NCBI RefSeq assembly: GCF_009765165.1
Contig: NZ_VLNU01000001.1
Span: forward strand, 2,858,247 to 2,922,246
Reading direction: 5' to 3'
Source: Lysobacter panacisoli
GTDB taxonomy: Bacteria; Pseudomonadota; Gammaproteobacteria; Xanthomonadales; Xanthomonadaceae
Length of the DNA stretch: 64,000 bases
Positions 1 to 64,000 of the stretch are shown here, in pieces. Position numbers and translations under genes: made by a program. Within the stretch, counting starts at the first letter, position 1; each line of letters starts with the position of its first letter. The notes under the pieces are model-generated. The model did not search any database and was not told the DNA's origin. It was given only the letters and a program-made list of their open reading frames with translations.

Positions 1-197
1 GGCAGCGTCATCGCGAACATCAGCAGTGCGCGGTTGGAGACGAAGCTCTCGCCGAGCAGCGCCAGCAGTTCGCCGATCGACTTGCCCGCGGCGAGTCCGC
101 TGACCAGTCCCGCACTCACCACCACGATCACCGGATTGGCGCGCAGCACGAAGCCGACCACGACCCACGCAACGCCGAGCAGCGGCCAGTAGTTCAT
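1..197 (-). CDS. DUF969 family membrane protein (5-oxoproline cluster), partial
   Basis: Only the first 65 or so codons are present; the gene runs off the left edge. The visible N-terminus (MNYWPLLGVAWVVVGFVLR) begins with a hydrophobic helix and continues with a second one, as in DUF969 proteins. These usually sit beside a DUF979 partner and the pxpABC genes and are thought to form a two-part transporter for 5-oxoproline or a related compound. The start ATG overlaps the stop of pxpA as ATGA, so the two are translationally coupled. Family assignment comes from the N-terminal pattern and the neighbourhood; the transport role is inference. Confidence 0.75.
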   Translation of the reverse strand, partial: MNYWPLLGVAWVVVGFVLRANPVIVVVSAGLVSGLAAGKSIGELLALLGESFVSNRALLMFAMTL

Positions 198-949
198 GCC
201 GTCGCCCCGAACGACACCACCGCGATCCCGTCCGCCTCAAGTGCCCCGCGCACCGCGCGCGCGAACGCGACCGCATCCGAGCGGTCGCCATGCAGGCACA
301 GCGTGTCGGCGCGCAGCGGCACGATGCGACCGTTGCTGGCGACGACCTCGCCGCGTCCGGCCAGTCGTCGCACCTGCGCGATGGAGGCATCCAGCGAATC
401 GATCACCGCGCCCGGCGTGCCGCGTGGCAGCAGCCGTCCGCGCGCGTCGTAGCCGCGTTCGGCGAAGACTTCGTGGGCGACACGCAGGCCACGCGCGGCG
501 CCGGCCTCGGTCAGCGCCGAACCGGACAGTCCGAACAGCACCAGTGACGGATCGAATTCCGCGACCGTGGCGGCGATGGCATCGGCCACCGCGCGGTCGT
601 CGGCGGCGACGTTGTAGAGCGCGCCGTGCGGCTTGACGTGCGCCAGGCGCACGCCTTCCTCGTCCGCGATCGTGGTCAGGCGCCGGATCTGCTCGCCCAC
701 CATGCGCGCGATTTCGGCCGCGGGCACGTCGAGCGCGCGCCGGCCGAAGTGCTCACGGTCCTCGTACGACGGATGGGCTCCCGCGGCGACGCCGTGCGCT
801 CGACACAGGCGCAGCGTCGCGCGCATCGTCGCCTCGTCGCCGGCGTGGCCGCCGCAGGCGATGCTGGCCGAGCTCACCAGCGGCAGGATCGCCGCGTCGT
901 CTCCACAGCCTTCGCCGAGATCGCAGTTGAAGTCGATGCGCGGGTTCAC
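194..949 (-). CDS. pxpA: 5-oxoprolinase subunit PxpA (LamB/YcsF family)
   Basis: A 251-residue protein of the LamB/YcsF family, the A subunit of the ATP-dependent prokaryotic 5-oxoprolinase PxpABC, which opens 5-oxoproline to glutamate. The diagnostic N-terminus IDFNCDLGEG is present, followed by SASIACGGHAGD and HVKPHGALYN, all typical of the metal and substrate site. I chose the GTG at 949 because it starts just before IDFNCDLGEG and gives the normal family length of about 250; a longer reading would run into the small membrane-protein gene upstream. The gene lies in a minus-strand cluster with the pxpB-pxpC fusion and overlaps the DUF969 gene by 4 nt. Confidence 0.93.
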   Translation of the reverse strand: MNPRIDFNCDLGEGCGDDAAILPLVSSASIACGGHAGDEATMRATLRLCRAHGVAAGAHPSYEDREHFGRRALDVPAAEIARMVGEQIRRLTTIADEEGVRLAHVKPHGALYNVAADDRAVADAIAATVAEFDPSLVLFGLSGSALTEAGAARGLRVAHEVFAERGYDARGRLLPRGTPGAVIDSLDASIAQVRRLAGRGEVVASNGRIVPLRADTLCLHGDRSDAVAFARAVRGALEADGIAVVSFGATA

Positions 950-969
950 GTCGCAGGCAGGGCGCGGCG

Positions 970-1134
970 TCAACCGCGCTTGAACAGCATGCCCAGGCCG
1001 ACCACGATCAGGATCGCGGGCCACCAGGTCATGAGCAGGCGACCCAGGCTCATGTCGGTGAAGCCGAGGTTGTTGAGCAGGAACAGGGTGCCGATCACGA
1101 CCAGCACCAGCGCGCCGACGATATGGGATTTCAT
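970..1134 (-). CDS. LiaI/LiaF-like small transmembrane protein
   Basis: A 54-residue protein with two hydrophobic helices (about residues 5-24 and 35-50) separated by NNLGFTDMS. The pattern of one helix, FLLNNLG, a short polar loop, then a WWPAILIVVGLGML helix is that of the LiaI/LiaF-like transmembrane region domain. Members are membrane-stress sensors or uncharacterised membrane proteins. It sits between pxpA and pxpBC on the same strand, 20 nt before the pxpA start and 26 nt after the pxpBC stop. It is therefore probably co-transcribed, although it has no known link to 5-oxoproline. Confidence 0.75.
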   Translation of the reverse strand: MKSHIVGALVLVVIGTLFLLNNLGFTDMSLGRLLMTWWPAILIVVGLGMLFKRG

Positions 1135-1160
1135 GGAAGTCCGCTTTGAAGGTTGAGGGT

Positions 1161-2825
1161 TCAGACCGCGGCGAGGCGCGCGTCGATCATCACGCCGATT
1201 CTGGCGAGCCGCGCACGCGCAGCGCAAGCCAGCCGATGGGCGGTCGCCGGATCGCAGGGCGCGAAGTGCAGCGTCTGTCCCGGAATGCACTGCGCCAAGC
1301 GCGGCAGGTCGGCGGCGATGACGTGGCCGAGGCGGGGGTAGCCGCCCACGGTCTGCGCATCGGCCATCAGCACGATCGGGCAGCCGTCGGCCGGCAACTG
1401 GATCGTGCCCGGTGCGACCGGCTCGGACACGCCGTCGGCCGGCGGGGCGGGGAGGGGATCGCCCTGCAGGCGCAGGCCTTGGCGGTTGCTGTTCGGATTC
1501 ACCTGCCATACGCGCCGCGCCAGCGCGGAAGCCGCCGGATGCGCGGACGGGCAGTAGCGGATCGGTGCTTCGACCGGTTCATCGTGTGCGGGATCGATCC
1601 ACCAGACAGGCGCGTTCAGGCGCGGAACGCCGGTCATCGCGCCTTCGCCGAGCGCGAGCACGTCGCCCGCCGCCAGCGGCCGTCCTTCGCCGCCGCCGAA
1701 GCCGCCGCGCAGGTCGGTGCTGCGGCTGCCCAGCACGGGGTCGACGTCGATGCCGCCGTCGATCGCCAGCCATGCGCGCGCGCCGTCGTGCAGTGCGCCG
1801 AGTTCGAGGGTGCCCGCCGGAAGTTCGACCGGCCGGCCCATCGGTACCGGTTCGCCGTCGAAACGCGCCGACACCCGCGCGCCGAGCAGGGCGATGCGCA
1901 CCGGCGCGTCGAACTGCAACGTTGGTCCGCGCAAGGTCAGCTCAAGCACGGCCGCATCGTCCGGATTGCCGACCAGCCGGTTCGCCAGCGTCGCCGCGCC
2001 GGTGTCGAGCGCGCCCGCGAGCGCGACGCCGACATGGCGCCAGCCACGGCGTCCCGCGTCCTGGACCGTGGTCAGCAGGCCCGGCCTGAGCACGCGCAGC
2101 GTGCGTGCGTCGCGATGTCGCGAATGCGATGTCACGGGTACGTCTGCGGCAGTGCCTTCGCTCTCGACGAAGCGTACGCGGTCGCCCGGTTGCAGCAGCG
2201 TCGGCGGTTGCCGGTGCGGATCGAACAGCGCCAGCGGCGTGCGTCCAAGCAGACGCCAACCGCCGGGACTTTCGCGCGGGTAGATGCCGGTCTGTGCGCC
2301 GCCGATGGCCACGCTGCCGGCGGCGACGCGCGCGCGCGGCGTCGCCAGTCGCGGCAGCGCGAGGGCGGGATCCAGCCCCGACAGGTAAGGGAAGCCCGGC
2401 GCGAATCCGATCATCGCCACGGTGTAATCGCCCGCGCCGTGGCGTTCGACCAGCTGTTGCGGCGACAGGCCGAGTTCGGCGGCGGCGGATTCCAGGTCAG
2501 GACCGTCATCGCCGCCGTAACGCACTGGAATCTCGACGATTCGCGCGGACGTCGCGGGTGGGTTGCCGGCGTCGACGTCCTGCGTCATCGCGAATGCGAG
2601 CAGTGCCTCGTGCACGTGTGCCGGGTCCGTCGCGGCATCGACGAACACGCCAAGGCTCGCGAACGCCGGAACGAGGTCGCGCAGCCACGGCGGATGGGCC
2701 CTACGCAGGCGCGCCGCCATCGCGTGCACGCGTGCGTTGAGCGCGGGGTCCAGCCGCTCGCCGAAGCGCAGCAGCCAGGCGTCGTCGGCCAGGCGTTCGA
2801 CGTCGCAGACCGCGGGAACGGTCAC
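1161..2825 (-). CDS. 5-oxoprolinase subunits B and C fused (PxpB-PxpC, KipI-KipA like)
   Basis: A 554-residue protein joining two usually separate subunits of 5-oxoprolinase. Residues 1 to about 225 are PxpB-like (KipI), with MIGFAPGFPYLSGL and the segment GGAQTGIYPRESPGGWRLLG. From about residue 240 (LRVLRPGLLTTVQDAGRRG) the chain is PxpC-like (KipA), including GALDTGAATLANRLVGN and ADAQTVGGYPRLGHV. No stop separates the halves. The start is the GTG at 2825: it overlaps the stop of the HIT gene as GTGA and directly precedes the conserved region, while upstream codons in this frame look like antisense sequence. With PxpA it should hydrolyse 5-oxoproline in the cytoplasm. Confidence 0.9.
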   Translation of the reverse strand: MTVPAVCDVERLADDAWLLRFGERLDPALNARVHAMAARLRRAHPPWLRDLVPAFASLGVFVDAATDPAHVHEALLAFAMTQDVDAGNPPATSARIVEIPVRYGGDDGPDLESAAAELGLSPQQLVERHGAGDYTVAMIGFAPGFPYLSGLDPALALPRLATPRARVAAGSVAIGGAQTGIYPRESPGGWRLLGRTPLALFDPHRQPPTLLQPGDRVRFVESEGTAADVPVTSHSRHRDARTLRVLRPGLLTTVQDAGRRGWRHVGVALAGALDTGAATLANRLVGNPDDAAVLELTLRGPTLQFDAPVRIALLGARVSARFDGEPVPMGRPVELPAGTLELGALHDGARAWLAIDGGIDVDPVLGSRSTDLRGGFGGGEGRPLAAGDVLALGEGAMTGVPRLNAPVWWIDPAHDEPVEAPIRYCPSAHPAASALARRVWQVNPNSNRQGLRLQGDPLPAPPADGVSEPVAPGTIQLPADGCPIVLMADAQTVGGYPRLGHVIAADLPRLAQCIPGQTLHFAPCDPATAHRLACAARARLARIGVMIDARLAAV

Positions 2826-3250
2826 TTCGGCAGCGCGTCCTGCAACTGGCGGATGCGCGCGACCAGTGCCTCGGGCGAGTACGGCTGCGCGGTCGCGGTG
2901 CCCCATACCGGGCGCGGCCACGCGATGTCGTCGGGGAATCGCGCGATCACGTGCACGTGCAGTTGCGACACCACGTTGCCCAGCGCCGCGACGTTGAGCT
3001 TGTGCGGCTCGAACGCCGCACGCAGCGCATGGCACGCGGCGTTGATCTCGTGCAGCAGCGTCGCCTGCTGCGCCTCGTCCAGATCGATCAGTTCGATCGC
3101 CTCGGCAACGCGCGGCACCAGGATCAGCCACGGATGGTTGGCATCGTCCATGAGGCGCAGTTCGCTGAGCGCGAAGTGCGCGACCGGATGCGTGTCCTGT
3201 GCGAGCTGCGGATGCAGCTGCCAGGGTTCGTGGGCTCCGCCACGGTTCAT
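2822..3250 (-). CDS. HIT family nucleotide hydrolase/transferase
   Basis: A 142-residue histidine-triad protein. The signature lies in NVVSQLHVHVIARF, where H98 and H100 correspond to the second and third triad positions and Q96 replaces the first, as in many bacterial HIT proteins; the middle His is the nucleophile. HIT proteins hydrolyse or transfer nucleotidyl groups, but the substrate cannot be told from sequence. The start at 3250 overlaps the stop of the dienelactone hydrolase gene (ATGA), and its own stop overlaps the pxpBC start. The three genes thus form a tight translationally coupled run. Confidence 0.88.
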   Translation of the reverse strand: MNRGGAHEPWQLHPQLAQDTHPVAHFALSELRLMDDANHPWLILVPRVAEAIELIDLDEAQQATLLHEINAACHALRAAFEPHKLNVAALGNVVSQLHVHVIARFPDDIAWPRPVWGTATAQPYSPEALVARIRQLQDALPK

Positions 3251-3915
3251 CGCAGGTTCTCCTCGAGGAAGTCGAGCGTGCGTTGCCACGCCAGTGCGGC
3301 CGTGGAGGGATCGAAGACGTGGTTGTCCACGTCGCGGTTGAATGCGTGGCCGACGCCCGGATAGACGTGCACCGTCGCGCTTGGCTGCTTGAGGCGATGC
3401 TGTTCGATCGCCTCGGGCGGGATGCTCGTGTCCTTGTCGCCGAAGTGGAACATCATCGACGTGCGCAGCGGTTCGTCGAGGAAGGGCAGCGTGCGGGCGC
3501 CGTAATACGACACGGCCGGCAGCCCGAGGCGCGCGTTGGCGAGGAAGGCCACGCTGCCGCCCCAGCAGAAACCGACCGCGCCGACGCGCAGGCCTTCCTG
3601 CTGCAGTTCCTCGGCCGCGACGCGCACGACGTCCACCGCGCGATCGAAGCCCAGTTCGTTGCGCAGGGCGACGCCGCGCTGGGTGCCGGCCTCGTCGTAG
3701 TCGAGCTCGACGCCCGGTGCGACCGGGTCGTACAGGGACGGTGCCATCGCCGTGAATCCGGCCGCGGCGAGGCGTTCGGTGACGGCGCGGATGTGCGCAT
3801 TTGCGCCGAAGATCTCCTGCAGCACGACCACCGCGCGATGCGACGGGACGCCCGGATCCGCGCGCCAGGCGCGGACGGGGCCGTGTGGGGTGTCCAGATC
3901 GATCCAGCGGGACAT
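3247..3915 (-). CDS. dienelactone hydrolase family protein
   Basis: A 222-residue alpha/beta-hydrolase of the dienelactone hydrolase family. The nucleophile is C117 in GFCWGG (Cys replaces the usual Ser, as in DLH); the acid is probably D162 in FGDKDTSIP and the base H190 in GVGHAF. The family hydrolyses dienelactones in chlorocatechol breakdown, but many genomic members have unknown ester or lactone substrates, and no aromatic-degradation genes are nearby. It is the first gene of the leftward run into HIT and pxpBC and is divergent from rimO. Confidence 0.9.
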   Translation of the reverse strand: MSRWIDLDTPHGPVRAWRADPGVPSHRAVVVLQEIFGANAHIRAVTERLAAAGFTAMAPSLYDPVAPGVELDYDEAGTQRGVALRNELGFDRAVDVVRVAAEELQQEGLRVGAVGFCWGGSVAFLANARLGLPAVSYYGARTLPFLDEPLRTSMMFHFGDKDTSIPPEAIEQHRLKQPSATVHVYPGVGHAFNRDVDNHVFDPSTAALAWQRTLDFLEENLR

Positions 3916-3969
3916 GGGTCTGTTCAGTTTGAATGGGGGGACAGGGCAGGCCGATTCTAGCTCCGGGGC

Positions 3970-3975
3970 TATAAT
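3970..3975 (+). promoter_or_regulatory. candidate -10 box upstream of rimO
   Basis: A perfect TATAAT lies 76 nt before the rimO start in the rimO/dienelactone hydrolase intergenic gap. I see no convincing -35 hexamer 16-18 nt upstream, so this is a weak promoter call based on the -10 match in otherwise GC-rich DNA. Confidence 0.35.
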
Positions 3976-4050
3976 CCGCAGCCTTCCCGTTCGCCGCCCG
4001 CCGTCCTTCCGGATGGCCGGCACGCCTGTTTCTCTGTCAGCGGTACGTCC

Positions 4051-5382
4051 ATGTCCCTCGCCAATCCCAAAGTCGGTTTCGTCAGCCTCGGTTGCCCCAA
4101 GGCGCTCGTCGATTCCGAACGCATCCTCACCCAGCTGCGCGTGGAGGGCTACGACATCGTCCAGACGTACGACGACGCCGACGTGGTGGTGGTCAACACC
4201 TGCGGTTTCATCGACTCGGCGGTGACCGAATCGCTGGACGCCATCGGCGAAGCGATGGCCGAGAACGGCAAGGTCATCGTCACGGGCTGCCTCGGCAAGA
4301 AGCCTGAGCAGATCCGCGAAGCGCATCCGGACGTGCTCTCCATCAGCGGTCCGCAGGACTACGGCAGCGTGATGAGCGCCGTGCACGCGGTCCTGCCGCC
4401 GAAGCACGATCCGTTCCTCGATCTGGTGCCGGACACGGGCATCAAGCTCACGCCGAAGCACTACGCGTACCTCAAGATTTCCGAAGGCTGCAACCACCGC
4501 TGCAGCTTCTGCATCATCCCGTCGATGCGCGGCGACCTCGTCAGCCGCCCCGTCGATCAGGTGCTGCGCGAAGCCGAGAAGCTCGCGATGGGCGGGGTCA
4601 AGGAACTGCTGGTCATCTCGCAGGACACCAGCGCCTACGGCGTGGACGTGAAGTACGCCGAACGCGAATGGCGCGGAAAGTCGTACCAGACGCGCATGAA
4701 GGCGCTGTGCGAAGGCCTGGGCGAACTCGGCATCTGGACGCGCCTGCACTACGTGTATCCGTATCCGCACGTGGACGAGATCATCCCGCTGATGGCGGAC
4801 GGCAAACTGCTGCCGTACCTGGACATCCCGTTCCAGCACGCCAGCCCGCGCATCCTCAAGCTGATGAAGCGCCCCGGTGCGGTCGACAAGACGCTCGAAC
4901 GCATCCAGCGCTGGCGTTCGATCGCGCCGGACATGGCGATCCGTTCGACCTTCATCGTCGGTTTCCCCGGCGAGACCGAAGCGGAGTTCGAGGAGCTGCT
5001 CGATTTCCTCGACGAAGCGCAGCTCGACCGCGTCGGCGCGTTCGCCTATTCGCCGGTCGAGGGCGCCACTGCCAACGCGCTGCCCGACGCGGTGCCGGAA
5101 GAAGTGAAGCAGGAGCGCCTGGCGCGCTTCATGGAACGGCAGGCGGAGATTTCCGCCGCGCGCCTGGAGGCGAAGGTCGGCACGACCCAGCGCTGCCTCG
5201 TGGACACGCTCGACGGCGAACTCGCGATCGCGCGTTCGATGTACGACGCGCCGGAGATCGACGGCCTGGTGCAGATCCAAAACGGCTTCATGGCCGGCCT
5301 CAAGCCGGGCGAGTTCGTCGACGTCGAGATCCTCGGCAGCGACGAGCACGACCTGTTCGGCGAGGTTGCGTTCGACGATTGA
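4051..5382 (+). CDS. rimO: ribosomal protein S12 methylthiotransferase RimO
   Basis: A 443-residue radical SAM enzyme that adds a methylthio group to the conserved aspartate of ribosomal protein S12. The order is an N-terminal MTTase domain with a cluster-binding cysteine at [13 protein letters not shown] (C15), a NTCGF cysteine and a GCLG cysteine, then the radical SAM motif C147-x3-C151-x2-C154 (GCNHRCSFC), and a C-terminal TRAM domain (about residues 375-443). The SLGCPKA...DSE signature distinguishes RimO from MiaB. Length and start agree with the family. It stands alone between divergent and convergent neighbours. Confidence 0.96.
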
Positions 5383-5420
5383 GGCGACAGCGGTGTCGAT
5401 GGTCGCCAGCTTCTGCCCGT

Positions 5421-5520
5421 CGTTCCCGCGAAGGCGGGAATCCAACTGTGCGTGCTTCACGCTCTCCGGAGGACGGAATCGGATCAGCGGATTGGATCCC
5501 CGCCTTCGCGGGGATGACAG
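5421..5520. repeat. pair of REP-like palindromes (TTCCCGC/GCGGGAA type)
   Basis: Between the convergent rimO and MgtC-like genes, a first unit at about 5421-5445 reads TTCCCGCGAAGGCGGGAA. A second, in the opposite orientation at about 5489-5520, contains CCCCGCCTTCGCGGGG followed by ATGACAG. Each can form a hairpin. The same unit and orientation arrangement recurs at about 23,281-23,385. They are interspersed extragenic palindromes and may also act as bidirectional terminators here. Confidence 0.8.
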
Positions 5521-5550
5521 CAGGAATCCGACGGGGATGACGGCACGCCC

Positions 5551-6783
5551 TCAGCGCGTAACCACCCACGTAACCGCGGCGCATGCCAACGCCATCCCGA
5601 CCAGTCCGCCGGCGACGAGGAATCCGTAGCGCCGGTGGCCGCTGGCGAAGGCCAGCACCGACTTGGCTGCCGCGCTCGACGAGAGCAGCCCGGCGATGCC
5701 CCATTGCGCATGCTCCAGGCTGAGGCCGCCACCGGCCGACAGCTGGGCGATGCTCGCCGCTGCGGCATGCAGTTCGGCCAGTGCGACCAGCATCGCCGTG
5801 ACCAGCGCGCCGGCATCGCCGAACACGCTGCGCAGCCACGCCGACAACACGAGTACCGCGGCGATGATCGCCGCCAGCAACAACGCGTGGCTGAGCTTGA
5901 ACGCGCGGGCCTGCGGCTCGCGTGGCAGTTCCGGTGTTTCGCCTTCCTTGTGCAGCCCGATCGCCGCGATGGCGAGCAGCATGCCGACGGCCGCGGCCAA
6001 CGGCCACGCGCTGGCGCGCAGTAGTGCCGGCGATGCGGCGGCGAGGATACCGACGAGCAACAGCAGCGAGGCGAGGTTGGACAGCAGCGCGGCCGATGCG
6101 GCGGTGTTCGCGAGCCGCGCGTCGTCGCGCGTGCGCTGGCCGAAGCCGGCGACGGCCGCGGTGGATGATGCGAATCCCGAGAAGAATCCCGCGACCGGCA
6201 ATCCCCATCGCGCACCCACCGCACGCAACGCGATGTGGCCGAGCATGCCGACCGCCATCACCAGCACCACCAGCTTCCACAGCCGCGACGGCACCAGCAC
6301 GCCCCACGGATCGACCGGCTCGCCTGGCAGCATCGGCAGAACCACCAGCGCGGACGCGGCCAGCAACAGACCGTCCTGAACCTCGCGCTCGCTGACGATG
6401 TCGCGTGCGAATCGCTGCAACGGCTGCTTGGCGAACAGCAGCACCGCCGCGATCACGCCCAGTCCGGCGGCAAGCGCCGCGTCCTGTTGCGCGAGCGCGG
6501 CCAGCATCGTGGTGACCAGCAACGCCATCTCGCCGGTGAGGCCCGGGTCGGAGTCGCGCGTGCGCATGTGCGATGCGACCGCGAGCGCACCCACGGCCAG
6601 CACCACCGCCACCAGCGCCGCACCGCCGAAATCCGCCGCCACGCCCGCGGCGAGGGCGACCATCGCGTGCGTGCGCACGCCGGCCACGGTCGCGCCGCCG
6701 CCGACATGGTGGCGTTCGCGCACGACGCCGATCAGCAGGCCGATGGCCAGTGCGGTGAACAGGTTCTGCGGCTGGATGTCCAT
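5551..6783 (-). CDS. MgtC/SapB-type membrane protein with DUF4010 domain
   Basis: A 410-residue polytopic membrane protein, almost entirely hydrophobic helices. The N-terminus (FTALAIGLLIGVVRERHH ... GVRTHAMVALAAGVAA) is the MgtC/SapB-like domain. The remaining two thirds match the DUF4010 pattern, with SGFASSTAAVAGFGQRTR and a C-terminal SSSAAAKSVLAFASG stretch. Relatives are widespread inner-membrane proteins of unknown function; some MgtC domains modulate magnesium or ATPase activity, but that cannot be carried over here. The start at MDIQPQN directly precedes the first helix. Confidence 0.88.
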   Translation of the reverse strand: MDIQPQNLFTALAIGLLIGVVRERHHVGGGATVAGVRTHAMVALAAGVAADFGGAALVAVVLAVGALAVASHMRTRDSDPGLTGEMALLVTTMLAALAQQDAALAAGLGVIAAVLLFAKQPLQRFARDIVSEREVQDGLLLAASALVVLPMLPGEPVDPWGVLVPSRLWKLVVLVMAVGMLGHIALRAVGARWGLPVAGFFSGFASSTAAVAGFGQRTRDDARLANTAASAALLSNLASLLLLVGILAAASPALLRASAWPLAAAVGMLLAIAAIGLHKEGETPELPREPQARAFKLSHALLLAAIIAAVLVLSAWLRSVFGDAGALVTAMLVALAELHAAAASIAQLSAGGGLSLEHAQWGIAGLLSSSAAAKSVLAFASGHRRYGFLVAGGLVGMALACAAVTWVVTR

Positions 6784-6833
6784 GCGGCTCCCGAAACGAT
6801 GCGTGCAACGCTACCGCAGCCGGCGAGCGCGCG

Positions 6834-7304
6834 TCATGCCTGGGGACGCCACACCATCGGCGTGGACGGGATGCCGCGCTCGCGATCTTCCTCGCCGACG
6901 GCCTGGAAGCCGAGTCGCCGATACACCTCCAGCGCATGGCGCGAGGCGTTGACCGTCACCGGTGCGGCGGGATCGGCATGCGCGCGTACCGCTTCCCAGA
7001 GCCAGCGGGCGATACCGGAACGTTGCGCGTCCTCGCGCACGAACAGGTGATACAGGTGCGAAGGCAGGCGCAATGCGGCGACGCCGACGATCTCACCGTC
7101 GCGTTCGGCGACGAGGTAGCGATGACCGTCGCGCAGGCGTTCGGCGGTAGGCGCTTCGGCCATCGAATCGAGCAGTTCCGCCGCACCTTCCGTGGTGCAG
7201 TCGCCGGCGATCCAGCGCTGCGTGAGACCGACGACCAGCGCGCTGATCGCGGTGGCATCGGCCGGCACCGCGTCGCGCACGATGATGCCGTCAGCCGCCG
7301 TCAT
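6834..7304 (-). CDS. GNAT family N-acetyltransferase
   Basis: A GNAT acetyltransferase of about 156 residues. It begins [18 protein letters not shown], has the central strand [11 protein letters not shown] and the acetyl-CoA loop [18 protein letters not shown], and ends with [19 protein letters not shown], so all four GNAT motifs are present. The substrate cannot be predicted. I chose the ATG at 7304; an ATG at 7319 adds five residues and is equally possible, since neither has a clear ribosome site. The start lies inside the end of greB, suggesting coupling. Confidence 0.88.
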
Positions 7305-7803
7305 CGCCGTAGGCGACATCGACGATCACGAAGCGCGCCGCACCGCCGGGCAACACCGCCTCGAACTCGTCGTCCAGCCGCTTCTTCAGCATCGCGCGCG
7401 CCAGCGGCGAATCGATGCTGATCCAGCCGGATTTCGCGTCGGTCTCGTCGGGGCCGACGATGCGGTAGCGCTGGCTCTCGCCGCTGGTGGTCTGTTCGAT
7501 CTCGACCCAGGCGCCGAAGAACACGGCGTCCGGGTCGCTCGGCATGGTATCGACCACGCGCAGCGAGGGCAGGCGCTTGCTGAGGTAGCGCACGCGCCGG
7601 TCGATCTCGCCGAGCTGCTTCTTGCGATACGTGTATTCGGCGTTCTCGGAGCGGTCGCCTTCTGCCGCGGCGGCGGCGAGCGCCTTCACCACTTCCGGCC
7701 GCTTCACGCGCCACAACTCATCCAGCTCGGTCTTGAGCCGGTCGTGGCCGCCGCGCGTGATCAGCGCGGTGCTGCTTTCCGAGGGTGGTCGCCAGCGACC
7801 CAT
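7291..7803 (-). CDS. greB: transcription elongation factor GreB
   Basis: A 170-residue Gre factor that rescues backtracked RNA polymerase by stimulating transcript cleavage. It has the N-terminal coiled-coil arm ([22 protein letters not shown] ... [22 protein letters not shown]), whose acidic tip matches the catalytic D/E pair, and a C-terminal FKBP-like domain ending [20 protein letters not shown]. The KRPEVVKAL and [18 protein letters not shown] wording is typical of GreB rather than GreA. The start MGRWRPPS at 7803 gives a slightly long but normal length. The stop overlaps the GNAT gene. Confidence 0.93.
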
Positions 7804-7889
7804 GCGTTGCTCCGGTGATGCGTGCCGCACATGGTGGCGCATCCGGCGCGAAGCGCAATCGTCGCGATGCGCTTCACGCGGCGTGCGCG

Positions 7890-8381
7890 TTACTGCGCCG
7901 TGCGCTTGAGGTTGTAGGGCAGGTTGCTTTCGATCGCCTTGCCCTGCTGGTCGAGCTGGCGGATCTCGTCCTTCGACAGGATCGCGAACAGGCGGTCGTT
8001 GTCGCTCTTGCTGTTCGGATCCAGACGCAGGCGCGTGTCGCTCTCCTCGACGGTCCACGTCCCGTCGCCCTTGTTCGGCGGTGCGGGACGGTCCTGGTAG
8101 GTCTCGGTCAGCGTGTAGGTGCCGTCGGCGGCGAGCACGATGCGCGTGTCGATGCCGGGGCAGTCGGCGCAGGGCAGGGTGCCGGCGAACGTGCCGGCGA
8201 AGGCTTTCGCATCGAACGGCGCGGCGGCAGTGGCGGCATCCGCGGCCGGCGCTGGCGTAGCCGGTGCGGCTTCCGTTGCCGGCGTGGCGGACGTTGCAGG
8301 TTCGGCCGGCGTCTGCGGCTTGCAGGCGACGAGGGCCAGCGAGGTCAGTCCGGCGAATGCGAGATAACGGGCAGCTTTCAT
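7890..8381 (-). CDS. NlpE-like copper-resistance lipoprotein
   Basis: A 163-residue secreted lipoprotein. The signal peptide has a lipobox LALVAC with C20 as the lipidated residue, followed by an Ala/Pro/Thr-rich linker (about residues 21-55) and one NlpE N-terminal domain containing [17 protein letters not shown]. The two cysteines in CADC match the NlpE motif. E. coli NlpE is a two-domain outer-membrane sensor of envelope stress and adhesion; only the N-terminal domain is present here, as in many shorter homologues. It is an independent gene between greB and the HerA-like gene. Confidence 0.87.
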
Positions 8382-8414
8382 GTGAAGGTGCTCCTTGCGT
8401 CGGGGGATGGGGAA

Positions 8415-9953
8415 CTAACGACGGCTTCCGCCGAAAATGCTGCCCAGCAGGCCACGCACGATCTGCTGGCCGATGCGGCTGCCGACGGTGCGCGCGGTCT
8501 GCTTGGCCATCGTCTCGACCATGCCCTGGCGGCGCTTCGTGCCGAACACGGCGTCTTTCACGGACTGGCCGAAGCCGCTGTCTTCGGTGTCGTCCTGTTC
8601 GCGCGTGCGCGCCGGCGGTGCCTTGGCCTGTTGCGCGGCGGATTCGGCGCGCGTGGTGAGCATCTCCGCCGCCGAGTCGCGATCGATGCGTTCGTCGTAC
8701 TTGTGCCCGACAGGGCTGCCCGCGCGTACCTGCGCGCGCTCGGCATCGGTGATCGCGCCCATCCGGCAACGCGGCGGTGCGACCAGCGTGCGCTCCACCG
8801 GCATCGGAATGCCCTTGTCCTGCAGCGTCGAGACCAGCGCTTCGCCCGTGCCGAGTTGCGAGATCGCCTTGGCGACGTCGAGCGCGGGGTTGGGCACGAA
8901 GGTCTCGGCCGCGGTCTTCACCGCCTTCTGGTCGCGCGGGGTGAATGCACGCAGCGCATGCTGCACGCGGTTGCCGAGCTGGCCGAGGATGTCGTCGGGC
9001 ACGTCGTCGGGGAACTGCGAGCAGAAATACACGCCCACGCCCTTGGATCGGATCAGGCGCACCACCTGTTCCACGCGCTGCTGCAGCGCCGGCGGCGCGT
9101 CGTCGAACAGCAGGTGCGCTTCGTCGAACACGAAGACGAGCTTGGGTTTGTCGAGGTCGCCGACTTCCGGAAGTGTTTCGAACAGTTCCGACAGCAGCCA
9201 CAGCAGGAAGCTCGAATACAGACGCGGCTTCAGGATCAGCTGCTCGGAGGCGAGAATGTTGACCACGCCGCGACCATCGGGTGTGGTGCGCATCAGGTCG
9301 GCCAGTTCCAGCGCTGGTTCGCCGAAGAACATCTCGCCGCCTTCCTGCTCCAGCCGCAGCAGCGAACGCTGGATCGCGCCGATCGACTGCGCGCTGACCA
9401 GGCCGTAACGCGTGGAGATGTCCTTGCGTTCATCGGCGACCAGGCCGAGCAGAGCACGCAGGTCTTCGAGGTCGAGCAGCAGCAGGCCGCGGTCGTCGGC
9501 CAGCTTGAACACGATGTCGAGCACGCCGGACTGGGTGTCGTTGAGTTCGAGCACACGCGCCAGCAGGGTCGGGCCCATCTCGCTCACGGTGGTGCGCACC
9601 GGGTGCCCCATCTTGCCGAACAGGTCCCAGAACACCGTCGGGTTGGCTTCGTTGGCATAGCCCTCGATGCCGATCTCCGCCACGCGCGCCTGCAGTTTCT
9701 CGTTGCCGGTGCCAGCGACCGCCAGGCCGGCGACATCGCCCTTCACATCCGCCAGGAACACCGGCACGCCAAGCCGCGAGAAGCCTTCGGCCAGCGTCAT
9801 CAGCGTCACCGTCTTGCCCGTACCGGTGGCCCCGGCGACCAGCCCGTGGCGATTGCCGAACTTCGGCTGCAGGTACACGTGGCCCTGCGAGTCGGGCAGG
9901 GACGTCGGCGTGGTGACGGCCTTGCCGATGAGGATGGGGAGCGTGGAGTCCAT
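8415..9953 (-). CDS. HerA-like ATPase (DUF853 family)
   Basis: A 512-residue P-loop ATPase of the HerA/FtsK superfamily, DUF853 branch. The Walker A motif GATGTGKT lies at residues 41-48 and the Walker B motif in [13 protein letters not shown]. The C-terminal third carries a variable linker ([13 protein letters not shown]) and a helical tail ending [13 protein letters not shown]. Family members are annotated as predicted helicases, but no bacterial DUF853 protein has a firmly established role; no NurA-type nuclease is adjacent. The start [13 protein letters not shown] is the family-typical beginning. Confidence 0.88.
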
Positions 9954-10181
9954 GTCCGGTTCCGGGGGAAGGTGCAGGGATTGTGGACGAGCGCGGCGGC
10001 GCGGCGGAAGCGTGCCCTTCACATGCGCGCCAGCCGGGACTTTTTCCCATGTTCTGCCCGCGAGGCGCGCTGGCGGCGTGACGGCGAGCCCGTTCATGCA
10101 TCCGGATGTCGACAAGGCTTGCCGCGGCTCGAAGCGCGCGGCTAACCTGCCGGCTGCCCCCGCTGTCGCCCGTTGCCGTCC

Positions 10182-11735
10182 ATGCCTGTATTTGCCCGTC
10201 CTTCCGTCGCGCTGCTCGCGCTCGGCCTGGTTGTCTCCGTTCCCAACGCCCACGCCCTTTCCAAGCGCGACCAGGCCGCGGTCGATGTCCTCAACCAGCG
10301 CATGCAGGCGGCGGAGACACGCTATCGCCAGGGCCTGGTACAGATCGGCAACGCCGATCCGGCCGGACGGACCGAGGTGGACGCCGCGCTGGAGGACATG
10401 GAAGACGTGATGGCCGCCTGCGTGAAGCAGAAGGGCTGCTCGCCCACGACCATGCTCACCGCCTACAAGCGCCTGCTCAAGCAGAACGCCGACGTCGCCG
10501 CCGGCGACGAAGTGCCCGAGGACAACGACGACGAAGGCGCCGGCAGCATCACCGCCGACGTGCCCGAGGCCGCGCGCGCCGCCGCGCTGCTCAGCGCCGA
10601 CGGCCAGCAGTTCGTGAAGATGGTCCAGTACAACCCGGCCGTGCAGGCCGGCATCCGTCGCTGGCTGACCGACATGCGGCCGGCACTGATGGACACCTTC
10701 GAGAACTACCAGTACCTGCGCCAGAACATGTGGCCGCAGTTCCAGCGCGCCGGACTTCCGGAGGCACTGCTGTTCGGCGTGATGGCGAAGGAATCCAACG
10801 GCCGCGTGCATTCGACCTCGCGTGCGGGCGCAGCCGGCCCGATGCAGTTCATGTACTCGACCGGCCGCCGTTTCGGTCTCGGCGAGGACGGCACGGGCTT
10901 CGACACGCGCTACGACGCGCGCGCTTCCTCGCAGGCGGCGGCGTCGTACTTCAACGAGCGCCTGGGCCAGCTCAACCGCAGCATCGAACTGTCGCTGGCC
11001 GCGTACAACGGCGGCGAGGGTCGCGCGCAGCGCGTCTACAACAGCTCCGGCGGCCGCAATTTCTGGGACGAGTCGGTCTACAACCAGTTCCCGGCCGAAA
11101 CCCGCGACTACGTGCCGATGGTGATCGCCGCGGCATGGCTGTTCCTGCATCCGAAGGAATACGGCCTGACCCCGCCCAAGGTCGATGCGCGCCCGGCGCC
11201 GTTGCGCCTGAGCAAGGGCAGCTCGATCTACGAGCTCACCATCTGCCTGGGCAACGGCGGCACGCGCGATGGATTCATGCGCGCACTGCGCAATCTCAAC
11301 CCGCGCTACGAAGCCGATCGCTGGCTGCCGGCCGGCACTACGCTCAGCGCAACCAGCAAGATCGTCGCGCTGTACAACCGCCATTGCATCAGCGGCCAGC
11401 GCGCCGACCTGGCGCACACGCTCGTCACCAGCGATGCGAGTTCCGCCATCGTCCGCACCGGCCCGGTGACGCCGCTGCCGGACGACGACGCGGTGTACGA
11501 GGCCGAAACCGCCGGCACCGGCGCGGCCGGCGCGACCGCCGCCAGTGCCGCGCCCAAGCCGCGCAAGCCGGCGCGTCCGGGCTCGTACACGGTCAAGCGG
11601 GGCGAAACCCTTACCGCGATCGCGCAGAAGTTCCAGTGCGATACCGGCGACCTCGCCAAGGCCAACAAGCTCAAGGCCCCGCGCTACGCGATCCGCCCCG
11701 GCCAGAAGCTCAAGCTGGACGGCTGCGAGGGCTGA
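10182..11735 (+). CDS. MltD-like membrane-bound lytic transglycosylase with LysM
   Basis: A 517-residue periplasmic peptidoglycan lytic transglycosylase. A signal peptide (VALLALGLVVSVPNAHA) is followed by an SLT domain whose catalytic Glu (about residue 202) lies in FGVMAKESNGRV, then SRAGAAGPMQFMYSTGRRFGL and LSLAAYNGGEGRAQRV. A C-terminal LysM domain (about residue 467, YTVKRGETLTAIAQKF) binds peptidoglycan. Domain order matches MltD with one LysM. I chose the ATG at 10,182; a TTG three codons upstream is possible. There is no lipobox Cys, unlike E. coli MltD, so anchoring may differ. Confidence 0.9.
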   Translation: MPVFARPSVALLALGLVVSVPNAHALSKRDQAAVDVLNQRMQAAETRYRQGLVQIGNADPAGRTEVDAALEDMEDVMAACVKQKGCSPTTMLTAYKRLLKQNADVAAGDEVPEDNDDEGAGSITADVPEAARAAALLSADGQQFVKMVQYNPAVQAGIRRWLTDMRPALMDTFENYQYLRQNMWPQFQRAGLPEALLFGVMAKESNGRVHSTSRAGAAGPMQFMYSTGRRFGLGEDGTGFDTRYDARASSQAAASYFNERLGQLNRSIELSLAAYNGGEGRAQRVYNSSGGRNFWDESVYNQFPAETRDYVPMVIAAAWLFLHPKEYGLTPPKVDARPAPLRLSKGSSIYELTICLGNGGTRDGFMRALRNLNPRYEADRWLPAGTTLSATSKIVALYNRHCISGQRADLAHTLVTSDASSAIVRTGPVTPLPDDDAVYEAETAGTGAAGATAASAAPKPRKPARPGSYTVKRGETLTAIAQKFQCDTGDLAKANKLKAPRYAIRPGQKLKLDGCEG

Positions 11736-11827
11736 GGCCCGCACGGGCGAATGCCCGCCAGGCCCGGACGGTTGAGCCCGGGCCCCGGACGGAGGAAGCT
11801 ACGCCGGTCGAAGGGGACGACAGGGGG

Positions 11828-12484
11828 ATGGGCATGGCCTGGAACTGGATCGCCGGACTGTTCCGGCGCCGCGACGCTGCCGCGCAGCCGGACGACGCCG
11901 CGAAGCAGCAGGAACTCCTCGAGGAACTGCGCAGCTACATCGTCCGCGACCTGCGCGGCGGTTACCTCGAGGTCGACACCATCGTCGACAACGCGCTGGA
12001 AGTGATCGACGCACAACCGCACGGCGCCGACGAACTGCGCGCCCACGCGCAGCAACTCTTGCAGTCGGAAATCGCGGCCTACCGTCTCGACGCGGCCGGC
12101 TGGCCCGACGTGACCGACCACGACCGCCTCGAACAGGCGTTCTCCACGCTGGAGACGCAGGGCGTGGTGTGCCGGCAGAACTTCACCTGCTGCGGCACCT
12201 GTGGCGTGGCGGAGATCGGCGACGAGATGCATGCGACGCGCGAGCGCGGCGGCCCCGTCAACGGTTACGCGTTCTTCCACATGCAGGACACCGAGAGCGC
12301 CATCGACGGCTACGGCCTGTTCCTGAACTACGGCGCGGTCGAGGAAGGCGAGGCGGCGGCGGTGTCGGTTGCACGCAGCATCGTCGATACGATCTCCTCG
12401 GTCGGCCTGCCGGTGGAATGGGATGGCGACTGGGGCAAGCGCATCTTCGTGAGGCTGCAATGGCAACGACGACTGGCACTGTGA
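11828..12484 (+). CDS. DUF6891 family protein
   Basis: A 218-residue soluble protein of unknown function. The C-terminal half has the DUF6891 pattern: CRQNFTCCGTCGVAEIGDEM with four clustered cysteines, then GYAFFHMQDTESA, LYG-like FLNYGAVEEGE and WDGDWGKRIFVRLQWQRRL. The clustered Cys residues could bind metal, but that is inference. The 3' end overlaps the start of the lysoplasmalogenase gene by 25 nt in another frame, so the two are probably co-expressed. Confidence 0.75.
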   Translation: MGMAWNWIAGLFRRRDAAAQPDDAAKQQELLEELRSYIVRDLRGGYLEVDTIVDNALEVIDAQPHGADELRAHAQQLLQSEIAAYRLDAAGWPDVTDHDRLEQAFSTLETQGVVCRQNFTCCGTCGVAEIGDEMHATRERGGPVNGYAFFHMQDTESAIDGYGLFLNYGAVEEGEAAAVSVARSIVDTISSVGLPVEWDGDWGKRIFVRLQWQRRLAL

Positions 12485-13131
12485 CACGCACGGGTTCCTT
12501 CACATGGGCGGTGGCGATCGCCGCCGGCCTCGCCATCGCCGGTGCGTACCTGCCGGCGATGCCGTGGCTGCACTGGCTGTTCAAGCCGCTGACGACACTG
12601 CTGATCGCGTGGAGCGTGTGGCGGATGGCGTCCGCCGTGCCGCGCTATCGCACGTGGTTGCTGGTCGGGCTGGTGCTGTCGACGTTCGGCGACGTGTTCC
12701 TGATGTTGCCGGTCGATGCGTTCGTGCCGGGCCTGGCGAGTTTCCTGCTCGCGCACCTGGCGTACCTGCTGGCGTTGCGCCAGCGCGGGCGGTGGTTCGC
12801 GTCGTTGTGGCCGTTCGCGCTGTACGCGCTCGTCGCGGGCATCGTGCTGTCGCAGCTGTGGCCTGGGTTGCCGGATGCGCTGCGCGTGCCGGTGGTCGTC
12901 TACGTGGTCGTACTCGCCGCGATGGCGGCGCAGGCGCTGGCGGTGTGGTGGCGACAGCGCGATGCCGCCAGTGCGAGCGCGGCCATCGGTGGCGCGTGCT
13001 TCGTGCTGTCCGATGCGTTGCTGGCGTGGGACCGCTTCGTCGTGCCGTTCGCGGCGGCGTCGGCTGCGGTGCTGGCGAGCTATTGGCTCGCGCAGTGGGG
13101 ACTCGCGCGCTCGCTTCCGCCGCGCGATTGA
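12460..13131 (+). CDS. lysoplasmalogenase, YhhN family
   Basis: A 223-residue membrane protein with about eight hydrophobic helices, matching the YhhN/TMEM86 family. Signature features include the LFKPLTTLLIAW motif in the second helix, STFGDVFLML with the conserved Asp, and FVLSDALLAWDRF near the C-terminus. Characterised relatives cleave the vinyl-ether bond of lysoplasmalogens. The ATG at 12,460 lies inside the end of the upstream DUF6891 gene; the start is fixed by the need for the first helix. Confidence 0.85.
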   Translation: MATTTGTVTRTGSFTWAVAIAAGLAIAGAYLPAMPWLHWLFKPLTTLLIAWSVWRMASAVPRYRTWLLVGLVLSTFGDVFLMLPVDAFVPGLASFLLAHLAYLLALRQRGRWFASLWPFALYALVAGIVLSQLWPGLPDALRVPVVVYVVVLAAMAAQALAVWWRQRDAASASAAIGGACFVLSDALLAWDRFVVPFAAASAAVLASYWLAQWGLARSLPPRD

Positions 13132-13214
13132 GTAGCCCGGGTAAGCGAAGCGCACCCGGGTTTGCATATCACCTCGCGTGACATCCCCGGGTGCGCTTCG
13201 CTTACCCGGGCTAC
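13132..13214. repeat. perfect 29-bp inverted repeat between convergent genes
   Basis: Left arm 13,132-13,160 begins GTAGCCCGGGTAAGCGAAGC; the right arm 13,186-13,214 is its exact reverse complement, with 25 nt between. It starts at the stop codon of the YhhN gene and ends 25 nt before the stop of psd. It could act as a bidirectional terminator, but there is no T-run. The arm sequence looks like a dispersed palindromic element rather than a gene-specific terminator. Confidence 0.85.
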
Positions 13215-13239
13215 AGAGCCTGCAAGGCGATCCGTCGAT

Positions 13240-14082
13240 TCAGCGACGCGTGGCGAGCTTCTCGCCCAGCCGCACTGGCGATTCCGCGCCCAGCGACGGA
13301 TTCATGGCCGCCACGCCCGGCGGCAGCAGCACGATCACGGTCGAGCCGTAGTTGAAGCGCGCCATCTCGGCGAAACGCTCCAGGGTGATGCCCTTGCCGC
13401 GATAGTCCTTGCGGTTGATGCGGTCGCCGTATCGCGGGATCTCCACGCCGCTCCACACCGTTTCCACGCCCGACACCAGCAGCGCGCCGACCATCACCAT
13501 CGCCATCGGGCCGAAGTCGGTGTCGAAGTGGCACACCAGCCGCTCGTTGCGCGCGAACAGGCGCGGCACGTTGGCCACCGCCGCGGTGCCGACGCTGAAG
13601 AGGCGGCCGGGCACGTGCACGGTCTCGCGCAGCGTGCCGGTCCACGGCATGTGCACGCGGTGGTAGTCCTTCGGCGACAGGTAGACCGTGGCGAACAGGC
13701 CGCTGTTGAACGGCTCCGCGGCGGCTTCGTCGCCGAGCAGTTCGCTCGCGGTGAACGACTGGCCCTTGGCCTGGAAGATGCGGCCGTTCTCGATCGGCCC
13801 GCACTGGCTGACGTGACCGTCGGCCGGCATCAGCAACGCGCGCGGATCGGCATCGGGCACGCGTGCGCCCGGCTTGAGCGCGCGGGTGAAGAACGCATTG
13901 AACGTGGGGTAGGCTCGCGGATCGGGTTCGGCGGCCTCGCCGAGGTTCACGCCGAAGCGGCGCGTGACGGTGTCGATCAGCCACTGCTTCAGGCCGGGCG
14001 ATTCCGAATACGCGAGCGAACGGGCCATCGACGACAGCAGGCGGTGCGGCAGGACGTAGGTGAGGGCAGTGACCAGGCTCAT
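13240..14082 (-). CDS. psd: phosphatidylserine decarboxylase proenzyme
   Basis: A 280-residue Psd proenzyme, which makes phosphatidylethanolamine at the inner membrane. Catalytic features present are [22 protein letters not shown] and the autocleavage site near the C-terminus, [14 protein letters not shown]. Cleavage between G and S in GST creates the pyruvoyl prosthetic group; the family usually has LGST or FGST, so Tyr before GST is a mild variation. Length is normal for the bacterial short class. It is convergent with the YhhN gene. Confidence 0.95.
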
Positions 14083-14154
14083 GGATTCGACGTGTGTGCG
14101 GAGGCTGCCGGCGCGCGTGGCCGGCGTGCGGGATGCGTGTGGCGTGCCGCGAGG

Positions 14155-14808
14155 TTAGGGCGCGGCCGGCGACGCCTGCGTCAAGGCGGTCATGTCAGCG
14201 GCGATGGCCAGCGGCTCGAACGGCGGCTGCACGATGCCGGCCATGCGCCCCTGCGGATCGAGCACGGCCATCGAGGCGCTGTGGTCCATCGAGTACTGGT
14301 CGGCCGGGATGCCCTCCGGCGCCGGCACCTTGGCGAACACCATGCTCAGCGACTTGGCGAAGTTCTCCAGCGCGGGCACGTCGGCGGTCGCGGCCAGTGT
14401 GTCGCGGTGGAAGGCGTGCGCGTACGAGCCGATCAGGTCGGGCGTGTCGCGCTCGGGATCGACCGAAACGAACAGCAGGCGCGGGCGCACGGATTCCGGC
14501 AGCGCGGCCCACTGCTTCTGGGCCTTGGCCATTTCCGCCAGCGTGGTCGGGCACACGTCCGGGCAATGGGTGAAGCCGAGGAAGACCAGGGTCCAGTGGC
14601 CCTTCAGTTCGCCCGGGACCAGCGCGGTGCCGTCGGACTGGCGCAGGTTGAAGGTCGGCAGTTCGCGCGCCGGCGAGAACAGGCGCACGGCCCGCGTCTG
14701 CGGCAGCGATGGCCCGGCAGGCGGCGCGAAGAAGTGCTGCGCGGCCCACAGGCCGAGGGCGGCGGCCAGCGCGGCGATCAGGATGTAGACCGTGGTGCGG
14801 TTGAACAT
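14155..14808 (-). CDS. SCO1/SenC/PrrC family copper chaperone
   Basis: A 217-residue membrane-anchored thioredoxin-fold protein. One N-terminal helix (residues 7-24) anchors it to the periplasmic face. The copper ligands are C82 and C86 in HCPDVCP and H176 in MDHSAS; FVSVDPERDTPDLIGSYAHAF is family typical. SCO proteins deliver copper to the CuA site of cytochrome c oxidase. It lies upstream of psd on the same strand, 72 nt apart, and is divergent from prmB. Confidence 0.92.
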   Translation of the reverse strand: MFNRTTVYILIAALAAALGLWAAQHFFAPPAGPSLPQTRAVRLFSPARELPTFNLRQSDGTALVPGELKGHWTLVFLGFTHCPDVCPTTLAEMAKAQKQWAALPESVRPRLLFVSVDPERDTPDLIGSYAHAFHRDTLAATADVPALENFAKSLSMVFAKVPAPEGIPADQYSMDHSASMAVLDPQGRMAGIVQPPFEPLAIAADMTALTQASPAAP

Positions 14809-14861
14809 GGCGTGGACGGGGCGATGAGGATGCGCCGGGCATGATACCGGGCGCGGCCCCT

Positions 14862-14867
14862 TATAAT
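14862..14867 (+). promoter_or_regulatory. candidate -10 box upstream of prmB
   Basis: A perfect TATAAT, 28 nt before the prmB start, lies in the gap between the divergent SCO and prmB genes. No good -35 match is visible 16-18 nt upstream, so the assignment is tentative. Confidence 0.35.
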
Positions 14868-14894
14868 CGCCGACCCCCTCCGCAAGGCCCCGCC

Positions 14895-15836
14895 ATGACC
14901 GGCATCGCGACCCCCGAGACCGTGCAGTTCCAGCAGGTCTCGATCATCGACCTGATCCGCTACGGCGGCAGCCGCTTCAACGAGGCCGGCCTGACCTTCG
15001 GCCACAGCTACGACAACGCACTGGACGAAGCGACGCAGCTGGTCCTGCACGCGCTGCACCTGCCGCACGACCTGAGCCCCGTGTATGGCGCCTCGCGCGT
15101 CACCGCGGACGAGCAGGCGCGCGTGCTGGCGCTGTTCGAGCGCCGCGTGCGCGAGCGCGTCCCGGCCGCCTACCTGACCGGCGAGGCCTGGTTCGCGGGC
15201 CTGAGCTTCAAGAGCGATGCGCGCGCGCTGGTGCCGCGTTCGCCGATCGCCGAGCTGATCACGACCGGCTTCGAGCCGTGGCTGGGCGGTCGCGAAGTCG
15301 AACGCGTGCTCGACCTGTGCACCGGTTCGGGCTGCATCGCCATTGCCACTGCGCACTACCACCCGCACTGGGAGGTCGACGGCGTCGACATCAACGACGA
15401 CGCATTGTCGCTGGCGAAGGAAAACAAGGAACGCCTGCACGCGGGCAACGTCACCCTGCGCAAGTCGGACCTGTTCGAGGGGCTGAAGGGCCAGGTCTAC
15501 GACCTGATCGTCACCAATCCGCCGTACGTCACCGACGACGAGACCGATGCGCTGCCGAAGGAATACTCCTTCGAACCCGAACTCGGCCTGCGCGCGGGCC
15601 ACGACGGCCTCGACCTCGCGCTGAAAATCCTGCGCGACGCGCCGGACCACCTGAGCGAGCAGGGCCTGCTGATCTGCGAAGTCGGCGAAGCGGAAAACGC
15701 GCTGGTCGAACTGCTGCCGGAGCTGCCGATGGCGTGGGTGGAATTCAAGGTCGGCCAGATGGGCATCTTCGTGGTCGAACGCGCGGACCTGGTCGAGCAT
15801 CACGCGAAGATCAAGGCGCTCGCGGACGCACGCTGA
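14895..15836 (+). CDS. prmB: 50S ribosomal protein L3 glutamine methyltransferase PrmB
   Basis: A 313-residue N5-glutamine methyltransferase. The SAM-binding motif is VLDLCTGSGCIAIA and the glutamine-binding motif NPPYV lies at about residues 208-212. The N-terminus (SIIDLIRYGGSRFNEAGLTFGHSYDNALDEA) and the position directly before aroC match PrmB, which methylates ribosomal protein L3, rather than PrmC. I chose the ATG at 14,895, which leaves room for the upstream TATAAT. Confidence 0.93.
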   Translation: MTGIATPETVQFQQVSIIDLIRYGGSRFNEAGLTFGHSYDNALDEATQLVLHALHLPHDLSPVYGASRVTADEQARVLALFERRVRERVPAAYLTGEAWFAGLSFKSDARALVPRSPIAELITTGFEPWLGGREVERVLDLCTGSGCIAIATAHYHPHWEVDGVDINDDALSLAKENKERLHAGNVTLRKSDLFEGLKGQVYDLIVTNPPYVTDDETDALPKEYSFEPELGLRAGHDGLDLALKILRDAPDHLSEQGLLICEVGEAENALVELLPELPMAWVEFKVGQMGIFVVERADLVEHHAKIKALADAR

Positions 15837-15850
15837 GGCATCCTCTGCTG

Positions 15851-16020
15851 TTCCCTTCTCCCCTTGTGGGAGAAGGTGCCCAAAGGGCGGAAGAGGGGTA
15901 CGCGCAGCGTGCACGGCTTACCCCTCTCCCTGGCCGCCTGCGTCGGCCTGTCCCTCTCAGCTCTGCACTCCCTGCGGTCGCCGCAAGGGGAGAGGGAGGC
16001 AAGCAAGGCACTTGCTTCTC
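15851..16020. repeat. intergenic palindromic repeat region between prmB and aroC
   Basis: This 249-nt gap holds no gene. A hairpin at 15,854-15,876 has a 9-bp stem (CCTTCTCCC / GGGAGAAGG) and continues into GTGCCCAAAGGGCGGAAGAG. A second part at about 15,975-16,000 carries CCGCAAGGGGAGAGGGAGG in related wording. It resembles a dispersed element common in intergenic DNA of this family; an analogous unit lies between trpB and trpA. Confidence 0.65.
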
Positions 16021-16085
16021 ACAACGGTCGCAGCAGCAACCAAATCCGATTGCTACAGTTGGGCCTGACCTGAGCGGATCCTCCC

Positions 16086-17189
16086 GTGTCCAGCAACAGT
16101 TTCGGCAAGCTCCTCACCGTCACCACCTTCGGCGAAAGCCACGGGCCCGCGATCGGCTGCGTGGTCGACGGTTGCCCGCCCGGCATCGCCATCGCGCCGG
16201 AGGATTTCCGCCACGACCTCGAGCGTCGCGCCACCGGACGCACGCGCCACACGTCGCAGCGCCATGAGGCCGACGAGGTCGAGATCCTCAGCGGTGTGTA
16301 CGAAGGCGTCACCACGGGCACGCCGATCGCGCTGCTGATCCGCAACACCGACCAGCGCAGCAAGGACTACGCGAAGATCGCAGAGCAGTTCCGGCCCGGC
16401 CACGCGGACTACACCTACTGGCAGAAGTACGGCATTCGCGATCCGCGCGGTGGCGGGCGTTCGTCCGCGCGCGAGACCACCATGCGCGTGGCCGCGGGCG
16501 TGATCGCGAAGAAGTGGCTGGCCGACCGCCACGGCGTGCACGTGCAGGGCTGGCTGTCGCAGATCGGCGAGATCGTGCCGCACGGCTTCGATCTGTCCGC
16601 GGTCGAGAACAACCCGTTCTTCTGGCCCGACACGCGCCAGGTGACGGAGCTGGAGCTGTACATGGACGCGCTGCGCAAGTCCGGCGATTCGGTCGGCGCG
16701 CGCGTGGACGTGATCGCGACGAACGTGCCGCCCGGCTGGGGCGAACCGATCTACGGCAAGCTCGACGGCGAACTGGCCAGCGCGTTGATGAGCATCAACG
16801 CGGTCAAGGGCGTGGAGATCGGCGACGGTTTCGGCGTGGTCGCGCAGAAGGGCAGCGAACATCGCGACCAGATCACGCCGCAGGGCTTCGCCAGCAACCA
16901 CGCCGGCGGCATCCTCGGTGGCATCAGCACGGGCCAGCCGGTGCGCTGCTCGGTGGCGTTCAAGCCGACGTCGAGCCTGCGCCTGCCGATCGACAGTCTC
17001 GACATCCACGGCGATGTCGCCGAAGTCGTCACTACCGGTCGCCACGATCCGTGCGTCGGCATCCGCGCGACCCCCATCTGCGAGGCGATGGTCGCACTGG
17101 TGCTGATGGACCAGGCGCTGCGCCACCGCGCGCAGTGCGGCGACGTCGGTGAGGTCACACCGCGTGTTCCCGCACAGCGCGATGGCTGA
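16086..17189 (+). CDS. aroC: chorismate synthase
   Basis: A 367-residue chorismate synthase, which converts EPSP to chorismate using reduced FMN. All signatures are present: [18 protein letters not shown] (signature 1), [17 protein letters not shown] (signature 2) and [17 protein letters not shown] (signature 3), plus [11 protein letters not shown]. The start is a GTG at 16,086 that reads [19 protein letters not shown], the standard N-terminus. The 3' end overlaps the next gene by 8 nt. The prmB-aroC order is widely conserved. Confidence 0.97.
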
Positions 17190-18213
17190 TACACGGCTAC
17201 GCGTCTGGGTCTCGCAACCGCTGTTCGGCGACATCGTTGGACGGCTGCGCGAGCACTTCGACGTGGTCGAGACCGCGCGCGTGGGCAAGCATTCGCCACA
17301 GGACATCGCGCACGCGCTCGCGGGCTGCGACGGCGCACTGGTCACGCTCAACGATCCCATCGGCGCCGCCGAGGTCGCGAACGCGCCGCGCCTGCGCGCC
17401 ATCGCGAATGTCGGCGTCGGCTACAACAACCTCGATGTGTCGGCGCTGACGGCGGCGGGCGTCGTCGTCACCAACACTCCCGACGTGCTGACCGAAACCA
17501 CGGCCGACTTCGGCTTCGCGCTGATGATGGCCGCCGCGCGCCGCATCACCGAGGCCGAACGCTGGTTGCGCGACGGCCAGTGGCGGCAGTGGAGTTTCGA
17601 GACGCTGCTCGGCAGCGACCTCCACGGCGCGACGCTGGGCATCCTCGGCATGGGCCGGATCGGGCAGGGCATCGCGCGTCGCGCGTCGGGTTTCCGCATG
17701 CGCGTGCGCTACCACAACCGCTCGCGCCTGCCCGCCGACGTCGAACGCGATTGCCGCGCTGAGTACGTCGACCTCGACACGCTGCTGTCCAGCGCCGACC
17801 ATCTCGTGCTGGTTCTGCCGTATTCGCCGGCCGTGCATCACCTCATCGATGCCACTGCGCTGGCGAAGATGAAGCCCACCGCGACGCTGACCAACATCGC
17901 GCGTGGCGGCATCGTCGATGAGGACGCGCTGGCCGAAGCGCTCGCCAGCGGTCGCCTCGCCGCGGCCGGACTGGACGTGTACGAGGGCGAGCCCGCGGTG
18001 AACCCGCGCCTGCTCGCCTTGCGCAATGTCGTGCTGACGCCGCACATCGCGAGCGGCAGCCTCGCCACGCGGCGCGCGATGGTCACGTTGGCTGTCGACA
18101 ACCTGATCGCTGCGCTCGGCCACGGCCCGGACGCGGGACGTCCGCCCACGCCGGTGAACGCCGACGCACTGGCGGCGCGGGATGCGAAAACGGGACTCAA
18201 ACGCGGCGCCTGA
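17182..18213 (+). CDS. D-2-hydroxyacid dehydrogenase (glyoxylate/hydroxypyruvate reductase-like)
   Basis: A 343-residue NAD(P)-dependent D-isomer 2-hydroxyacid dehydrogenase. The Rossmann motif is [17 protein letters not shown]; the catalytic Arg is in [14 protein letters not shown], the Glu in LDVYEGEP, and the His in [11 protein letters not shown]. The family includes glyoxylate reductase, hydroxypyruvate reductase and 2-ketogluconate reductase; the spacing resembles the GhrB group, but the substrate is not certain. The ATG at 17,182 overlaps the aroC end by 8 nt, indicating coupling. Confidence 0.9.
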
Positions 18214-18282
18214 CTCGCTCCGCCACCGTTCGATCCGCCGGATAATTGCCGGCACCCGCTACGCCAATCCACGCCGTCCGCC

Positions 18283-18642
18283 ATGCAGCGACTCGTCCAG
18301 ATCCGCTCCTACCAGCTCAGGCCGCACGCGCGCGCCGCGTTCCATCGCGCGTTCGTCGAGCAGGCCGTGCCGATGCTGCGCGAATGGGGCCACGACGTGG
18401 TGGCCTTCGGGCCGTCGCCGCACCAGGCCGAGGGTTATTTCCTGATCCGCGCCTACGACGACCTGGCCGACCTGGAATCCCGCCAGGACGCCTTCTACGC
18501 CTCGCCGCAATGGCGGCAAGGTCCGCGCGAAACCGTGCTGGCGATGATCGAGCAGTACCTGGATGCGGTACTGTGGCTGTCTCCGGACGCCATCGAGGAC
18601 CTGCGACGCCGCAACGGCGGCAGCGCGGGCCCGTCCGGCTGA
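18283..18642 (+). CDS. NIPSNAP family protein
   Basis: A 119-residue alpha/beta-barrel protein of the NIPSNAP group. It has the RSYQLRPHARAAFHRAFVEQAVPMLREWGHDVVAFGPS pattern in pieces, then GYFLIRAYDDLADLESRQDAFYASPQWRQGPRE, typical of these ferredoxin-like-fold proteins. Bacterial members have no assigned biochemical role. It is a single gene between the dehydrogenase and asd. Confidence 0.85.
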   Translation: MQRLVQIRSYQLRPHARAAFHRAFVEQAVPMLREWGHDVVAFGPSPHQAEGYFLIRAYDDLADLESRQDAFYASPQWRQGPRETVLAMIEQYLDAVLWLSPDAIEDLRRRNGGSAGPSG

Positions 18643-18724
18643 GCGCGGACACGCATGCAACACCCTCCGGAATGGGTCCGGCGGTTCCACACGCGGTACT
18701 TCCAACCACGACAAGAAGGAAACA

Positions 18725-19750
<1,026 letters not shown>

Positions 19751-19861
19751 GGCGGGCGTAGCCCCCAATCCGTCGCCGATGTCGCAATCGGCGGCGGTTT
19801 CAATTGCTACCGGACCCGCCGACGGCTAGAGTCGCGCCGGGGGACGGGCACGGGATCCGAA

Positions 19862-21736
19862 GTGAAACAACAGGTTGTCAAACAAAGCTCGGCCAGACGC
19901 TACGCGCGCACCGCGCTGGGGCTGGCTCTGGCCTTGGCCAGCGGCGCGGCTTCGGCGCTGGGCCTGGGGCAGATCGAGGTCAAGTCCCGGCTCGGCCAGC
20001 CGTTCCTGGCCGAGATCCCGATTATTTCCAGCGATCCGAGCGAACTGGAGAACATCCAGGCCGAGCTCGCCTCGCCCCTCGTCTTCGCCCGCATCGGCCT
20101 GCAACCGCCGATGGGCCTGGTCGCGCAGTTGCAGTTCACCTCGGCGCTGGACTCCGCCGGCCGACCGGTCATCCGCGTCACCACCGAGCAGCCCGTCACC
20201 GAACCGTTGCTGACCTTCCTGGTCTCGGTCGACTGGGGCCAGGGCCGGCTGGTGCGCGAATACGCCGCGCTGGTCGATGCGCCGCGCACGGTGTCCGCGC
20301 CGCTGCAGCCGCAGATCGACGAGACCGTCGTTTCCGCACCGAACACCATCGAGCGGCCGGTCGAAGCCGCGCCGCCCGCCACCGAGCCGCCGCCGGAAGT
20401 CGCGAGCGAGGAAACCACGGCCGAAGAAGGCACCGGCACGGAAATCGCGCCGACGCCCGAACCACAGCCGCAGACCCAGGTCGCGGTGGCGACGCCGCCG
20501 CGCGCGCCGGTGCCCGACGTGGCCCGCGAGCTGTCCGGCGACTACGAAGTGCGCCGCGGCGACACGCTGTCGCAGATCGCCGGCCGCATGGAAGGCGAGG
20601 GCTTCACCCTCGACCAGGCCATGATCGCGCTGTTGCGCGCCAACCCCGATGCGTTCATCGGCGGCAACATCAACCGCCTCAAGGCCGGCGCGGTGCTCGC
20701 GCTGCCGCCGGGCGACGAACTGGCCAGCGTCGATGCCAGCCAGGCACGCCGTCTGGTGGCGAGCCAGGTCCAGCAATGGCGCGATGCGCGCCGCGCGGTG
20801 CCGCAACCTGCGCTGGAAGGCGACATCGTCGCCTCCGCCGCAGCGGCGACGTCGGCGGGTGCGACACCAGCGAGCAGTGGTGCAACGGCGTCGGCAGCGG
20901 GCGGCACGACCGCGGATGCGCGTCTGGAAATCGTCCCGCCCGGCGCGAGCCGCGCCACCCAGGCGGGAACGCAGTCCGGCATCGAGGCCGGTGGTGAGGG
21001 CGAGATGCTTCGACAGGAACTGCAGCAGAACCAGGAAACCATCGCGGCCCGCGAGGCCGAGGTGAAGGAACTCAAGAGCCGCGTCGCCGAGCTCGAACAA
21101 CTGCAGCAGAAGCAGCAGCAGTTGATGGCGATGAAGGACAGCGAACTGGCCGCCGCGCAGCAGCGCCTGGCCAAGAGCAACAACGAAGCCGCGCCGTCCG
21201 GCGGCTCGGCCCTGCCGTGGGCCATCGGCGGCGGCGCGCTGCTGCTGGTGCTGGTCGGTGGCTGGCTGTGGCGTCGTCGTCCTTCGAAGCCGGTGTTCCG
21301 CGCGCCGTCCGCCGCTGCGCCGTCGATCGCCGATGCGTTCGCCGAACCCTTGGCCGACGAGCCGGAAGCGGTCGAGGCCGCGATCGTCGAAGCGCAGGCG
21401 GAAGAAGCGCGCGTGGAGGAAACGCCGCGCGCTGCTGTCGTCGAATCCGATGAGCCGCCGTTCGAACTCACCCCGCAGCCGACCCGCGCGCGTCCCGCGC
21501 CGACACCGTCCGCACCGATCGCGCCGGCCTGGCACGTCGCCTCCAATGGCGGACGCCGTGGCCACGTCGAACCGACTCTGGCGACGCAGCCGGGGCAGGA
21601 GCGCCTGGAACTCGCGCGCGCCTACCTCGACCTGGGCGACACCGAAAGTGCGCGCCAGCTGCTCAGCGAAGTCGTGATCAACGGCGATCTGGCCGCGCGC
21701 CAGCAAGCGTCGCGGATGCTGCAAGAGCTGGATTGA
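19862..21736 (+). CDS. fimV: FimV/HubP-like polar protein with LysM domain
   Basis: A 624-residue FimV homologue, a peptidoglycan-binding inner-membrane protein that organises the cell pole and type IV pili. Order: signal peptide (about 1-37), FimV N-terminal domain ([19 protein letters not shown]), LysM (about 229-285, [16 protein letters not shown]), coiled coil (about 381-440, EQLQQKQQQ), one membrane helix (about 452-473), then an acidic, Pro-rich cytoplasmic region and the FimV C-terminal helix-turn ([22 protein letters not shown]). It is shorter than Pseudomonas FimV (about 900). The start is GTG 19,862. Confidence 0.92.
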
Positions 21737-21738
21737 CC

Positions 21739-22584
21739 GTGGCGCAGGACACGTCCGGCGTCGACACCAACACGCTGGACGCACCGCCGGCGCGGCGTTT
21801 CGCGCTCGGCGTGGAGTACGACGGCAGCGGTTTCTGCGGTTGGCAGCGCCTGAGCAAGCACGGCGAACCCGAACGCGAAGGCGAGGAAACCCTGCAGGCG
21901 GCGCTGGAGAACGCGATCTCCTTCGTCGCCGGGCATCCGGTGGAGACCATCTGCGCCGGCCGCACCGACGCCGGCGTGCACGCGGCCTGCCAGGTCGTGC
22001 ATTTCGACAGCCATGCGCAGCGCGATCCGCGCAGCTGGATGCTCGGCGTGACCAGCCGCCTGCCGCCGCAGATCGCGGTGCGCTGGGCGCAGGCGGTGCC
22101 GGACGATTTCCATGCGCGCTTCTCGGCGCGTGCGCGCCGCTATCGCTACCGCATCCTCAATCGCCCGATACGTGCCGCGCTGCAGCGCCAGTACCTGAGC
22201 TGGGAACGCCGTGCGCTCGACGCCGACGCGATGCATCGCGCCGCGCAGGCACTGCTCGGCGAGAACGACTTCTCCGCGTTCCGCACCGTGCACTGCCAGT
22301 CGCCGCACGCGTTCCGCGAGTTGCAGCAGATCCTCGTCACCCGCAGTGGCGACGTGGTCGAAGTGGAAGTGCAGGCCAACGCGTTCCTGCACCACATGGT
22401 GCGCAACATCGTCGGCAGCCTGCTGATGGTCGGCAGCGGCGAGAAGCCGGAGGGCTGGATCGCGGAACTGCTCGCCGGTCGCGACCGCACCGTCGCCGGT
22501 CCGACCGCACCGCCGACCGGATTGCTGTTCCTCGGCCCGCGCTATCCGGCGCAGTGGGGCCTGCCCGCAGAGGTGACGTTGTGA
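21739..22584 (+). CDS. truA: tRNA pseudouridine(38-40) synthase TruA
   Basis: A 281-residue pseudouridine synthase acting on positions 38-40 of tRNA. The catalytic Asp is D77 in [20 protein letters not shown] and [13 protein letters not shown] are family motifs. I chose the GTG at 21,739; a TTG at 21,733 overlaps the fimV stop and would add two residues. The end overlaps trpF by 4 nt. The order fimV-truA-trpF is common in gammaproteobacteria. Confidence 0.95.
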
Positions 22585-23225
22585 ACGCACCGCTGCGCAC
22601 GCGCATCAAGTTCTGCGGCATGACCCGCGCGCAGGACGTCGCGCTCGCCTGCGAGCTGGGCGTCGACGCGGTGGGTTTCGTGTTCGCCGCGCGTAGCCCG
22701 CGCCGGCTCGGGGTCGATCAGGCCGCGGCGCTGCGTACGCACACAATGCTGTTCGTCGATGTCGTCGCGCTGGTGATGGACAGCCCGGCCGAGCTCGTGC
22801 GCGAGGTGATCGCGCAGGTGCGGCCGACGCTGCTGCAATTCCACGGCGATGAGGATGCGGCGTTCTGCCGCAGCTTCGGCCTGCCGTACCTCAAGGTCAT
22901 CGCGATGGGCGAGGGCGGCGATGCGGCGACGCAGGCGAAGGACCATGCGGACGCATCGGCATTCCTGCTCGACAGCCACGCGCGCGGAGCCGGTGGCGGC
23001 ACCGGCAGGCCCTTCGACTGGACACGCATTCCGCGCGATCTCGGCAAGCCGTTCCTGCTCGCTGGCGGCCTCGGCCCGGACAATGTGTTCGACGCCATCC
23101 GCGATGTGCACCCGTGGGGTGTGGATGTGTCCAGCGGCATCGAGTCCGCACCGGGTGAGAAGGACGCAGCGAAGATGCGTCGCTTCGTCGAGGAAGTGCG
23201 GCGCGCGGATTCGCTGCGCGGTTGA
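22581..23225 (+). CDS. trpF: phosphoribosylanthranilate isomerase
   Basis: A 214-residue TIM-barrel enzyme, the third step of tryptophan synthesis. The active-site Cys is in IKFCGMTR and the Asp in [19 protein letters not shown] forms the phosphate loop. The GTG start overlaps the truA stop as GTGA. It is separated from trpB by REP units and the LysR gene, so the trp genes form two transcription units. Confidence 0.95.
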
Positions 23226-23280
23226 TTCGTTGGCTGATCGTTCCTGTGCAGGCGGGAGTCCAGCGTTTCTCGGCCTTTTT

Positions 23281-23385
23281 GCTGTCATTCCCGCGAAGGC
23301 GGGAATCCAACCAACAGACGCCATTCCGCTCTATGCAACGCTTGATGCCCTGATGCGTGGATTCCCGCCTTCGCGGGAATGACAG
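23281..23385. repeat. inverted pair of REP-like palindromes
   Basis: At about 23,285-23,309 the unit TTCCCGCGAAGGCGGGAATC occurs, and at about 23,361-23,384 the opposite orientation GATTCCCGCCTTCGCGGGAA followed by TGACAGC. They are the same element as at 5,421-5,520. The pair lies between the convergent trpF and LysR genes. Confidence 0.85.
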
Positions 23386-23415
23386 CACCTTCCATGTCGG
23401 CATGCGCTTCACACA

Positions 23416-24297
23416 TTAGGCCAGCTCACCGCGCAGCCATTCCGCCAATCGCGCCACGCGCGGATCCGTACTGCGCCTGGGCGCGACCAAAGCCCAGCGG
23501 CCGTCGGTGTCGACGAATCCCCACGGTGCGATCAGGCGCCCGGCGCGCATGTCCTCCGCGACCAGCGGTTCCGGTGCGATCGCCACGCCCAGCCCCGCTT
23601 CGGCGGCTTCGAGCAGGTAGTACAGATGCGCGAAGCCGGTTCCCAGCTGTAGTGCCGACGGATCGAGTCCGTTGCGCCGCGCCCAGTCGCTCCACGCTTG
23701 CGGGCGTGAGGCGGTATGCAGCAACGGCAACGCCAGCAGCGCGTCGGGCGAGGCGTCGCGGAGGCGATCGACACCGGCGAAGCGCGGGCCGACCACCGGT
23801 CCGATGCGCTCGATCGCCAGTTCGTGCACCTGCCACTCCGCGGGCCACGGTGGTTCGGCGATGAGCAGGGCCGCGTCCATGCCGGCGAGGCGTGCGTCCG
23901 GAACGGTCTCGCTGGGCGACAGATGCAGGGTGAGGTCGGGCATATCACGGGCGAGCCGGTCCAGGCGCGGGATCATCCAGCGCGCCAGCAGGCTGCCCGG
24001 ACAACCAAGCACAAGCGGCGCGTGCGGGCGGCGGCGCAGTTCGGTCCAGGCCTGGCGTAGCGGGGCGAACGCGACCTCGGCAGCTTCGTGCAGGCGATGG
24101 CCGGCGGGGGTCAGTGCCAACCCGCGGCCTTCGCGCACGAACAAGGGCGTGCCCAGCGCCTCTTCCAGCGCCTTGAGATGCCGGCTGACCGCACCGTGGG
24201 TGACGTGCAGCTCCTCGGCAGCGCGGCTTACGCTGTCCAGCCGGGCCACGGCCTCGAAGGCGCGCAGGGCGTTGAGCGGGGGCAGGTCGCGGCTCAT
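23416..24297 (-). CDS. LysR-family regulator, probably of trpBA (TrpI-like)
   Basis: A 293-residue LysR-type regulator. The N-terminal winged HTH reads [28 protein letters not shown], and the effector domain follows from about residue 90. The N-terminus [18 protein letters not shown] is typical of the GcvA/TrpI branch. It is divergent from trpB with a 77-nt gap. In pseudomonads the divergent TrpI activates trpBA in response to indoleglycerol phosphate; by position this protein may do the same, but that is inference. Confidence 0.85.
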
Positions 24298-24374
24298 GGA
24301 TGTGTGAGTAATCCTGACAGGTCGTGCCGATTTTATGCATGGTCTGTGCGATCTGTCGCCGATAAAGTCACGGC
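24298..24374. promoter_or_regulatory. LysR/trpB divergent promoter region
   Basis: This 77-nt gap must hold promoters for both the LysR gene and trpB. It is more AT-rich than its surroundings, with GATTTTATGCAT at about 24,329-24,340. No strong -35/-10 pair is visible on either strand, consistent with an activator-dependent promoter. LysR sites (T-N11-A) are too degenerate to fix by eye. Confidence 0.4.
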
Positions 24375-25583
<1,209 letters not shown>

Positions 25584-25603
25584 CCCAGAACCCATCGACG
25601 TCA

Positions 25604-25689
25604 GCGCCCTGCAAGGGGAAGGTCGGGGAGGCGGCGGGCCCCTCCCTCCTCCATCCCGCCGGCTTCCGGGCCTTCCCCTTGCAGGGCGC
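25604..25689. repeat. 19-bp perfect inverted repeat between trpB and trpA
   Basis: Left arm 25,604-25,622 (GCGCCCTGCAAGGGGAAGG) and right arm 25,671-25,689 are exact reverse complements with 48 nt between. The long hairpin lies in the trpB-trpA gap, where most bacteria have a tight coupling or overlap. It may reduce coupling or stabilise the trpB message; a dispersed element is the simplest explanation. Confidence 0.85.
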
Positions 25690-25710
25690 GACGAACCACG
25701 GCGGATTGCC

Positions 25711-26511
25711 ATGAACCGGATCGACCGACGCTTCAACCAACTGCGCGAGGCCCGCCGCAAGGCGCTGGTACCGTTCATCACCGCGGGCGATCCCTCGCTG
25801 GAGGCGACCGTACCGGTGATGCACGCGCTGGTCGAAGCCGGTGCGGACGTGATCGAGCTGGGCGTGCCGTTCTCCGATCCGATGGCCGACGGTCCGACCA
25901 TCCAGCGCAGTTCCGAACGTGCACTCGCGCGCGGCGCCGGACTGGCGTTCGTGTTCGACAGCGTGCGCCGTTTCCGCGAATGCGACGCCGATACGCCGGT
26001 CGTGCTGATGGGCTACCTCAATCCGGTGGAGATCCGCGGCGCGGAGCGCTTCGCGCGCGAAGCCGTGCACGCGGGCGTCGACGGCGTGCTGCTGGTCGAC
26101 CTGCCGCCGGAGGAATCGTCCGAGGTCCGCGCCGCGTTCCAATCGCACGGACTCGCGCTGATCCTGCTCGCGTCGCCGACCACCACCGACGCGCGCCTGC
26201 GCCTGCTCTCCGACGATGCGCAGGGCTACCTCTACTACGTCAGTTTCGCCGGCGTGACAGGCGCGGACCGTCTCGACACCGGCGCCGCATCCACGCACCT
26301 GCAGGCCATTCGCCGGCAGAGCCGGGTGCCGGTGGTCGCTGGCTTCGGCATCAAGGACGCGGCCAGTGCCGCGGCGATGGCGCGCGAGGCGGACGGCGTC
26401 GTGGTCGGCAGTGCGCTCGTGGCCGAACTGGCCGATGCGGCCGATCCTTCCGTGCAGGCCCGTACGTTCCTGGCACCGTTGCGCGCCGCCCTGGACGCCA
26501 CCACGGGCTGA
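25711..26511 (+). CDS. trpA: tryptophan synthase alpha subunit
   Basis: A 266-residue TIM-barrel subunit that cleaves indoleglycerol phosphate. The catalytic pair E49 and D60 (ADVIELGVPFSDPMADG) has exactly the E. coli numbering; GFGIKDAASA and VVVGSALV form the phosphate site. The start ATG at 25,711 gives the family-typical beginning. accD follows 90 nt later. Confidence 0.97.
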   Translation: MNRIDRRFNQLREARRKALVPFITAGDPSLEATVPVMHALVEAGADVIELGVPFSDPMADGPTIQRSSERALARGAGLAFVFDSVRRFRECDADTPVVLMGYLNPVEIRGAERFAREAVHAGVDGVLLVDLPPEESSEVRAAFQSHGLALILLASPTTTDARLRLLSDDAQGYLYYVSFAGVTGADRLDTGAASTHLQAIRRQSRVPVVAGFGIKDAASAAAMAREADGVVVGSALVAELADAADPSVQARTFLAPLRAALDATTG

Positions 26512-26601
26512 GCGGCCTTCGCAGGTCTCTGCGCTAAACTGGCCCGCTCGGCCGGACCCCACTCCGGCTTTCACCAAGCCTGAACGGGGAATACCCAACG
26601 C

Positions 26602-27492
26602 ATGTCCTGGCTCAAGAAACTCATGCCCTCGGGCATCCGCACCGAAACCGGCGCGTCCAAGCGCCGCAGCGTGCCCGAAGGTTTGTGGGAAAAGTGCGAC
26701 CGCTGCGGCGCGGTGCTCTACCGCCCCGAACTCGAGGAGAACCTCGAGGTCTGCCCGAAGTGCAGCTTCCACATGCCGATCCGCGCGCGCGTTCGGCTGA
26801 CGGCGTTGTTCGATGCGGACAGCACGCGCGAGATCGCCGGCGAGCTGGGCCCGACCGACGTGCTCAAGTTCCGTGACCAGAAGAAGTACTCCGATCGCAT
26901 CAAGGCCGCGCAGAAGTCGACCGGCGAGCGCGACGCGCTGGTCGCGATGGAAGGCACGCTCAAGCAGCGTCCACTGGTCGCCGCCGCGTTCGACTTCCCC
27001 TTCATGGGCGGCTCGATGGGTTCGGTCGTCGGCGAGCGCTTCACCCGCGCTGCCGAGCGCGCGGTCGAGCTGGGCTGCCCGATGGTGTGCTTCACCGCGA
27101 CCGGTGGCGCGCGCATGCAGGAAAGCCTGTTCTCGCTGATGCAGATGGCCAAGACGTCCGCCGCTCTCGCGCGCATGCGTGCGAAGGGCCTGCCGTTCGT
27201 CTCGGTGATGACGCATCCGACCACCGGCGGCGTGTCCGCTTCGTTCGCGATGCTGGGCGACCTCAACCTGGCCGAACCGGAAGCGCTGATCGGCTTCGCC
27301 GGCCCGCGCGTTATCGAGCAGACCGTGCGCGAGACGTTGCCGGAAGGTTTCCAGCGTTCGGAATTCCTGCTCGAGCACGGCGCACTCGACCAGATCTGCG
27401 ATCGCCGCGAACTGCGCGACCGCCTCGCCACGCTGATGGCGTTGATGATGAAGCAGCCCGCGCCCAGCGACGAGCCCGAGGCCGCGGCGTGA
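26602..27492 (+). CDS. accD: acetyl-CoA carboxylase carboxyltransferase subunit beta
   Basis: A 296-residue subunit of acetyl-CoA carboxylase; with AccA it transfers carboxyl from biotin to acetyl-CoA. A four-Cys zinc finger is visible at C32, C35, C51 and C54, followed by the crotonase-fold domain with [21 protein letters not shown] and [16 protein letters not shown]. The trpA-accD order is conserved in this family; folC, often next, is absent here and glmM follows instead. Confidence 0.96.
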
Positions 27493-27619
27493 CCCATCGG
27501 CGCTCGTGCCTGCGCCGGGACAGGTGCAGGGGCAGGGCGCCGATGCACGTCTCTTTCCAGATCGTCCCTTTCCATATCGACTCCGTTCCCGCGCCGCGGG
27601 AACGCGAGGGAGCAAGCCG

Positions 27620-28960
27620 ATGAGCCGCAAGTATTTCGGAACCGATGGCATCCGTGGGCGCGTGGGCGAAGGTCCGATCTCGGCCGACTTCGTCCTACGC
27701 CTGGGTAATGCCTACGGCCACGCGCTGCCGCGCCGCGACTGGCGAAATCCGGTGGTGATCATCGGCAAGGACACGCGCATCTCGAACTACATGTTCGAGG
27801 CCGCGCTCGAAGCCGGTCTCGTCGCCGCGGGCGTGGACGTGCAGTTGATGGGCCCGATGCCGACGCCGGCCGTGTCGCACCTCACGCACTCCATGCGCGC
27901 CGACGGTGGCATCGTCATCTCGGCCTCGCACAACCCGCATCACGACAACGGCATCAAGTTCTTCTCGGCCGAAGGCGAGAAGCTGGACGACGCGACCGAG
28001 CTGGCGATCGAGGCGGCGCTGGAACAGCCGTTCCGCACCGTGCCGTCCGAGCAGCTGGGCAAGGCCGTGCGCACGCGCGACGCGCTGGGCCGCTACATCG
28101 AGCACTGCAAGTCGTCGGTGCCCAAGGGCTTCGACCTCGGCGGACTGCGCATCGCGATGGACTGCGCCAATGGCGCGACCTATCAGCTCGGTCCGCTGGT
28201 GTTGCGCGAGCTGGGCGCGCGCGTCGACGCCATCGGCATCGATCCCAACGGCATCAACATCAACGACGGCGTGGGCTCGACCCATCCCGAGACGCTGGCC
28301 GCGCACGTCCGCGCGACCGACGCCGATGTCGGCATCGCCTTCGACGGCGACGGCGACCGCGTGCTGTTCGTCGACAGCGACGGCGTGGTCTGCGACGGCG
28401 ACGACCTGCTGTACGTGCTTGCCAGCGACTGGCAGGCCAGCGGCCGCCTGAGGGGCCCCGTGGTCGGCACGCTGATGACCAACTACGCGCTGGAACGCGC
28501 CTTCGCCGAACGCGGCATCGGTTTCATCCGCGCCAAGGTCGGCGACCGTTACGTGCACCAGCAGCTGATCGCCAACGACGGCGTGCTCGGCGGCGAAGCG
28601 TCCGGCCATCTGCTGTGCCTGGACCGCGCCAACACCGGCGATGCCATCGTCAGTGCGCTGCAGGTGCTGGAAGTGCTCAAGCGTCGCGGCATCTCGCTGC
28701 GGCAGGCGCTGGACGGCTTCAGCAAGGTGCCGCAGAAGACCGTCAACGTGCGTTTCCAGGGCGATTCGCGCCCGGTCGAGGCCGCGTCGGTGCAGGCCGC
28801 ACTTGCGGATGCGCAGGCGGCAGTGGCCGGTCGCGGTCGTGCGTTCCTGCGTCCATCGGGCACCGAGCCGGTGGTGCGCGTCACGGTCGAAGCCGACGAC
28901 GCCGGCCTGATGCAGTCCACGCTCGATCGTCTCGCCGCAGCGGTCCGCGAAGCGGTGTGA
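27620..28960 (+). CDS. glmM: phosphoglucosamine mutase
   Basis: A 446-residue alpha-D-phosphohexomutase converting glucosamine-6-P to glucosamine-1-P for UDP-GlcNAc. The phosphoserine is S103 in [14 protein letters not shown]; the metal loop is [10 protein letters not shown] and the sugar loop [21 protein letters not shown] closes the active site. N-terminus [13 protein letters not shown] is diagnostic of GlmM. The start ATG at 27,620 has GAGGGAGCAAGCCG ahead of it. A short palindrome (GTTCCCGC-GCC-GCGGGAAC, 27,585-27,603) sits in the leader. Confidence 0.96.
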
Positions 28961-28967
28961 GGCATTC

Positions 28968-28990
28968 CGCCCTCCCGCAACGGGAGGGCG
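28968..28990. terminator. hairpin between convergent glmM and yejM-like genes
   Basis: A perfect 10-bp stem (CGCCCTCCCG / CGGGAGGGCG) with a CAA loop lies eight nucleotides after the glmM stop and 17 nt before the stop of the next, opposing gene. Only TTCC follows, so it is a weak intrinsic terminator, but the placement suits a bidirectional one. Confidence 0.7.
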
Positions 28991-29006
28991 TTCCATATCG
29001 CAAGAC

Positions 29007-30860
29007 TCAGCGCTTCTGAAATCGCGTGAGCTGCTCCCACGAACTGCTCACTGCGTGCGGCGAAACTTCGGCGTCGTGGAGCGCACGGTATTGGCGATCG
29101 ACCACCGTGGCCGATCCGAAGTTGTCGAACAGGTAGATGCGCTCGCCGTCGCGGATGCCGCGCTGCGACCAGCTTTCCACCAGCAACGGGCGTGTCGCCG
29201 GGATATTCCCGAACAGGTCCACGCCGGTCGAATAATCCGCGGTGTCGTTGCGGCAGTTCAGCGCATGGCGCATCACGGTCGGGACGAAGTCCTCGTGCGA
29301 GGTCGGCGCGGTCGTCACGCCCGGCGCGCGGCCCGGCCAGTGCAGCACGAACGGCGTGCGCAGCTGCCAGTCGGAGAAGTTGCCGTTGTGGCCCCAGTAG
29401 TTCTGGCGCAGCTCGTTGAACTCCTCGCCGTGGTCACCGGTGATGAGCACGACCGTGTTGTCGGCGATCGCGCTGTGCTTCAGTGCATCGAGCAGCTGGC
29501 CGATCATCTGGTCGCTGTAATGCACGGCCGCGCGGTAGCGGTTGAACTCCGGCGTCGGGTCGTGCTCAGGCCCGAGCTTGAGGAAGTTAACTTCCTGCGC
29601 CATCGGCTGGAACGGCGACTGGAAGCCTTCCGGCAGGTGGTACGGCGCGTGCGGCGCATCGAGGAACACGAAGCCGAAGAAGCGTTCGTTCGCCGAATGG
29701 TTGCGGATGTCCGCCTGCAGGCGATCGACCACGTAGCGGTCGCGTTCCGCGCGACCCAGTTCCGACGGCGCGTTGACGATGCGATCGCGCACCTGCGCGA
29801 ACACCGTGCGGTCGAATTCCGGGCTGTACAGCGGGGCGCTGCCGTAGATGTGCATGCGGTAGCCATCGCGCTGCATCAGGTCGATCATCGCCGAGCCGCG
29901 CTGCTGCGCGAGCATCGCCTGCCAGTAGCCGCCGGGCAGGCCGTACATCAGGCCGAACAGGCCGAAGCGCGTGGCGTTGCCGGTGCTGACGTGGTTATCG
30001 AAGCGCTGCGCGTCCTGCGCATAGCGCGCGGTGTTGGGCATCACTTCGGGAACGAGCATGTCGTGGCGCAGCGATTCGACCATCACCACCAGCACGTTCA
30101 GCGCCGGGCGCGCATCGCACTGCAACGACTGGCGTGGATAGCCGAGCACGTTGTCGCCGGCATTGGGAAGCGTCGACGCGCTCGCCGTGTGCACACCCAG
30201 GCGCGCCAGCGTGTCCTTCATCGTGATCGGCTGCGCCCACGGGATGTAGGCCAATTGCGCGAGCACCGCGCGATCGCCGCGCGCATCCGACACGGCCGTC
30301 ATCACCTGGCCCAGGGCCAGCCACACCGCCACCGCCCACCAGGCGCGGCGGATGCCGATCAGCCCGGGGCGACGGTCGAGCGCACGCCACCACAGTCGTG
30401 CGGCAAACGCCTGCAGCGCGAACAGGGCAACCACCGCGAATGCGATCAGCACCCACATGCCGGCCGAGAACGTGACCTGGTCGCTCAGCGCGCCGCCGAA
30501 GATCATGTTGGCGACCATCGCGTTGAGGTGGAACCGGTACAGCTCGAACACCTTCGCATCCGCCAGCAGCAGGCAGATCCACAGCGACTGCAGCGCCACG
30601 GCGGTGCCGATCATCCAGCGCGGATTGCGGACCAGACGGCCCACCACCCACGCGGGCAGTGCCACCAGCGCGCCGAAGAAGATGAAATGACCGGGTAGGG
30701 CGAGCAGCAGGAACAGCGCCGAGCGCCAGTCCGACGCGGCGCTGGCCAGCGGGATGTTGCTGCAGGTGATCAGCGACCCGAGCAGGGCATTGGCGAGGAT
30801 GAAGCCGGTCAGCCAGGCGGAGCGGTGTCGCGGCGACGCGGCGGCGGAAGCGGGGTCCAT
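29007..30860 (-). CDS. YejM/PbgA-like inner-membrane sulfatase-fold protein
   Basis: A 617-residue protein with five N-terminal membrane helices (about residues 15-190, DUF3413-like) and a periplasmic sulfatase-fold domain from about residue 255. Typical features are NVLVVMVESLRHDML, NHVSTGNATRFGLFGLMYGLPG, and TGDHGEEFNE with QNYWGHNGNFSDWQLRTPFV. This matches the YejM (PbgA, LapC) family, which in E. coli regulates lipopolysaccharide synthesis through LapB and FtsH and is not an active sulfatase. It is convergent with glmM and divergent from the oxygenase. Confidence 0.85.
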   Translation of the reverse strand: MDPASAAASPRHRSAWLTGFILANALLGSLITCSNIPLASAASDWRSALFLLLALPGHFIFFGALVALPAWVVGRLVRNPRWMIGTAVALQSLWICLLLADAKVFELYRFHLNAMVANMIFGGALSDQVTFSAGMWVLIAFAVVALFALQAFAARLWWRALDRRPGLIGIRRAWWAVAVWLALGQVMTAVSDARGDRAVLAQLAYIPWAQPITMKDTLARLGVHTASASTLPNAGDNVLGYPRQSLQCDARPALNVLVVMVESLRHDMLVPEVMPNTARYAQDAQRFDNHVSTGNATRFGLFGLMYGLPGGYWQAMLAQQRGSAMIDLMQRDGYRMHIYGSAPLYSPEFDRTVFAQVRDRIVNAPSELGRAERDRYVVDRLQADIRNHSANERFFGFVFLDAPHAPYHLPEGFQSPFQPMAQEVNFLKLGPEHDPTPEFNRYRAAVHYSDQMIGQLLDALKHSAIADNTVVLITGDHGEEFNELRQNYWGHNGNFSDWQLRTPFVLHWPGRAPGVTTAPTSHEDFVPTVMRHALNCRNDTADYSTGVDLFGNIPATRPLLVESWSQRGIRDGERIYLFDNFGSATVVDRQYRALHDAEVSPHAVSSSWEQLTRFQKR

Positions 30861-31018
30861 TCGTCGAGCAGGCCAAGCAATGCAAAGGGGGCGACATTAT
30901 CTCGTAACAATCCCGTGCTGACGCGGCCTGGGGTGGCCAGCCTGAACCGCCGTTTCAGCCGGGCGGGGCGGCGTATCATGTGCGGCCCGCCTTTCCATCC
31001 TTTCCGCAGGTCCGTCCC

Positions 31019-31972
31019 GTGAACCGAATCCCGACCCTCGACATCCGCCGCTTCACCGATCCGGCCGCCCCCGGCGACCGCGAGGCGTTCGTGGCTGAAC
31101 TCGGGGCGGCCTATCGTGAATGGGGCTTTGCGGGCATCCGCGGCCACGGCATCCCGACCGAACAGATCGACGCCTCCTACGACGTGTTCAAGCGCTTCTT
31201 CGCGCTGCCGGACCAGGCCAAGGCCCGCTACCACGTGGCCGGCAGCGGCGGCGCGCGCGGCTACACGCCGTTCGGCGTGGAGACCGCCAAGGACTCCAAG
31301 CACTACGACCTGAAGGAGTTCTGGCACGTCGGCCGCGAGATCCCGCGCGACTCGAAGTACGCCGAGGTGATGCCGGCCAACCTGTGGCCGGACGCAGACA
31401 TCCCGGGCTTCCGCGACCAGGCCTACGGCCTGTACGAATCGCTGGACCAGCTGGGTTCGCGCGTGCTCAGCGCGCTGGCGCTGCACATCGGCCTGCCGGA
31501 GAACTACTTCGCCGACAAGACCAATTCGGGCAATTCGATCCTGCGTCCGATCCACTATCCGCCGATCACCGCCGACGACATCCCCAACGTGCGCGCCGGC
31601 GCGCATGAAGACATCAACCTGATCACCTTGCTGGTCGGTGCCAGCGCGGAAGGCCTGGAAGTGCTGTCGCGCAAGGGCGAGTGGGTGCCGTTCACCGCCG
31701 ACGCCGACACCATCGTGGTCAACATCGGCGACATGCTGCAGCGCCTGACCAACCACGTGTACCCGTCGACCACGCACCGCGTGGTCAACCCGCCGGGCGA
31801 GAAGGCGCGCCAGCCGCGTTACTCCACGCCGTTCTTCCTGCATCCGAATCCGGACTTCCTGATCGACGTGCTGCCTTCGTGCATCACTCCGGACAACCCG
31901 AGCCGCTATCCGGAACCCATCACCGCGCACGGCTACCTGGAAGAGCGCCTGCGCGAGATCAAGCTGAAGTAA
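31019..31972 (+). CDS. 2-oxoglutarate/Fe(II)-type oxygenase, isopenicillin N synthase-like
   Basis: A 317-residue non-haem iron oxygenase of the IPNS/2OG superfamily. The iron triad is visible as H-x-D in AHEDINLITLL and the distal His in STTHRVVNP; RYSTPFFLHP carries the R-x-S cosubstrate or substrate pair. The N-terminal DIOX_N domain (GFAGIRGHGIP) is present. No beta-lactam genes are nearby, so the product is unknown; such genes are common in this family. The start is the GTG at 31,019 before NRIPTLDI. Confidence 0.87.
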   Translation: MNRIPTLDIRRFTDPAAPGDREAFVAELGAAYREWGFAGIRGHGIPTEQIDASYDVFKRFFALPDQAKARYHVAGSGGARGYTPFGVETAKDSKHYDLKEFWHVGREIPRDSKYAEVMPANLWPDADIPGFRDQAYGLYESLDQLGSRVLSALALHIGLPENYFADKTNSGNSILRPIHYPPITADDIPNVRAGAHEDINLITLLVGASAEGLEVLSRKGEWVPFTADADTIVVNIGDMLQRLTNHVYPSTTHRVVNPPGEKARQPRYSTPFFLHPNPDFLIDVLPSCITPDNPSRYPEPITAHGYLEERLREIKLK

Positions 31973-31976
31973 GCCT

Positions 31977-32516
31977 TCAGCGCACGTCGATTCCCGCCGC
32001 CTGCAACGCCTCGCGCCAGGCGGCGAGCTTGGCCGCCGGCGGTATCGAAGCGTTGGCCGGGCTGGTCGAAGGCAAGCGCCGCGAAATCGCGCCGAACCCG
32101 GCCAGCGACGGCGCGAAGCGCGCATACGCGGCTTCCGCCTTCGCGCCGTTGAACAGCACCGTGCGCACGTCGCGGTGCTGCGCGAAAAACGCGGTGAAAT
32201 CGTTGGCCTGTGCGGTGTCGTCGCGGATCGCCGAATCCAGGCTGCCTTCGCGCTCGCAACGATCGAGCACGTCCCACAGCGCGATTCCTGCATCGAGGAG
32301 TCGCTGCAATCGATCCTCGTAGGGCAGGGTGGGTGCGGCGCCGACCAGTTCGCCCATGATCGGCCAGAAGCGGTTATGCGGGTGCGCGTAGTAGCGCTGC
32401 GCCTGCAACGAGGCCGCGCCCGGCATGCTGCCCAGCACGAGTACGCGCGCATCGTGCGCCGCGACGGGCGGGAAGCCTTGCAGGAGCGGCCGGTTTTGCG
32501 ACGTCGATGCGGTCAT
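31977..32516 (-). CDS. DNA-deoxyinosine glycosylase (uracil-DNA glycosylase superfamily)
   Basis: A 179-residue UDG-superfamily enzyme. ARVLVLGSMPGAASLQAQRYYAHPHNRFW is the family 6 (hypoxanthine-DNA glycosylase) pattern in motif I, and LPSTSPANA is motif II. It should excise hypoxanthine from deaminated DNA. The start MTASTSQNRPLL at 32,516 avoids overlap with the tpiA leader. It ends four nt from the convergent oxygenase stop. Confidence 0.88.
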   Translation of the reverse strand: MTASTSQNRPLLQGFPPVAAHDARVLVLGSMPGAASLQAQRYYAHPHNRFWPIMGELVGAAPTLPYEDRLQRLLDAGIALWDVLDRCEREGSLDSAIRDDTAQANDFTAFFAQHRDVRTVLFNGAKAEAAYARFAPSLAGFGAISRRLPSTSPANASIPPAAKLAAWREALQAAGIDVR

Positions 32517-32620
32517 CGGATCGGATTCTCGCCGACGTGGAGTAAACTTGCCGCCGCTCGCGGCCCCGGTCGCCGGCATCGCACCCGAACACGTTGCACC
32601 GAACACGCTAAGGAGTGGCC

Positions 32621-33373
32621 ATGCGCCGCAGAATCGTTGCCGGAAACTGGAAGCTGCATGGCGATCGCCGCTTCGCCCAGGAGCTGCTCGACGCACTCGT
32701 CGCGCGCGACCTGCCGTCGTCGGTCGAATGCCTGATCCTGCCGCCGCTGCCGTACCTCGCGGAGCTGATCTCCCGCTACGGCGACCGCGGCCTGAAGTTC
32801 GGCGCGCAGGATGTGAGCAGGAACCAGAAGGGCGCGTACACCGGCGAAGTGTCCGCCGCGATGCTCAAGGACGTCGGTGCGGTCTACGGTCTTGTCGGCC
32901 ACTCCGAGCGACGCCAGTACCACGGCGAGACCAGCGAGCTGGTCGCGCGAAAGTTCCTCGCGTGCAAGGCGGCCGGACTGGTGCCGATCCTGTGCGTCGG
33001 TGAAACCCTGGGCGAGCGTGAGAACGGCCAGACCGAGTTCCGCATCCAGGAACAGTTGGAGCCGGTGTTCGACCTGGGCGGCAAGGACGCGCTGGACGGT
33101 GCGATCGTGGCTTACGAGCCGGTCTGGGCCATTGGTACCGGCAAGACCGCCACGCCGGAACAGGCGCAGGAGGTCCACGCATTCATCCGTAGCGAAATCT
33201 CTGCGCGCGATGCTAGAATCGCTGGCTCGCTGCCGATCCTGTACGGAGGTAGCGTGAAGGCCGACAATGCCGCCGCGCTGTTCGCGCAGCCGGACGTCGA
33301 TGGCGGCCTGGTCGGAGGCGCCTCGCTGGTCGCCGACGATTTCCACGCCATCGCGGTTGCGGCGGCGCCCTGA
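32621..33373 (+). CDS. tpiA: triosephosphate isomerase
   Basis: A 250-residue TIM. Catalytic residues are K11 in AGNWKLHG, the His in LVGHSERR, and the Glu in VAYEPVWAIGTG; the phosphate loop LYGGSVK is present. The ATG at 32,621 follows an AAGGAG ribosome site. An in-frame GTG at 32,615 lies inside that site and is rejected. secG follows 57 nt downstream, an order common in proteobacteria. Confidence 0.97.
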   Translation: MRRRIVAGNWKLHGDRRFAQELLDALVARDLPSSVECLILPPLPYLAELISRYGDRGLKFGAQDVSRNQKGAYTGEVSAAMLKDVGAVYGLVGHSERRQYHGETSELVARKFLACKAAGLVPILCVGETLGERENGQTEFRIQEQLEPVFDLGGKDALDGAIVAYEPVWAIGTGKTATPEQAQEVHAFIRSEISARDARIAGSLPILYGGSVKADNAAALFAQPDVDGGLVGGASLVADDFHAIAVAAAP

Positions 33374-33430
33374 CGAAACGCGGACCTGTCCGCCGGACGT
33401 CGTTCTCGAGACGAATAGCAGAATCCAACG

Positions 33431-33898
33431 ATGCTGTTGATCCTCAACGTCATCTACGTGCTGATCGCAATCGCGATGATCGCGCTGATCCTGATGCAGC
33501 GCGGCGCGGGTGCGCAGGCCGGTTCCGGCTTCGGCGGCGGCGCCTCGGCGACGGTCTTCGGCGCGCGGGGTTCGGCGAACTTCCTGTCCAAGGCCACGAA
33601 GTGGCTGGCGATCTCGTTCTTCGTGATCAGCATGGGCATGGCCTGGTACGCGACGCGCAAGGCGGGTGGCGATGCGGCTCCGACGCAGGCTGCCGGCGGC
33701 ATGATGTCCGAAGCGCCCGCGGTTCCGGCGCAGGGCGGTACTGCCCCGGCCGTGCCGACCGCTCCTGCGGCCACGGTGCCGCAGGCGCCGGCAACGCCCG
33801 CTCCGCAGGTCGAAGTACCGGCAGCGCCGGCACAGCAGGCCCCGGCCGCGACGCAGTCGCCTGAGTCGGCAAAGCCCCAGCCCCCTGCGGGCGGCTGA
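33431..33898 (+). CDS. secG: preprotein translocase subunit SecG
   Basis: A 155-residue SecG with two membrane helices (about residues 3-22 and 53-72) flanking the conserved GAGAQAGSGFGGGASATVFGARG loop region in pieces. The remaining half is a Pro/Ala-rich, low-complexity tail (from about residue 85), longer than E. coli SecG (110) but common in this bacterial family. It accelerates SecYEG translocation. tRNA-Leu follows. Confidence 0.93.
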   Translation: MLLILNVIYVLIAIAMIALILMQRGAGAQAGSGFGGGASATVFGARGSANFLSKATKWLAISFFVISMGMAWYATRKAGGDAAPTQAAGGMMSEAPAVPAQGGTAPAVPTAPAATVPQAPATPAPQVEVPAAPAQQAPAATQSPESAKPQPPAGG

Positions 33899-34023
33899 GG
33901 CAACGCGGTAACATTTGTTTTCATCGGCCCGGCACGGAAGGCCGGGTACGGTCAGCGATGGCCGGAAGCGACCGCAGCCTGCAATGGCACGGTCGAGTCA
34001 GGACGACACAACTTGGTTTGATT

Positions 34024-34108
34024 GCCCAGGTGGCGGAATTGGTAGACGCACTACCTTGAGGTGGTAGCGACGTAAGTCGTGGGGGTTCGAGTCCCCCCTT
34101 GGGCACCA
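34024..34108 (+). tRNA. tRNA-Leu(GAG)
   Basis: An 85-nt class II tRNA. The acceptor stem GCCCAGG pairs with CTTGGGC (one G-U), the discriminator is A, and CCA is encoded (34,106-34,108). The anticodon arm CTACC-TTGAGGT-GGTAG gives GAG. The long variable arm is GCGACGTAAGTCGT. It lies between secG and nuoA; in E. coli the same tRNA (leuU) also follows secG. Confidence 0.97.
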
Positions 34109-34263
34109 CACCGTAACAACTCGAAGACCTGCAACACCTAGCACCACCGACCGAGGTGCGGCACGCACGGCGGGCCGACTCTCGCGCGGGGATGACCCAG
34201 GCGGCTACCGCCGAGCCAGATCGCCACAGGGCGACCGAGCTAAACGAAGCGAGAGAACAACGA

Positions 34264-34620
34264 GTGCTGGCCGAATACCTGCCGACCCTGCTGTTCCTGA
34301 TCGTCGCCGGAGGTATCGGCGTCGCCCTGCTGGTGGTGGGCAAGGTGCTCGGCCCCCAGCGCCCGACCCTCGAAAAACTCGCACCCTACGAGTGCGGCTT
34401 CGAAGCGTTCGAGGACGCGCGCATGCAGTTCGACGTGCGCTATTACCTCATCGCCATCCAGTTCATCATCTTTGACCTGGAAATCATCTTCATCGTGCCC
34501 TGGGCTACCGTGTTCCGAGAACTCGGTCCGGTCGGCCTCATCGAAATGGGCATCTTCGCCGGCATGTTGCTGCTCGGCTTCGTCTACGTCTGGAAGAAGG
34601 GAGCACTCGAATGGGAGTGA
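34264..34620 (+). CDS. nuoA: NADH-quinone oxidoreductase subunit A
   Basis: A 118-residue membrane subunit of complex I with three helices. The conserved loop [18 protein letters not shown] and the [15 protein letters not shown] helix are diagnostic. I chose the GTG at 34,264 (reads [13 protein letters not shown]), the usual start in this family; a longer reading upstream has no conserved sequence. About 155 nt of untranslated leader separate it from tRNA-Leu; I see no gene there. The end overlaps nuoB by 10 nt. Confidence 0.93.
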
Positions 34621-35183
34621 TCCAGAGTGTCTCTGAGTTGATGCACAACCCGCTGCCGGAAGGGCAGCTGGATGACATCCTTCGCCCCGAGGGCGACAAC
34701 CCGCTGCTGCAGAACGGCTTCGTCACCACCAGCATGGATGCGCTGTGGAACTGGGCGCGTACTGGCTCGATGTGGCCGATGACCTTCGGTCTGGCGTGCT
34801 GCGCGGTCGAGATGATGCACGCCGGTGCAGCGCGCCTGGACCTGGACCGCTACGGCGTGGTGTTCCGCCCGTCGCCGCGCCAGTCCGACGTGATGATCGT
34901 GGCCGGCACGCTGGTCAACAAGATGGCTCCGGCGCTGCGCAAGGTCTACGACCAGATGCCCGATCCGAAGTGGGTCATCTCGATGGGCAGCTGCGCCAAC
35001 GGCGGCGGCTACTACCACTATTCGTACTCGGTGGTGCGCGGTTGCGATCGCATCGTGCCGGTCGACGTCTACGTCCCGGGCTGCCCGCCGACCGCCGAAG
35101 CACTGGTCTACGGCATCCTGCAGCTGCAGAAGAAGATCCGTCGCGGCACCAATTTCGGCGACAACAAGCAGGGCGTGCGCTGA
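34611..35183 (+). CDS. nuoB: NADH-quinone oxidoreductase subunit B
   Basis: A 190-residue peripheral subunit that holds iron-sulfur cluster N2. The tandem cysteines lie in [11 protein letters not shown], the others in [12 protein letters not shown] and [11 protein letters not shown]. Length is normal for the family without an extension. It is translated from an ATG inside the nuoA end. Confidence 0.96.
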
Positions 35184-35184
35184 C

Positions 35185-35913
35185 ATGGCAGAGACCGCAC
35201 AAGCGTTCGCCGATCGCCTGGGCGCGCGTTTCGCCGAGGCGATGGTCGTCGTCGCACAGCCGCGCGGCGAGATCACCGTCGACGTCGCCGCGTCGCAGTG
35301 GCTCGCCACCGCGATCGCCCTGCGCGACGAGTTCGGTTTCGAGCAGGCGGTCGACGTCAGCGGCGTCGATTACCTCAGCTACGGCAGCGACGAGTGGGAC
35401 ACCGACGTGTCCTCGGAAGGCTTCTCGCGCGGCGTGGAAGGCAAGAGCGCCGGTCGTTTCGTGTGGGGCGAGCAGCCCAACGGCGCGGCCGCCGCACCGG
35501 AGCGCCGCTTCGCCGCGGTCGCGCACCTGCTGTCGTGCCAGCACAACCGTCGCGTGCGCCTGCGCACCTTCGCCGACAACGACGATCTGCCCGTGGTCGA
35601 TTCGCTGACCTCGGTGTGGCCGGGCTTGAACTGGTTCGAGCGCGAGGCGTTCGACCTGTACGGCATCGTCTTCGAAGGCCATCCGGACCTGCGCCGCATC
35701 CTGACCGACTACGGTTTCGTCGGCCATCCGTTCCGAAAGGACTTCCCGCTGATCGGCAACGTCGAAGTGCGCTACGACGCCGACAAGAAGCGCGTGGTGT
35801 ACCAGCCCGTGTCGATCGAACCGCGCGTGGGCGTGCCGCGCGTGATCCGCGACGACGCCCGTTACGAGACCGCGCAGGGCGAGGCCGCGCAGCGCGCCGA
35901 GGTGAAGAAGTGA
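35185..35913 (+). CDS. nuoC: NADH-quinone oxidoreductase subunit C
   Basis: A 242-residue peripheral-arm subunit with the 30-kDa signature [28 protein letters not shown] in pieces, followed by [10 protein letters not shown]. It is separate from nuoD here (fused in E. coli). It starts one nt after the nuoB stop, and its stop overlaps the nuoD GTG start. Confidence 0.96.
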
Positions 35914-37214
35914 GCGCCCAGCTTTCCAACGGCAAGTCCAACACGTCGGGCCTCGGCAGCGGCGCCGAGATCCGCAACTACACGCTGAACTTCGGCCCGC
36001 AGCACCCGGCCGCGCACGGTGTGCTGCGCCTGATCCTCGAGATGGACGGCGAGGTCGTGCATCGCGCCGACCCGCACGTCGGCCTGCTGCACCGTGGCAC
36101 CGAGAAGCTGGCCGAGTCCAAGCCGTTCAACCAGTCGATCGGCTACATGGATCGCCTGGACTACGTGTCGATGATGTGCAACGAGCACGCCTACGTGCGC
36201 GCGATCGAGACCCTGATGGGCATCGAGGCGCCGGAGCGTGCGCAGTACATCCGCACGATGTTCGACGAGATCACCCGCATCCTGAACCACCTGATGTGGA
36301 TCGGTTCGAACGCCCTCGACCTTGGCGCGATGGCGGTGTTCCTGTACGCGTTCCGCGAGCGCGAAGAGCTGATGGACTGCTACGAGGCGGTCTCCGGCGC
36401 GCGCATGCACGCGACGTACTACCGCCCCGGCGGCGTGTACCGCGATCTTCCCGATCGCATGCCCAAGTACAAGGAATCGCCGTGGCGCAAGGGCGGCAAG
36501 CTCAAGCGCTTCAACGAGTGGCGCGAAGGTTCGCTGCTGGACTACCTGGAAGCGTTCACGGACGACTTCCCCAAGCGCGTCGACGAATACGAGACGCTGC
36601 TCACCGACAACCGCATCTGGAAGCAGCGCACGGTCGGCATCGGCGTGGTCTCGCCCGAGCAGGCGCTCGCGTGGGGCATGACCGGCGCGATGATCCGCGG
36701 CTCCGGCATCGCCTGGGACCTGCGCAAGAACCAGCCGTACGCCAAGTACGCCGAAGTCGACTTCGACATCCCGGTGGGCGTCAACGGCGACTGCTACGAC
36801 CGCTACCTGGTGCGCGTCGAGGAGATGCGCCAGTCCAACCGCATCATCAAGCAGTGCGTGAAGTGGCTGAAGGCCAATCCGGGCCCGGTCATCGTCGACA
36901 ACTTCAAGGTCGCGCCGCCCAGCCGCGAGGACATGAAGGACGACATGGAAGCCCTGATCCACCACTTCAAGCTGTTCTCGGAAGGCTATTGCGTGCCGGC
37001 CGGCGAGACCTACGCCGCGGTGGAAGCGCCCAAGGGCGAGTTCGGCTGCTACCTGGTCTCGGACGGCGCCAACAAGCCCTTCCGCGTCAAGCTTCGCGCG
37101 CCGGGCTTCGCGCATCTTTCGTCGATGGACGCCATCGTCAAGGGCCACATGCTGGCCGACGTGGTGGCCATGATCGGCACCTACGATCTCGTGTTCGGCG
37201 AGGTCGACCGCTAA
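35910..37214 (+). CDS. nuoD: NADH-quinone oxidoreductase subunit D
   Basis: A 434-residue 49-kDa subunit lining the quinone site. The quinone-site motif [14 protein letters not shown] and the helix pair [14 protein letters not shown] are present. The GTG start overlaps the nuoC stop (GTGA) and gives an N-terminal 20-residue polar lead before [10 protein letters not shown]. Length is normal. Confidence 0.96.
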
Positions 37215-37244
37215 GCGCGGCGACCCGTTGAGGAATCTGCACAA

Positions 37245-37772
37245 ATGAAGGCGACCGGAAATTTCGAGGCCTGTCAGCACGTCGACCCGCTGGTCGCGTT
37301 GTCCGACAAGACCCGCGCGCACATCGACCACTGGCTGGCCAAGTTCCCGCCGGACCGCAAGCGTTCGGCGGTGCTGCAGGGCCTGCATGCCGCACAGGAA
37401 CAGAACGGCGGCTGGCTCAGCGACGAACTGATCGCGGCCGTGGCCAAGTACCTGGGCCTACCGCCGGTGTGGGCCTATGAGGTCGCCAGCTTCTACTCGA
37501 TGTTCGAGACCGAGCAGGTCGGCCGCAACAACGTCGCCTTCTGCACCAACATCAGCTGCTGGCTCAACGGCGCCGAGGACCTGGTCCGCCACGCCGAGAA
37601 GAAGCTCGGTTGCAAGCTGGGCGAGTCGACGTCCGACGGCCGCGTTTTCCTCAAGCGCGAGGAAGAGTGCCTGGCCGCGTGCTGCGGCGCGCCGGTCGTC
37701 GTCATCAACGGTCACTACCACGAGAAGCTCGACGCCACGAAGGTGGACGAGCTGCTCGACGGCCTGAAGTAA
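37245..37772 (+). CDS. nuoE: NADH-quinone oxidoreductase subunit E
   Basis: A 175-residue thioredoxin-like subunit carrying the N1a [2Fe-2S] cluster. Ligands are in FCTNISCWLNG and CLAACCGAPVVVING. The EQNGGWLSDELIAAVAKYLGLPPVWAYEVASFY region is diagnostic. Separated by 30 nt from nuoD and 13 nt from nuoF. Confidence 0.95.
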   Translation: MKATGNFEACQHVDPLVALSDKTRAHIDHWLAKFPPDRKRSAVLQGLHAAQEQNGGWLSDELIAAVAKYLGLPPVWAYEVASFYSMFETEQVGRNNVAFCTNISCWLNGAEDLVRHAEKKLGCKLGESTSDGRVFLKREEECLAACCGAPVVVINGHYHEKLDATKVDELLDGLK

Positions 37773-37785
37773 GGCGGTCCTCCAC

Positions 37786-39153
37786 ATGGCGCACGAGCAT
37801 CACGACTACTCGCAGGGCTACGGCCCGGTCGGTCCGGCCCCGCAGGAGCACAGCGTCGTCTACACGACGTTGCACTACGACACGCCGTGGTCGTACGAGA
37901 ACTACCTCAAGACGGGTGGTTATGCCGCCCTGCGCAAGATCCTGAGCGAGAAGATGGATCCGGCCGCGATCGTCGACATGGTCAAGGCGTCCGGCCTGCG
38001 CGGCCGTGGCGGCGCGGGCTTCCCGACCGGCCTGAAGTGGAGCTTCATGCCCAAGGGCAGCGGCACCCAGAAGTACATCCTGTGCAACTCGGACGAGTCC
38101 GAGCCGGGCACGGCCAAGGACCGCGACATCCTGCGCTACAACCCGCACTCGGTGGTCGAAGGCATGGCGATCGCCTGCTACGCCACCGGTTCGACGGTCG
38201 CCTACAACTACCTGCGCGGCGAGTTCCACCACGAGCCGTTCGAGCATTTCGAGCAGGCGCTGAAGGAAGCGTACGAGCACGGCTGGCTGGGCAAGAACGT
38301 GCTCGGCAGCGGCGTGGACATCGACATCTACGGCGCGCTCGGCGCCGGCGCCTACATCTGCGGTGAGGAAACCGCGCTGATGGAGTCGCTGGAAGGCAAG
38401 AAGGGCCAGCCGCGCTACAAGCCGCCGTTCCCGGCCAACTTCGGCCTGTTCGGCAAGCCGACCACGATCAACAACACCGAGACGTACGCCTCGGTGCCGG
38501 CGATCATCCGCAACGGCGCGGAGTGGTTCCTCAACCTCGGCAAGCCCAACAACGGCGGCCCGAAGATCTTCTCGGTCTCCGGCCACGTCGCGAAGCCGGG
38601 CAACTACGAGATCCGTCTGGGCACTTCGTTCTCGGAACTGCTGCAGATGGCCGGCGGCATGCGCCCGGGCCGCAAGATCAAGGCGGTCATCCCGGGTGGT
38701 TCCTCGATGCCGGTGCTGCCGGGCGAGACCATGATGGGCCTCACGATGGATTACGACTCGATCCAGAAGGCCGGTTCGGGCCTGGGTTCGGGCGCGGTCA
38801 TCGTGATGGACGACACCGCCTGCATGGTGCGCGCCTGCCAGCGCATCGCGCGGTTCTACTTCAAGGAAAGCTGCGGCCAGTGCACGCCGTGCCGCGAAGG
38901 CACCGGCTGGATGTACCGCATGCTGACCCGCATCGTCGAGAAGCAGGCCACGCTGGACGACCTGCAGATGCTGCGCGCGGCGGCCGGTCAGATCGAAGGG
39001 CACACCATCTGCGCCTTCGGTGAAGCCGCCGCCTGGCCGGTGCAGGGCTTCCTGCGCCATTACTGGGACGAGTTCGAGTACGCGATCGTGAACAAGCGCT
39101 TCCTGGTGGACGACCAGCGCAACGGCACCGTCGTCGAGAAGGTGGCTGCATGA
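37786..39153 (+). CDS. nuoF: NADH-quinone oxidoreductase subunit F
   Basis: A 455-residue NADH-binding subunit with FMN. GLRGRGGAGFPTGLKW binds NADH, GAGAYICGEETALMESLEG binds FMN, and the N3 [4Fe-4S] ligands are in ESCGQCTPCREG. Its stop overlaps the nuoG start (ATGA). It receives hydride from NADH. Confidence 0.97.
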   Translation: MAHEHHDYSQGYGPVGPAPQEHSVVYTTLHYDTPWSYENYLKTGGYAALRKILSEKMDPAAIVDMVKASGLRGRGGAGFPTGLKWSFMPKGSGTQKYILCNSDESEPGTAKDRDILRYNPHSVVEGMAIACYATGSTVAYNYLRGEFHHEPFEHFEQALKEAYEHGWLGKNVLGSGVDIDIYGALGAGAYICGEETALMESLEGKKGQPRYKPPFPANFGLFGKPTTINNTETYASVPAIIRNGAEWFLNLGKPNNGGPKIFSVSGHVAKPGNYEIRLGTSFSELLQMAGGMRPGRKIKAVIPGGSSMPVLPGETMMGLTMDYDSIQKAGSGLGSGAVIVMDDTACMVRACQRIARFYFKESCGQCTPCREGTGWMYRMLTRIVEKQATLDDLQMLRAAAGQIEGHTICAFGEAAAWPVQGFLRHYWDEFEYAIVNKRFLVDDQRNGTVVEKVAA

Positions 39154-41378
39154 GCGCGCAACCCGTCAATCCGAACCTTCCGCCGGATCACGTCACCGTC
39201 TTCATCGACGGCGTCGAGATGGCCGCGCCGAAGGGCTCGATGATCATCCAGGCCGCCGACAAGGCGGGCATCGCGATCCCGCGTTTCTGCTATCACGACA
39301 AGCTGGCCATCGCGGCGAACTGCCGCATGTGCCTGGTCGAAGTCGAGAAGATGCCGAAGCCGGCGCCGGCGTGCGCCACGCCGGTCATGGACGGCATGCG
39401 CGTTTCGACGCGCAGCGACAAGGCGCTGAAGTCGCAGCGCAACGTGATGGAGTTCCTGCTGATCAACCATCCGCTCGACTGCCCGATCTGCGATCAGGGC
39501 GGCGAGTGCGAACTGCAGGATCTGTCGCTGGGCTACGGGCGTTCGGTCAGCCGTTTCGCCGAGCGCAAGCGCGTGGTGCCGGACGAGGACATCGGTCCGC
39601 TGGTCGCCACCGAGATGACCCGCTGCATCCAGTGCACGCGCTGCATCCGCTTCACCGCGGAAATCGCCGGCACGTACGAACTGGGCGGCATGTACCGTGG
39701 CGAGAACCTGCAGATCGGCACGTACGACGGCAAGCCGTTGACGACCGAGCTGTCCGGCAACGTCATCGACGTGTGCCCGGTCGGTGCGCTGACCAACAAG
39801 GTGTTCCAGTTCAAGGCGCGTCCGTGGGAACTGATCGCGCGCGAATCGCTGGGCTACCACGACGCGCTGGGCAGCAACCTGTTCCTGCACGTGCGCCGCG
39901 GCGAAGTGCTGCGTACCGTGCCGCGCGACAACGAAGCGGTCAACGAATGCTGGCTGTCGGACCGCGACCGCTACTCGCACCAGGGCCTGTACGCGGACGA
40001 CCGCGCCAGTGCGCCGATGGTCAAGGAAAACGGCGAGTGGCGTGATGCCTCGTGGGAGGAAGCGCTGGCGAAGGCCGCGAAGATCCTGCGCGACAACGGC
40101 GCGGACCGCCTCGGCATCCTCGCGCATCCGGCGACCTCGAATGAGGAGGGCGCGCTGCTGGCCCGCCTGGCCGAAGCGCTGGGCACCGGCAACATCGACC
40201 ACCGCATCGCGCAGCACGACCTGAGCGACGCGGCCACGGCGACCCCGTTCGCCACGCCGGTCGCCGACATCAACCACGCCGACGTCATCGTCATCGTGGG
40301 CTCCAACCTGCGCCACGAACTGCCGCTGGTCCACCAGCGCGTGCGCAAGGCCTGGACCCACGGCGCGAAGGTGCACGTGGTCAACCCGGTCGATTTCGAC
40401 TTCACCTTCGACATCGCCAGCAAGCGCATCGTCGCGCCGTCGCAGATCGCGGCCGCGCTGTCGGATCAGGCGCTGGTCGACATCGCCAAGGCCGGTACCC
40501 GCGCCGTGGTGATCGTCGGCGCGCTGGCCGAGAACGGCGCGCATGCCGCCGCGATCCGCAAGGCCGCCGCGGATTTCGCCGTCGCCACCGGCGCTTCGCT
40601 CAACCGCATCCCGCAGGGTGCCAACGCTGTCGGCCTGTCCGACTACGGCGTGCTGCCGACCGCGCGCGACGCGCAGGCGATGCTGGCCGACGCGCGTTCG
40701 GCCTACATCCTGTACGGCATCGAGCCGGGCCTGGACTTCGCCGACACCGCGACCGCGATCAAGGCGCTGAACCCGGCCCAGGTCGTGGCGTTCAGCACCT
40801 TCGCGTGCCGTTCGACCCGCGCCGTCGCTGACGTGATCCTGCCGATCGGTCTGCTGCCGGAAATCGATGCGACCCTGACCAACCTCGACGGCCGCCAGCA
40901 GGCGACCGTGGCCGGTGGCAAGCTGCCGGGCGAGGCGCGCGCAGGCTGGCGCGTGCTGCGCGCACTGGGTGGCGAGCTGCAGGCCAAGGGCTTCGACTTC
41001 GTCGACCTGCCGGGTCTGCGCGCGGGCATGAAGATGCACGAGGTCCAGGTCGCCGCAGGCAAGGCGCCGAACCTGTCCGGCGACGGTCTCGAAGTGGCCA
41101 CCAGCGTCGCGATCTATCGCAGCGACGCCGTGGTGCGCCGTGCGGCCGCGCTGCAGTCGCATCCGCTCAACGTCGAGCCCAAGGCCGTGCTGCATCCGCA
41201 GGACGCGTCCGCGCTGGGCCTCGCCGACGGCGTGGTGGCCAAGTTCAACACCGCCGCCGGAACCGCGACGTTGCCGGTCGTCGTGAGCGACAAGGTCGCG
41301 CGCGGCACCGTGTGGGTCGAGAGCGGCCACGGCGCCACCGCGCCGATGTCGGGCCGCGTGCAGGCGGGGAGGGCATGA
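39150..41378 (+). CDS. nuoG: NADH-quinone oxidoreductase subunit G
   Basis: A 742-residue multicluster subunit. The N-terminal ferredoxin-like domain has the [2Fe-2S] ligands around [15 protein letters not shown], then [14 protein letters not shown] and [10 protein letters not shown] for the [4Fe-4S] clusters, followed by a molybdopterin-oxidoreductase-like domain without catalytic cofactor. The stop overlaps nuoH as ATGA. Confidence 0.96.
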
Positions 41379-42475
41379 GCATGACGAATGGACTGTTCAC
41401 CACGCAGATCGTCGACCCGCTGCGCGAGTTCTTCCTGTCGTTCGGCATGATCGGTGCGATCGTCTGGATCGTGCTGAAGATCCTGCTGATCGCGATGCCC
41501 GTGATCATCAGCGTGGCGTTCTACGTGGTCTGGGAGCGCAAGCTCATCGGCTGGATGCACGTGCGCCACGGACCGATGTACGTGGGCCGCGGCATCCTCC
41601 AGGCATTCGCCGACGTGTTCAAGCTGCTGTTCAAGGAAGTGATCCAGCCGACCAAGGCCGAGAACTTCCTGTTCAAGCTCGCGCCGCTGATCGCGCTCGC
41701 GCCGGCGTTCGCCGCGTGGGCGGTGGTGCCGTTCGACACGCAGGTCGTGCTGTCCAACGCCAATGCCGGCCTGCTGTACCTGCTGGCGATGACCTCGCTG
41801 GGTGTGTACGGCATCATCCTCGCCGGCTGGGCGTCGAACTCGAAGTACGCGTTTCTCGGCGCGATGCGCGCCGCCGCGCAGGTCGTCTCGTACGAAATCG
41901 CGATGGGCTTCGCGATGGTCGGCGTGATGGTCGGCGCCGGTAGCCTCAACCTCACCGACATCGTGATGGCGCAGTCGGGCAACGGCGGCTTTACCGAGTG
42001 GTTCTGGGTGCCGATGGCGCCGCTGTTCGTCGTCTACTTCATTTCCGGCGTGGCCGAGACCAACCGCGCGCCGTTCGACGTGGTGGAAGGCGAGTCGGAA
42101 ATCGTGGCCGGCCACATGGTCGAGTATTCGGGTTCGGCGTTCGCGCTGTTCTTCCTCGCCGAATACGCGAACATGATCCTGATCAGCTTCCTGACCTCGA
42201 TCTTCTTCCTCGGCGGCTGGCTGTCGCCCATTCCGGCGTCGTGGATCCCGGACGTGCCGGTTATCAGCACCGTGCTGAGCGATGGCTGGTGGTGGCTGTT
42301 CGCGAAGGTGGCCTTCTTCGCCAGCTGCTTCATCTGGTTCCGCGCCTCGTTCCCGCGTTACCGCTACGACCAGATCATGCGCCTGGGCTGGAAGGTGTTC
42401 ATCCCGCTGACCATCGCCTGGATCTGCGTGGTGGCGGTGATGGCGTACTACGGCATCTTCGAGCCGGGCAAGTAA
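41375..42475 (+). CDS. nuoH: NADH-quinone oxidoreductase subunit H
   Basis: A 366-residue polytopic membrane subunit forming the base of the quinone tunnel. Motifs: [18 protein letters not shown] and [20 protein letters not shown]. Eight or nine helices. The ATG at 41,375 overlaps the nuoG stop. Confidence 0.96.
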
Positions 42476-42488
42476 GGACCAGTCAGGC

Positions 42489-42977
42489 ATGAATCGCATC
42501 GTTTCCTACTTCAAGAGCCTGCTGCTCATCGAGCTGCTGCAGGGACTGGCCCTCACGGGCAAGTACCTGTTCAAGCCGAAGTACACGCTGATGTACCCGA
42601 TGGAGAAGACGCCGCAGTCGCCGCGCTTCCGCGGCGTGCACGCGCTGCGTCGTTATCCTAACGGCGAAGAGCGCTGCATCGCCTGCAAGCTGTGCGAGGC
42701 GGTGTGCCCGGCGCTGGCGATCACCATCGACTCGACCAAGCGCGAGGACGGCACGCGCCGCACCACGCGTTACGACATCGACCTGTTCAAGTGCATCTTC
42801 TGCGGCTTCTGCGAAGAGTCCTGCCCGGTCGACTCGATCGTCGAGACGCACGTGCACGAGTACCACTTCGACAAGCGCGGCCAGAACATCCTCACCAAGC
42901 CGCAGCTGCTGGCGATCGGCGACCGTCTCGAAGCCGAGATCGCCGAGCGCCGCGCCGCCGATGCCCCCTTCCGCTGA
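42489..42977 (+). CDS. nuoI: NADH-quinone oxidoreductase subunit I
   Basis: A 162-residue ferredoxin-like subunit with two [4Fe-4S] clusters (N6a, N6b): [13 protein letters not shown] and [13 protein letters not shown]. An amphipathic N-terminal helix docks it to NuoH. It lies 13 nt after nuoH and 12 nt before nuoJ. Confidence 0.97.
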
Positions 42978-42989
42978 GGCCTGACGAAC

Positions 42990-43625
42990 ATGGATCTCGC
43001 CCAGATTGCCTTCTTCGTCTTCGCAGCGGTGGCCACGGCCGCCGCGGTTGGCGTCATCAGCGTGAAGAACCCGGTGCACGCGGTGCTGCTGCTGGTGCTC
43101 ACGTTCTTCTCCGTCGCGTGCACGTGGATCATCGCCGGCGCCGAGTTCCTCGGCGTGGCCCTGATCCTGGTCTACGTCGGTGCGGTGATGGTGCTGCTGC
43201 TGTTCGTGGTGATGATGCTGGACATCGACACCGCGCCGCTGCGCGAGGGTTACGTGCGCTACCTGCCGGTCGGCCTGGTGGTCGCGGTGATCATGCTCGT
43301 GGAGATGCTCACCCTGATCGGCGTGAAGGCCAACGTCGCCACCGCGTTCCCGGCCGATCCGTCGGCGGGGGGCAACACGCAGTGGATCGCACGTGCGCTG
43401 TTCACCGAGTTCCTGCTGCCGTTCGAAGTGGCCGCGGTCATCCTGACCGTCGCCGTGATCGCGGCGGTCACGCTGACGCTGCGCCGCCGCGTCGGCGCGC
43501 GCCACCAGAGCCCGTCGGCGCAGTCGCGCGTGCGCGCCGCCGATCGTGTGCGCATCGTCAAGATGGACGCCGTGAAGCCGGTCGCGCCGGTCGCGGACGT
43601 TCCGGCAGAGGAGGGAAAGCCGTGA
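42990..43625 (+). CDS. nuoJ: NADH-quinone oxidoreductase subunit J
   Basis: A 211-residue membrane subunit with five helices. Helix 3 ([25 protein letters not shown]) carries the family signature of a pi-bulge helix. A charged C-terminal tail of about 50 residues follows. The stop overlaps the nuoK GTG start. Confidence 0.94.
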
Positions 43626-43948
43626 GCGAATTCTTCGGAGCCGGGCTCGCGCTCGGCCACTATCTCGCCCTCGGCGCAGTGCTGTTCTGCATCAGCGTCG
43701 CCGGCATCTTCCTGAACCGGAAGAACGTGATCATGCTGCTGATGTCGCTGGAGCTGCTGCTGCTCGCGGTGAACATCAACTTCGTCGCGTTCTCGCGCCA
43801 GCTCTCCGATCCGGCCGGCCAGGTGTTCGTGTTCTTCATCCTCACCGTGGCCGCCGCCGAGGCCGCCATCGGCCTGGCGATCCTGGTCACGCTGTTCCGC
43901 AACCGGCGCACGATCAACGTCGCCGAAATCGACACCATGAAGGGCTGA
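43622..43948 (+). CDS. nuoK: NADH-quinone oxidoreductase subunit K
   Basis: A 108-residue, three-helix subunit (Mrp-like). The intramembrane Glu residues are in [19 protein letters not shown] and [11 protein letters not shown]. The GTG start at 43,622 overlaps the nuoJ stop. Confidence 0.95.
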
Positions 43949-43952
43949 CGCA

Positions 43953-46127
43953 GTGGAGCACGCCATCTCCAAGACCGTCCTGCTGGCCATCGTGCTGGCG
44001 CCGCTGCTGGGCGCCATCATCGCCGGCCTGTTCCGCCGCCAGGTCGGCCGCGCCGGCGCCCACTGGGTGACCATCCTTGGTGTCGCCGCGAGCTGCATCC
44101 TGTCGATGCAGGTGCTGTGGCAACTGCTGCAGGGTGCCGCGCCGTTCAACGAGAACGTCTACACCTGGTTCCAGGTCGGCGGCTACGAGGCCCACATCGG
44201 CTTCATGGTCGACAAGCTGACCGCGATGATGATGGTGGTCGTCACCTTCGTCTCGCTGCTGGTGCACATCTACACCATCGGCTACATGGCCGAGGACGAC
44301 GGTTACCAGCGCTTCTTCAGCTACATCTCGCTGTTCACCTTCTCGATGTTGATGCTCGTGATGAGCAACAACTTCCTGCAGCTGTTCTTCGGCTGGGAAG
44401 CGGTGGGCCTGGTGTCGTACCTGCTGATCGGTTTCTGGTTCAAGCGCCCGACCGCGGTGTTCGCGAACCTGAAGGCGTTCCTGGTCAACCGCGTCGGCGA
44501 CTTCGGCTTCCTGCTCGGCATCGCCGGCGTGCTGTACGCGTTCAACTCGCTGGACTACGGCACTGTGTTCGCACGTGCGGGCGAGCCGGGCATCGCCGCC
44601 GCGCAGTTGCAGCATGCCTGGCCGGTCCTGGCGCAGGCGGACAACCTGTTCCATTCGATCGGCGGCTGGTCGCTGATGACGGTCATCTGCATCTGCCTGT
44701 TCATCGGTGCGATGGGCAAGTCGGCGCAGGTTCCGCTGCACGTGTGGCTGCCGGATTCGATGGAAGGCCCGACCCCGATCTCGGCACTGATCCACGCCGC
44801 GACGATGGTGACCGCCGGCATCTTCATGGTCGCGCGCATGTCGCCGCTGTTCGAGCTGTCGCAGACCGCGCTGCTGTTCGTGTTGTTCATCGGTGCGACC
44901 ACGGCGTTCTGGACCGGCCTGATCGGCATCGTGCAGAACGACATCAAGCGCGTCGTCGCGTACTCCACGCTCTCGCAGCTGGGCTACATGACTGTCGCAC
45001 TCGGCGTGTCGGCGTACAGCGCCGGCGTGTACCACCTGATGACGCACGCCTTCTTCAAGGCGCTGCTGTTCCTCGGCGCCGGTTCGGTCATCATCGGCAT
45101 GCACCACGAGCAGGACATGCGCCGGATGGGCGGCCTGAAGAAGTACATGCCCATCACGTACTGGACGATGCTCGTCGGCACGCTGGCCCTGATCGGCACG
45201 CCGTTCTTCAGCGGCTTCTACTCGAAGGACACCATCATCGAGGCCGCCGCGCACCACGCGCACCAGTCGCACCATTGGATCGCGACCTACGCCTACTGGG
45301 CCGTGCTGCTGGGCGCGTTCGTCACCGCGTTCTACAGCTTCCGCCTGCTGTACCTGACCTTCCACGGCAAGGAACGCTTCCACGATCCGGTGCCGGACCA
45401 CTACGTCGCGCCCGAGGCCGATTCGACCGAGCACGAATCCGCGCTCGCCGAAGAGCACGGCCACGGTGCCCATCACAACGACGCGCATGGCCACGGCCAT
45501 GACGACCACCACGCGCACACGCCGCACGAGTCGCCGTTGGTGGTGACGGTGCCGCTGGTCCTGCTGGCGATCCCGTCCGTGCTGATCGGCTACCTGACCG
45601 CCGGCCCGATGCTGTTCGGCACCGACATGGGCGGCCATCACACGCAGCTGCCGTACTTCCTCGGCGCCATCGACCTCAACGCTGCACGCGACACCGTCGC
45701 TCAGGTAGGCGCCGAGGTGTGGCACGGTCCGGTCAAGTACGCACTGCACGGCTTCAAGGCCCCGGCGTTCTGGTTGACGCTGGCCGGCTTCGCGCTCGCG
45801 ACCGTCATGTACTGGTGGAAGCCGGAGCTGCCCGCGAAGGCGCGCCGCATCTTCGCCTGGCCGGTGCGCGTGCTGGAGGCCAAGTACGGCTTCGACAATC
45901 TGTGGATCGGCGGTTTCGCCGGTGGCGGCCTCGGTCTGGGCAAGGTGTCGCGCGCCATCGACACGCACGTCATCGACGGTGCGGCGGTCAACGGCAGCGC
46001 CCGCGTTGTCGACCTGGTTGCACGCCTGACCCGCCGGATGCAGTCCGGTTACCTCTATCACTACGCCTTCGCGATGATCCTCGGCCTGATTGCTTTGCTG
46101 GCCGTTCTGATCCGCTTCTGGCACTGA
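43953..46127 (+). CDS. nuoL: NADH-quinone oxidoreductase subunit L
   Basis: A 724-residue antiporter-like proton-pumping subunit with the long lateral helix at the C-terminus. Conserved core: GWEAVGLVSYLLIGFW, LPDSMEGPTPISALIHAATMV, and KRVVAYSTLSQLGYM. A markedly His-rich segment, about residues 492-526 (reads GHGAHHNDAHGHGHDDHHAH), lies in the loop before a late helix. The start is GTG 43,953, four nt after nuoK. Confidence 0.96.
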   Translation: MEHAISKTVLLAIVLAPLLGAIIAGLFRRQVGRAGAHWVTILGVAASCILSMQVLWQLLQGAAPFNENVYTWFQVGGYEAHIGFMVDKLTAMMMVVVTFVSLLVHIYTIGYMAEDDGYQRFFSYISLFTFSMLMLVMSNNFLQLFFGWEAVGLVSYLLIGFWFKRPTAVFANLKAFLVNRVGDFGFLLGIAGVLYAFNSLDYGTVFARAGEPGIAAAQLQHAWPVLAQADNLFHSIGGWSLMTVICICLFIGAMGKSAQVPLHVWLPDSMEGPTPISALIHAATMVTAGIFMVARMSPLFELSQTALLFVLFIGATTAFWTGLIGIVQNDIKRVVAYSTLSQLGYMTVALGVSAYSAGVYHLMTHAFFKALLFLGAGSVIIGMHHEQDMRRMGGLKKYMPITYWTMLVGTLALIGTPFFSGFYSKDTIIEAAAHHAHQSHHWIATYAYWAVLLGAFVTAFYSFRLLYLTFHGKERFHDPVPDHYVAPEADSTEHESALAEEHGHGAHHNDAHGHGHDDHHAHTPHESPLVVTVPLVLLAIPSVLIGYLTAGPMLFGTDMGGHHTQLPYFLGAIDLNAARDTVAQVGAEVWHGPVKYALHGFKAPAFWLTLAGFALATVMYWWKPELPAKARRIFAWPVRVLEAKYGFDNLWIGGFAGGGLGLGKVSRAIDTHVIDGAAVNGSARVVDLVARLTRRMQSGYLYHYAFAMILGLIALLAVLIRFWH

Positions 46128-46146
46128 TTTCCGACAAGGACCCGAC

Positions 46147-47676
46147 GTGAACTCCGAGCCCTTGCAAAGCACTTCCTTCCTGCTCAGCGTACTGATCTGG
46201 CTGCCGATCCTCGGCGGCGTGGTCACCCTGGGCTTCGGCAACGAACGCGCCGGCGCGGCGCGCTGGTTCGCCTCCGCGGTCGCGCTGGCGACGCTGGTGG
46301 CCAGCGTCGCGCTGCTCACCGGTTTCGACTGGACCACGCCGGCGATGCAGTTCGTAGAGAACCGCGAATGGATCCCGGCGTACGACATCCGCTACCACCT
46401 CGGTGCCGACGGCATCTCGGTCGCGCTGATCGTGCTGACCACGCTGACCACGCTGTTGGCGATGGTCGGTGCCTGGACCTCCGTCGACAAGCGTGTCAGC
46501 CAGTATTACGCCGCGTTCCTGGTGCTCGAAGGCCTGATGATCGGCGTGTTCTCCGCGCTCGACGCCATGCTGTTCTATGTCTTCTTCGAAGGCATGCTGA
46601 TCCCGATGTTCATCATCATCGGCGTCTGGGGCGGCCCGCGTCGCGTGTACGCATCGATCAAGTTCTTCCTTTACACGTTCCTCGGCTCGCTGTTCATGCT
46701 GATCGGGCTGATCTACCTGTACCTGAAGGGCGGCAGCTGGCAGCTCGCGGACATGTACGCGCTGCAGCTCAACGCCACCGAGCAGATGTGGTTGTTCTTC
46801 GGATTCCTGGTCGCCTTCGCGGTCAAGGTGCCGATGTTCCCGGTGCACACGTGGTTGCCGGATGCGCACGTTGAGGCGCCGACCGCCGGCTCGGTGATCC
46901 TGGCCGCGATCATGCTGAAGATCGGTGGCTACGGTTTCGTCCGCTTCGTCCTGCCGATCGTGCCGGATGCGGGTGCCGAGTGGGCGTGGCTGGTGATCGC
47001 GCTGAGCCTGATCGCGGTGGTCTACGTCGGCCTGGTGGCGCTGGCCCAGGACGACATGAAGAAGCTGATCGCGTATTCGTCGGTCTCGCACATGGGCTTC
47101 GTCACCCTGGGCACCTTCATCTCGTTCGCACTGGTACGCGACGCCGGTAACACCGACGCGGCGCGCCTGGGCCTGCAGGGTGCGATGGTGCAGATGATCA
47201 GCCACGGTTTCGTGTCGGGCGCGATGTTCTCCTGCGTCGGCGTGCTGTACGACCGTATGCACACGCGCATGATCAAGGACTACGGCGGCGTCGCCAATGT
47301 GATGCCGTGGTTCGCCGCGTTCGTCGTGCTGTTCGCGATGGCCAATTCGGGCCTGCCGGGCACGTCGGGCTTCGTCGGCGAGTTCATGGTGATCCTGGCC
47401 AGCTTCCAGCAGCATCCGCTGGTGGGCTTCGTCGCCGCGAGCACGCTGATCATCGGTGCTGCGTACACGCTGTGGCTGGTCAAGCGCACCATCTGGGGCG
47501 AGGTCGGCAACGCGCACGTGGCCGAGCTGGAGGACATCAACCCGCGCGAAGCCGTCGTGCTGGGCGTGTTCGCCGCCGGCGTGCTGGTGCTCGGCATCTG
47601 GCCGAAGCCGCTGACGGACCTGATGGAACCGTCGATCGCGAACCTGGCGATGCAGATCGCCGCGTCGAAGCTTTGA
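46147..47676 (+). CDS. nuoM: NADH-quinone oxidoreductase subunit M
   Basis: A 509-residue antiporter-like proton-pumping subunit. Key motifs are FYVFFEGMLIPMFIIIGVWGG (with the pumping Glu), HTWLPDAHVEAPTAGSVILA and KKLIAYSSVSHMGFV. The start is a GTG at 46,147, 20 nt after nuoL. Confidence 0.96.
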   Translation: MNSEPLQSTSFLLSVLIWLPILGGVVTLGFGNERAGAARWFASAVALATLVASVALLTGFDWTTPAMQFVENREWIPAYDIRYHLGADGISVALIVLTTLTTLLAMVGAWTSVDKRVSQYYAAFLVLEGLMIGVFSALDAMLFYVFFEGMLIPMFIIIGVWGGPRRVYASIKFFLYTFLGSLFMLIGLIYLYLKGGSWQLADMYALQLNATEQMWLFFGFLVAFAVKVPMFPVHTWLPDAHVEAPTAGSVILAAIMLKIGGYGFVRFVLPIVPDAGAEWAWLVIALSLIAVVYVGLVALAQDDMKKLIAYSSVSHMGFVTLGTFISFALVRDAGNTDAARLGLQGAMVQMISHGFVSGAMFSCVGVLYDRMHTRMIKDYGGVANVMPWFAAFVVLFAMANSGLPGTSGFVGEFMVILASFQQHPLVGFVAASTLIIGAAYTLWLVKRTIWGEVGNAHVAELEDINPREAVVLGVFAAGVLVLGIWPKPLTDLMEPSIANLAMQIAASKL

Positions 47677-47687
47677 GGTTGTAGCGC

Positions 47688-49148
47688 ATGAACATGCCTG
47701 TACGCACCGTCGCCGACCTGTTGCCGCTGCTGCCCGAGCTGGTGGTGATCATCGGCGCGTTCGCGCTGCTGATGCTCGATCTGTTCATCGACGAACGCCG
47801 TCGCGTGATCAGCCACGTGTTCGCGATCGGCGTGCTCGCCATCGCCACTTTCATGGTCGCCACCGGCGTGGGCGGGCAGGGCACCGTGTTGAGCGGGATG
47901 TTCATCCGCGACACCGCCGCCGACGTCATGAAGGTCGGCATCGGCGTCGTCGGCATCCTGTCGATGATCTACACCTGGCCTTACTTGCGGGCCCGCGACC
48001 TGTACAAGGGCGAGGTGTCGGTGCTGATGCTGTTCGCCACGGCCGGCATGATGCTGCTGGTGTCGTCGGGCAGCCTGGTCATGGTGTACCTCGGCCTGGA
48101 AATGCTGGCGCTGTGCTCGTATGCACTGGTCGCGATCGACCGCGACAGCCCGCTGGCCTCGGAAGCGGCGATCAAGTACTTCGTGCTCGGCGCGCTTGCC
48201 TCGGGCCTGCTGCTGTACGGCCTGTCGCTGGTCTACGGCGCGACCGGCACCCTGCAGCTCGACGGCATCGCCGTTGCCGCGCAGGCCCGGCTCCAGGACA
48301 GCTCGGCCTCGTCGCTGATGCTGATCACCGGCGTGGTGTTCATCGTCGCCGGCATCGCCTTCAAGTTCGGCGCCGCGCCGTTCCACATGTGGCTGCCGGA
48401 CGTCTACCACGGTGCACCGACGCCGATCACGCTGTTCATCGGCTCCGCGCCGAAGCTCGCCGCATTCGGTATGACCTACCGCCTGCTCGAAGTCGGGGCC
48501 GCTCCGTTCGAGGACCAGTGGCGCCTGATGCTCGCCGCCATCGCCGTGCTGTCGCTGGCGATCGGCAACCTGAGCGCGATGGTGCAGACCAACCTCAAGC
48601 GCCTGCTCGCGTACTCGACGGTCTCGCACGTGGGCTTCCTGTTCGTCGGCCTGGCCGGCGGCGGGCGCGAGGGTTTCGCCGCGGGCCTGTTCTACGCAAT
48701 CAGCTACGCGATCATGTCGGCCGCGGCCTTCGGTGCGATCGTGGTGCTCTCGCGTCGCGGTTTCGAAGCTGACCGCATCGACGACTACAAGGGTCTGAAC
48801 GCACGCAATCCGTGGATGGCAGGCCTGGTCCTGTGCGTCATGGCGTCGCTGGCCGGCGTGCCGCCGTTCCTGGGCTTCTGGGCGAAGCTGGCGGTGCTGC
48901 GCGCCGCGCTGCAGGGCGACATGCTGTGGCTGACCATCGTCGGCGTCGTGTTCGCGGTGGTTGGCGCGTTCTACTACCTGCGCGTCATCAAGGCGATGTA
49001 TTTCGACGAGCCGGAAGGGCAGGCGATGGAAGCCAGCAACGACCGTCCGCTGCGCATCGTGTTCGGCGTGAACGCACTGGCGCTTCTCGCGCTGGGCCTG
49101 GCGTGGAATCCGATCATGATGTGGTGCCAGCGGGCGTTCGCCGGCTGA
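47688..49148 (+). CDS. nuoN: NADH-quinone oxidoreductase subunit N
   Basis: A 486-residue antiporter-like proton-pumping subunit and last gene of the operon. Motifs: VYLGLEMLALCSYALVA, FHMWLPDVYHGAPTP and KRLLAYSTVSHVGFLFVG. It is followed by a hairpin terminator and then the initiator tRNA. Confidence 0.96.
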   Translation: MNMPVRTVADLLPLLPELVVIIGAFALLMLDLFIDERRRVISHVFAIGVLAIATFMVATGVGGQGTVLSGMFIRDTAADVMKVGIGVVGILSMIYTWPYLRARDLYKGEVSVLMLFATAGMMLLVSSGSLVMVYLGLEMLALCSYALVAIDRDSPLASEAAIKYFVLGALASGLLLYGLSLVYGATGTLQLDGIAVAAQARLQDSSASSLMLITGVVFIVAGIAFKFGAAPFHMWLPDVYHGAPTPITLFIGSAPKLAAFGMTYRLLEVGAAPFEDQWRLMLAAIAVLSLAIGNLSAMVQTNLKRLLAYSTVSHVGFLFVGLAGGGREGFAAGLFYAISYAIMSAAAFGAIVVLSRRGFEADRIDDYKGLNARNPWMAGLVLCVMASLAGVPPFLGFWAKLAVLRAALQGDMLWLTIVGVVFAVVGAFYYLRVIKAMYFDEPEGQAMEASNDRPLRIVFGVNALALLALGLAWNPIMMWCQRAFAG

Positions 49149-49162
49149 GTGCAGTCGCAAAC

Positions 49163-49206
49163 GCAGGGCCGATTCAATAATTCATGAATCGGGCTTGCGC
49201 AGTTTT
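49163..49206 (+). terminator. intrinsic terminator of the nuo operon
   Basis: A stem of 14 positions with one mismatch (left 49,163-49,176, right 49,185-49,198; core CCGATTCA / TGAATCGG), an 8-nt loop and a TTTT run at 49,203-49,206. It starts 15 nt after the nuoN stop. It also overlaps the -35 region of the tRNA promoter. Confidence 0.7.
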
Positions 49207-49223
49207 AAGTCGGCCGTTATGAT
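49195..49223 (+). promoter_or_regulatory. promoter of tRNA-fMet
   Basis: TTGCGC (49,195-49,200), a 17-nt spacer and TATGAT (49,218-49,223) fit a sigma-70 promoter. Predicted start is about 49,230, five nt before the tRNA. Confidence 0.7.
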
Positions 49224-49234
49224 GGTCGGCCTGA

Positions 49235-49311
49235 TGCGGGGTGGAGCAGTCTGGCAGCTCGTCGGGCTCATAACCCGAAGGTCGCAGGTTCAAATCCTGC
49301 CCCCGCTACCA
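49235..49311 (+). tRNA. tRNA-fMet(CAT), also left attachment site of the prophage
   Basis: A 77-nt initiator tRNA with encoded CCA. The anticodon arm TCGGG-CTCATAA-CCCGA has the three G-C pairs typical of initiators and gives CAT. The first acceptor pair (1:72) is mismatched, the key initiator feature; here it is T-T rather than the C-A of E. coli. The serine integrase gene is read antisense into positions 49,268-49,311. In E. coli the equivalent tRNA (metY) lies just before rimP-nusA-infB, so those genes are expected on the far side of the prophage. Confidence 0.96.
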
Positions 49312-50800
49312 CATTTGAAGCATCAGACGGAACGGCGATCTCTGCAAAGAGGTCGCCGTTTTTGTTTATGACTCTGGCATGCGCACCGAGAAGCTCTCGC
49401 ACTGCCGCGCGAGCCGCTGGGACGTCTCTGGCGCTGTCCGCGAGAGACGTGGTGAGGCGATGCCAGGTCTCGCGAGCACGCGGCAAGATTTGCTCTGGCT
49501 GAAGCTGTCGAGCATGGCGCAGGGCTATCTCTGCGTCCTGCACTGCTCGCTCCGATGCGATCAACTCAGACTTGGTGCTGGGCGTGAGGACTCCTGCCTT
49601 GATAGCGCGCATTACGTTCTCACGAATTCGTTCAGCCTCCGCCACTCGCCGTTTAGCAGCGTCCAGATTCGGGCCTGCGCTTTTCAGGGCAATCGCTGTC
49701 ACCTGCTCAAAACGCTGGAACGCCTCCTCCGTGAGGATCTCTTCCCGGATGCCGGCCAAGAGCCGCTCTTCGGCCACCACGCGGCGGAGCCGTACTTTGC
49801 TAGCGCATGTACCACGGTCGCGAGCAATTGAACACGCGTAGTTGTACTTATCGACCACGACCATTGGGCCGCCGCACTCGCCACAGCGCAGCAGGCCGCT
49901 TAGAAGGTGTCTTGGCGGCCGACCGGGGCCCGGTTTCCCGCTGTCCTTCCCACGCACGCCCATGCGTGCCTGTGCGGCGCACCAAGTCGCCAAATCGATG
50001 ATCGCCAGCTCAGGGTGCTCAGTGGTCACCCATTCTTCGCAGGGACGCTCCTGGCGCACGCGACGGCCGGTATCGGGATGCTTGATCCAGCGGCTCCGGT
50101 TCCAGACCTGGCGGCCTACATAGATGGGGTTCGCGAGGATGCCAATCCCGCGGCGCAGATCTCCATGTATCGCGGTCATTGCCCACGACGAGCCACGGGA
50201 GGACGGGATGCCATCGCGGTTGAGGCCGGCCGCGATCGCACGAGGGCTAAGGCCGTCAATGAACTCGGCGAAGATCCGGCGCACAACGTTGGCCTGTGCC
50301 TCGTCGATGGCGCGCTGACCCACACTCGTGACCGTGTAGCCGTAGGGCAGGCCACCAGCGCTCGCGCCGGCCAGTGCGCGTCCTGTGAGGCCTCTGTGGG
50401 TCTTCTCCCTGAGGTCGTCGAGGTAGAGCTCGCCCATGATCCCGCGGAGCCCTACCTCAGCCGTATGCCCCTTCCGAGCCGTGTCCACTCCATCGCTAAC
50501 ACCAATCAGGCGGACGCCCGCGAAGGTCAGCCGTTTTACCTGGCGTTGCGCCTCGACGCTGTCACGGCTCAAGCGAGAGAGGTCGTCGACGAGGATGACG
50601 TCGTATCGCTCAGCCTTCGCGAGGAGCGCGCGGTATCCGGGGCGGTCGAGCCGCGCGCCGCTGATGGCCGCATCGGTGTAGATCGTGGGCTCCGGCCATC
50701 CCTGCCGTTCGCAGTAGGCGCGGCAATTGCGGAGCTGGTCTTCCAGGCTGGCCGCCCGTTGCTGGTCCGAGCTGTAGCGCGCGTAGGCTGCCGTTCGCAT
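49268..50800 (-). CDS. large serine recombinase (phage integrase)
   Basis: A 510-residue large serine integrase. The resolvase catalytic domain (about 3-145) starts AAYARYSSDQQ with nucleophile S10; a recombinase domain (about 165-270, GLPYGYTVTS ... SPRAIAAGLNRDGIPS) and a zinc ribbon (LLRCGECGGPM ... CSIARDRGTC) follow, then a coiled-coil segment. The last codons (AGAGFEPATFGL) are encoded antisense within tRNA-fMet and the stop codon overlaps the anticodon. This marks attL. The integrase inserts or, with a helper, excises the phage. Confidence 0.94.
   Translation of the reverse strand: MRTAAYARYSSDQQRAASLEDQLRNCRAYCERQGWPEPTIYTDAAISGARLDRPGYRALLAKAERYDVILVDDLSRLSRDSVEAQRQVKRLTFAGVRLIGVSDGVDTARKGHTAEVGLRGIMGELYLDDLREKTHRGLTGRALAGASAGGLPYGYTVTSVGQRAIDEAQANVVRRIFAEFIDGLSPRAIAAGLNRDGIPSSRGSSWAMTAIHGDLRRGIGILANPIYVGRQVWNRSRWIKHPDTGRRVRQERPCEEWVTTEHPELAIIDLATWCAAQARMGVRGKDSGKPGPGRPPRHLLSGLLRCGECGGPMVVVDKYNYACSIARDRGTCASKVRLRRVVAEERLLAGIREEILTEEAFQRFEQVTAIALKSAGPNLDAAKRRVAEAERIRENVMRAIKAGVLTPSTKSELIASERAVQDAEIALRHARQLQPEQILPRARETWHRLTTSLADSARDVPAARAAVRELLGAHARVINKNGDLFAEIAVPSDASNVVAGAGFEPATFGL
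49331..49366 (+). terminator. strong intrinsic terminator downstream of tRNA-fMet, inside int
   Basis: A 13-bp stem (AACGGCGATCTCT / AGAGGTCGCCGTT, one G-T) with GCAA loop and five T residues lies 20 nt after the tRNA on the plus strand. It falls in the coding sequence for the integrase C-terminus on the other strand. It is phage DNA that now terminates the host tRNA transcript. Confidence 0.85.
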
Positions 50801-50809
50801 GCGCGGAGA

Positions 50810-50971
50810 TTAGGCAGCGCGCTCGTAATCGGGCAACGGGACGGGATTCGTGCAGTTCTCGCCCGAAGGCTCATTAGCCGAGTCGCGCAGCCGCAGATAA
50901 TCCTCCACAGCCTTGTGAGCTAACGCATCAATCAGGCGGAGATGAGTTGCGCTGAGCCCGCGTTCTGACAT
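50810..50971 (-). CDS. small phage protein, unknown, upstream of int
   Basis: A 53-residue acidic-to-neutral protein (MSERGLSATHLRLIDALAHK ...). I do not recognise it. It ends nine nt before the integrase start and begins two nt after the stop of the next small gene, so it is in the int operon. A helical segment HLRLIDALAHKAVEDYLRL is predicted by eye. Small genes next to serine integrases sometimes encode recombination directionality factors; that is only positional. Confidence 0.55.
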   Translation of the reverse strand: MSERGLSATHLRLIDALAHKAVEDYLRLRDSANEPSGENCTNPVPLPDYERAA

Positions 50972-50973
50972 GG

Positions 50974-51153
50974 TTAGCCGGCCTGAGCTAGCGCTTCCTG
51001 TTGTGCCTTTCGCAGCGCGCGACAGAGCTCCGCAACGCGATCAGCGGGGATCCAAATCGAACTCTCTTGGCCGCGGGAGTTCTGGTTGATTTCAATAAGC
51101 CCACCTTCGTGGACTTCGACGTGGGTTTCGTCGACTGATTGAATGACTCTCAT
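50974..51153 (-). CDS. small phage protein, unknown
   Basis: A 59-residue protein, not recognised (MRVIQSVDETHVEVHEGG ...). It has a strand-rich N-terminus and a helical end (DRVAELCRALRKAQQEALA). The start overlaps the stop of the upstream gene as ATGA, and its stop is two nt before the next start, which supports its being translated. Confidence 0.6.
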   Translation of the reverse strand: MRVIQSVDETHVEVHEGGLIEINQNSRGQESSIWIPADRVAELCRALRKAQQEALAQAG

Positions 51154-51419
51154 GCTGCTTCTCTCGTAGGGAGCAGTGCGGCCTCAGCGAGCAGGCGTCG
51201 GCGTATTGAAGGGGCGATTCTTCCGAGGAGGTCCAGCCTGGCAGGGAGGTCGCGCAGATCAATCTCCACCCACTCAACGACCTTTCCGCTCCGAGTGCGA
51301 ATCAAGCGGAGGGAAGGGGCGTCGACGCCGCAAAGCCAGGTGTCGAACGCTGGCTCACCAGGGCCGTCAGGCGAGGCCTTCGTACTTCTCCGCAACCCAA
51401 GTGACTGATCATTCGACAT
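51150..51419 (-). CDS. small phage protein, unknown, first gene of int operon
   Basis: An 89-residue protein, not recognised. It has WLCGVDAPSLRLIRTRSGKVVEWVEIDLRDLP followed by a basic helix (APSIRRRLLAEAALL). I chose MSNDQSLGL at 51,419; an upstream ATG at 51,482 would add 21 residues but would lie in the operator/promoter region. ATGA overlap with the following gene. Confidence 0.6.
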   Translation of the reverse strand: MSNDQSLGLRRSTKASPDGPGEPAFDTWLCGVDAPSLRLIRTRSGKVVEWVEIDLRDLPARLDLLGRIAPSIRRRLLAEAALLPTREAA

Positions 51420-51435
51420 TACTGCGGCCTCATTG

Positions 51436-51490
51436 CCGTATAGCACAATATATAGCACCATTCGCTTGGCTGGTGCAAGCACATGTGCTA
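51436..51490 (-). promoter_or_regulatory. int-operon promoter with repeated TAGCAC sites
   Basis: On the minus strand TTGCAC and TATATA are separated by 18 nt, a plausible promoter for the int operon. Overlapping it are two direct copies of TATAGCAC (51,439-51,446 and 51,451-51,458, period 12) and an inverted GTGCTA at 51,485-51,490. The Arc-type regulator gene starts 115 nt away on the other strand, so these may be its operators. Confidence 0.5.
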
Positions 51491-51604
51491 TGCCATGATT
51501 GATGAAAGCAGCCTACCCCCGGTTTAGGGATGTGTCAGCGCTTTTTTGATGTCAGTCACGACCGGTGACGGGCGGCAGAACCACGGGAAAACTGGCTCGA
51601 ACGA

Positions 51605-51955
51605 ATGGCGCGAACCGATCCACAGGTAAACGTAAGGCTGCCCGAGCCGCTGTTGGAGCGGCTTCGGGTCGCAGCAGACGCAAACGGTGCGTCTCTGACG
51701 GGCGAGATTGTCAGACGCCTGGAAGCGAGCTTTCCGAAATCGTTTGACCTCTTGAAGCTCGAACAGCGGCAGAGAGACCTGCAGTTGTTTCGCGAGCGTC
51801 TTTATGACGTTGAATGGCGCTTGCTGTTGCGCGAGGCGTTGGCGCCGGACGAGCGCGGCAAACTGGAAGCCGAGCAGCACGTGTTGCACGAAGAGTTGCT
51901 TTCAATCCAAGGCGAGATTGATCGCATGTACGCGAGCCTTAACAGTGGCGAATGA
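51605..51955 (+). CDS. Arc-family ribbon-helix-helix regulator
   Basis: A 116-residue protein with an N-terminal Arc/Mnt RHH domain (about residues 5-45): the strand PQVNVRLPEPLLERL, then helices ending SLTGEIVRRLEASF. A long helical tail (about 50-110, LEQRQRDLQLFRERLYDVEW) probably forms a coiled coil for oligomerisation. In P22, Arc represses antirepressor; here the gene is divergent from the int operon, whose regulation it may control. Confidence 0.85.
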   Translation: MARTDPQVNVRLPEPLLERLRVAADANGASLTGEIVRRLEASFPKSFDLLKLEQRQRDLQLFRERLYDVEWRLLLREALAPDERGKLEAEQHVLHEELLSIQGEIDRMYASLNSGE

Positions 51956-51958
51956 GAG

Positions 51959-51981
51959 AAGGCCCGCAGCGCGGGCCTTTT
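51959..51981 (+). terminator. intrinsic terminator after arc-like gene
   Basis: Stem AAGGCCCGC / GCGGGCCTT with AGC loop followed by TT, three nt after the stop codon. It is a compact, strong rho-independent terminator, and with the convergent early operon behind it may work both ways. Confidence 0.88.
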
Positions 51982-52005
51982 CAAGTTTCCTTCGGCGGAT
52001 CAGCT

Positions 52006-52407
52006 TCAGCCAGATCGGAGGCCATCAAGTGCCAACGTTGCCTGCCGCAGCAGGTAGGCGTTAGCAACTCGCAAGCCTTCGCGTTGTGTCGGACACAGGG
52101 CGCGGTACGCGACTGCTTCGCAGTTGATCTCAGCGTCGGCCTTATGCACCTCGTCTGCGCTGAGAAGGCTGCCGATGATGCTGGCGCCGGTTACACATGC
52201 GTCGAGTTCCTTCAGGACGCGCAGGACGTCGGCTGGGATCGCCTGGCTTCTTTCGTCCCAATACTGATCCATCCAAACTTCGCCGCCTTCGTTGAGCGAA
52301 AGCTGCATCCGCTCGCTCTGGCGGGGAGTCTCCTGAATAAGCGCAGCCGCTGCATTTGCAGCCGTCGTAGCGAACTGCCCAACGTTGCCGTGTCCACGGT
52401 CGCTCAT
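52006..52407 (-). CDS. phage early protein, unknown
   Basis: A 133-residue, mostly helical protein; not recognised. It begins MSDRGHGNVGQFATTAANAA and contains DQYWDERSQAIPADVLRVLKELDACV. The start is well defined by an AGGAGG ribosome site and overlaps the upstream stop (ATGA). It is the second gene in the leftward early operon under the oL-type operator, the place where lambda has N and its recombination genes. Confidence 0.7.
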   Translation of the reverse strand: MSDRGHGNVGQFATTAANAAAALIQETPRQSERMQLSLNEGGEVWMDQYWDERSQAIPADVLRVLKELDACVTGASIIGSLLSADEVHKADAEINCEAVAYRALCPTQREGLRVANAYLLRQATLALDGLRSG

Positions 52408-52889
52408 GACAGTGCCTCCTTCGATCGAACGAAGTAGGCCGGAAGATCCTTGTCGTCCGAAGCGCGACCGATGAGGATGAAATAGCACTCTTGGACCAAT
52501 GCCCAGGCCATTTCCGTCAGCTGGCGTAACGGCTCAACGTCAACTTCCTTCGCGCTCGCGATGACACTGAGCAAGTTGTCGGCGCGGCAGAGGTTCTCAA
52601 TAAGGAACTTCTGCCGGGGAAACACCGCGCCGGGCTCCATCACGGCAAATGCTGTGCTCGTGGTGAGAGCCCGCGCCATTTCGGCGAGGGCTTGGAATTG
52701 CTCGTTGTTGAGGCCATTCGCCTCGAACAAGACGTTGAGTAGCGCTTCGGCGCGCTCCAGGTCCTTCGTAACGGCAAAGACGTCTGCCGGCGAAGCTCCT
52801 TCACGATTGAGCAGTGCGCTGGCAGCAGCATGAGCCGCTGTCTCGACGGATTGGCCTGGATGGGCTTGGTAGGCGGCACGTTCGATCAT
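52404..52889 (-). CDS. phage early protein, unknown
   Basis: A 161-residue helical protein, not recognised. Two related segments are seen: DLERAEALLNVLFEANGL and NLCRADNLLSVIASAKEV, each followed by LAEMARAL or LTEMAWAL, so it looks like a duplicated helical hairpin. The downstream protein shares no obvious repeat. The start follows GGAGG at about nine nt. It is directly downstream of the operator/promoter at 52,928-52,968. Confidence 0.7.
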   Translation of the reverse strand: MIERAAYQAHPGQSVETAAHAAASALLNREGASPADVFAVTKDLERAEALLNVLFEANGLNNEQFQALAEMARALTTSTAFAVMEPGAVFPRQKFLIENLCRADNLLSVIASAKEVDVEPLRQLTEMAWALVQECYFILIGRASDDKDLPAYFVRSKEALS

Positions 52890-52927
52890 GGGATTGATCC
52901 TCCCCGCCCGGAATGGGCGGCGGGATC

Positions 52928-52968
52928 AGTAAAGCATCGCTTTATCTCGGCTGTCAAGCAATGCTTGA
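52928..52968 (-). promoter_or_regulatory. left operator/promoter (oL/pL-like) with two 15-bp palindromes
   Basis: Two palindromes, TAAAGCATCGCTTTA (52,930-52,944) and TCAAGCAATGCTTGA (52,954-52,968), share the pattern TNAAGC-N3-GCTTNA and have centres 24 bp apart. On the minus strand TTGACA (52,957-52,952), 18 nt, TTTACT (52,933-52,928) forms a promoter overlapped by both. It would drive the two leftward early genes and be shut by CI or Cro. Confidence 0.75.
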
Positions 52969-52969
52969 T

Positions 52970-53542
52970 TCAGCCCTCCCAGCTCCCGATCCACCGGACC
53001 CGGCCAAGAATGGTGATGGGGTGATGCGAGTCTTCCATCTTCCGCGGCTTCGACCAAGCAGGGTCCGATGCGGGGTTGAGGGCATCGAAGAATGTGTCGC
53101 CTCCGAGTTCGACGCAGCGTTTCACCGTCGGGCTTTCGTTCCCGAGTCCCGCTGCCACGACCACAAACAGACGGCCATCCTCCGGTATGCGATCCTCCGG
53201 ATCGTAAAGCGCTGAGTCTCCGGGGTTGAGCCTGGGGAGCATGGTGGAGCTCTCCTCGCGGATTACAGCTAAATTGCCCGGAAGCCTGCCCAAGATTGCC
53301 CCCCAGTCCCCCTGGGGCGGCTCCTGCTCGCCGGTCAAGAAGTAGTGGACCGACCGGCCTGACATCAAGGCAAGTCCTGCCAAGGATTTCTTGCCAATCC
53401 GACCCGTGGATTCCCACCCGGTAACGGCTTGTGGGCTCACGCCAAGCCGATCTGCGACCTCGCTCTTCGAATAAGGGAGGTCGGCAATGGCCTTCTTTAG
53501 CCGCTCGGCCACAGCTGCGTTGTCGGTTGAGATATCAAGCAT
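52970..53542 (-). CDS. CI-like phage repressor (XRE HTH plus S24-like domain)
   Basis: A 190-residue repressor. The HTH is at about residues 25-48 (KSEVADRLGVSPQAVTGWE). The C-terminal half resembles the LexA/CI S24 domain: STMLPRLNPGDSALYDP followed by DGRLFVVVAAG and TVKRC. The Lys of the dyad is K141; the nucleophile position appears to be T100 rather than Ser, with a Ser one residue before. Operators flank the gene on both sides. The start codon itself lies in an operator-like ATGCTTGAT. Confidence 0.88.
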   Translation of the reverse strand: MLDISTDNAAVAERLKKAIADLPYSKSEVADRLGVSPQAVTGWESTGRIGKKSLAGLALMSGRSVHYFLTGEQEPPQGDWGAILGRLPGNLAVIREESSTMLPRLNPGDSALYDPEDRIPEDGRLFVVVAAGLGNESPTVKRCVELGGDTFFDALNPASDPAWSKPRKMEDSHHPITILGRVRWIGSWEG

Positions 53543-53637
53543 AAGTTGATGATTGTCCGCAATATGAAGGTCTGTCAACAAAAAATGCTTGATCGACGAA
53601 TCAAGGGATGCTTTAATTCGCTTCATGGATGCTTTAT
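53535..53637. promoter_or_regulatory. right operator region (oR) between cI and cro
   Basis: Operator-like 15-mers fitting TNAAGC-N3-GCTTNA with decreasing match occur at 53,601-53,615 (TCAAGGGATGCTTTA), 53,578-53,592, 53,622-53,636 and, on the cI side, 53,535-53,549. Their centres are 21-23 bp apart near cro. For cro, TTGATC (53,590-53,595), 16 nt, TTTAAT (53,612-53,617) is a good promoter. For cI, TTGACA on the minus strand (53,578-53,573) with AATCAT 18 nt on is a candidate. Confidence 0.7.
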
Positions 53638-53876
53638 CTCGCGCAATCGCCGCAAGCGGCGGCAAGCAGAAGGGACTGGCGGAGGCGCTGGGCATCACTG
53701 CTCAGGCGCTTAACCAGTGGATTAGGGCCGGGAAGCCAGTTCCGCCGAAGCATTGCCCCCGCATTGAGGGCGAGACCGGGGTCCGGTGCGAGGAGCTCCG
53801 CCCCGATCTGACTTGGGTGCGCGGGGGCGACGGCGCGGTACTCGCATATCAAGTGCAGCTCTACGTAGACAACTAA
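53625..53876 (+). CDS. Cro/YdaS-like regulator
   Basis: An 83-residue HTH protein: KQKGLAEALGITAQALNQWIRAGKPVPPKHCPRIEGETGV matches the YdaS/Cro antitoxin-like regulators of lambdoid prophages. It is divergent from cI, the position of cro. The ATG at 53,625 is chosen; a TTG at 53,589 would add 12 residues but lies upstream of the predicted transcription start. There is no Shine-Dalgarno, and the transcript may be leaderless. Confidence 0.85.
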   Translation: MDALSRAIAASGGKQKGLAEALGITAQALNQWIRAGKPVPPKHCPRIEGETGVRCEELRPDLTWVRGGDGAVLAYQVQLYVDN

Positions 53877-53884
53877 AGCGGCCG

Positions 53885-54067
53885 ATGTCGCTGGAGGGCG
53901 CGGTCGTGGCAGGTGAGATCTACGTGGACGCTTCCTCGGCCTTGGGTGCGGTCCTTGTCGATCGCGCAATTCGCGGTGCGGCTTCAGATGTCGAGGCGAT
54001 GCCTCAAGGGTCTCGGCAAGTTCGTGTGACACGGTCGTTGCTCATGGCTGACGGCTTTTTTTTGTAG
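53885..54067 (+). CDS. possible small phage protein
   Basis: A 60-residue reading frame (MSLEGAVVAGEIYVDASSAL ...) starting eight nt after cro. It has no recognisable domain and a weak ribosome site, so it may not be expressed. The 3' end GGCTTTTTTTTGTAG has a T-run that could be a terminator following a weak stem. Confidence 0.35.
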   Translation: MSLEGAVVAGEIYVDASSALGAVLVDRAIRGAASDVEAMPQGSRQVRVTRSLLMADGFFL

Positions 54068-54118
54068 CCGCACAAGGCTGTCCCACGCCGTCCCACGGCG
54101 GGGGAACGAGAGGGAAAG

Positions 54119-54505
54119 ATGCAAATTCCGCTGTTCTACGACACCTACGAAGACGCTATCCGGGACACGGTCCAGGCGCTCGGTGGCTTCAAGAAGGTGG
54201 GCTCAATGCTCTGGCCCGCGGTAGCTGCAGATGACGCTGGCCGGAAGCTCGCCGCCTGCCTGAATCAGGACAAGCGCGAAAAGCTCGACCTCGGTGAATT
54301 GCGTCTGATTCGACGCGAGGCCCGCAAGGTGGGGGTGCACATCCTTGCCGCCTACGAAGCGCGGGACTCGGGCTATGCCGATCCGCAGCCGATCGCACCT
54401 GAAGACGAAGCCGCCCAGTTGAAGCGGGAGTTCATCACCGCGGTGAAGGCGCTCGAAACGATCCAGGCCCGAATGGGCCGGAGCGCATTGCTCGGGGATA
54501 CCTGA
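54119..54505 (+). CDS. CII-like phage regulator (CP76-type)
   Basis: A 128-residue protein. The region YEDAIRDTVQALGGFKKVGSMLWPAVAADDAGRKLAACLN followed by DLGELRLIRREARKVG resembles phage regulatory protein CII of the CP76 group. Position after cro and before the replication genes fits cII. The start has a good GAGAGGGAAAG ribosome site. The C-terminal helix (QLKREFITAVKALETIQARM) may allow oligomerisation. The family link is by eye. Confidence 0.65.
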   Translation: MQIPLFYDTYEDAIRDTVQALGGFKKVGSMLWPAVAADDAGRKLAACLNQDKREKLDLGELRLIRREARKVGVHILAAYEARDSGYADPQPIAPEDEAAQLKREFITAVKALETIQARMGRSALLGDT

Positions 54506-54669
54506 GATGCAAATGGCGGGATTGCGCGGTCGGCAATCCGTCAAATGGTCGAGGGAACCTGACCCGCAGTAGTAGCAAGGGTAGGGCAGCACCGGCACGC
54601 AAAGGGGCACGCCGGTTGAAGGAGGCAGTAAAGGACGCCCCTCAAATCGCCATCTAGAGGCAACCGATC

Positions 54670-55140
54670 ATGTTTGTGATTCCCCATCTCGTAAAAGCCC
54701 TCCGACGAATCCTCAGCCGCTCAGTCCCGGCAGAGGCCGTCGTCACCGCCCCGCCAGCCCGTCCGATCGCGCCGCCAGTTCTTCGCGCGCTCAGACCAAA
54801 GACCGCCCCGCCGCGCGATCCCGCAAACGATGGAGACGTCGGCACGCAGCACGTCTCCGATGTCATGGACAAGGTCATGCGCGAACTGCGACTCCGCAGA
54901 GACCGCCCATTGGTTCGGGTCAACGAGGAGCCATCCGCAGTCAACGGATACGCCATCGGCTTTGTCTTCGCCGACCGCGTCCACGGCGGCTTCGAGTACG
55001 ACTTCTACTGCCGAAGCCCTCTCGACGCCTTGGACTGGGTACGCCAGACGGCGGGCAAGACCTGGGTCACGACCGAGCACTTGGAACAGTTCGCTGACCT
55101 GGCCCTCTCGCGTTTCGACCCTCCGCGCAAAGCTGCCTAG
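54670..55140 (+). CDS. phage protein, unknown
   Basis: A 156-residue protein. An Ala/Pro-rich segment (about residues 18-50) joins a basic N-terminus to a compact C-terminal domain with NGYAIGFVFADRVHGGFEYDFYCRSPLDALDWV. I do not recognise it. It lies directly before the replication protein gene; the 164-nt gap upstream holds no credible gene. Confidence 0.65.
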   Translation: MFVIPHLVKALRRILSRSVPAEAVVTAPPARPIAPPVLRALRPKTAPPRDPANDGDVGTQHVSDVMDKVMRELRLRRDRPLVRVNEEPSAVNGYAIGFVFADRVHGGFEYDFYCRSPLDALDWVRQTAGKTWVTTEHLEQFADLALSRFDPPRKAA

Positions 55141-55154
55141 GAACCTGCAGTCCC

Positions 55155-56021
55155 GTGAAGACCGACATTCGCATCAATACCGAGTTGTTCGCGCACCCAA
55201 AATACAAGCGGCTGCTGCGACGACTAAGTTGGTGCGGCTGCGCTCACTTGCCTCATCTCTTTGCATGGGCAGCGGCGAACAGGCCGGACGGCGACTTGTC
55301 CGGTCTCACCGACGAAGACCTCGAACTTGCTGTGAACTACCCGCCCGGCCAAGGGGCATTCATCGCGATTCTCGCGGAAATTGGCTTCCTGGAGGGAGAG
55401 GAGGGCGCTCGCCAAATCCATGACTGGGCGGAGCATCAGCCGTGGGCGTCAGGCAGCTCGCTTCGTGCGGCAAGGGGCAAGTGGAACTCCATCAAGCGTC
55501 ATCACGGCGAAGCTGAGGCAGATCGCCAAGTGCCTGAATGGGCTGCTCGGAGGAATGCAGACAGCAGCAAAATCGATGCTGCTAGCAATGCTAATAGCAA
55601 TGCAGACAGCCTGCTGCCAGCAATGCTAGGGAACGGCTGTAGCAATGCTCCATATCCGTCTCCGTCTCCGTCTCCGTCTCCGTCTCCAAAAGCAAGAGCT
55701 ATTGCGCAGCAAGCTGCGCGAAGTGGTCGGTCGCGAGTCGCGTACACGGAAACCTTCGAGCGCTTCTGGGCGGCTTACCCCAATCGCAAGGGCAAGGCCG
55801 TGGCTTTCAAGGCCTGGGTGAAGCTCCAGCTCGACAGCGAAGTGGAGGCGTTGATCACTGACGTGACGGCGAGACACGCACGCGATCGTGACTGGCTGCG
55901 TGATGGCGGAGCGTACATCCCGCATGGCTCCACCTACCTCGCCCAACGGCGCTGGGAGGACGAGATCACATCCGATGGTCCCGGCTCACGGTCGGTCGAG
56001 GCTTGGGAGATTGCGGAATGA
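55155..56021 (+). CDS. phage replication initiator-like protein (lambda O analogue by position)
   Basis: A 288-residue protein. The N-terminal domain (MKTDIRINTELFAHPKYKRLLRRL ... LPHLFAWAAANRPDGDLSGLTDEDLELAV) is of the type found in phage replication proteins. A low-complexity middle (SNANSNAD and repeated PS) leads to a C-terminal TFERFWAAYPNRKGKAVAFKAWVKL domain typical of phage helicase-loading replication proteins. The middle coincides with DNA repeats that look like an origin. GTG start at 55,155; its stop overlaps the next start (ATGA). Confidence 0.8.
   Translation: MKTDIRINTELFAHPKYKRLLRRLSWCGCAHLPHLFAWAAANRPDGDLSGLTDEDLELAVNYPPGQGAFIAILAEIGFLEGEEGARQIHDWAEHQPWASGSSLRAARGKWNSIKRHHGEAEADRQVPEWAARRNADSSKIDAASNANSNADSLLPAMLGNGCSNAPYPSPSPSPSPSPKARAIAQQAARSGRSRVAYTETFERFWAAYPNRKGKAVAFKAWVKLQLDSEVEALITDVTARHARDRDWLRDGGAYIPHGSTYLAQRRWEDEITSDGPGSRSVEAWEIAE
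55584..55719. repeat. iteron-like repeats, candidate replication origin
   Basis: Copies of AGCAATGCT lie at 55,584, 55,619 and 55,641, with an 8/9 copy (AGCAATGCA) at 55,596. Next is a TCCGTC tandem repeat of 5.5 units (55,655-55,687), an A-rich CCAAAAGCAAGAGCTATT and a palindrome GCGCAGC-AA-GCTGCGC (55,704-55,719). All lie within the replication gene, as lambda ori lies within gene O. Confidence 0.6.
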
Positions 56022-57817
56022 AGGCTGCCGAGCTCGCCGCGATGCTTGCCCGTGACGCTGAAGGCGTTGCAAAAATACTGCTGCCGAACGGGAAGCGCGA
56101 AGGTGCGGAATGGCGCGCTGGCTCTCTCGACGGTGAGGCCGGCAAGTCGCTGGGCGTCCACCTGACGGGCCAGAAGGCCGGCGTGTTCTGCGACTTCGCC
56201 ACGGGCGAGGGTGGCGATCTGCTGGACCTGTGGGCCGCTGTGCGCGGTGTCGGCATTGGCGAGGCCTGCAATCAGGTGCGCGACTACCTGGGTGTTCGCG
56301 ATGCGCGCGTGGACAATCCGAAGCCGTCGTACAGCCGTCCGAACCGCGATGGTGTGAAAGGGCTGAACCATTCGCACCTGCTGTGGTTGACCGATGAGCG
56401 CGGCCTGTCTGCCGACTCCGTGCGCGCCTACCGCCTCGCCAGCAAGGGTGTGGATGTGGTGTTCCCGTCGCTGGTGGATGGAGAGCTGGTTGCGGCCAAG
56501 TACCGCCGCGTCCCGGACAAGACGTTCCGAGTGGATGCGAACTGCGAACCGGTGCTGTTCGGTTGGCAGGCGATTCCGGCAGCCGCGCGCTCCGTCCTGA
56601 TCGTTGAGGGGGAGTTGGATGCGGTTGCTGCGCACACGTTGGGTCAGCCGGCGCTGTCGGTTCCGTTTGGCGGCGGCACTGGCGATAAGCAGGCGAAGTG
56701 GATTGCTGCAGAGTACGACCGCCTCGCACCGTTCGACCGGATTTACCTGGCCCTCGATACGGACGGACCGGGTCAGGAGGCGACTGCCGAAATCGTGAAG
56801 CGCCTTGGGCGCGAGCGCTGCTACGTGCTTGAGCTACCCCACAAGGACATCAATGCTTGTCTGCTCGCCGGTATGAAGACGGGCGAGCTCGCCGAGCTCG
56901 TGCGACACGCAAAGACGATGGACCCGGAGGCTTTGCGCCAGGCGTCTGAGTTCGGTGAAGAGTTGATCTCAGCTTTCGCGGACAAGCCTGGACAGGAGCG
57001 GGGCATCCGCCTGCCTTGGGACAAGTGCGGTAACGACGTGATTCTCCGCGCCGGCGAGGTGTCGCTGTGGCTGGGCGTCAATGGACACGGCAAATCGCAG
57101 GGGATGGGGCAGGTCACGCTCGGTGCGCTTGTGCGGGAGTTCAACTGCTGCGTTGCTTCGATGGAATTCAAGCCGGTGAACTGGTTGAAGCGCATGGTGC
57201 GTCAAGCAACGGCGACGGAGCAGCCCGCGCCGGCTTACATTCGCCACGTCGCGGCCTGGTTCCACGACAAGCTGTGGGTGTTCGACGCCACTGGTACGGC
57301 GAAAGCCGACCAGATCCTAGAGGTCTTCGCCTACGCCGCACGTCGCTATGGCGTGTACTTCTTCCTGATCGACAACCTGGCTAAGTGCGGGTTCGCGGAG
57401 GACGACTACAACGGCCAGAAGAACTTTGTCGATCGCCTGACCGATTTTGCGAAGGCGTACGGCGTGCACGTTGCTCTAGTGCACCACATGCGGAAGGGCG
57501 AGAGCGAGGACAAGCCTGGCGGAAAGCTCGATGCAAAAGGCTCGGGCGGCATTACGGACATGGTGGACACGTGTGCCGTGTGGTGGCGCAACAAGCCCAA
57601 GGAGAAGTCGCTGAAGGCCGCCCGGATGAAGGGCTTGGAGCCGGACCAGGAAATCGCGGCGAAGCCAGACGCGCTCCTTCTCTTCGACAAGCAGCGAAAC
57701 GGAGAGTGTGAGCCGACGTACGGGCTGTGGTTTGACCAGGCCTCGCTCCAGTTCCTCGGAGGTGAGGATCATCGCCCGTATCGTTTCATCGCGTTCCGAC
57801 AACTGGAGGCTGCATGA
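56018..57817 (+). CDS. phage primase-helicase (TOPRIM plus RecA-like domain)
   Basis: A 599-residue bifunctional protein. The N-terminal primase region (GVFCDFATGEGGDLLDLW) precedes the TOPRIM (VLIVEGELDAVAA with E198; ALDTDGPG with D247 and D249). The C-terminal RecA-like helicase domain has Walker A GVNGHGKS at 353-360 and Walker B near D452 (YFFLIDNL). This is the T7 gp4-like or DnaB-like arrangement. It needs no separate loader in the T7 case; here an O-like gene precedes it. Confidence 0.9.
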   Translation: MKAAELAAMLARDAEGVAKILLPNGKREGAEWRAGSLDGEAGKSLGVHLTGQKAGVFCDFATGEGGDLLDLWAAVRGVGIGEACNQVRDYLGVRDARVDNPKPSYSRPNRDGVKGLNHSHLLWLTDERGLSADSVRAYRLASKGVDVVFPSLVDGELVAAKYRRVPDKTFRVDANCEPVLFGWQAIPAAARSVLIVEGELDAVAAHTLGQPALSVPFGGGTGDKQAKWIAAEYDRLAPFDRIYLALDTDGPGQEATAEIVKRLGRERCYVLELPHKDINACLLAGMKTGELAELVRHAKTMDPEALRQASEFGEELISAFADKPGQERGIRLPWDKCGNDVILRAGEVSLWLGVNGHGKSQGMGQVTLGALVREFNCCVASMEFKPVNWLKRMVRQATATEQPAPAYIRHVAAWFHDKLWVFDATGTAKADQILEVFAYAARRYGVYFFLIDNLAKCGFAEDDYNGQKNFVDRLTDFAKAYGVHVALVHHMRKGESEDKPGGKLDAKGSGGITDMVDTCAVWWRNKPKEKSLKAARMKGLEPDQEIAAKPDALLLFDKQRNGECEPTYGLWFDQASLQFLGGEDHRPYRFIAFRQLEAA

Positions 57818-58005
57818 AGATATCGCTGGGTGCGCTCATTCGCGCATGGATGATCCCGAACAAGGCGCCGAAGTTGGATTCTGCTCGCGTCAACTACTAT
57901 CGCGAACTTTCCTCACTAACAGCTGGAAAGAGTCTGCCAGCAGGTCAGGATAAGTGCCCGGGTCAAGTTGACCCGAAAGCCGGACCAATTGGGAGTGGGC
58001 AATAA
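57814..58005 (+). CDS. small phage protein, unknown
   Basis: A 63-residue basic protein (MKISLGALIRAWMIPNKAPK ...), not recognised. Its ATG overlaps the primase-helicase stop (ATGA), so it is likely translated. Its second half is overlapped antisense by the minus-strand gene that ends at 57,890. Confidence 0.6.
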   Translation: MKISLGALIRAWMIPNKAPKLDSARVNYYRELSSLTAGKSLPAGQDKCPGQVDPKAGPIGSGQ

Positions 58006-58147
58006 GGTCCGCCAGTACCAGTTCCATGTGCATTGCCAACTCCTCGCGTTGCTGCGGAGGGAGGGTTCGCGCTATCCCCAGCGCAAGCGCCGTTACGGCA
58101 TGGATCTGCGCTTGGAGGAAAGGAATTGCCTCTATGTCATCTGACAT
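57890..58147 (-). CDS. antisense small phage protein, unknown
   Basis: An 85-residue helical protein (MSDDIEAIPFLQAQIHAV ... LPPQQREELAMHMELVLADLIAHSQL) on the opposite strand to the operon. The start has GAGGGG about nine nt before it. The amphipathic, compositionally normal sequence looks like a real protein, but overlap of 116 nt with a plus-strand gene is a caution. It would oppose transcription of the replication operon. Confidence 0.5.
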   Translation of the reverse strand: MSDDIEAIPFLQAQIHAVTALALGIARTLPPQQREELAMHMELVLADLIAHSQLVRLSGQLDPGTYPDLLADSFQLLVRKVRDSS

Positions 58148-58165
58148 AACAAAGTCCCCTCGGGC

Positions 58166-58453
58166 GTGAGCAGGGCCATTCTGAAGATCGCTTTGAGTAG
58201 CGCGCTGGGCAGAGAGCCAACATACGTTGAATTCTCTGCCTACTTGCAGGCGCTGCGCAACCACGGCGGAGATCGCGTCTACATTCCGCAGCGCGAAACG
58301 CCTGATGCGGACCAAGCCGCGAAGATCCTTGAGCTTCGTCGCGGCGGCATGAGCATTCGCAAGATCGCGCGCGAAGTGCGGACGAGCAAGTCACAAGTGC
58401 ATCGAGCGCTGTCCCAAAACCCGGACTTATTTGTGGACAAGGAAGCGGCTTAA
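58166..58453 (+). CDS. helix-turn-helix phage protein
   Basis: A 95-residue protein. Residues about 50-85 (DQAAKILELRRGGMSIRKIAREVRTSKSQVHRALS) are a resolvase/Hin-type HTH that binds DNA. The N-terminal part (ILKIALSSALGREPTYVEFSAYLQAL) is helical and unrecognised. GTG start at 58,166, 18 nt from the divergent antisense gene; it may regulate the middle operon. Confidence 0.75.
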   Translation: MSRAILKIALSSALGREPTYVEFSAYLQALRNHGGDRVYIPQRETPDADQAAKILELRRGGMSIRKIAREVRTSKSQVHRALSQNPDLFVDKEAA

Positions 58454-58484
58454 CTGGCATCAATCCTAAGTGGGTTGATGCACA

Positions 58485-58979
58485 GTGAACGCACAGGTAC
58501 GAACGTTCGACAGCGGCGCGACCCGCAACCTCGACGCCGGCAAGCTCGATTTCGAGGGGTTCCTTAGCCCGTTGGTACTTGAGCGCTACGCCCAGTACAT
58601 GCACAAGCATCGAGAGCAGGCGGACGGCACGCTCCGCGACTCGGACAACTGGCAGAAGGGAATCCCGCTGCCGGTGTACATGAAGTCGGGGTGGCGGCAC
58701 TTCTTCGATTGGTGGAAGGAACATCGCGGCCTCGACACTGAGGCTGGCATCGAGGACACGCTGTGCGCCCTGCTGTTCAACATCAGCGGGTATCTGCACG
58801 AGTACCTGAAGGCGCAGGCGCCGGCCGTCGAACAACGTCTAACTGCGTTCGCTGCCGCCGTCTACGCCGACCCCATTGCCGCCATCCACGCCCACGTCCC
58901 GCCCTACGCGGAGCGCGACTCGGACGAGCCGATGGGGCTTACGGCGGGTGAGGCGATTACGGCCGGGGGCACGGACTGA
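58485..58979 (+). CDS. dATP/dGTP diphosphohydrolase N-terminal-domain protein
   Basis: A 164-residue protein. VRTFDSGATRNLDAGKLDFEGFLSPLVLERYAQYM followed by KGIPLPVYMKSGWRHFFDWWKEHRG is the pattern of the phage domain now called dATP/dGTP diphosphohydrolase N-terminal (formerly DUF5664), which in some phages is linked to MazZ-like nucleotide hydrolases that remove normal dNTPs. The GTG start at 58,485 is the likely one. The next gene overlaps its stop (TGATG). Activity is not established for this protein. Confidence 0.7.
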   Translation: MNAQVRTFDSGATRNLDAGKLDFEGFLSPLVLERYAQYMHKHREQADGTLRDSDNWQKGIPLPVYMKSGWRHFFDWWKEHRGLDTEAGIEDTLCALLFNISGYLHEYLKAQAPAVEQRLTAFAAAVYADPIAAIHAHVPPYAERDSDEPMGLTAGEAITAGGTD

Positions 58980-59725
58980 TGCGCCTCCTGACGATTGACG
59001 TGGAAACGCGGCCAATCGAGTCCCGTCACTGGGGGCTATGGGCGCAGAACATCGGCATCAACCAGATCCGCGATCCTGGTGGCCTCCTGTGCTTCGCTGC
59101 CAAGTTCCACGACGAGCGCAGCGTCCGTTTCCACTCGCTGTGGGAGGATGGAGAGAAAGCAATGGCCCGCAGCCTGTTCCGTCTGTTCGATGAGGCGGAC
59201 GCTGTGGCGGGTTGGAACAGCGACAAGTTCGACATCCGTTGGATTCAGGCGCAGTTCCTGAAGCACGGACTGAGCCGGCCGTCTCCGTTCGCGAAAGTGG
59301 ACCTGATGAAGTCGGTCAAGAAGCAGGTCTACCTGCCGTCCTACAAACTGGACTTCGTGGCTCGGTGGCTTGGTATTGGCGCCAAGGTCCGCACGGGCGG
59401 CTTCGACCTGTGGAACGACGTGCTCGACCAGTGCCCGAAGGCGTACGCCAAGATGCGCCGCTACAACATCAACGACACCAAGCTCACGGAAGCCGTGTTC
59501 GACCGGCTTAACGCGAAGGGGTGGGTGCTCGGCCTGCCGAATGCATCGGTCGAGGGCGGCCTGTGCTGCGTCAACCCGATGTGCCAGAGCGAGAACCTGA
59601 TTCGTCGCGGCTACGGCACCAGCAAGACGCGGAAGTACCAGCGCTGGCAGTGCAAGGACTGCGGCACGTTCATGAGCTCGACCAAGAGCGAGCCGGGTAG
59701 TGCGGCTCTGAGGCAGGCGGCATGA
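58979..59725 (+). CDS. DnaQ-like 3'-5' exonuclease with C-terminal zinc ribbon
   Basis: A 248-residue RNase H-fold exonuclease. Exo I is D7 and E9 (IDVET), Exo II is WNSDKFD (N80-D85), and Exo III is YNINDTKL (Y162, D166). A treble-clef or zinc-ribbon domain with C197, C202, C225 and C228 is added at the C-terminus. It has no polymerase domain. It may proofread, degrade host DNA, or be part of recombination. Confidence 0.87.
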   Translation: MRLLTIDVETRPIESRHWGLWAQNIGINQIRDPGGLLCFAAKFHDERSVRFHSLWEDGEKAMARSLFRLFDEADAVAGWNSDKFDIRWIQAQFLKHGLSRPSPFAKVDLMKSVKKQVYLPSYKLDFVARWLGIGAKVRTGGFDLWNDVLDQCPKAYAKMRRYNINDTKLTEAVFDRLNAKGWVLGLPNASVEGGLCCVNPMCQSENLIRRGYGTSKTRKYQRWQCKDCGTFMSSTKSEPGSAALRQAA

Positions 59726-59913
59726 CCCACTTCATGCGCTGGGTTCACCGCTTCTGCGTCGCCCTCCAATCCGTAAGCGCCATCGGTTGGGCGTGGGTCT
59801 ACGTGCAGCAGCCGTACTGGCTCGCACTGTTCAACTTTACGTGGTGCATCGCATTCGGAGCCTACAGCTACAACGCGCTGCGGGCGGAGAGGAAGGGCGG
59901 GGTGCAGGCATGA
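59722..59913 (+). CDS. small two-helix membrane protein
   Basis: A 63-residue protein with two hydrophobic helices (about residues 11-28 and 33-52, WLALFNFTWCIAFGAYSY) and a basic end. It is not recognised. Both ends overlap neighbouring genes (ATGA at each), so it is likely translated as part of the operon. Confidence 0.7.
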   Translation: MTHFMRWVHRFCVALQSVSAIGWAWVYVQQPYWLALFNFTWCIAFGAYSYNALRAERKGGVQA

Positions 59914-60494
59914 GGGGGCACGTTTACCCAGAGGTGTTCGAGGCTGTGTACACAGACCTGCCTCGCCTGGAGGATCTCGACAGCAATCAGCGGGGATTCG
60001 CCGAGCGTCTAGTTGATCGCTTGTACATGCATTACCCGGAGGGCGACCACGACCGGCTCGTGGAGGCGGCAGTCAAGGGAGCTCGCGCCAACCTGGCGAC
60101 TGCTCGCGTAGCCGCAAAGCGAATTGCCGAGCTACACAACGGCCCGGCGTACTGCTACTTGGCCTTCTATGGGCTTGGTGGGGTCGCCAACTTCGTGAAG
60201 ATCGGGATGACCCGACATCCGGAGAAGCGTCTATATGGCATGGCGACCGGTAACCCGTTGGATTGCCTCTGGGTGTACGTCTCAAGGCTGCCCGTCGCGA
60301 AGTCGGCGTTCCGTGTCGAGCAAGAACTGCACCGCCACCTCGATCCCAACAAGCGTCGCGGCGAATGGTTCTCAGTCGGTGAGACAGACGCGGGAGGTGC
60401 GGCTGCGCTGGCTCGTCAACTTCATGCGGTGGCTGTGGACGCTGACAGGGACGCGAGTGAGTTCACGCTGTTGGGGTATCGCGATGGTCGCTAA
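59910..60494 (+). CDS. GIY-YIG-like (T5orf172/MUG113-type) protein
   Basis: A 194-residue protein. The C-terminal part (about residues 88-165) is a GIY-YIG superfamily domain of the T5orf172/MUG113 type: NFVKIGMTRHPEKRLYGMATGNPL, then FRVEQELHRHLDPNKRRGEWF with the conserved Glu. The N-terminal half is helical. Such proteins can be homing-type or nicking nucleases; the active site residues seem intact by eye. Confidence 0.75.
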   Translation: MRGHVYPEVFEAVYTDLPRLEDLDSNQRGFAERLVDRLYMHYPEGDHDRLVEAAVKGARANLATARVAAKRIAELHNGPAYCYLAFYGLGGVANFVKIGMTRHPEKRLYGMATGNPLDCLWVYVSRLPVAKSAFRVEQELHRHLDPNKRRGEWFSVGETDAGGAAALARQLHAVAVDADRDASEFTLLGYRDGR

Positions 60495-60993
60495 GCCTAT
60501 GGAAGGGGATGGTCCGCAGGCGCGCGATCCGTACTCCAACGACAATCACGTCACCATCGCCGAGCTGATTTCGAGCTGCGACGACAATGCCGACCTCCTG
60601 GGGGCGCTCTCGTTCTCGCGCGGCTGGACCGAAGACGTGCCGCGTGATCGTCTGCAGCCGTGGCAGCAGATCGGGCCGGAAGTGCTGTGGGCGGTAAATC
60701 GCCAGACGGATGCCGAGCTTCCCAGGGTCGGCCCAGTCGTGTCGGACTACGTGTGCAATCTGCGCTGGGTGCGCCAGAAGCGCCTCAGCCGCCTGCAGAT
60801 CGAGTCTGCTGTTTACGACGCGTTTGAGCGGATTGTCTATGGTGAATGCATGACCGCCGACCTGTCGGCGATGATGGTTGCGTGCCGTAAGGAGACGTTC
60901 CTTGACCTTCGCGCCGAGGCGGTCGCCTTCATGGTGTTCTCGATGGGCATGTCCGAAGCGCGCGTGCGTGACCAGCTCCGAAACGGGAACTGA
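60484..60993 (+). CDS. phage protein, unknown (candidate late regulator by position)
   Basis: A 169-residue helical protein, not recognised. It has PWQQIGPEVLWAVNRQTDAEL and VCNLRWVRQKRLSRLQIESAVYDAFERIVYG. The ATG at 60,484 overlaps the upstream gene by 11 nt; an ATG at 60,499 is an alternative. As the last gene before the hairpin and the late-type genes it is in the position of an antiterminator Q, but no sequence supports that. Confidence 0.6.
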   Translation: MVAKPMEGDGPQARDPYSNDNHVTIAELISSCDDNADLLGALSFSRGWTEDVPRDRLQPWQQIGPEVLWAVNRQTDAELPRVGPVVSDYVCNLRWVRQKRLSRLQIESAVYDAFERIVYGECMTADLSAMMVACRKETFLDLRAEAVAFMVFSMGMSEARVRDQLRNGN

Positions 60994-61003
60994 GCACCAC
61001 CCG

Positions 61004-61124
61004 AAAAACGTCATACTCATAGAAAGAACGTCAAGTTTTGCCCTGCCTCGGGACTGAAACGGCGCTGCGCAACTAAGCGGGCCCCGAACACCGCAGGAGC
61101 CGCGAAAGCGCGCAGGGCTCCTTT
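61004..61124 (+). promoter_or_regulatory. repeat and hairpin ahead of the late genes
   Basis: Two direct AACGTCA copies (61,007-61,013 and 61,027-61,033, period 20) lie in an A-rich context. Further on, AGGAGCC (61,095-61,101) pairs with GGCTCCT (61,116-61,122) followed by TT, a terminator-like hairpin 12 nt before the next start. The arrangement fits a regulated late leader. Confidence 0.45.
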
Positions 61125-61135
61125 CAAGGACCGCC

Positions 61136-61393
61136 ATGACCCGCCCCACACTCACAGTTGTTGAGGGCGGCGGCAAGCCCGAGCCTGATCCGGAGATCAT
61201 CGAAATTTTCGAGTCGTTCCTGACTCGCGCCAAGGCGGGAGAGTTCGAGAACGTCTTGGTGGCGGTGGACAAGGGCGCTGGCACCATTCCGGAGTGTGTG
61301 GTCCGCGGCGAGGACGATCTGCAGATGATCTGCGTCGCTGAACTGCTGCTGCATCCGGCCAAGATGCTGGCGCTGGGGTACGAGCCGGAATGA
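61136..61393 (+). CDS. small phage protein, unknown
   Basis: An 85-residue acidic protein (MTRPTLTVVEGGGKPEPDPE ...) with EIIEIFESFLTRAKAGEFENVLVAV and DDLQMICVAELLLHP. It is not recognised. An AAGGA ribosome site precedes the ATG, and the stop overlaps the next gene (ATGA). Confidence 0.7.
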   Translation: MTRPTLTVVEGGGKPEPDPEIIEIFESFLTRAKAGEFENVLVAVDKGAGTIPECVVRGEDDLQMICVAELLLHPAKMLALGYEPE

Positions 61394-61860
61394 CCACGAT
61401 CGCGTGGGACTCCCGCTACGGCGAAATGGCCTCGGACACGCAGGTCACGTCCGGCAACCGGAAGCTGCGCGGCCACAAGGTGCTGCGCCTTCCCTGTGGG
61501 GGCCTGATGGGGTCCAGCGGCAACTGGGCGCAGATCGTGAAGGTTCAGCGCTGGGCCGAGAAGGGATTTCCGCCCGACGACAAGCCCGAGTTCGACGATG
61601 ACGCCGAATTCGAATGCCTGATCGTGAAGGGCGACGGGTCGATCTTCCTTCTGGACGACGACCTGGAGCTGATGCCCTTCCACGACGAGTTCATCGCGGT
61701 GGGCAGTGGCGGCACCTTGGCTGTAGCGGCTATGGAGTGCGGCAAGTCCCCTGCGGACGCGGTTCGGGTGGCGGCGAAGTTCGATGCTGCTACCAGCGAG
61801 CCGGTCGAGACGTTCGCGCTTGAGCCGAAGAAGGCCAAGGCGAAGCGTCGCAAGAAGTGA
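61390..61860 (+). CDS. HslV/proteasome-like Ntn-hydrolase phage protein
   Basis: A 156-residue protein resembling HslV. After removal of Met, T1 would be the nucleophile (TTIAWD). D15 (ASDTQVTSGN) and K29 (GHKVLRL) correspond to D17 and K33 of HslV, and the segment DEFIAVGSGGTLAVAAM matches HslV LIAIGSGGPYAQAAA. A Lys/Arg-rich tail (KKAKAKRRKK) ends it. Whether it forms rings or has a partner ATPase is unknown; no hslU is in view. Confidence 0.8.
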   Translation: MTTIAWDSRYGEMASDTQVTSGNRKLRGHKVLRLPCGGLMGSSGNWAQIVKVQRWAEKGFPPDDKPEFDDDAEFECLIVKGDGSIFLLDDDLELMPFHDEFIAVGSGGTLAVAAMECGKSPADAVRVAAKFDAATSEPVETFALEPKKAKAKRRKK

Positions 61861-61866
61861 GACTGA

Positions 61867-61941
61867 TGGGCCTTAGCCAAGTGGTAAGGCGGCGTGCTTT
61901 GAACTCGCCATGCGTAGGTTCGATTCCTACAGGCCCTGCCA
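61867..61941 (+). tRNA. phage tRNA-Gln(TTG)-like
   Basis: A 75-nt cloverleaf with CCA encoded. Acceptor TGGGCCT pairs with AGGCCCT except for a T-T at 1:72; the anticodon arm GCGTG-CTTTGAA-CTCGC has one T-T mismatch and gives TTG. The T-arm GTAGG-TTCGATT-CCTAC is perfect. Discriminator G suits Gln. Confidence 0.75.
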
Positions 61942-61946
61942 AGCAA

Positions 61947-62025
61947 GCGGGTCAACTAGCGCAAGGGGCGCGCAGCAGCCTTCCAAGCTGACGACCGCGG
62001 AGTTCGACTCTCCTGGCCCGCTCCA
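61947..62025 (+). tRNA. phage tRNA-Gly(TCC)-like, D-arm irregular
   Basis: The anticodon loop CTTCCAA gives TCC, and the acceptor GCGGGTC pairs with GGCCCGC with one G-T; the discriminator T and CCA match bacterial tRNA-Gly. The D-arm (AACTAGCGCAAGGGGCGCGC) is longer than normal and does not form a clean stem, and the T-stem has a mismatch. It may be a degenerate gene. Confidence 0.55.
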
Positions 62026-62031
62026 AACAAC

Positions 62032-62108
62032 CTTCGGGTAGCTCAATCAGGCAGAGCAGCGGCCTCCAAAGCCGCCGGTTGCAGGTTCGATTCCTGCCCC
62101 GTTGGCCA
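62032..62108 (+). tRNA. phage tRNA-Trp(CCA)-like, acceptor irregular
   Basis: The anticodon arm GCGGC-CTCCAAA-GCCGC and T-arm GCAGG-TTCGATT-CCTGC are perfect; the anticodon is CCA. The 3' acceptor CCCGTTG with G-CCA would need CAACGGG at the 5' side, but the DNA reads CAACCTTCGGG, so two pairs are lost or four bases are extra. Confidence 0.55.
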
Positions 62109-62141
62109 CACACAGACGCACTGCGTCACAGGGGAGAAGCA

Positions 62142-62330
62142 GTGCGCAACGAACTAAGCGAGGCCGTAGGGGCCGCGACGATCAAGTCTGCGCCACCGAT
62201 TGCGGTGGTTGGCGCGAGTGTCGCTGGCTGGGGCGTCCAAGAGTGGATGTACTTCACGACTACGGTCTACGTGGTCGCCCAGCTCGGCTATTTGCTGTGG
62301 AAGTGGTGGCGCGAGGCTAAGAAGAAGTGA
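62142..62330 (+). CDS. phage holin
   Basis: A 62-residue holin with two membrane helices: APPIAVVGASVAGWGVQEWMYF and TTTVYVVAQLGYLLWKWW, ending in basic REAKKK. The N-terminus and helix wording match class II holins of HP1/P21-like phages. GTG start with GGGGAGAAGCA ribosome site. The stop overlaps the endolysin start (GTGA). Confidence 0.85.
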   Translation: MRNELSEAVGAATIKSAPPIAVVGASVAGWGVQEWMYFTTTVYVVAQLGYLLWKWWREAKKK

Positions 62331-62800
62331 GCAAGGGCAAGGTCATCGTAGGCGGCGCTGGATTGGCTGCCGTGCTTGCGCTGGCCGCTCCGCTAATCCA
62401 GAGATACGAGGGGCTGAAGTACGACGCCTATCTCGATCCGGTTGGCATTCCGACAGCCTGCTGGGGCCATACAGGCCCCGACGTGAAGATGGGGCAGCGC
62501 TACACGCGCGCCCAGTGCGAGGCGTGGCTAGAGCAGGACATGCACGAGGCCAACGCCATCGTGCGGCGCTGCATTCCGGGTGATATGCCGCAGGGCGTCG
62601 AAAGTGCTCTGACGTCGGCCGCGTTCAACATCGGCCCGAAGGTCGTGTGCGGCTCAACGTTGCAGGGCTACGCGCTGGCGAGCAACTGGCAGGCCGCGTG
62701 TGCCGAGCTGAGCAAGTGGAAGTATTCGAAGGGCAGGGTCTTCAAGGGCCTTGTCTTGCGTCGCGCCGATGAGCGCCGCATGTGCGAGAGCGGGCTGTGA
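62327..62800 (+). CDS. SAR endolysin, lysozyme GH24 (R21-like)
   Basis: A 157-residue lysozyme. The triad is E28 (RYEGL), D37 (AYLDPVG) and T43 (GIPTACWGHTG), with the 9 and 6 residue spacings of R21. The N-terminus (VIVGGAGLAAVLALAAPLI) is a weakly hydrophobic, Gly/Ala-rich segment typical of a signal-arrest-release anchor. Such enzymes are released when the holin depolarises the membrane. Confidence 0.93.
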   Translation: MSKGKVIVGGAGLAAVLALAAPLIQRYEGLKYDAYLDPVGIPTACWGHTGPDVKMGQRYTRAQCEAWLEQDMHEANAIVRRCIPGDMPQGVESALTSAAFNIGPKVVCGSTLQGYALASNWQAACAELSKWKYSKGRVFKGLVLRRADERRMCESGL

Positions 62801-62904
62801 CCACCCAACTCCTAATCGGCTTCGTCGCTGGCGTCATAACGATATGCGCCGGAGTGGCCGGCCTCCTGATGTGGCTGCTGCGTAGCGCTACGAGGAACAA
62901 GTGA
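62797..62904 (+). CDS. tiny membrane protein in lysis cassette
   Basis: A 35-residue protein (MTTQLLIGFVAGVITICAG ...) with one membrane helix and a basic end (LLRSATRNK). The GTG start overlaps the endolysin stop and its stop overlaps the next ATG (TGATG). Not recognised; size and place suggest a lysis modulator. Confidence 0.6.
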   Translation: MTTQLLIGFVAGVITICAGVAGLLMWLLRSATRNK

Positions 62905-63029
62905 TGGACAAGACCAAGGCCAAGGTGATTGCGCTGATTGCCGTGTGCGGCGCTGCGCTCGTGGCGCTGGGCGTGTGGACGGCGGATAGCTGGGCCGGCC
63001 TCATCGGCGTGATGTTCGGGGCGATGTGA
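62904..63029 (+). CDS. tiny membrane protein in lysis cassette
   Basis: A 41-residue protein (MDKTKAKVIALIAVCGAALV ...) with one or two helices separated by TADSW. TGATG overlaps at both ends. Not recognised; it could be an antiholin-like modulator. Confidence 0.6.
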   Translation: MDKTKAKVIALIAVCGAALVALGVWTADSWAGLIGVMFGAM

Positions 63030-63301
63030 TGCCCGGGCAGGAATGGAACGCTCGGCTGGCGCAGGTCGCTGCTGAGGGTGGGTTTGCCATGACCTTCGCA
63101 CACCGCCAGCTTATGCACGGCGACCCAAGCAAGTTCACTTCTGGCCAAGCTACCACCGCTGCTGAAATCCGCCGGCCAGTGACGCGCGCCGACTTCGGCC
63201 CCTCCGGCGAGGTGGGTGACAAGTACTTCCGAGAGTTCTTGGCGCGAGACCAAATGCAGTTCCCCTGCGGCTGGGACGAAAGGGATTACAAAGGGGTCTG
63301 A
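63029..63301 (+). CDS. small phage protein, unknown
   Basis: A 90-residue soluble protein, not recognised (MPGQEWNARLAQVAAEGG ... FREFLARDQMQFPCGWDERD). The ATG overlaps the upstream stop; a GTG one codon upstream is also possible. It lies between the tiny membrane proteins and the protease lipoprotein. Confidence 0.6.
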   Translation: MPGQEWNARLAQVAAEGGFAMTFAHRQLMHGDPSKFTSGQATTAAEIRRPVTRADFGPSGEVGDKYFREFLARDQMQFPCGWDERDYKGV

Positions 63302-63302
63302 T

Positions 63303-63890
63303 GTGAAGTGGTTGCTGCTGACGCTGGCCTTTCTGATCGGAGGCTGCGGCGGCGGCGCATCCTTCCCGAAAGACTGGGACATCGAGAACTACACCCTGTC
63401 GCTTGAGTTCGAGCGGACGTGGTGCAGCGGCACGGCGGTAGGCAAGCACACGATCCTGACGGCGACGCACTGCCTTGGAGGTGGCGCGCTGGTCAAGGTC
63501 AACGGGGAGCCGGTGAAGGCTTCCAGCCACGTAGACGACGGCGCGGACCACTCGCTAGTGGTGGTGGACAAGACGTTTCGTACGTGGGCGCGCATGGGCC
63601 GCAAGCCTGTGCAGACGCAGCGGGTTCGACTGATCGGCACGCCCGGTGGCGAGGCTGATGTCTACCGCGAGGGCTACGTGGCCCGCGTGCGTGGGGACGA
63701 GGTGTGGTTCGTGTCGCCAGGATTCGGCGGCGATAGCGGCTCGGCCCTGTTTGATGACGGCGGCCGGATCGTTGCCGTGCTGTCTGGGGCGCGTACGTGG
63801 GTCGATTACCGTTCGGGCTCAGTCTTCACAGTCGTGGTGGCGTTCCCGATCAAGTTCACCGAGAAACAGTGGAAGGCGGCCGGTGTCTGA
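63303..63890 (+). CDS. trypsin-like serine protease lipoprotein
   Basis: A 195-residue protein. The signal peptide VKWLLLTLAFLIGGC has a lipobox with C15 as the likely lipid attachment. The chymotrypsin-type triad is visible: H56 (TATHC), D82 (ADHSLVVVD) and S145 (GGDSGSALF). It would be a periplasmic or outer-membrane-anchored protease. The GTG start at 63,303 is two nt after the upstream stop. Its stop overlaps the next start (TGATG). Confidence 0.85.
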   Translation: MKWLLLTLAFLIGGCGGGASFPKDWDIENYTLSLEFERTWCSGTAVGKHTILTATHCLGGGALVKVNGEPVKASSHVDDGADHSLVVVDKTFRTWARMGRKPVQTQRVRLIGTPGGEADVYREGYVARVRGDEVWFVSPGFGGDSGSALFDDGGRIVAVLSGARTWVDYRSGSVFTVVVAFPIKFTEKQWKAAGV

Positions 63891-64000
63891 TGAGCTGGAA
63901 AGCGGCTGGTGCGTTGATCCTCTTAATTGCCGCGTTTGCATTGGGCTGGTATTCGGGCGCGTTAGCTGGCCGCCTCGGCAAGGCGAATGCTGCCCAGAAG
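63890..64000 (+). CDS. Rz-like i-spanin, partial
   Basis: Only the first 37 codons are present: a short basic N-terminus, one membrane helix (ALILLIAAFALGWYSGALAG) and the start of a polar segment (RLGKANAAQK). This is the i-spanin pattern and the place where Rz follows the endolysin. TGATG overlap with the protease gene. Confidence 0.6.
   Translation, partial: MSWKAAGALILLIAAFALGWYSGALAGRLGKANAAQK

Follow-up and report, generated by a model that had tools for sequence, protein, structure and literature searches.

Why does one nine-letter palindrome occur both in a putative immunity operator of a Lysobacter panacisoli phage and, repeatedly, inside its replication gene? In the window (the whole stretch of 64,000 nucleotides analysed here) the word AGCAATGCT is found exactly four times, at 52957-52965 in the core of the left operator (oL) palindrome and at 55584-55592, 55619-55627 and 55641-55649 in the replication gene, where an 8/9 copy, AGCAATGCA, lies at 55596-55604; the original prediction had listed all of these positions, and they are confirmed. 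From our analysis we consider it highly probable that the copies between 55584 and 55649 are iterons of an origin that lies within the initiator gene of the phage itself, over the stretch encoding a disordered linker, where the initiator would bind and replication would start, and that the oL copy is a separate CI/Cro site.

The window's four exact copies compare with 0.32 expected, and none of 100 dinucleotide shuffles reached four. The host genome (3.88 Mb) contains nine copies, the four of the window and five elsewhere, and the control pattern, the word read backwards, also gives nine (5 and 4 on the two strands).

A probable iteron array in the linker-encoding DNA

The replication initiator gene (55155..56021, forward strand, GTG start) encodes 288 amino acids with a predicted N-terminal domain, a disordered linker and a C-terminal domain. 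Its product matches PHROG 9474, 'replication initiation protein' (E 6.9e-38), and PHROG 270 (E 8.4e-20); the Pfam scan at E 0.01 returned no family, RepA_N included, Foldseek found nothing with an E of 0.001 or lower, and seven matches of a PDB sequence search (E 0.06-0.46) were judged to be chance. The AlphaFold2 model has a mean pLDDT of 85.5, with ten-residue blocks from 141 to 190 at 47-68, and residues 144-165, the part encoded by the array (55584-55649), fall within this low-confidence linker. Directly downstream, on the same strand, is a primase-helicase gene of Toprim and RecA-like type (56018..57817; PHROG 239, E 1.2e-102; Pfam AAA_25 and Toprim_2). The initiator annotation, the helicase neighbour and the two-domain model with its disordered linker all point to an origin at this place.

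All four candidate iterons lie on the forward strand and, scored with an iteron matrix in their order along the gene, reach 27.1 (the best in the window), 23.0, 17.7 and 19.3; the second (the 8/9 copy) follows the first by 12 bp, the third follows by 23 bp and the fourth, which abuts a hexanucleotide tract, by 22 bp. The next best score, 8.3, belongs to a weak and possibly degenerate site, AGGAATGCA, at 55551..55559 (forward strand). Frame 1 contains three of the GCANTGC cores (55585, 55597 and 55642), which read as SNA; the remaining one, at 55620, is in frame 0 and reads as PAML, just as the original prediction said of the third copy.

The same arrangement is conserved in the initiator family, which we sampled as 105 distinct linkers, the window's included, with near-copies left in the set, so that the family counts are not all independent. 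GCANTGC occurs 231 times in 16.6 kb of linkers and 37 times in the 84.6 kb that remain of the same genes, with at least one core in 88 of the 105 linkers. The linker cores occupy all three frames (168/55/8), and 45 of the 67 linkers with at least two cores use more than one. Of 143 spacings between cores, 124 are multiples of 11 bp to within 1 bp, against 39 expected, and the autocorrelation of the linkers peaks at lags 11, 22 and 33 (z 24, 18 and 15 versus codon-order shuffles). Within 6 kb on either side, the only peak of core density is the 500-bp bin of the linker (4.6 per kb versus 0.35-0.80 per kb in the other bins), and in the DNA upstream of the family's initiators the core is not enriched. 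Together with the codon bias of the adjoining tract and the independence of the operators, both described below, the excess of cores, their 11-bp lattice, their use of every frame and their confinement to the linker argue for an origin.

As the most likely mechanism, the N-terminal domain of the initiator would bind inverted half-sites (TAGCA / TGCTA) about one helical turn apart, an initiator-DNA complex would be nucleated beside the tract, and the helicase would be loaded there from this complex. In lambdoid origins helicase loading follows binding of the iterons by the initiator.

The CCGTCT tract and the half-site classes

The tract (55650..55687, forward strand; PYPSPSPSPSPSP) consists of a divergent unit, CCATAT, followed by five CCGTCT and CC. 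In 74 of the 105 linkers the last core abuts such a tract through the junction GCANTGC-N-CCGTCT (at the window's own junction the first tract unit is the divergent one), and CCGTCTCC is present in 90 of 105. Codon choice within the family's tracts is almost fixed: TCT encodes 583 of 587 serines and CCG 557 of 587 prolines, whereas outside linkers and tracts the figures are 168 of 1,465 and 678 of 1,520. Over 91 loci the GC content rises from 55% in the 100 bp that precede the tract to 61% over the 50 bp that begin with it and 63-66% further on, so that no AT-rich tract lies beside the iterons.

We tentatively suggest that (CCGTCT)n may be a new type of GC-rich, strand-asymmetric origin element, an opening or loading site common to phages with unrelated initiators and iterons of their own and situated where the initiator gene encodes its linker; on that reading, one coding sequence would accommodate both a protein-binding lattice of 11-12 bp and a loading tract. 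A role as primase site was considered as well, since CCGTCT contains GTC, the trinucleotide of the T7 gp4 primase, and a Toprim helicase is encoded downstream in the window; it was rejected, as a relative of this helicase is found at only 20 of 104 relatives' loci, while 76 others had room for it and lack it and 8 had no room. By eye, and among the matches listed, the next gene at many of these 76 loci is DnaB-like or loader-like. GC skew was also discarded as proof of an origin, being negative in NZ_CP090425. Among the titles checked, literature matches to CCGTCT-repeat strings were all unrelated, and a literature search for PSPSPS in connection with replication initiation proteins of phages had no match.

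The half-sites fall into two classes, A (TAGCA) and G (TGGCA), which we compared with initiator residues 111 and 114-117 in 94 rows after 11 remote ones had been dropped. Initiators with NKRHH have 34 A, 3 mixed and 0 G, and those with ACKQH, ACKQY or GCKQY have 17 G, 3 mixed and 0 A; ATKQY and MCKQH, which are similar to the G-class residues, go with A in 3 of 3. We do not take this covariation as evidence of binding specificity, as supported branches yield only three independent pairs and the sign test is not significant, and as the segment of residues 111/114-117 is beside the linker, so that linkage explains it as well.

The putative operators and the rival explanations

The immunity region has a CI-like repressor gene with HTH and S24 peptidase parts (52970..53542, reverse strand; E 1.1e-16 to PHROG 4, 'transcriptional repressor', with weak Pfam matches to Phage_CI_repr and Peptidase_S24 that stay below the cut-off) and, divergent from it, a Cro-like gene with an HTH of YdaS/P22 Cro type (53625..53876, forward strand; Pfam YdaS_toxin E 2.1e-18, P22_Cro 7.4e-6, below cut-off), with repeated palindromic operator-like sites between and beside them. 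Three putative operators match the consensus TMAAGSRATGCTTKA, which was drawn from the very sites scored against it, at 15/15: the 15-bp oL palindrome holding the shared word, TCAAGCAATGCTTGA (52954..52968, forward), a second left site, TAAAGCGATGCTTTA (52930..52944, reverse), and a right site, TCAAGGGATGCTTTA (53601..53615, forward). Two weaker right sites on the forward strand, ACAAAAAATGCTTGA (53578..53592) and TTCATGGATGCTTTA (53622..53636, overlapping the start of the Cro-like gene), score 12/15, a value that occurs elsewhere in the window, so they rest on place and spacing; a further 12/15 site at the CI start, TCAACTTATGCTTGA (53535..53549, reverse), may be chance. On the left the two sites are spaced by 24 bp, on the right the three are spaced by 23 and 21 bp; this layout around the two genes resembles the CI-Cro arrangement of lambda and P22, with a different operator sequence, two weak right sites and a function that is presumed here. 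Judged by sequence, the window's operators are a lambda-like set, putatively bound by CI and Cro and distinct from the iterons.

It had been proposed that CI or Cro could bind the origin directly, or the replication protein the operator. The first would mean a direct block of replication in the lysogen, the second a regulation of the left operon through oL. We regard a functional role of the shared word as very improbable. The exact 9-mer identity and the palindromic symmetry at both places do speak for it, weak cross-binding to a common core is conceivable, and outside the relatives' linkers the word is slightly above expectation (14 observed against 9.05 in 1.13 Mb), though near background. 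Against it, just one of six operator-like sites contains the word; the oL copy shares the core only, scoring 2.7 with the iteron matrix (17.7-27.1 for the iterons) and -13.7 in its flanks (+1.3 to +10.6), and the AAGC...GCTT arms of the operators are absent from all four iterons. The two elements also separate between relatives: L097 has the identical 15-bp operator and a replication gene that lacks AGCAATGCT and AGCATTGCT and retains related half-sites, L065 has the word in the replication gene and not in its operators, and L096 and L097 have an origin in common and different immunity regions. The missing enrichment upstream of the family's initiators points the same way. The match of oL to the iteron core thus looks like a coincidence, the central bases of a separate CI/Cro site happening to equal it; the operator-origin link is not supported, and a tempting tie between immunity and replication is removed.

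That the repeats reflect low complexity of the protein (SNA, PSPS, a flexible spacer), with the DNA word as a by-product, would agree with the disorder of the linker in the model and its biased residue composition. This is already contradicted by the spacing test, the period of 11 bp being no multiple of 3, and by 200 synonymous shuffles of the linkers, in which GCANTGC averaged 17.4 and never exceeded 27 against the 231 observed; with the frame changes inside single genes and the near-fixed proline and serine codons, next to nothing remains of its probability, and the repetition is in DNA, as had been claimed. An unlikely reading, though less so than these two, is that the tract or the whole linker is a recombination joint for swaps of initiator domains and no part of an origin. 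The tract does lie at the boundary beyond which the C-terminal domains of relatives differ (alignment A1) and, in some genes of DUF1376 type, stands next to N-terminal modules that are unrelated, and the half-site class follows residues 111-117, whereas a tree of residues 1-100 needs up to nine class changes, three of them on supported branches, a mismatch that suggests module exchange. However, such a joint leaves the 11-bp lattice and the array directly upstream unexplained, homology-driven exchange should need no fixed hexamer, and function could tie the class to the segment just as well.

Comparison with known origins and meaning

Origins of lambda and Stx phages, according to PMC7466680, have inverted-repeat iterons bound by the initiator in the middle of its gene (four in lambda, six in Stx phages) and a flanking AT-rich tract crucial for unwinding. 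By that description the present locus is alike in its repeated inverted-repeat sites within the initiator gene and differs in its short cores on an 11-bp lattice and its GC-rich CCGTCT flank. We read the array as a probable initiator-binding origin within the initiator gene, by analogy with lambda O and plasmid pSK41.

In some DUF1376-type, initiator-like genes with PS tracts, tandem repeats of their own, unrelated and by eye about 12 bp long, stand directly before the same CCGTCT tract; all 7 scanned match DUF1376, three above its cut-off. These proteins have no detectable sequence homology to the initiator (hhalign probability 0.1) and different repeat words, and because the examples were picked up by way of the tract, their codon usage is not an unbiased sample. 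DUF1376 is not a general carrier of the tract, CCGTCTCCGTCT being found in 0 of 16 loci (15 genomes of the host family); two of these loci have GCANTGC in the gene (L293 two, L294 four). Among the matches listed, 79 new loci gave 81 ORFs at tracts, of which 21 belong to the initiator family and 4 match its members only from residue 104 or later; simple repeats unrelated to the family account for many of the remaining 56. Seven named isolates with C-terminal similarity only have no CCGTCTCC and at most one GCANTGC in the gene; phi297 has its own GGGACA-type repeat. Literature on iterons, in-gene origins, DUF1376 and repressor-origin binding, searched by title and start of abstract with most subscription journals outside the coverage, did not show this initiator family, and we do not claim its absence from print.

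The tract raises the question of how a GC-rich sequence may serve where lambda uses an AT-rich one. The array would provide a sequence rule for locating origins across a large temperate phage group, known for the most part from prophages and metagenomes, in which the initiators usually bear the label of hypothetical proteins. Moreover, it indicates that coding sequence can hold a protein-binding lattice of helical period regardless of reading frame.

Repeats within the initiator gene

According to our analysis, the repeats in the replication gene probably serve as iterons of an origin lying within that gene and carrying a conserved GC-rich tract. The gene (55155-56021, 288 aa) is assigned to PHROG 9474 and PHROG 270, replication initiation proteins, matches no Pfam family, and lies upstream of a primase-helicase gene (Toprim/RecA-like), a helicase type found in 20 of 104 relatives' loci, the downstream module being variable. 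In the predicted structure (mean pLDDT 85.5; 86 aligned sequences, of which 85 come from the best 120 relatives and one is the window) an N-terminal domain up to about residue 142 and a C-terminal domain predicted with confidence from residue 195 or so flank a low-confidence linker (blocks 141-190 at pLDDT 47-68), and it is within the linker DNA that the gene's copies of the 9-bp palindrome AGCAATGCT sit.

The repetition seen in the original prediction is real, since AGCAATGCT occurs exactly four times in 64 kb with 0.32 expected, and none of 100 shuffles reached four; the near-copy at 55596 (8/9) and the different reading frame of the copy at 55619 were confirmed as well. At the scale of the 3.88-Mb host genome the word and its backwards pattern are equally frequent, nine copies each, four of the word's being the window's on the + strand. 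Every one of the nine is reported on the contigs' + strand, which with such small numbers may be chance.

At E 0.001 or better our protein search returned 276 proteins, and the 120 best of these were examined; DNA loci came from IMG/VR (80 kept of 194 confirmed), GTDB genome contigs (38) and host-family genomes (17 of 297 with a match). With the window's own copies (L001, L003) excluded, the N-terminal match was present in 124 sequences including the window; dropping L021, whose sequence equals the window's, together with four genes read at under 150 aa gave 119 linkers, 106 of them distinct, and removal of a cut gene (L133) left the 105 counted here, window included, among which near-copies remain.

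In these linkers the core GCANTGC occurs 231 times in 16,596 bases; outside the linker, the same genes hold 37 in 84,576 bases. When each gene was recoded synonymously according to its own codon use, 200 runs yielded a mean of 17.4 cores and at most 27. The cores are spread over the reading frames as 168/55/8, more than one frame being used in 45 of the 67 linkers with two or more. The distance between successive cores differs from a multiple of 11 by no more than 1 bp in 124 of 143 cases (39 expected; the window's distances are 12, 23 and 22), letter autocorrelation has its peaks at lags 11, 22 and 33, and the commonest half-site spacings, TGC-N5-GCA (161) and GCA-N-TGC (112), correspond to alternating TAGCA/TGCTA-type arms. 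As 11 bp do not make a whole number of codons, protein repetition cannot explain the array. Seventeen linkers, of remote members but also of close ones, hold no intact core, and nine of these have at least one TGCYANTRGCA palindrome.

The CCGTCT tract

The last core abuts the hexanucleotide tract (55650-55687 in the window) as GCANTGC-N-CCGTCT in 74 of 105 linkers, and CCGTCTCC is present in 90. Tract codons are nearly invariant, TCT serving 583 of 587 Ser and CCG 557 of 587 Pro, compared with 168 of 1,465 and 678 of 1,520 outside linkers and tracts. No AT-rich stretch was found after the iterons.

In DUF1376-type genes, whose CCGTCT-bearing examples were found by means of the tract itself, the tract is preceded by other repeats spaced about 12 bp (by eye), which resemble GGTTCAACCGT in L210 and ATGGCACAGCC in both L199 and L209; five such loci (also L229 and L244) have their own repeats directly before it. 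L210 and L229 match DUF1376 when scanned, and the other three resemble them by eye; all seven tract-bearing proteins scanned match this family, three above its cut-off. Profile comparison of DUF1376-type proteins with the window's initiator family detected no homology, and CCGTCTCCGTCT is absent from 16 of 16 DUF1376 loci of the host family. Two DUF1376 genes of that family (L293, L294) contain two and four GCANTGC cores and no CCGTCT tract. In the Pseudomonas phage phi297 the linker-coding part of the replication gene holds overlapping GGGACA-type repeats, possibly an origin of its own.

Immunity operators and the shared word

The immunity region, adjoined by a serine recombinase gene (49268-50800, - strand; Resolvase, Recombinase and zinc-ribbon domains) that is probably the phage integrase, has a lambda-like layout, with two left and three right sites around CI-like and Cro-like genes. 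Full matches to TMAAGSRATGCTTKA, the consensus derived from these very sites, lie at 52930 (- strand), 52954 (oL, the only operator site carrying the 9-mer) and 53601, and 12 of 15 positions match at 53535 (- strand), 53578 and 53622. Scores of 12 or 13 are also reached at 7211, 36847, 39940 and 50071, so that the weaker sites rest on position and on the 23-/21-bp spacing.

The original prediction had CI or Cro binding the origin, or the initiator binding the operator, a functional link towards which one may count that AGCAATGCT is seen 14 times in 1.13 Mb outside the relatives' linkers, slightly above the 9.05 of a second-order expectation, and that AAGCNNNGCTT shows a mild excess 0.5-3 kb upstream, the latter being expected if similar operators recur there. 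Against it, immunity and origin vary independently. The relative L097 has such operators at five places, of which three lie where its CI-like gene begins and two some 0.8 kb beyond that gene's end; one operator reads exactly TCAAGCAATGCTTGA (- strand). Its linker lacks AGCAATGCT and AGCATTGCT and retains TGCTAGTAGCA and AGCACTGCC; between its CI-like protein and that of the window, identity is 23% over 205 residues. In L065, where the HTH part of the CI-like protein reaches 39% identity, operators TAAAGCCCAGCTTTA and TAAAGCTGTGCTTTA are combined with a linker holding two AGCAATGCT and one AGCAATGCG. L096 and L097 share 94% identity across 3.8 kb including the initiator and 92% across a 1.35-kb stretch to the left of the immunity region, with no match between these flanks and without these operators in L096, which indicates that immunity changes while the origin stays; these two phage contigs present a natural immunity swap. 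Moreover, a matrix built from 70 distinct sites of relatives with the TAGCA half-site, window excluded, scores the four iterons 27.1, 23.0, 19.3 and 17.7 and oL 2.7 (core 16.4, flanks -13.7). The proposed link thus finds no support, and the word shared by operator and origin is most likely a coincidence.

A Desulfovibrionaceae contig (L137), its linker without GCANTGC, has an operator-like palindrome, TTAAGCAATGCTTTA, near 1728, about 0.5 kb past a gene that is CI-like by eye.

A model of the probable in-gene origin

NZ_CP090425.1, a circular S. maltophilia record of 42,041 bp that is labelled plasmid, carries terminase, capsid, integrase and an initiator relative and resembles a temperate phage in circularised form; NZ_CP090426.1 is of identical length and matches equally well. 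Only one of the 12 cores of this circular relative is inside its initiator gene, and its GC skew gave no support for the place of the origin.

The literature searched yielded no description of such a tract in an origin of this kind; the closest models are lambda O and pSK41 Rep. We infer initiator binding, the site of replication start and the function of the tract: most likely, the N-terminal domain of the initiator would bind the half-site array along one helix face and would open or mark the DNA at the tract for helicase loading.
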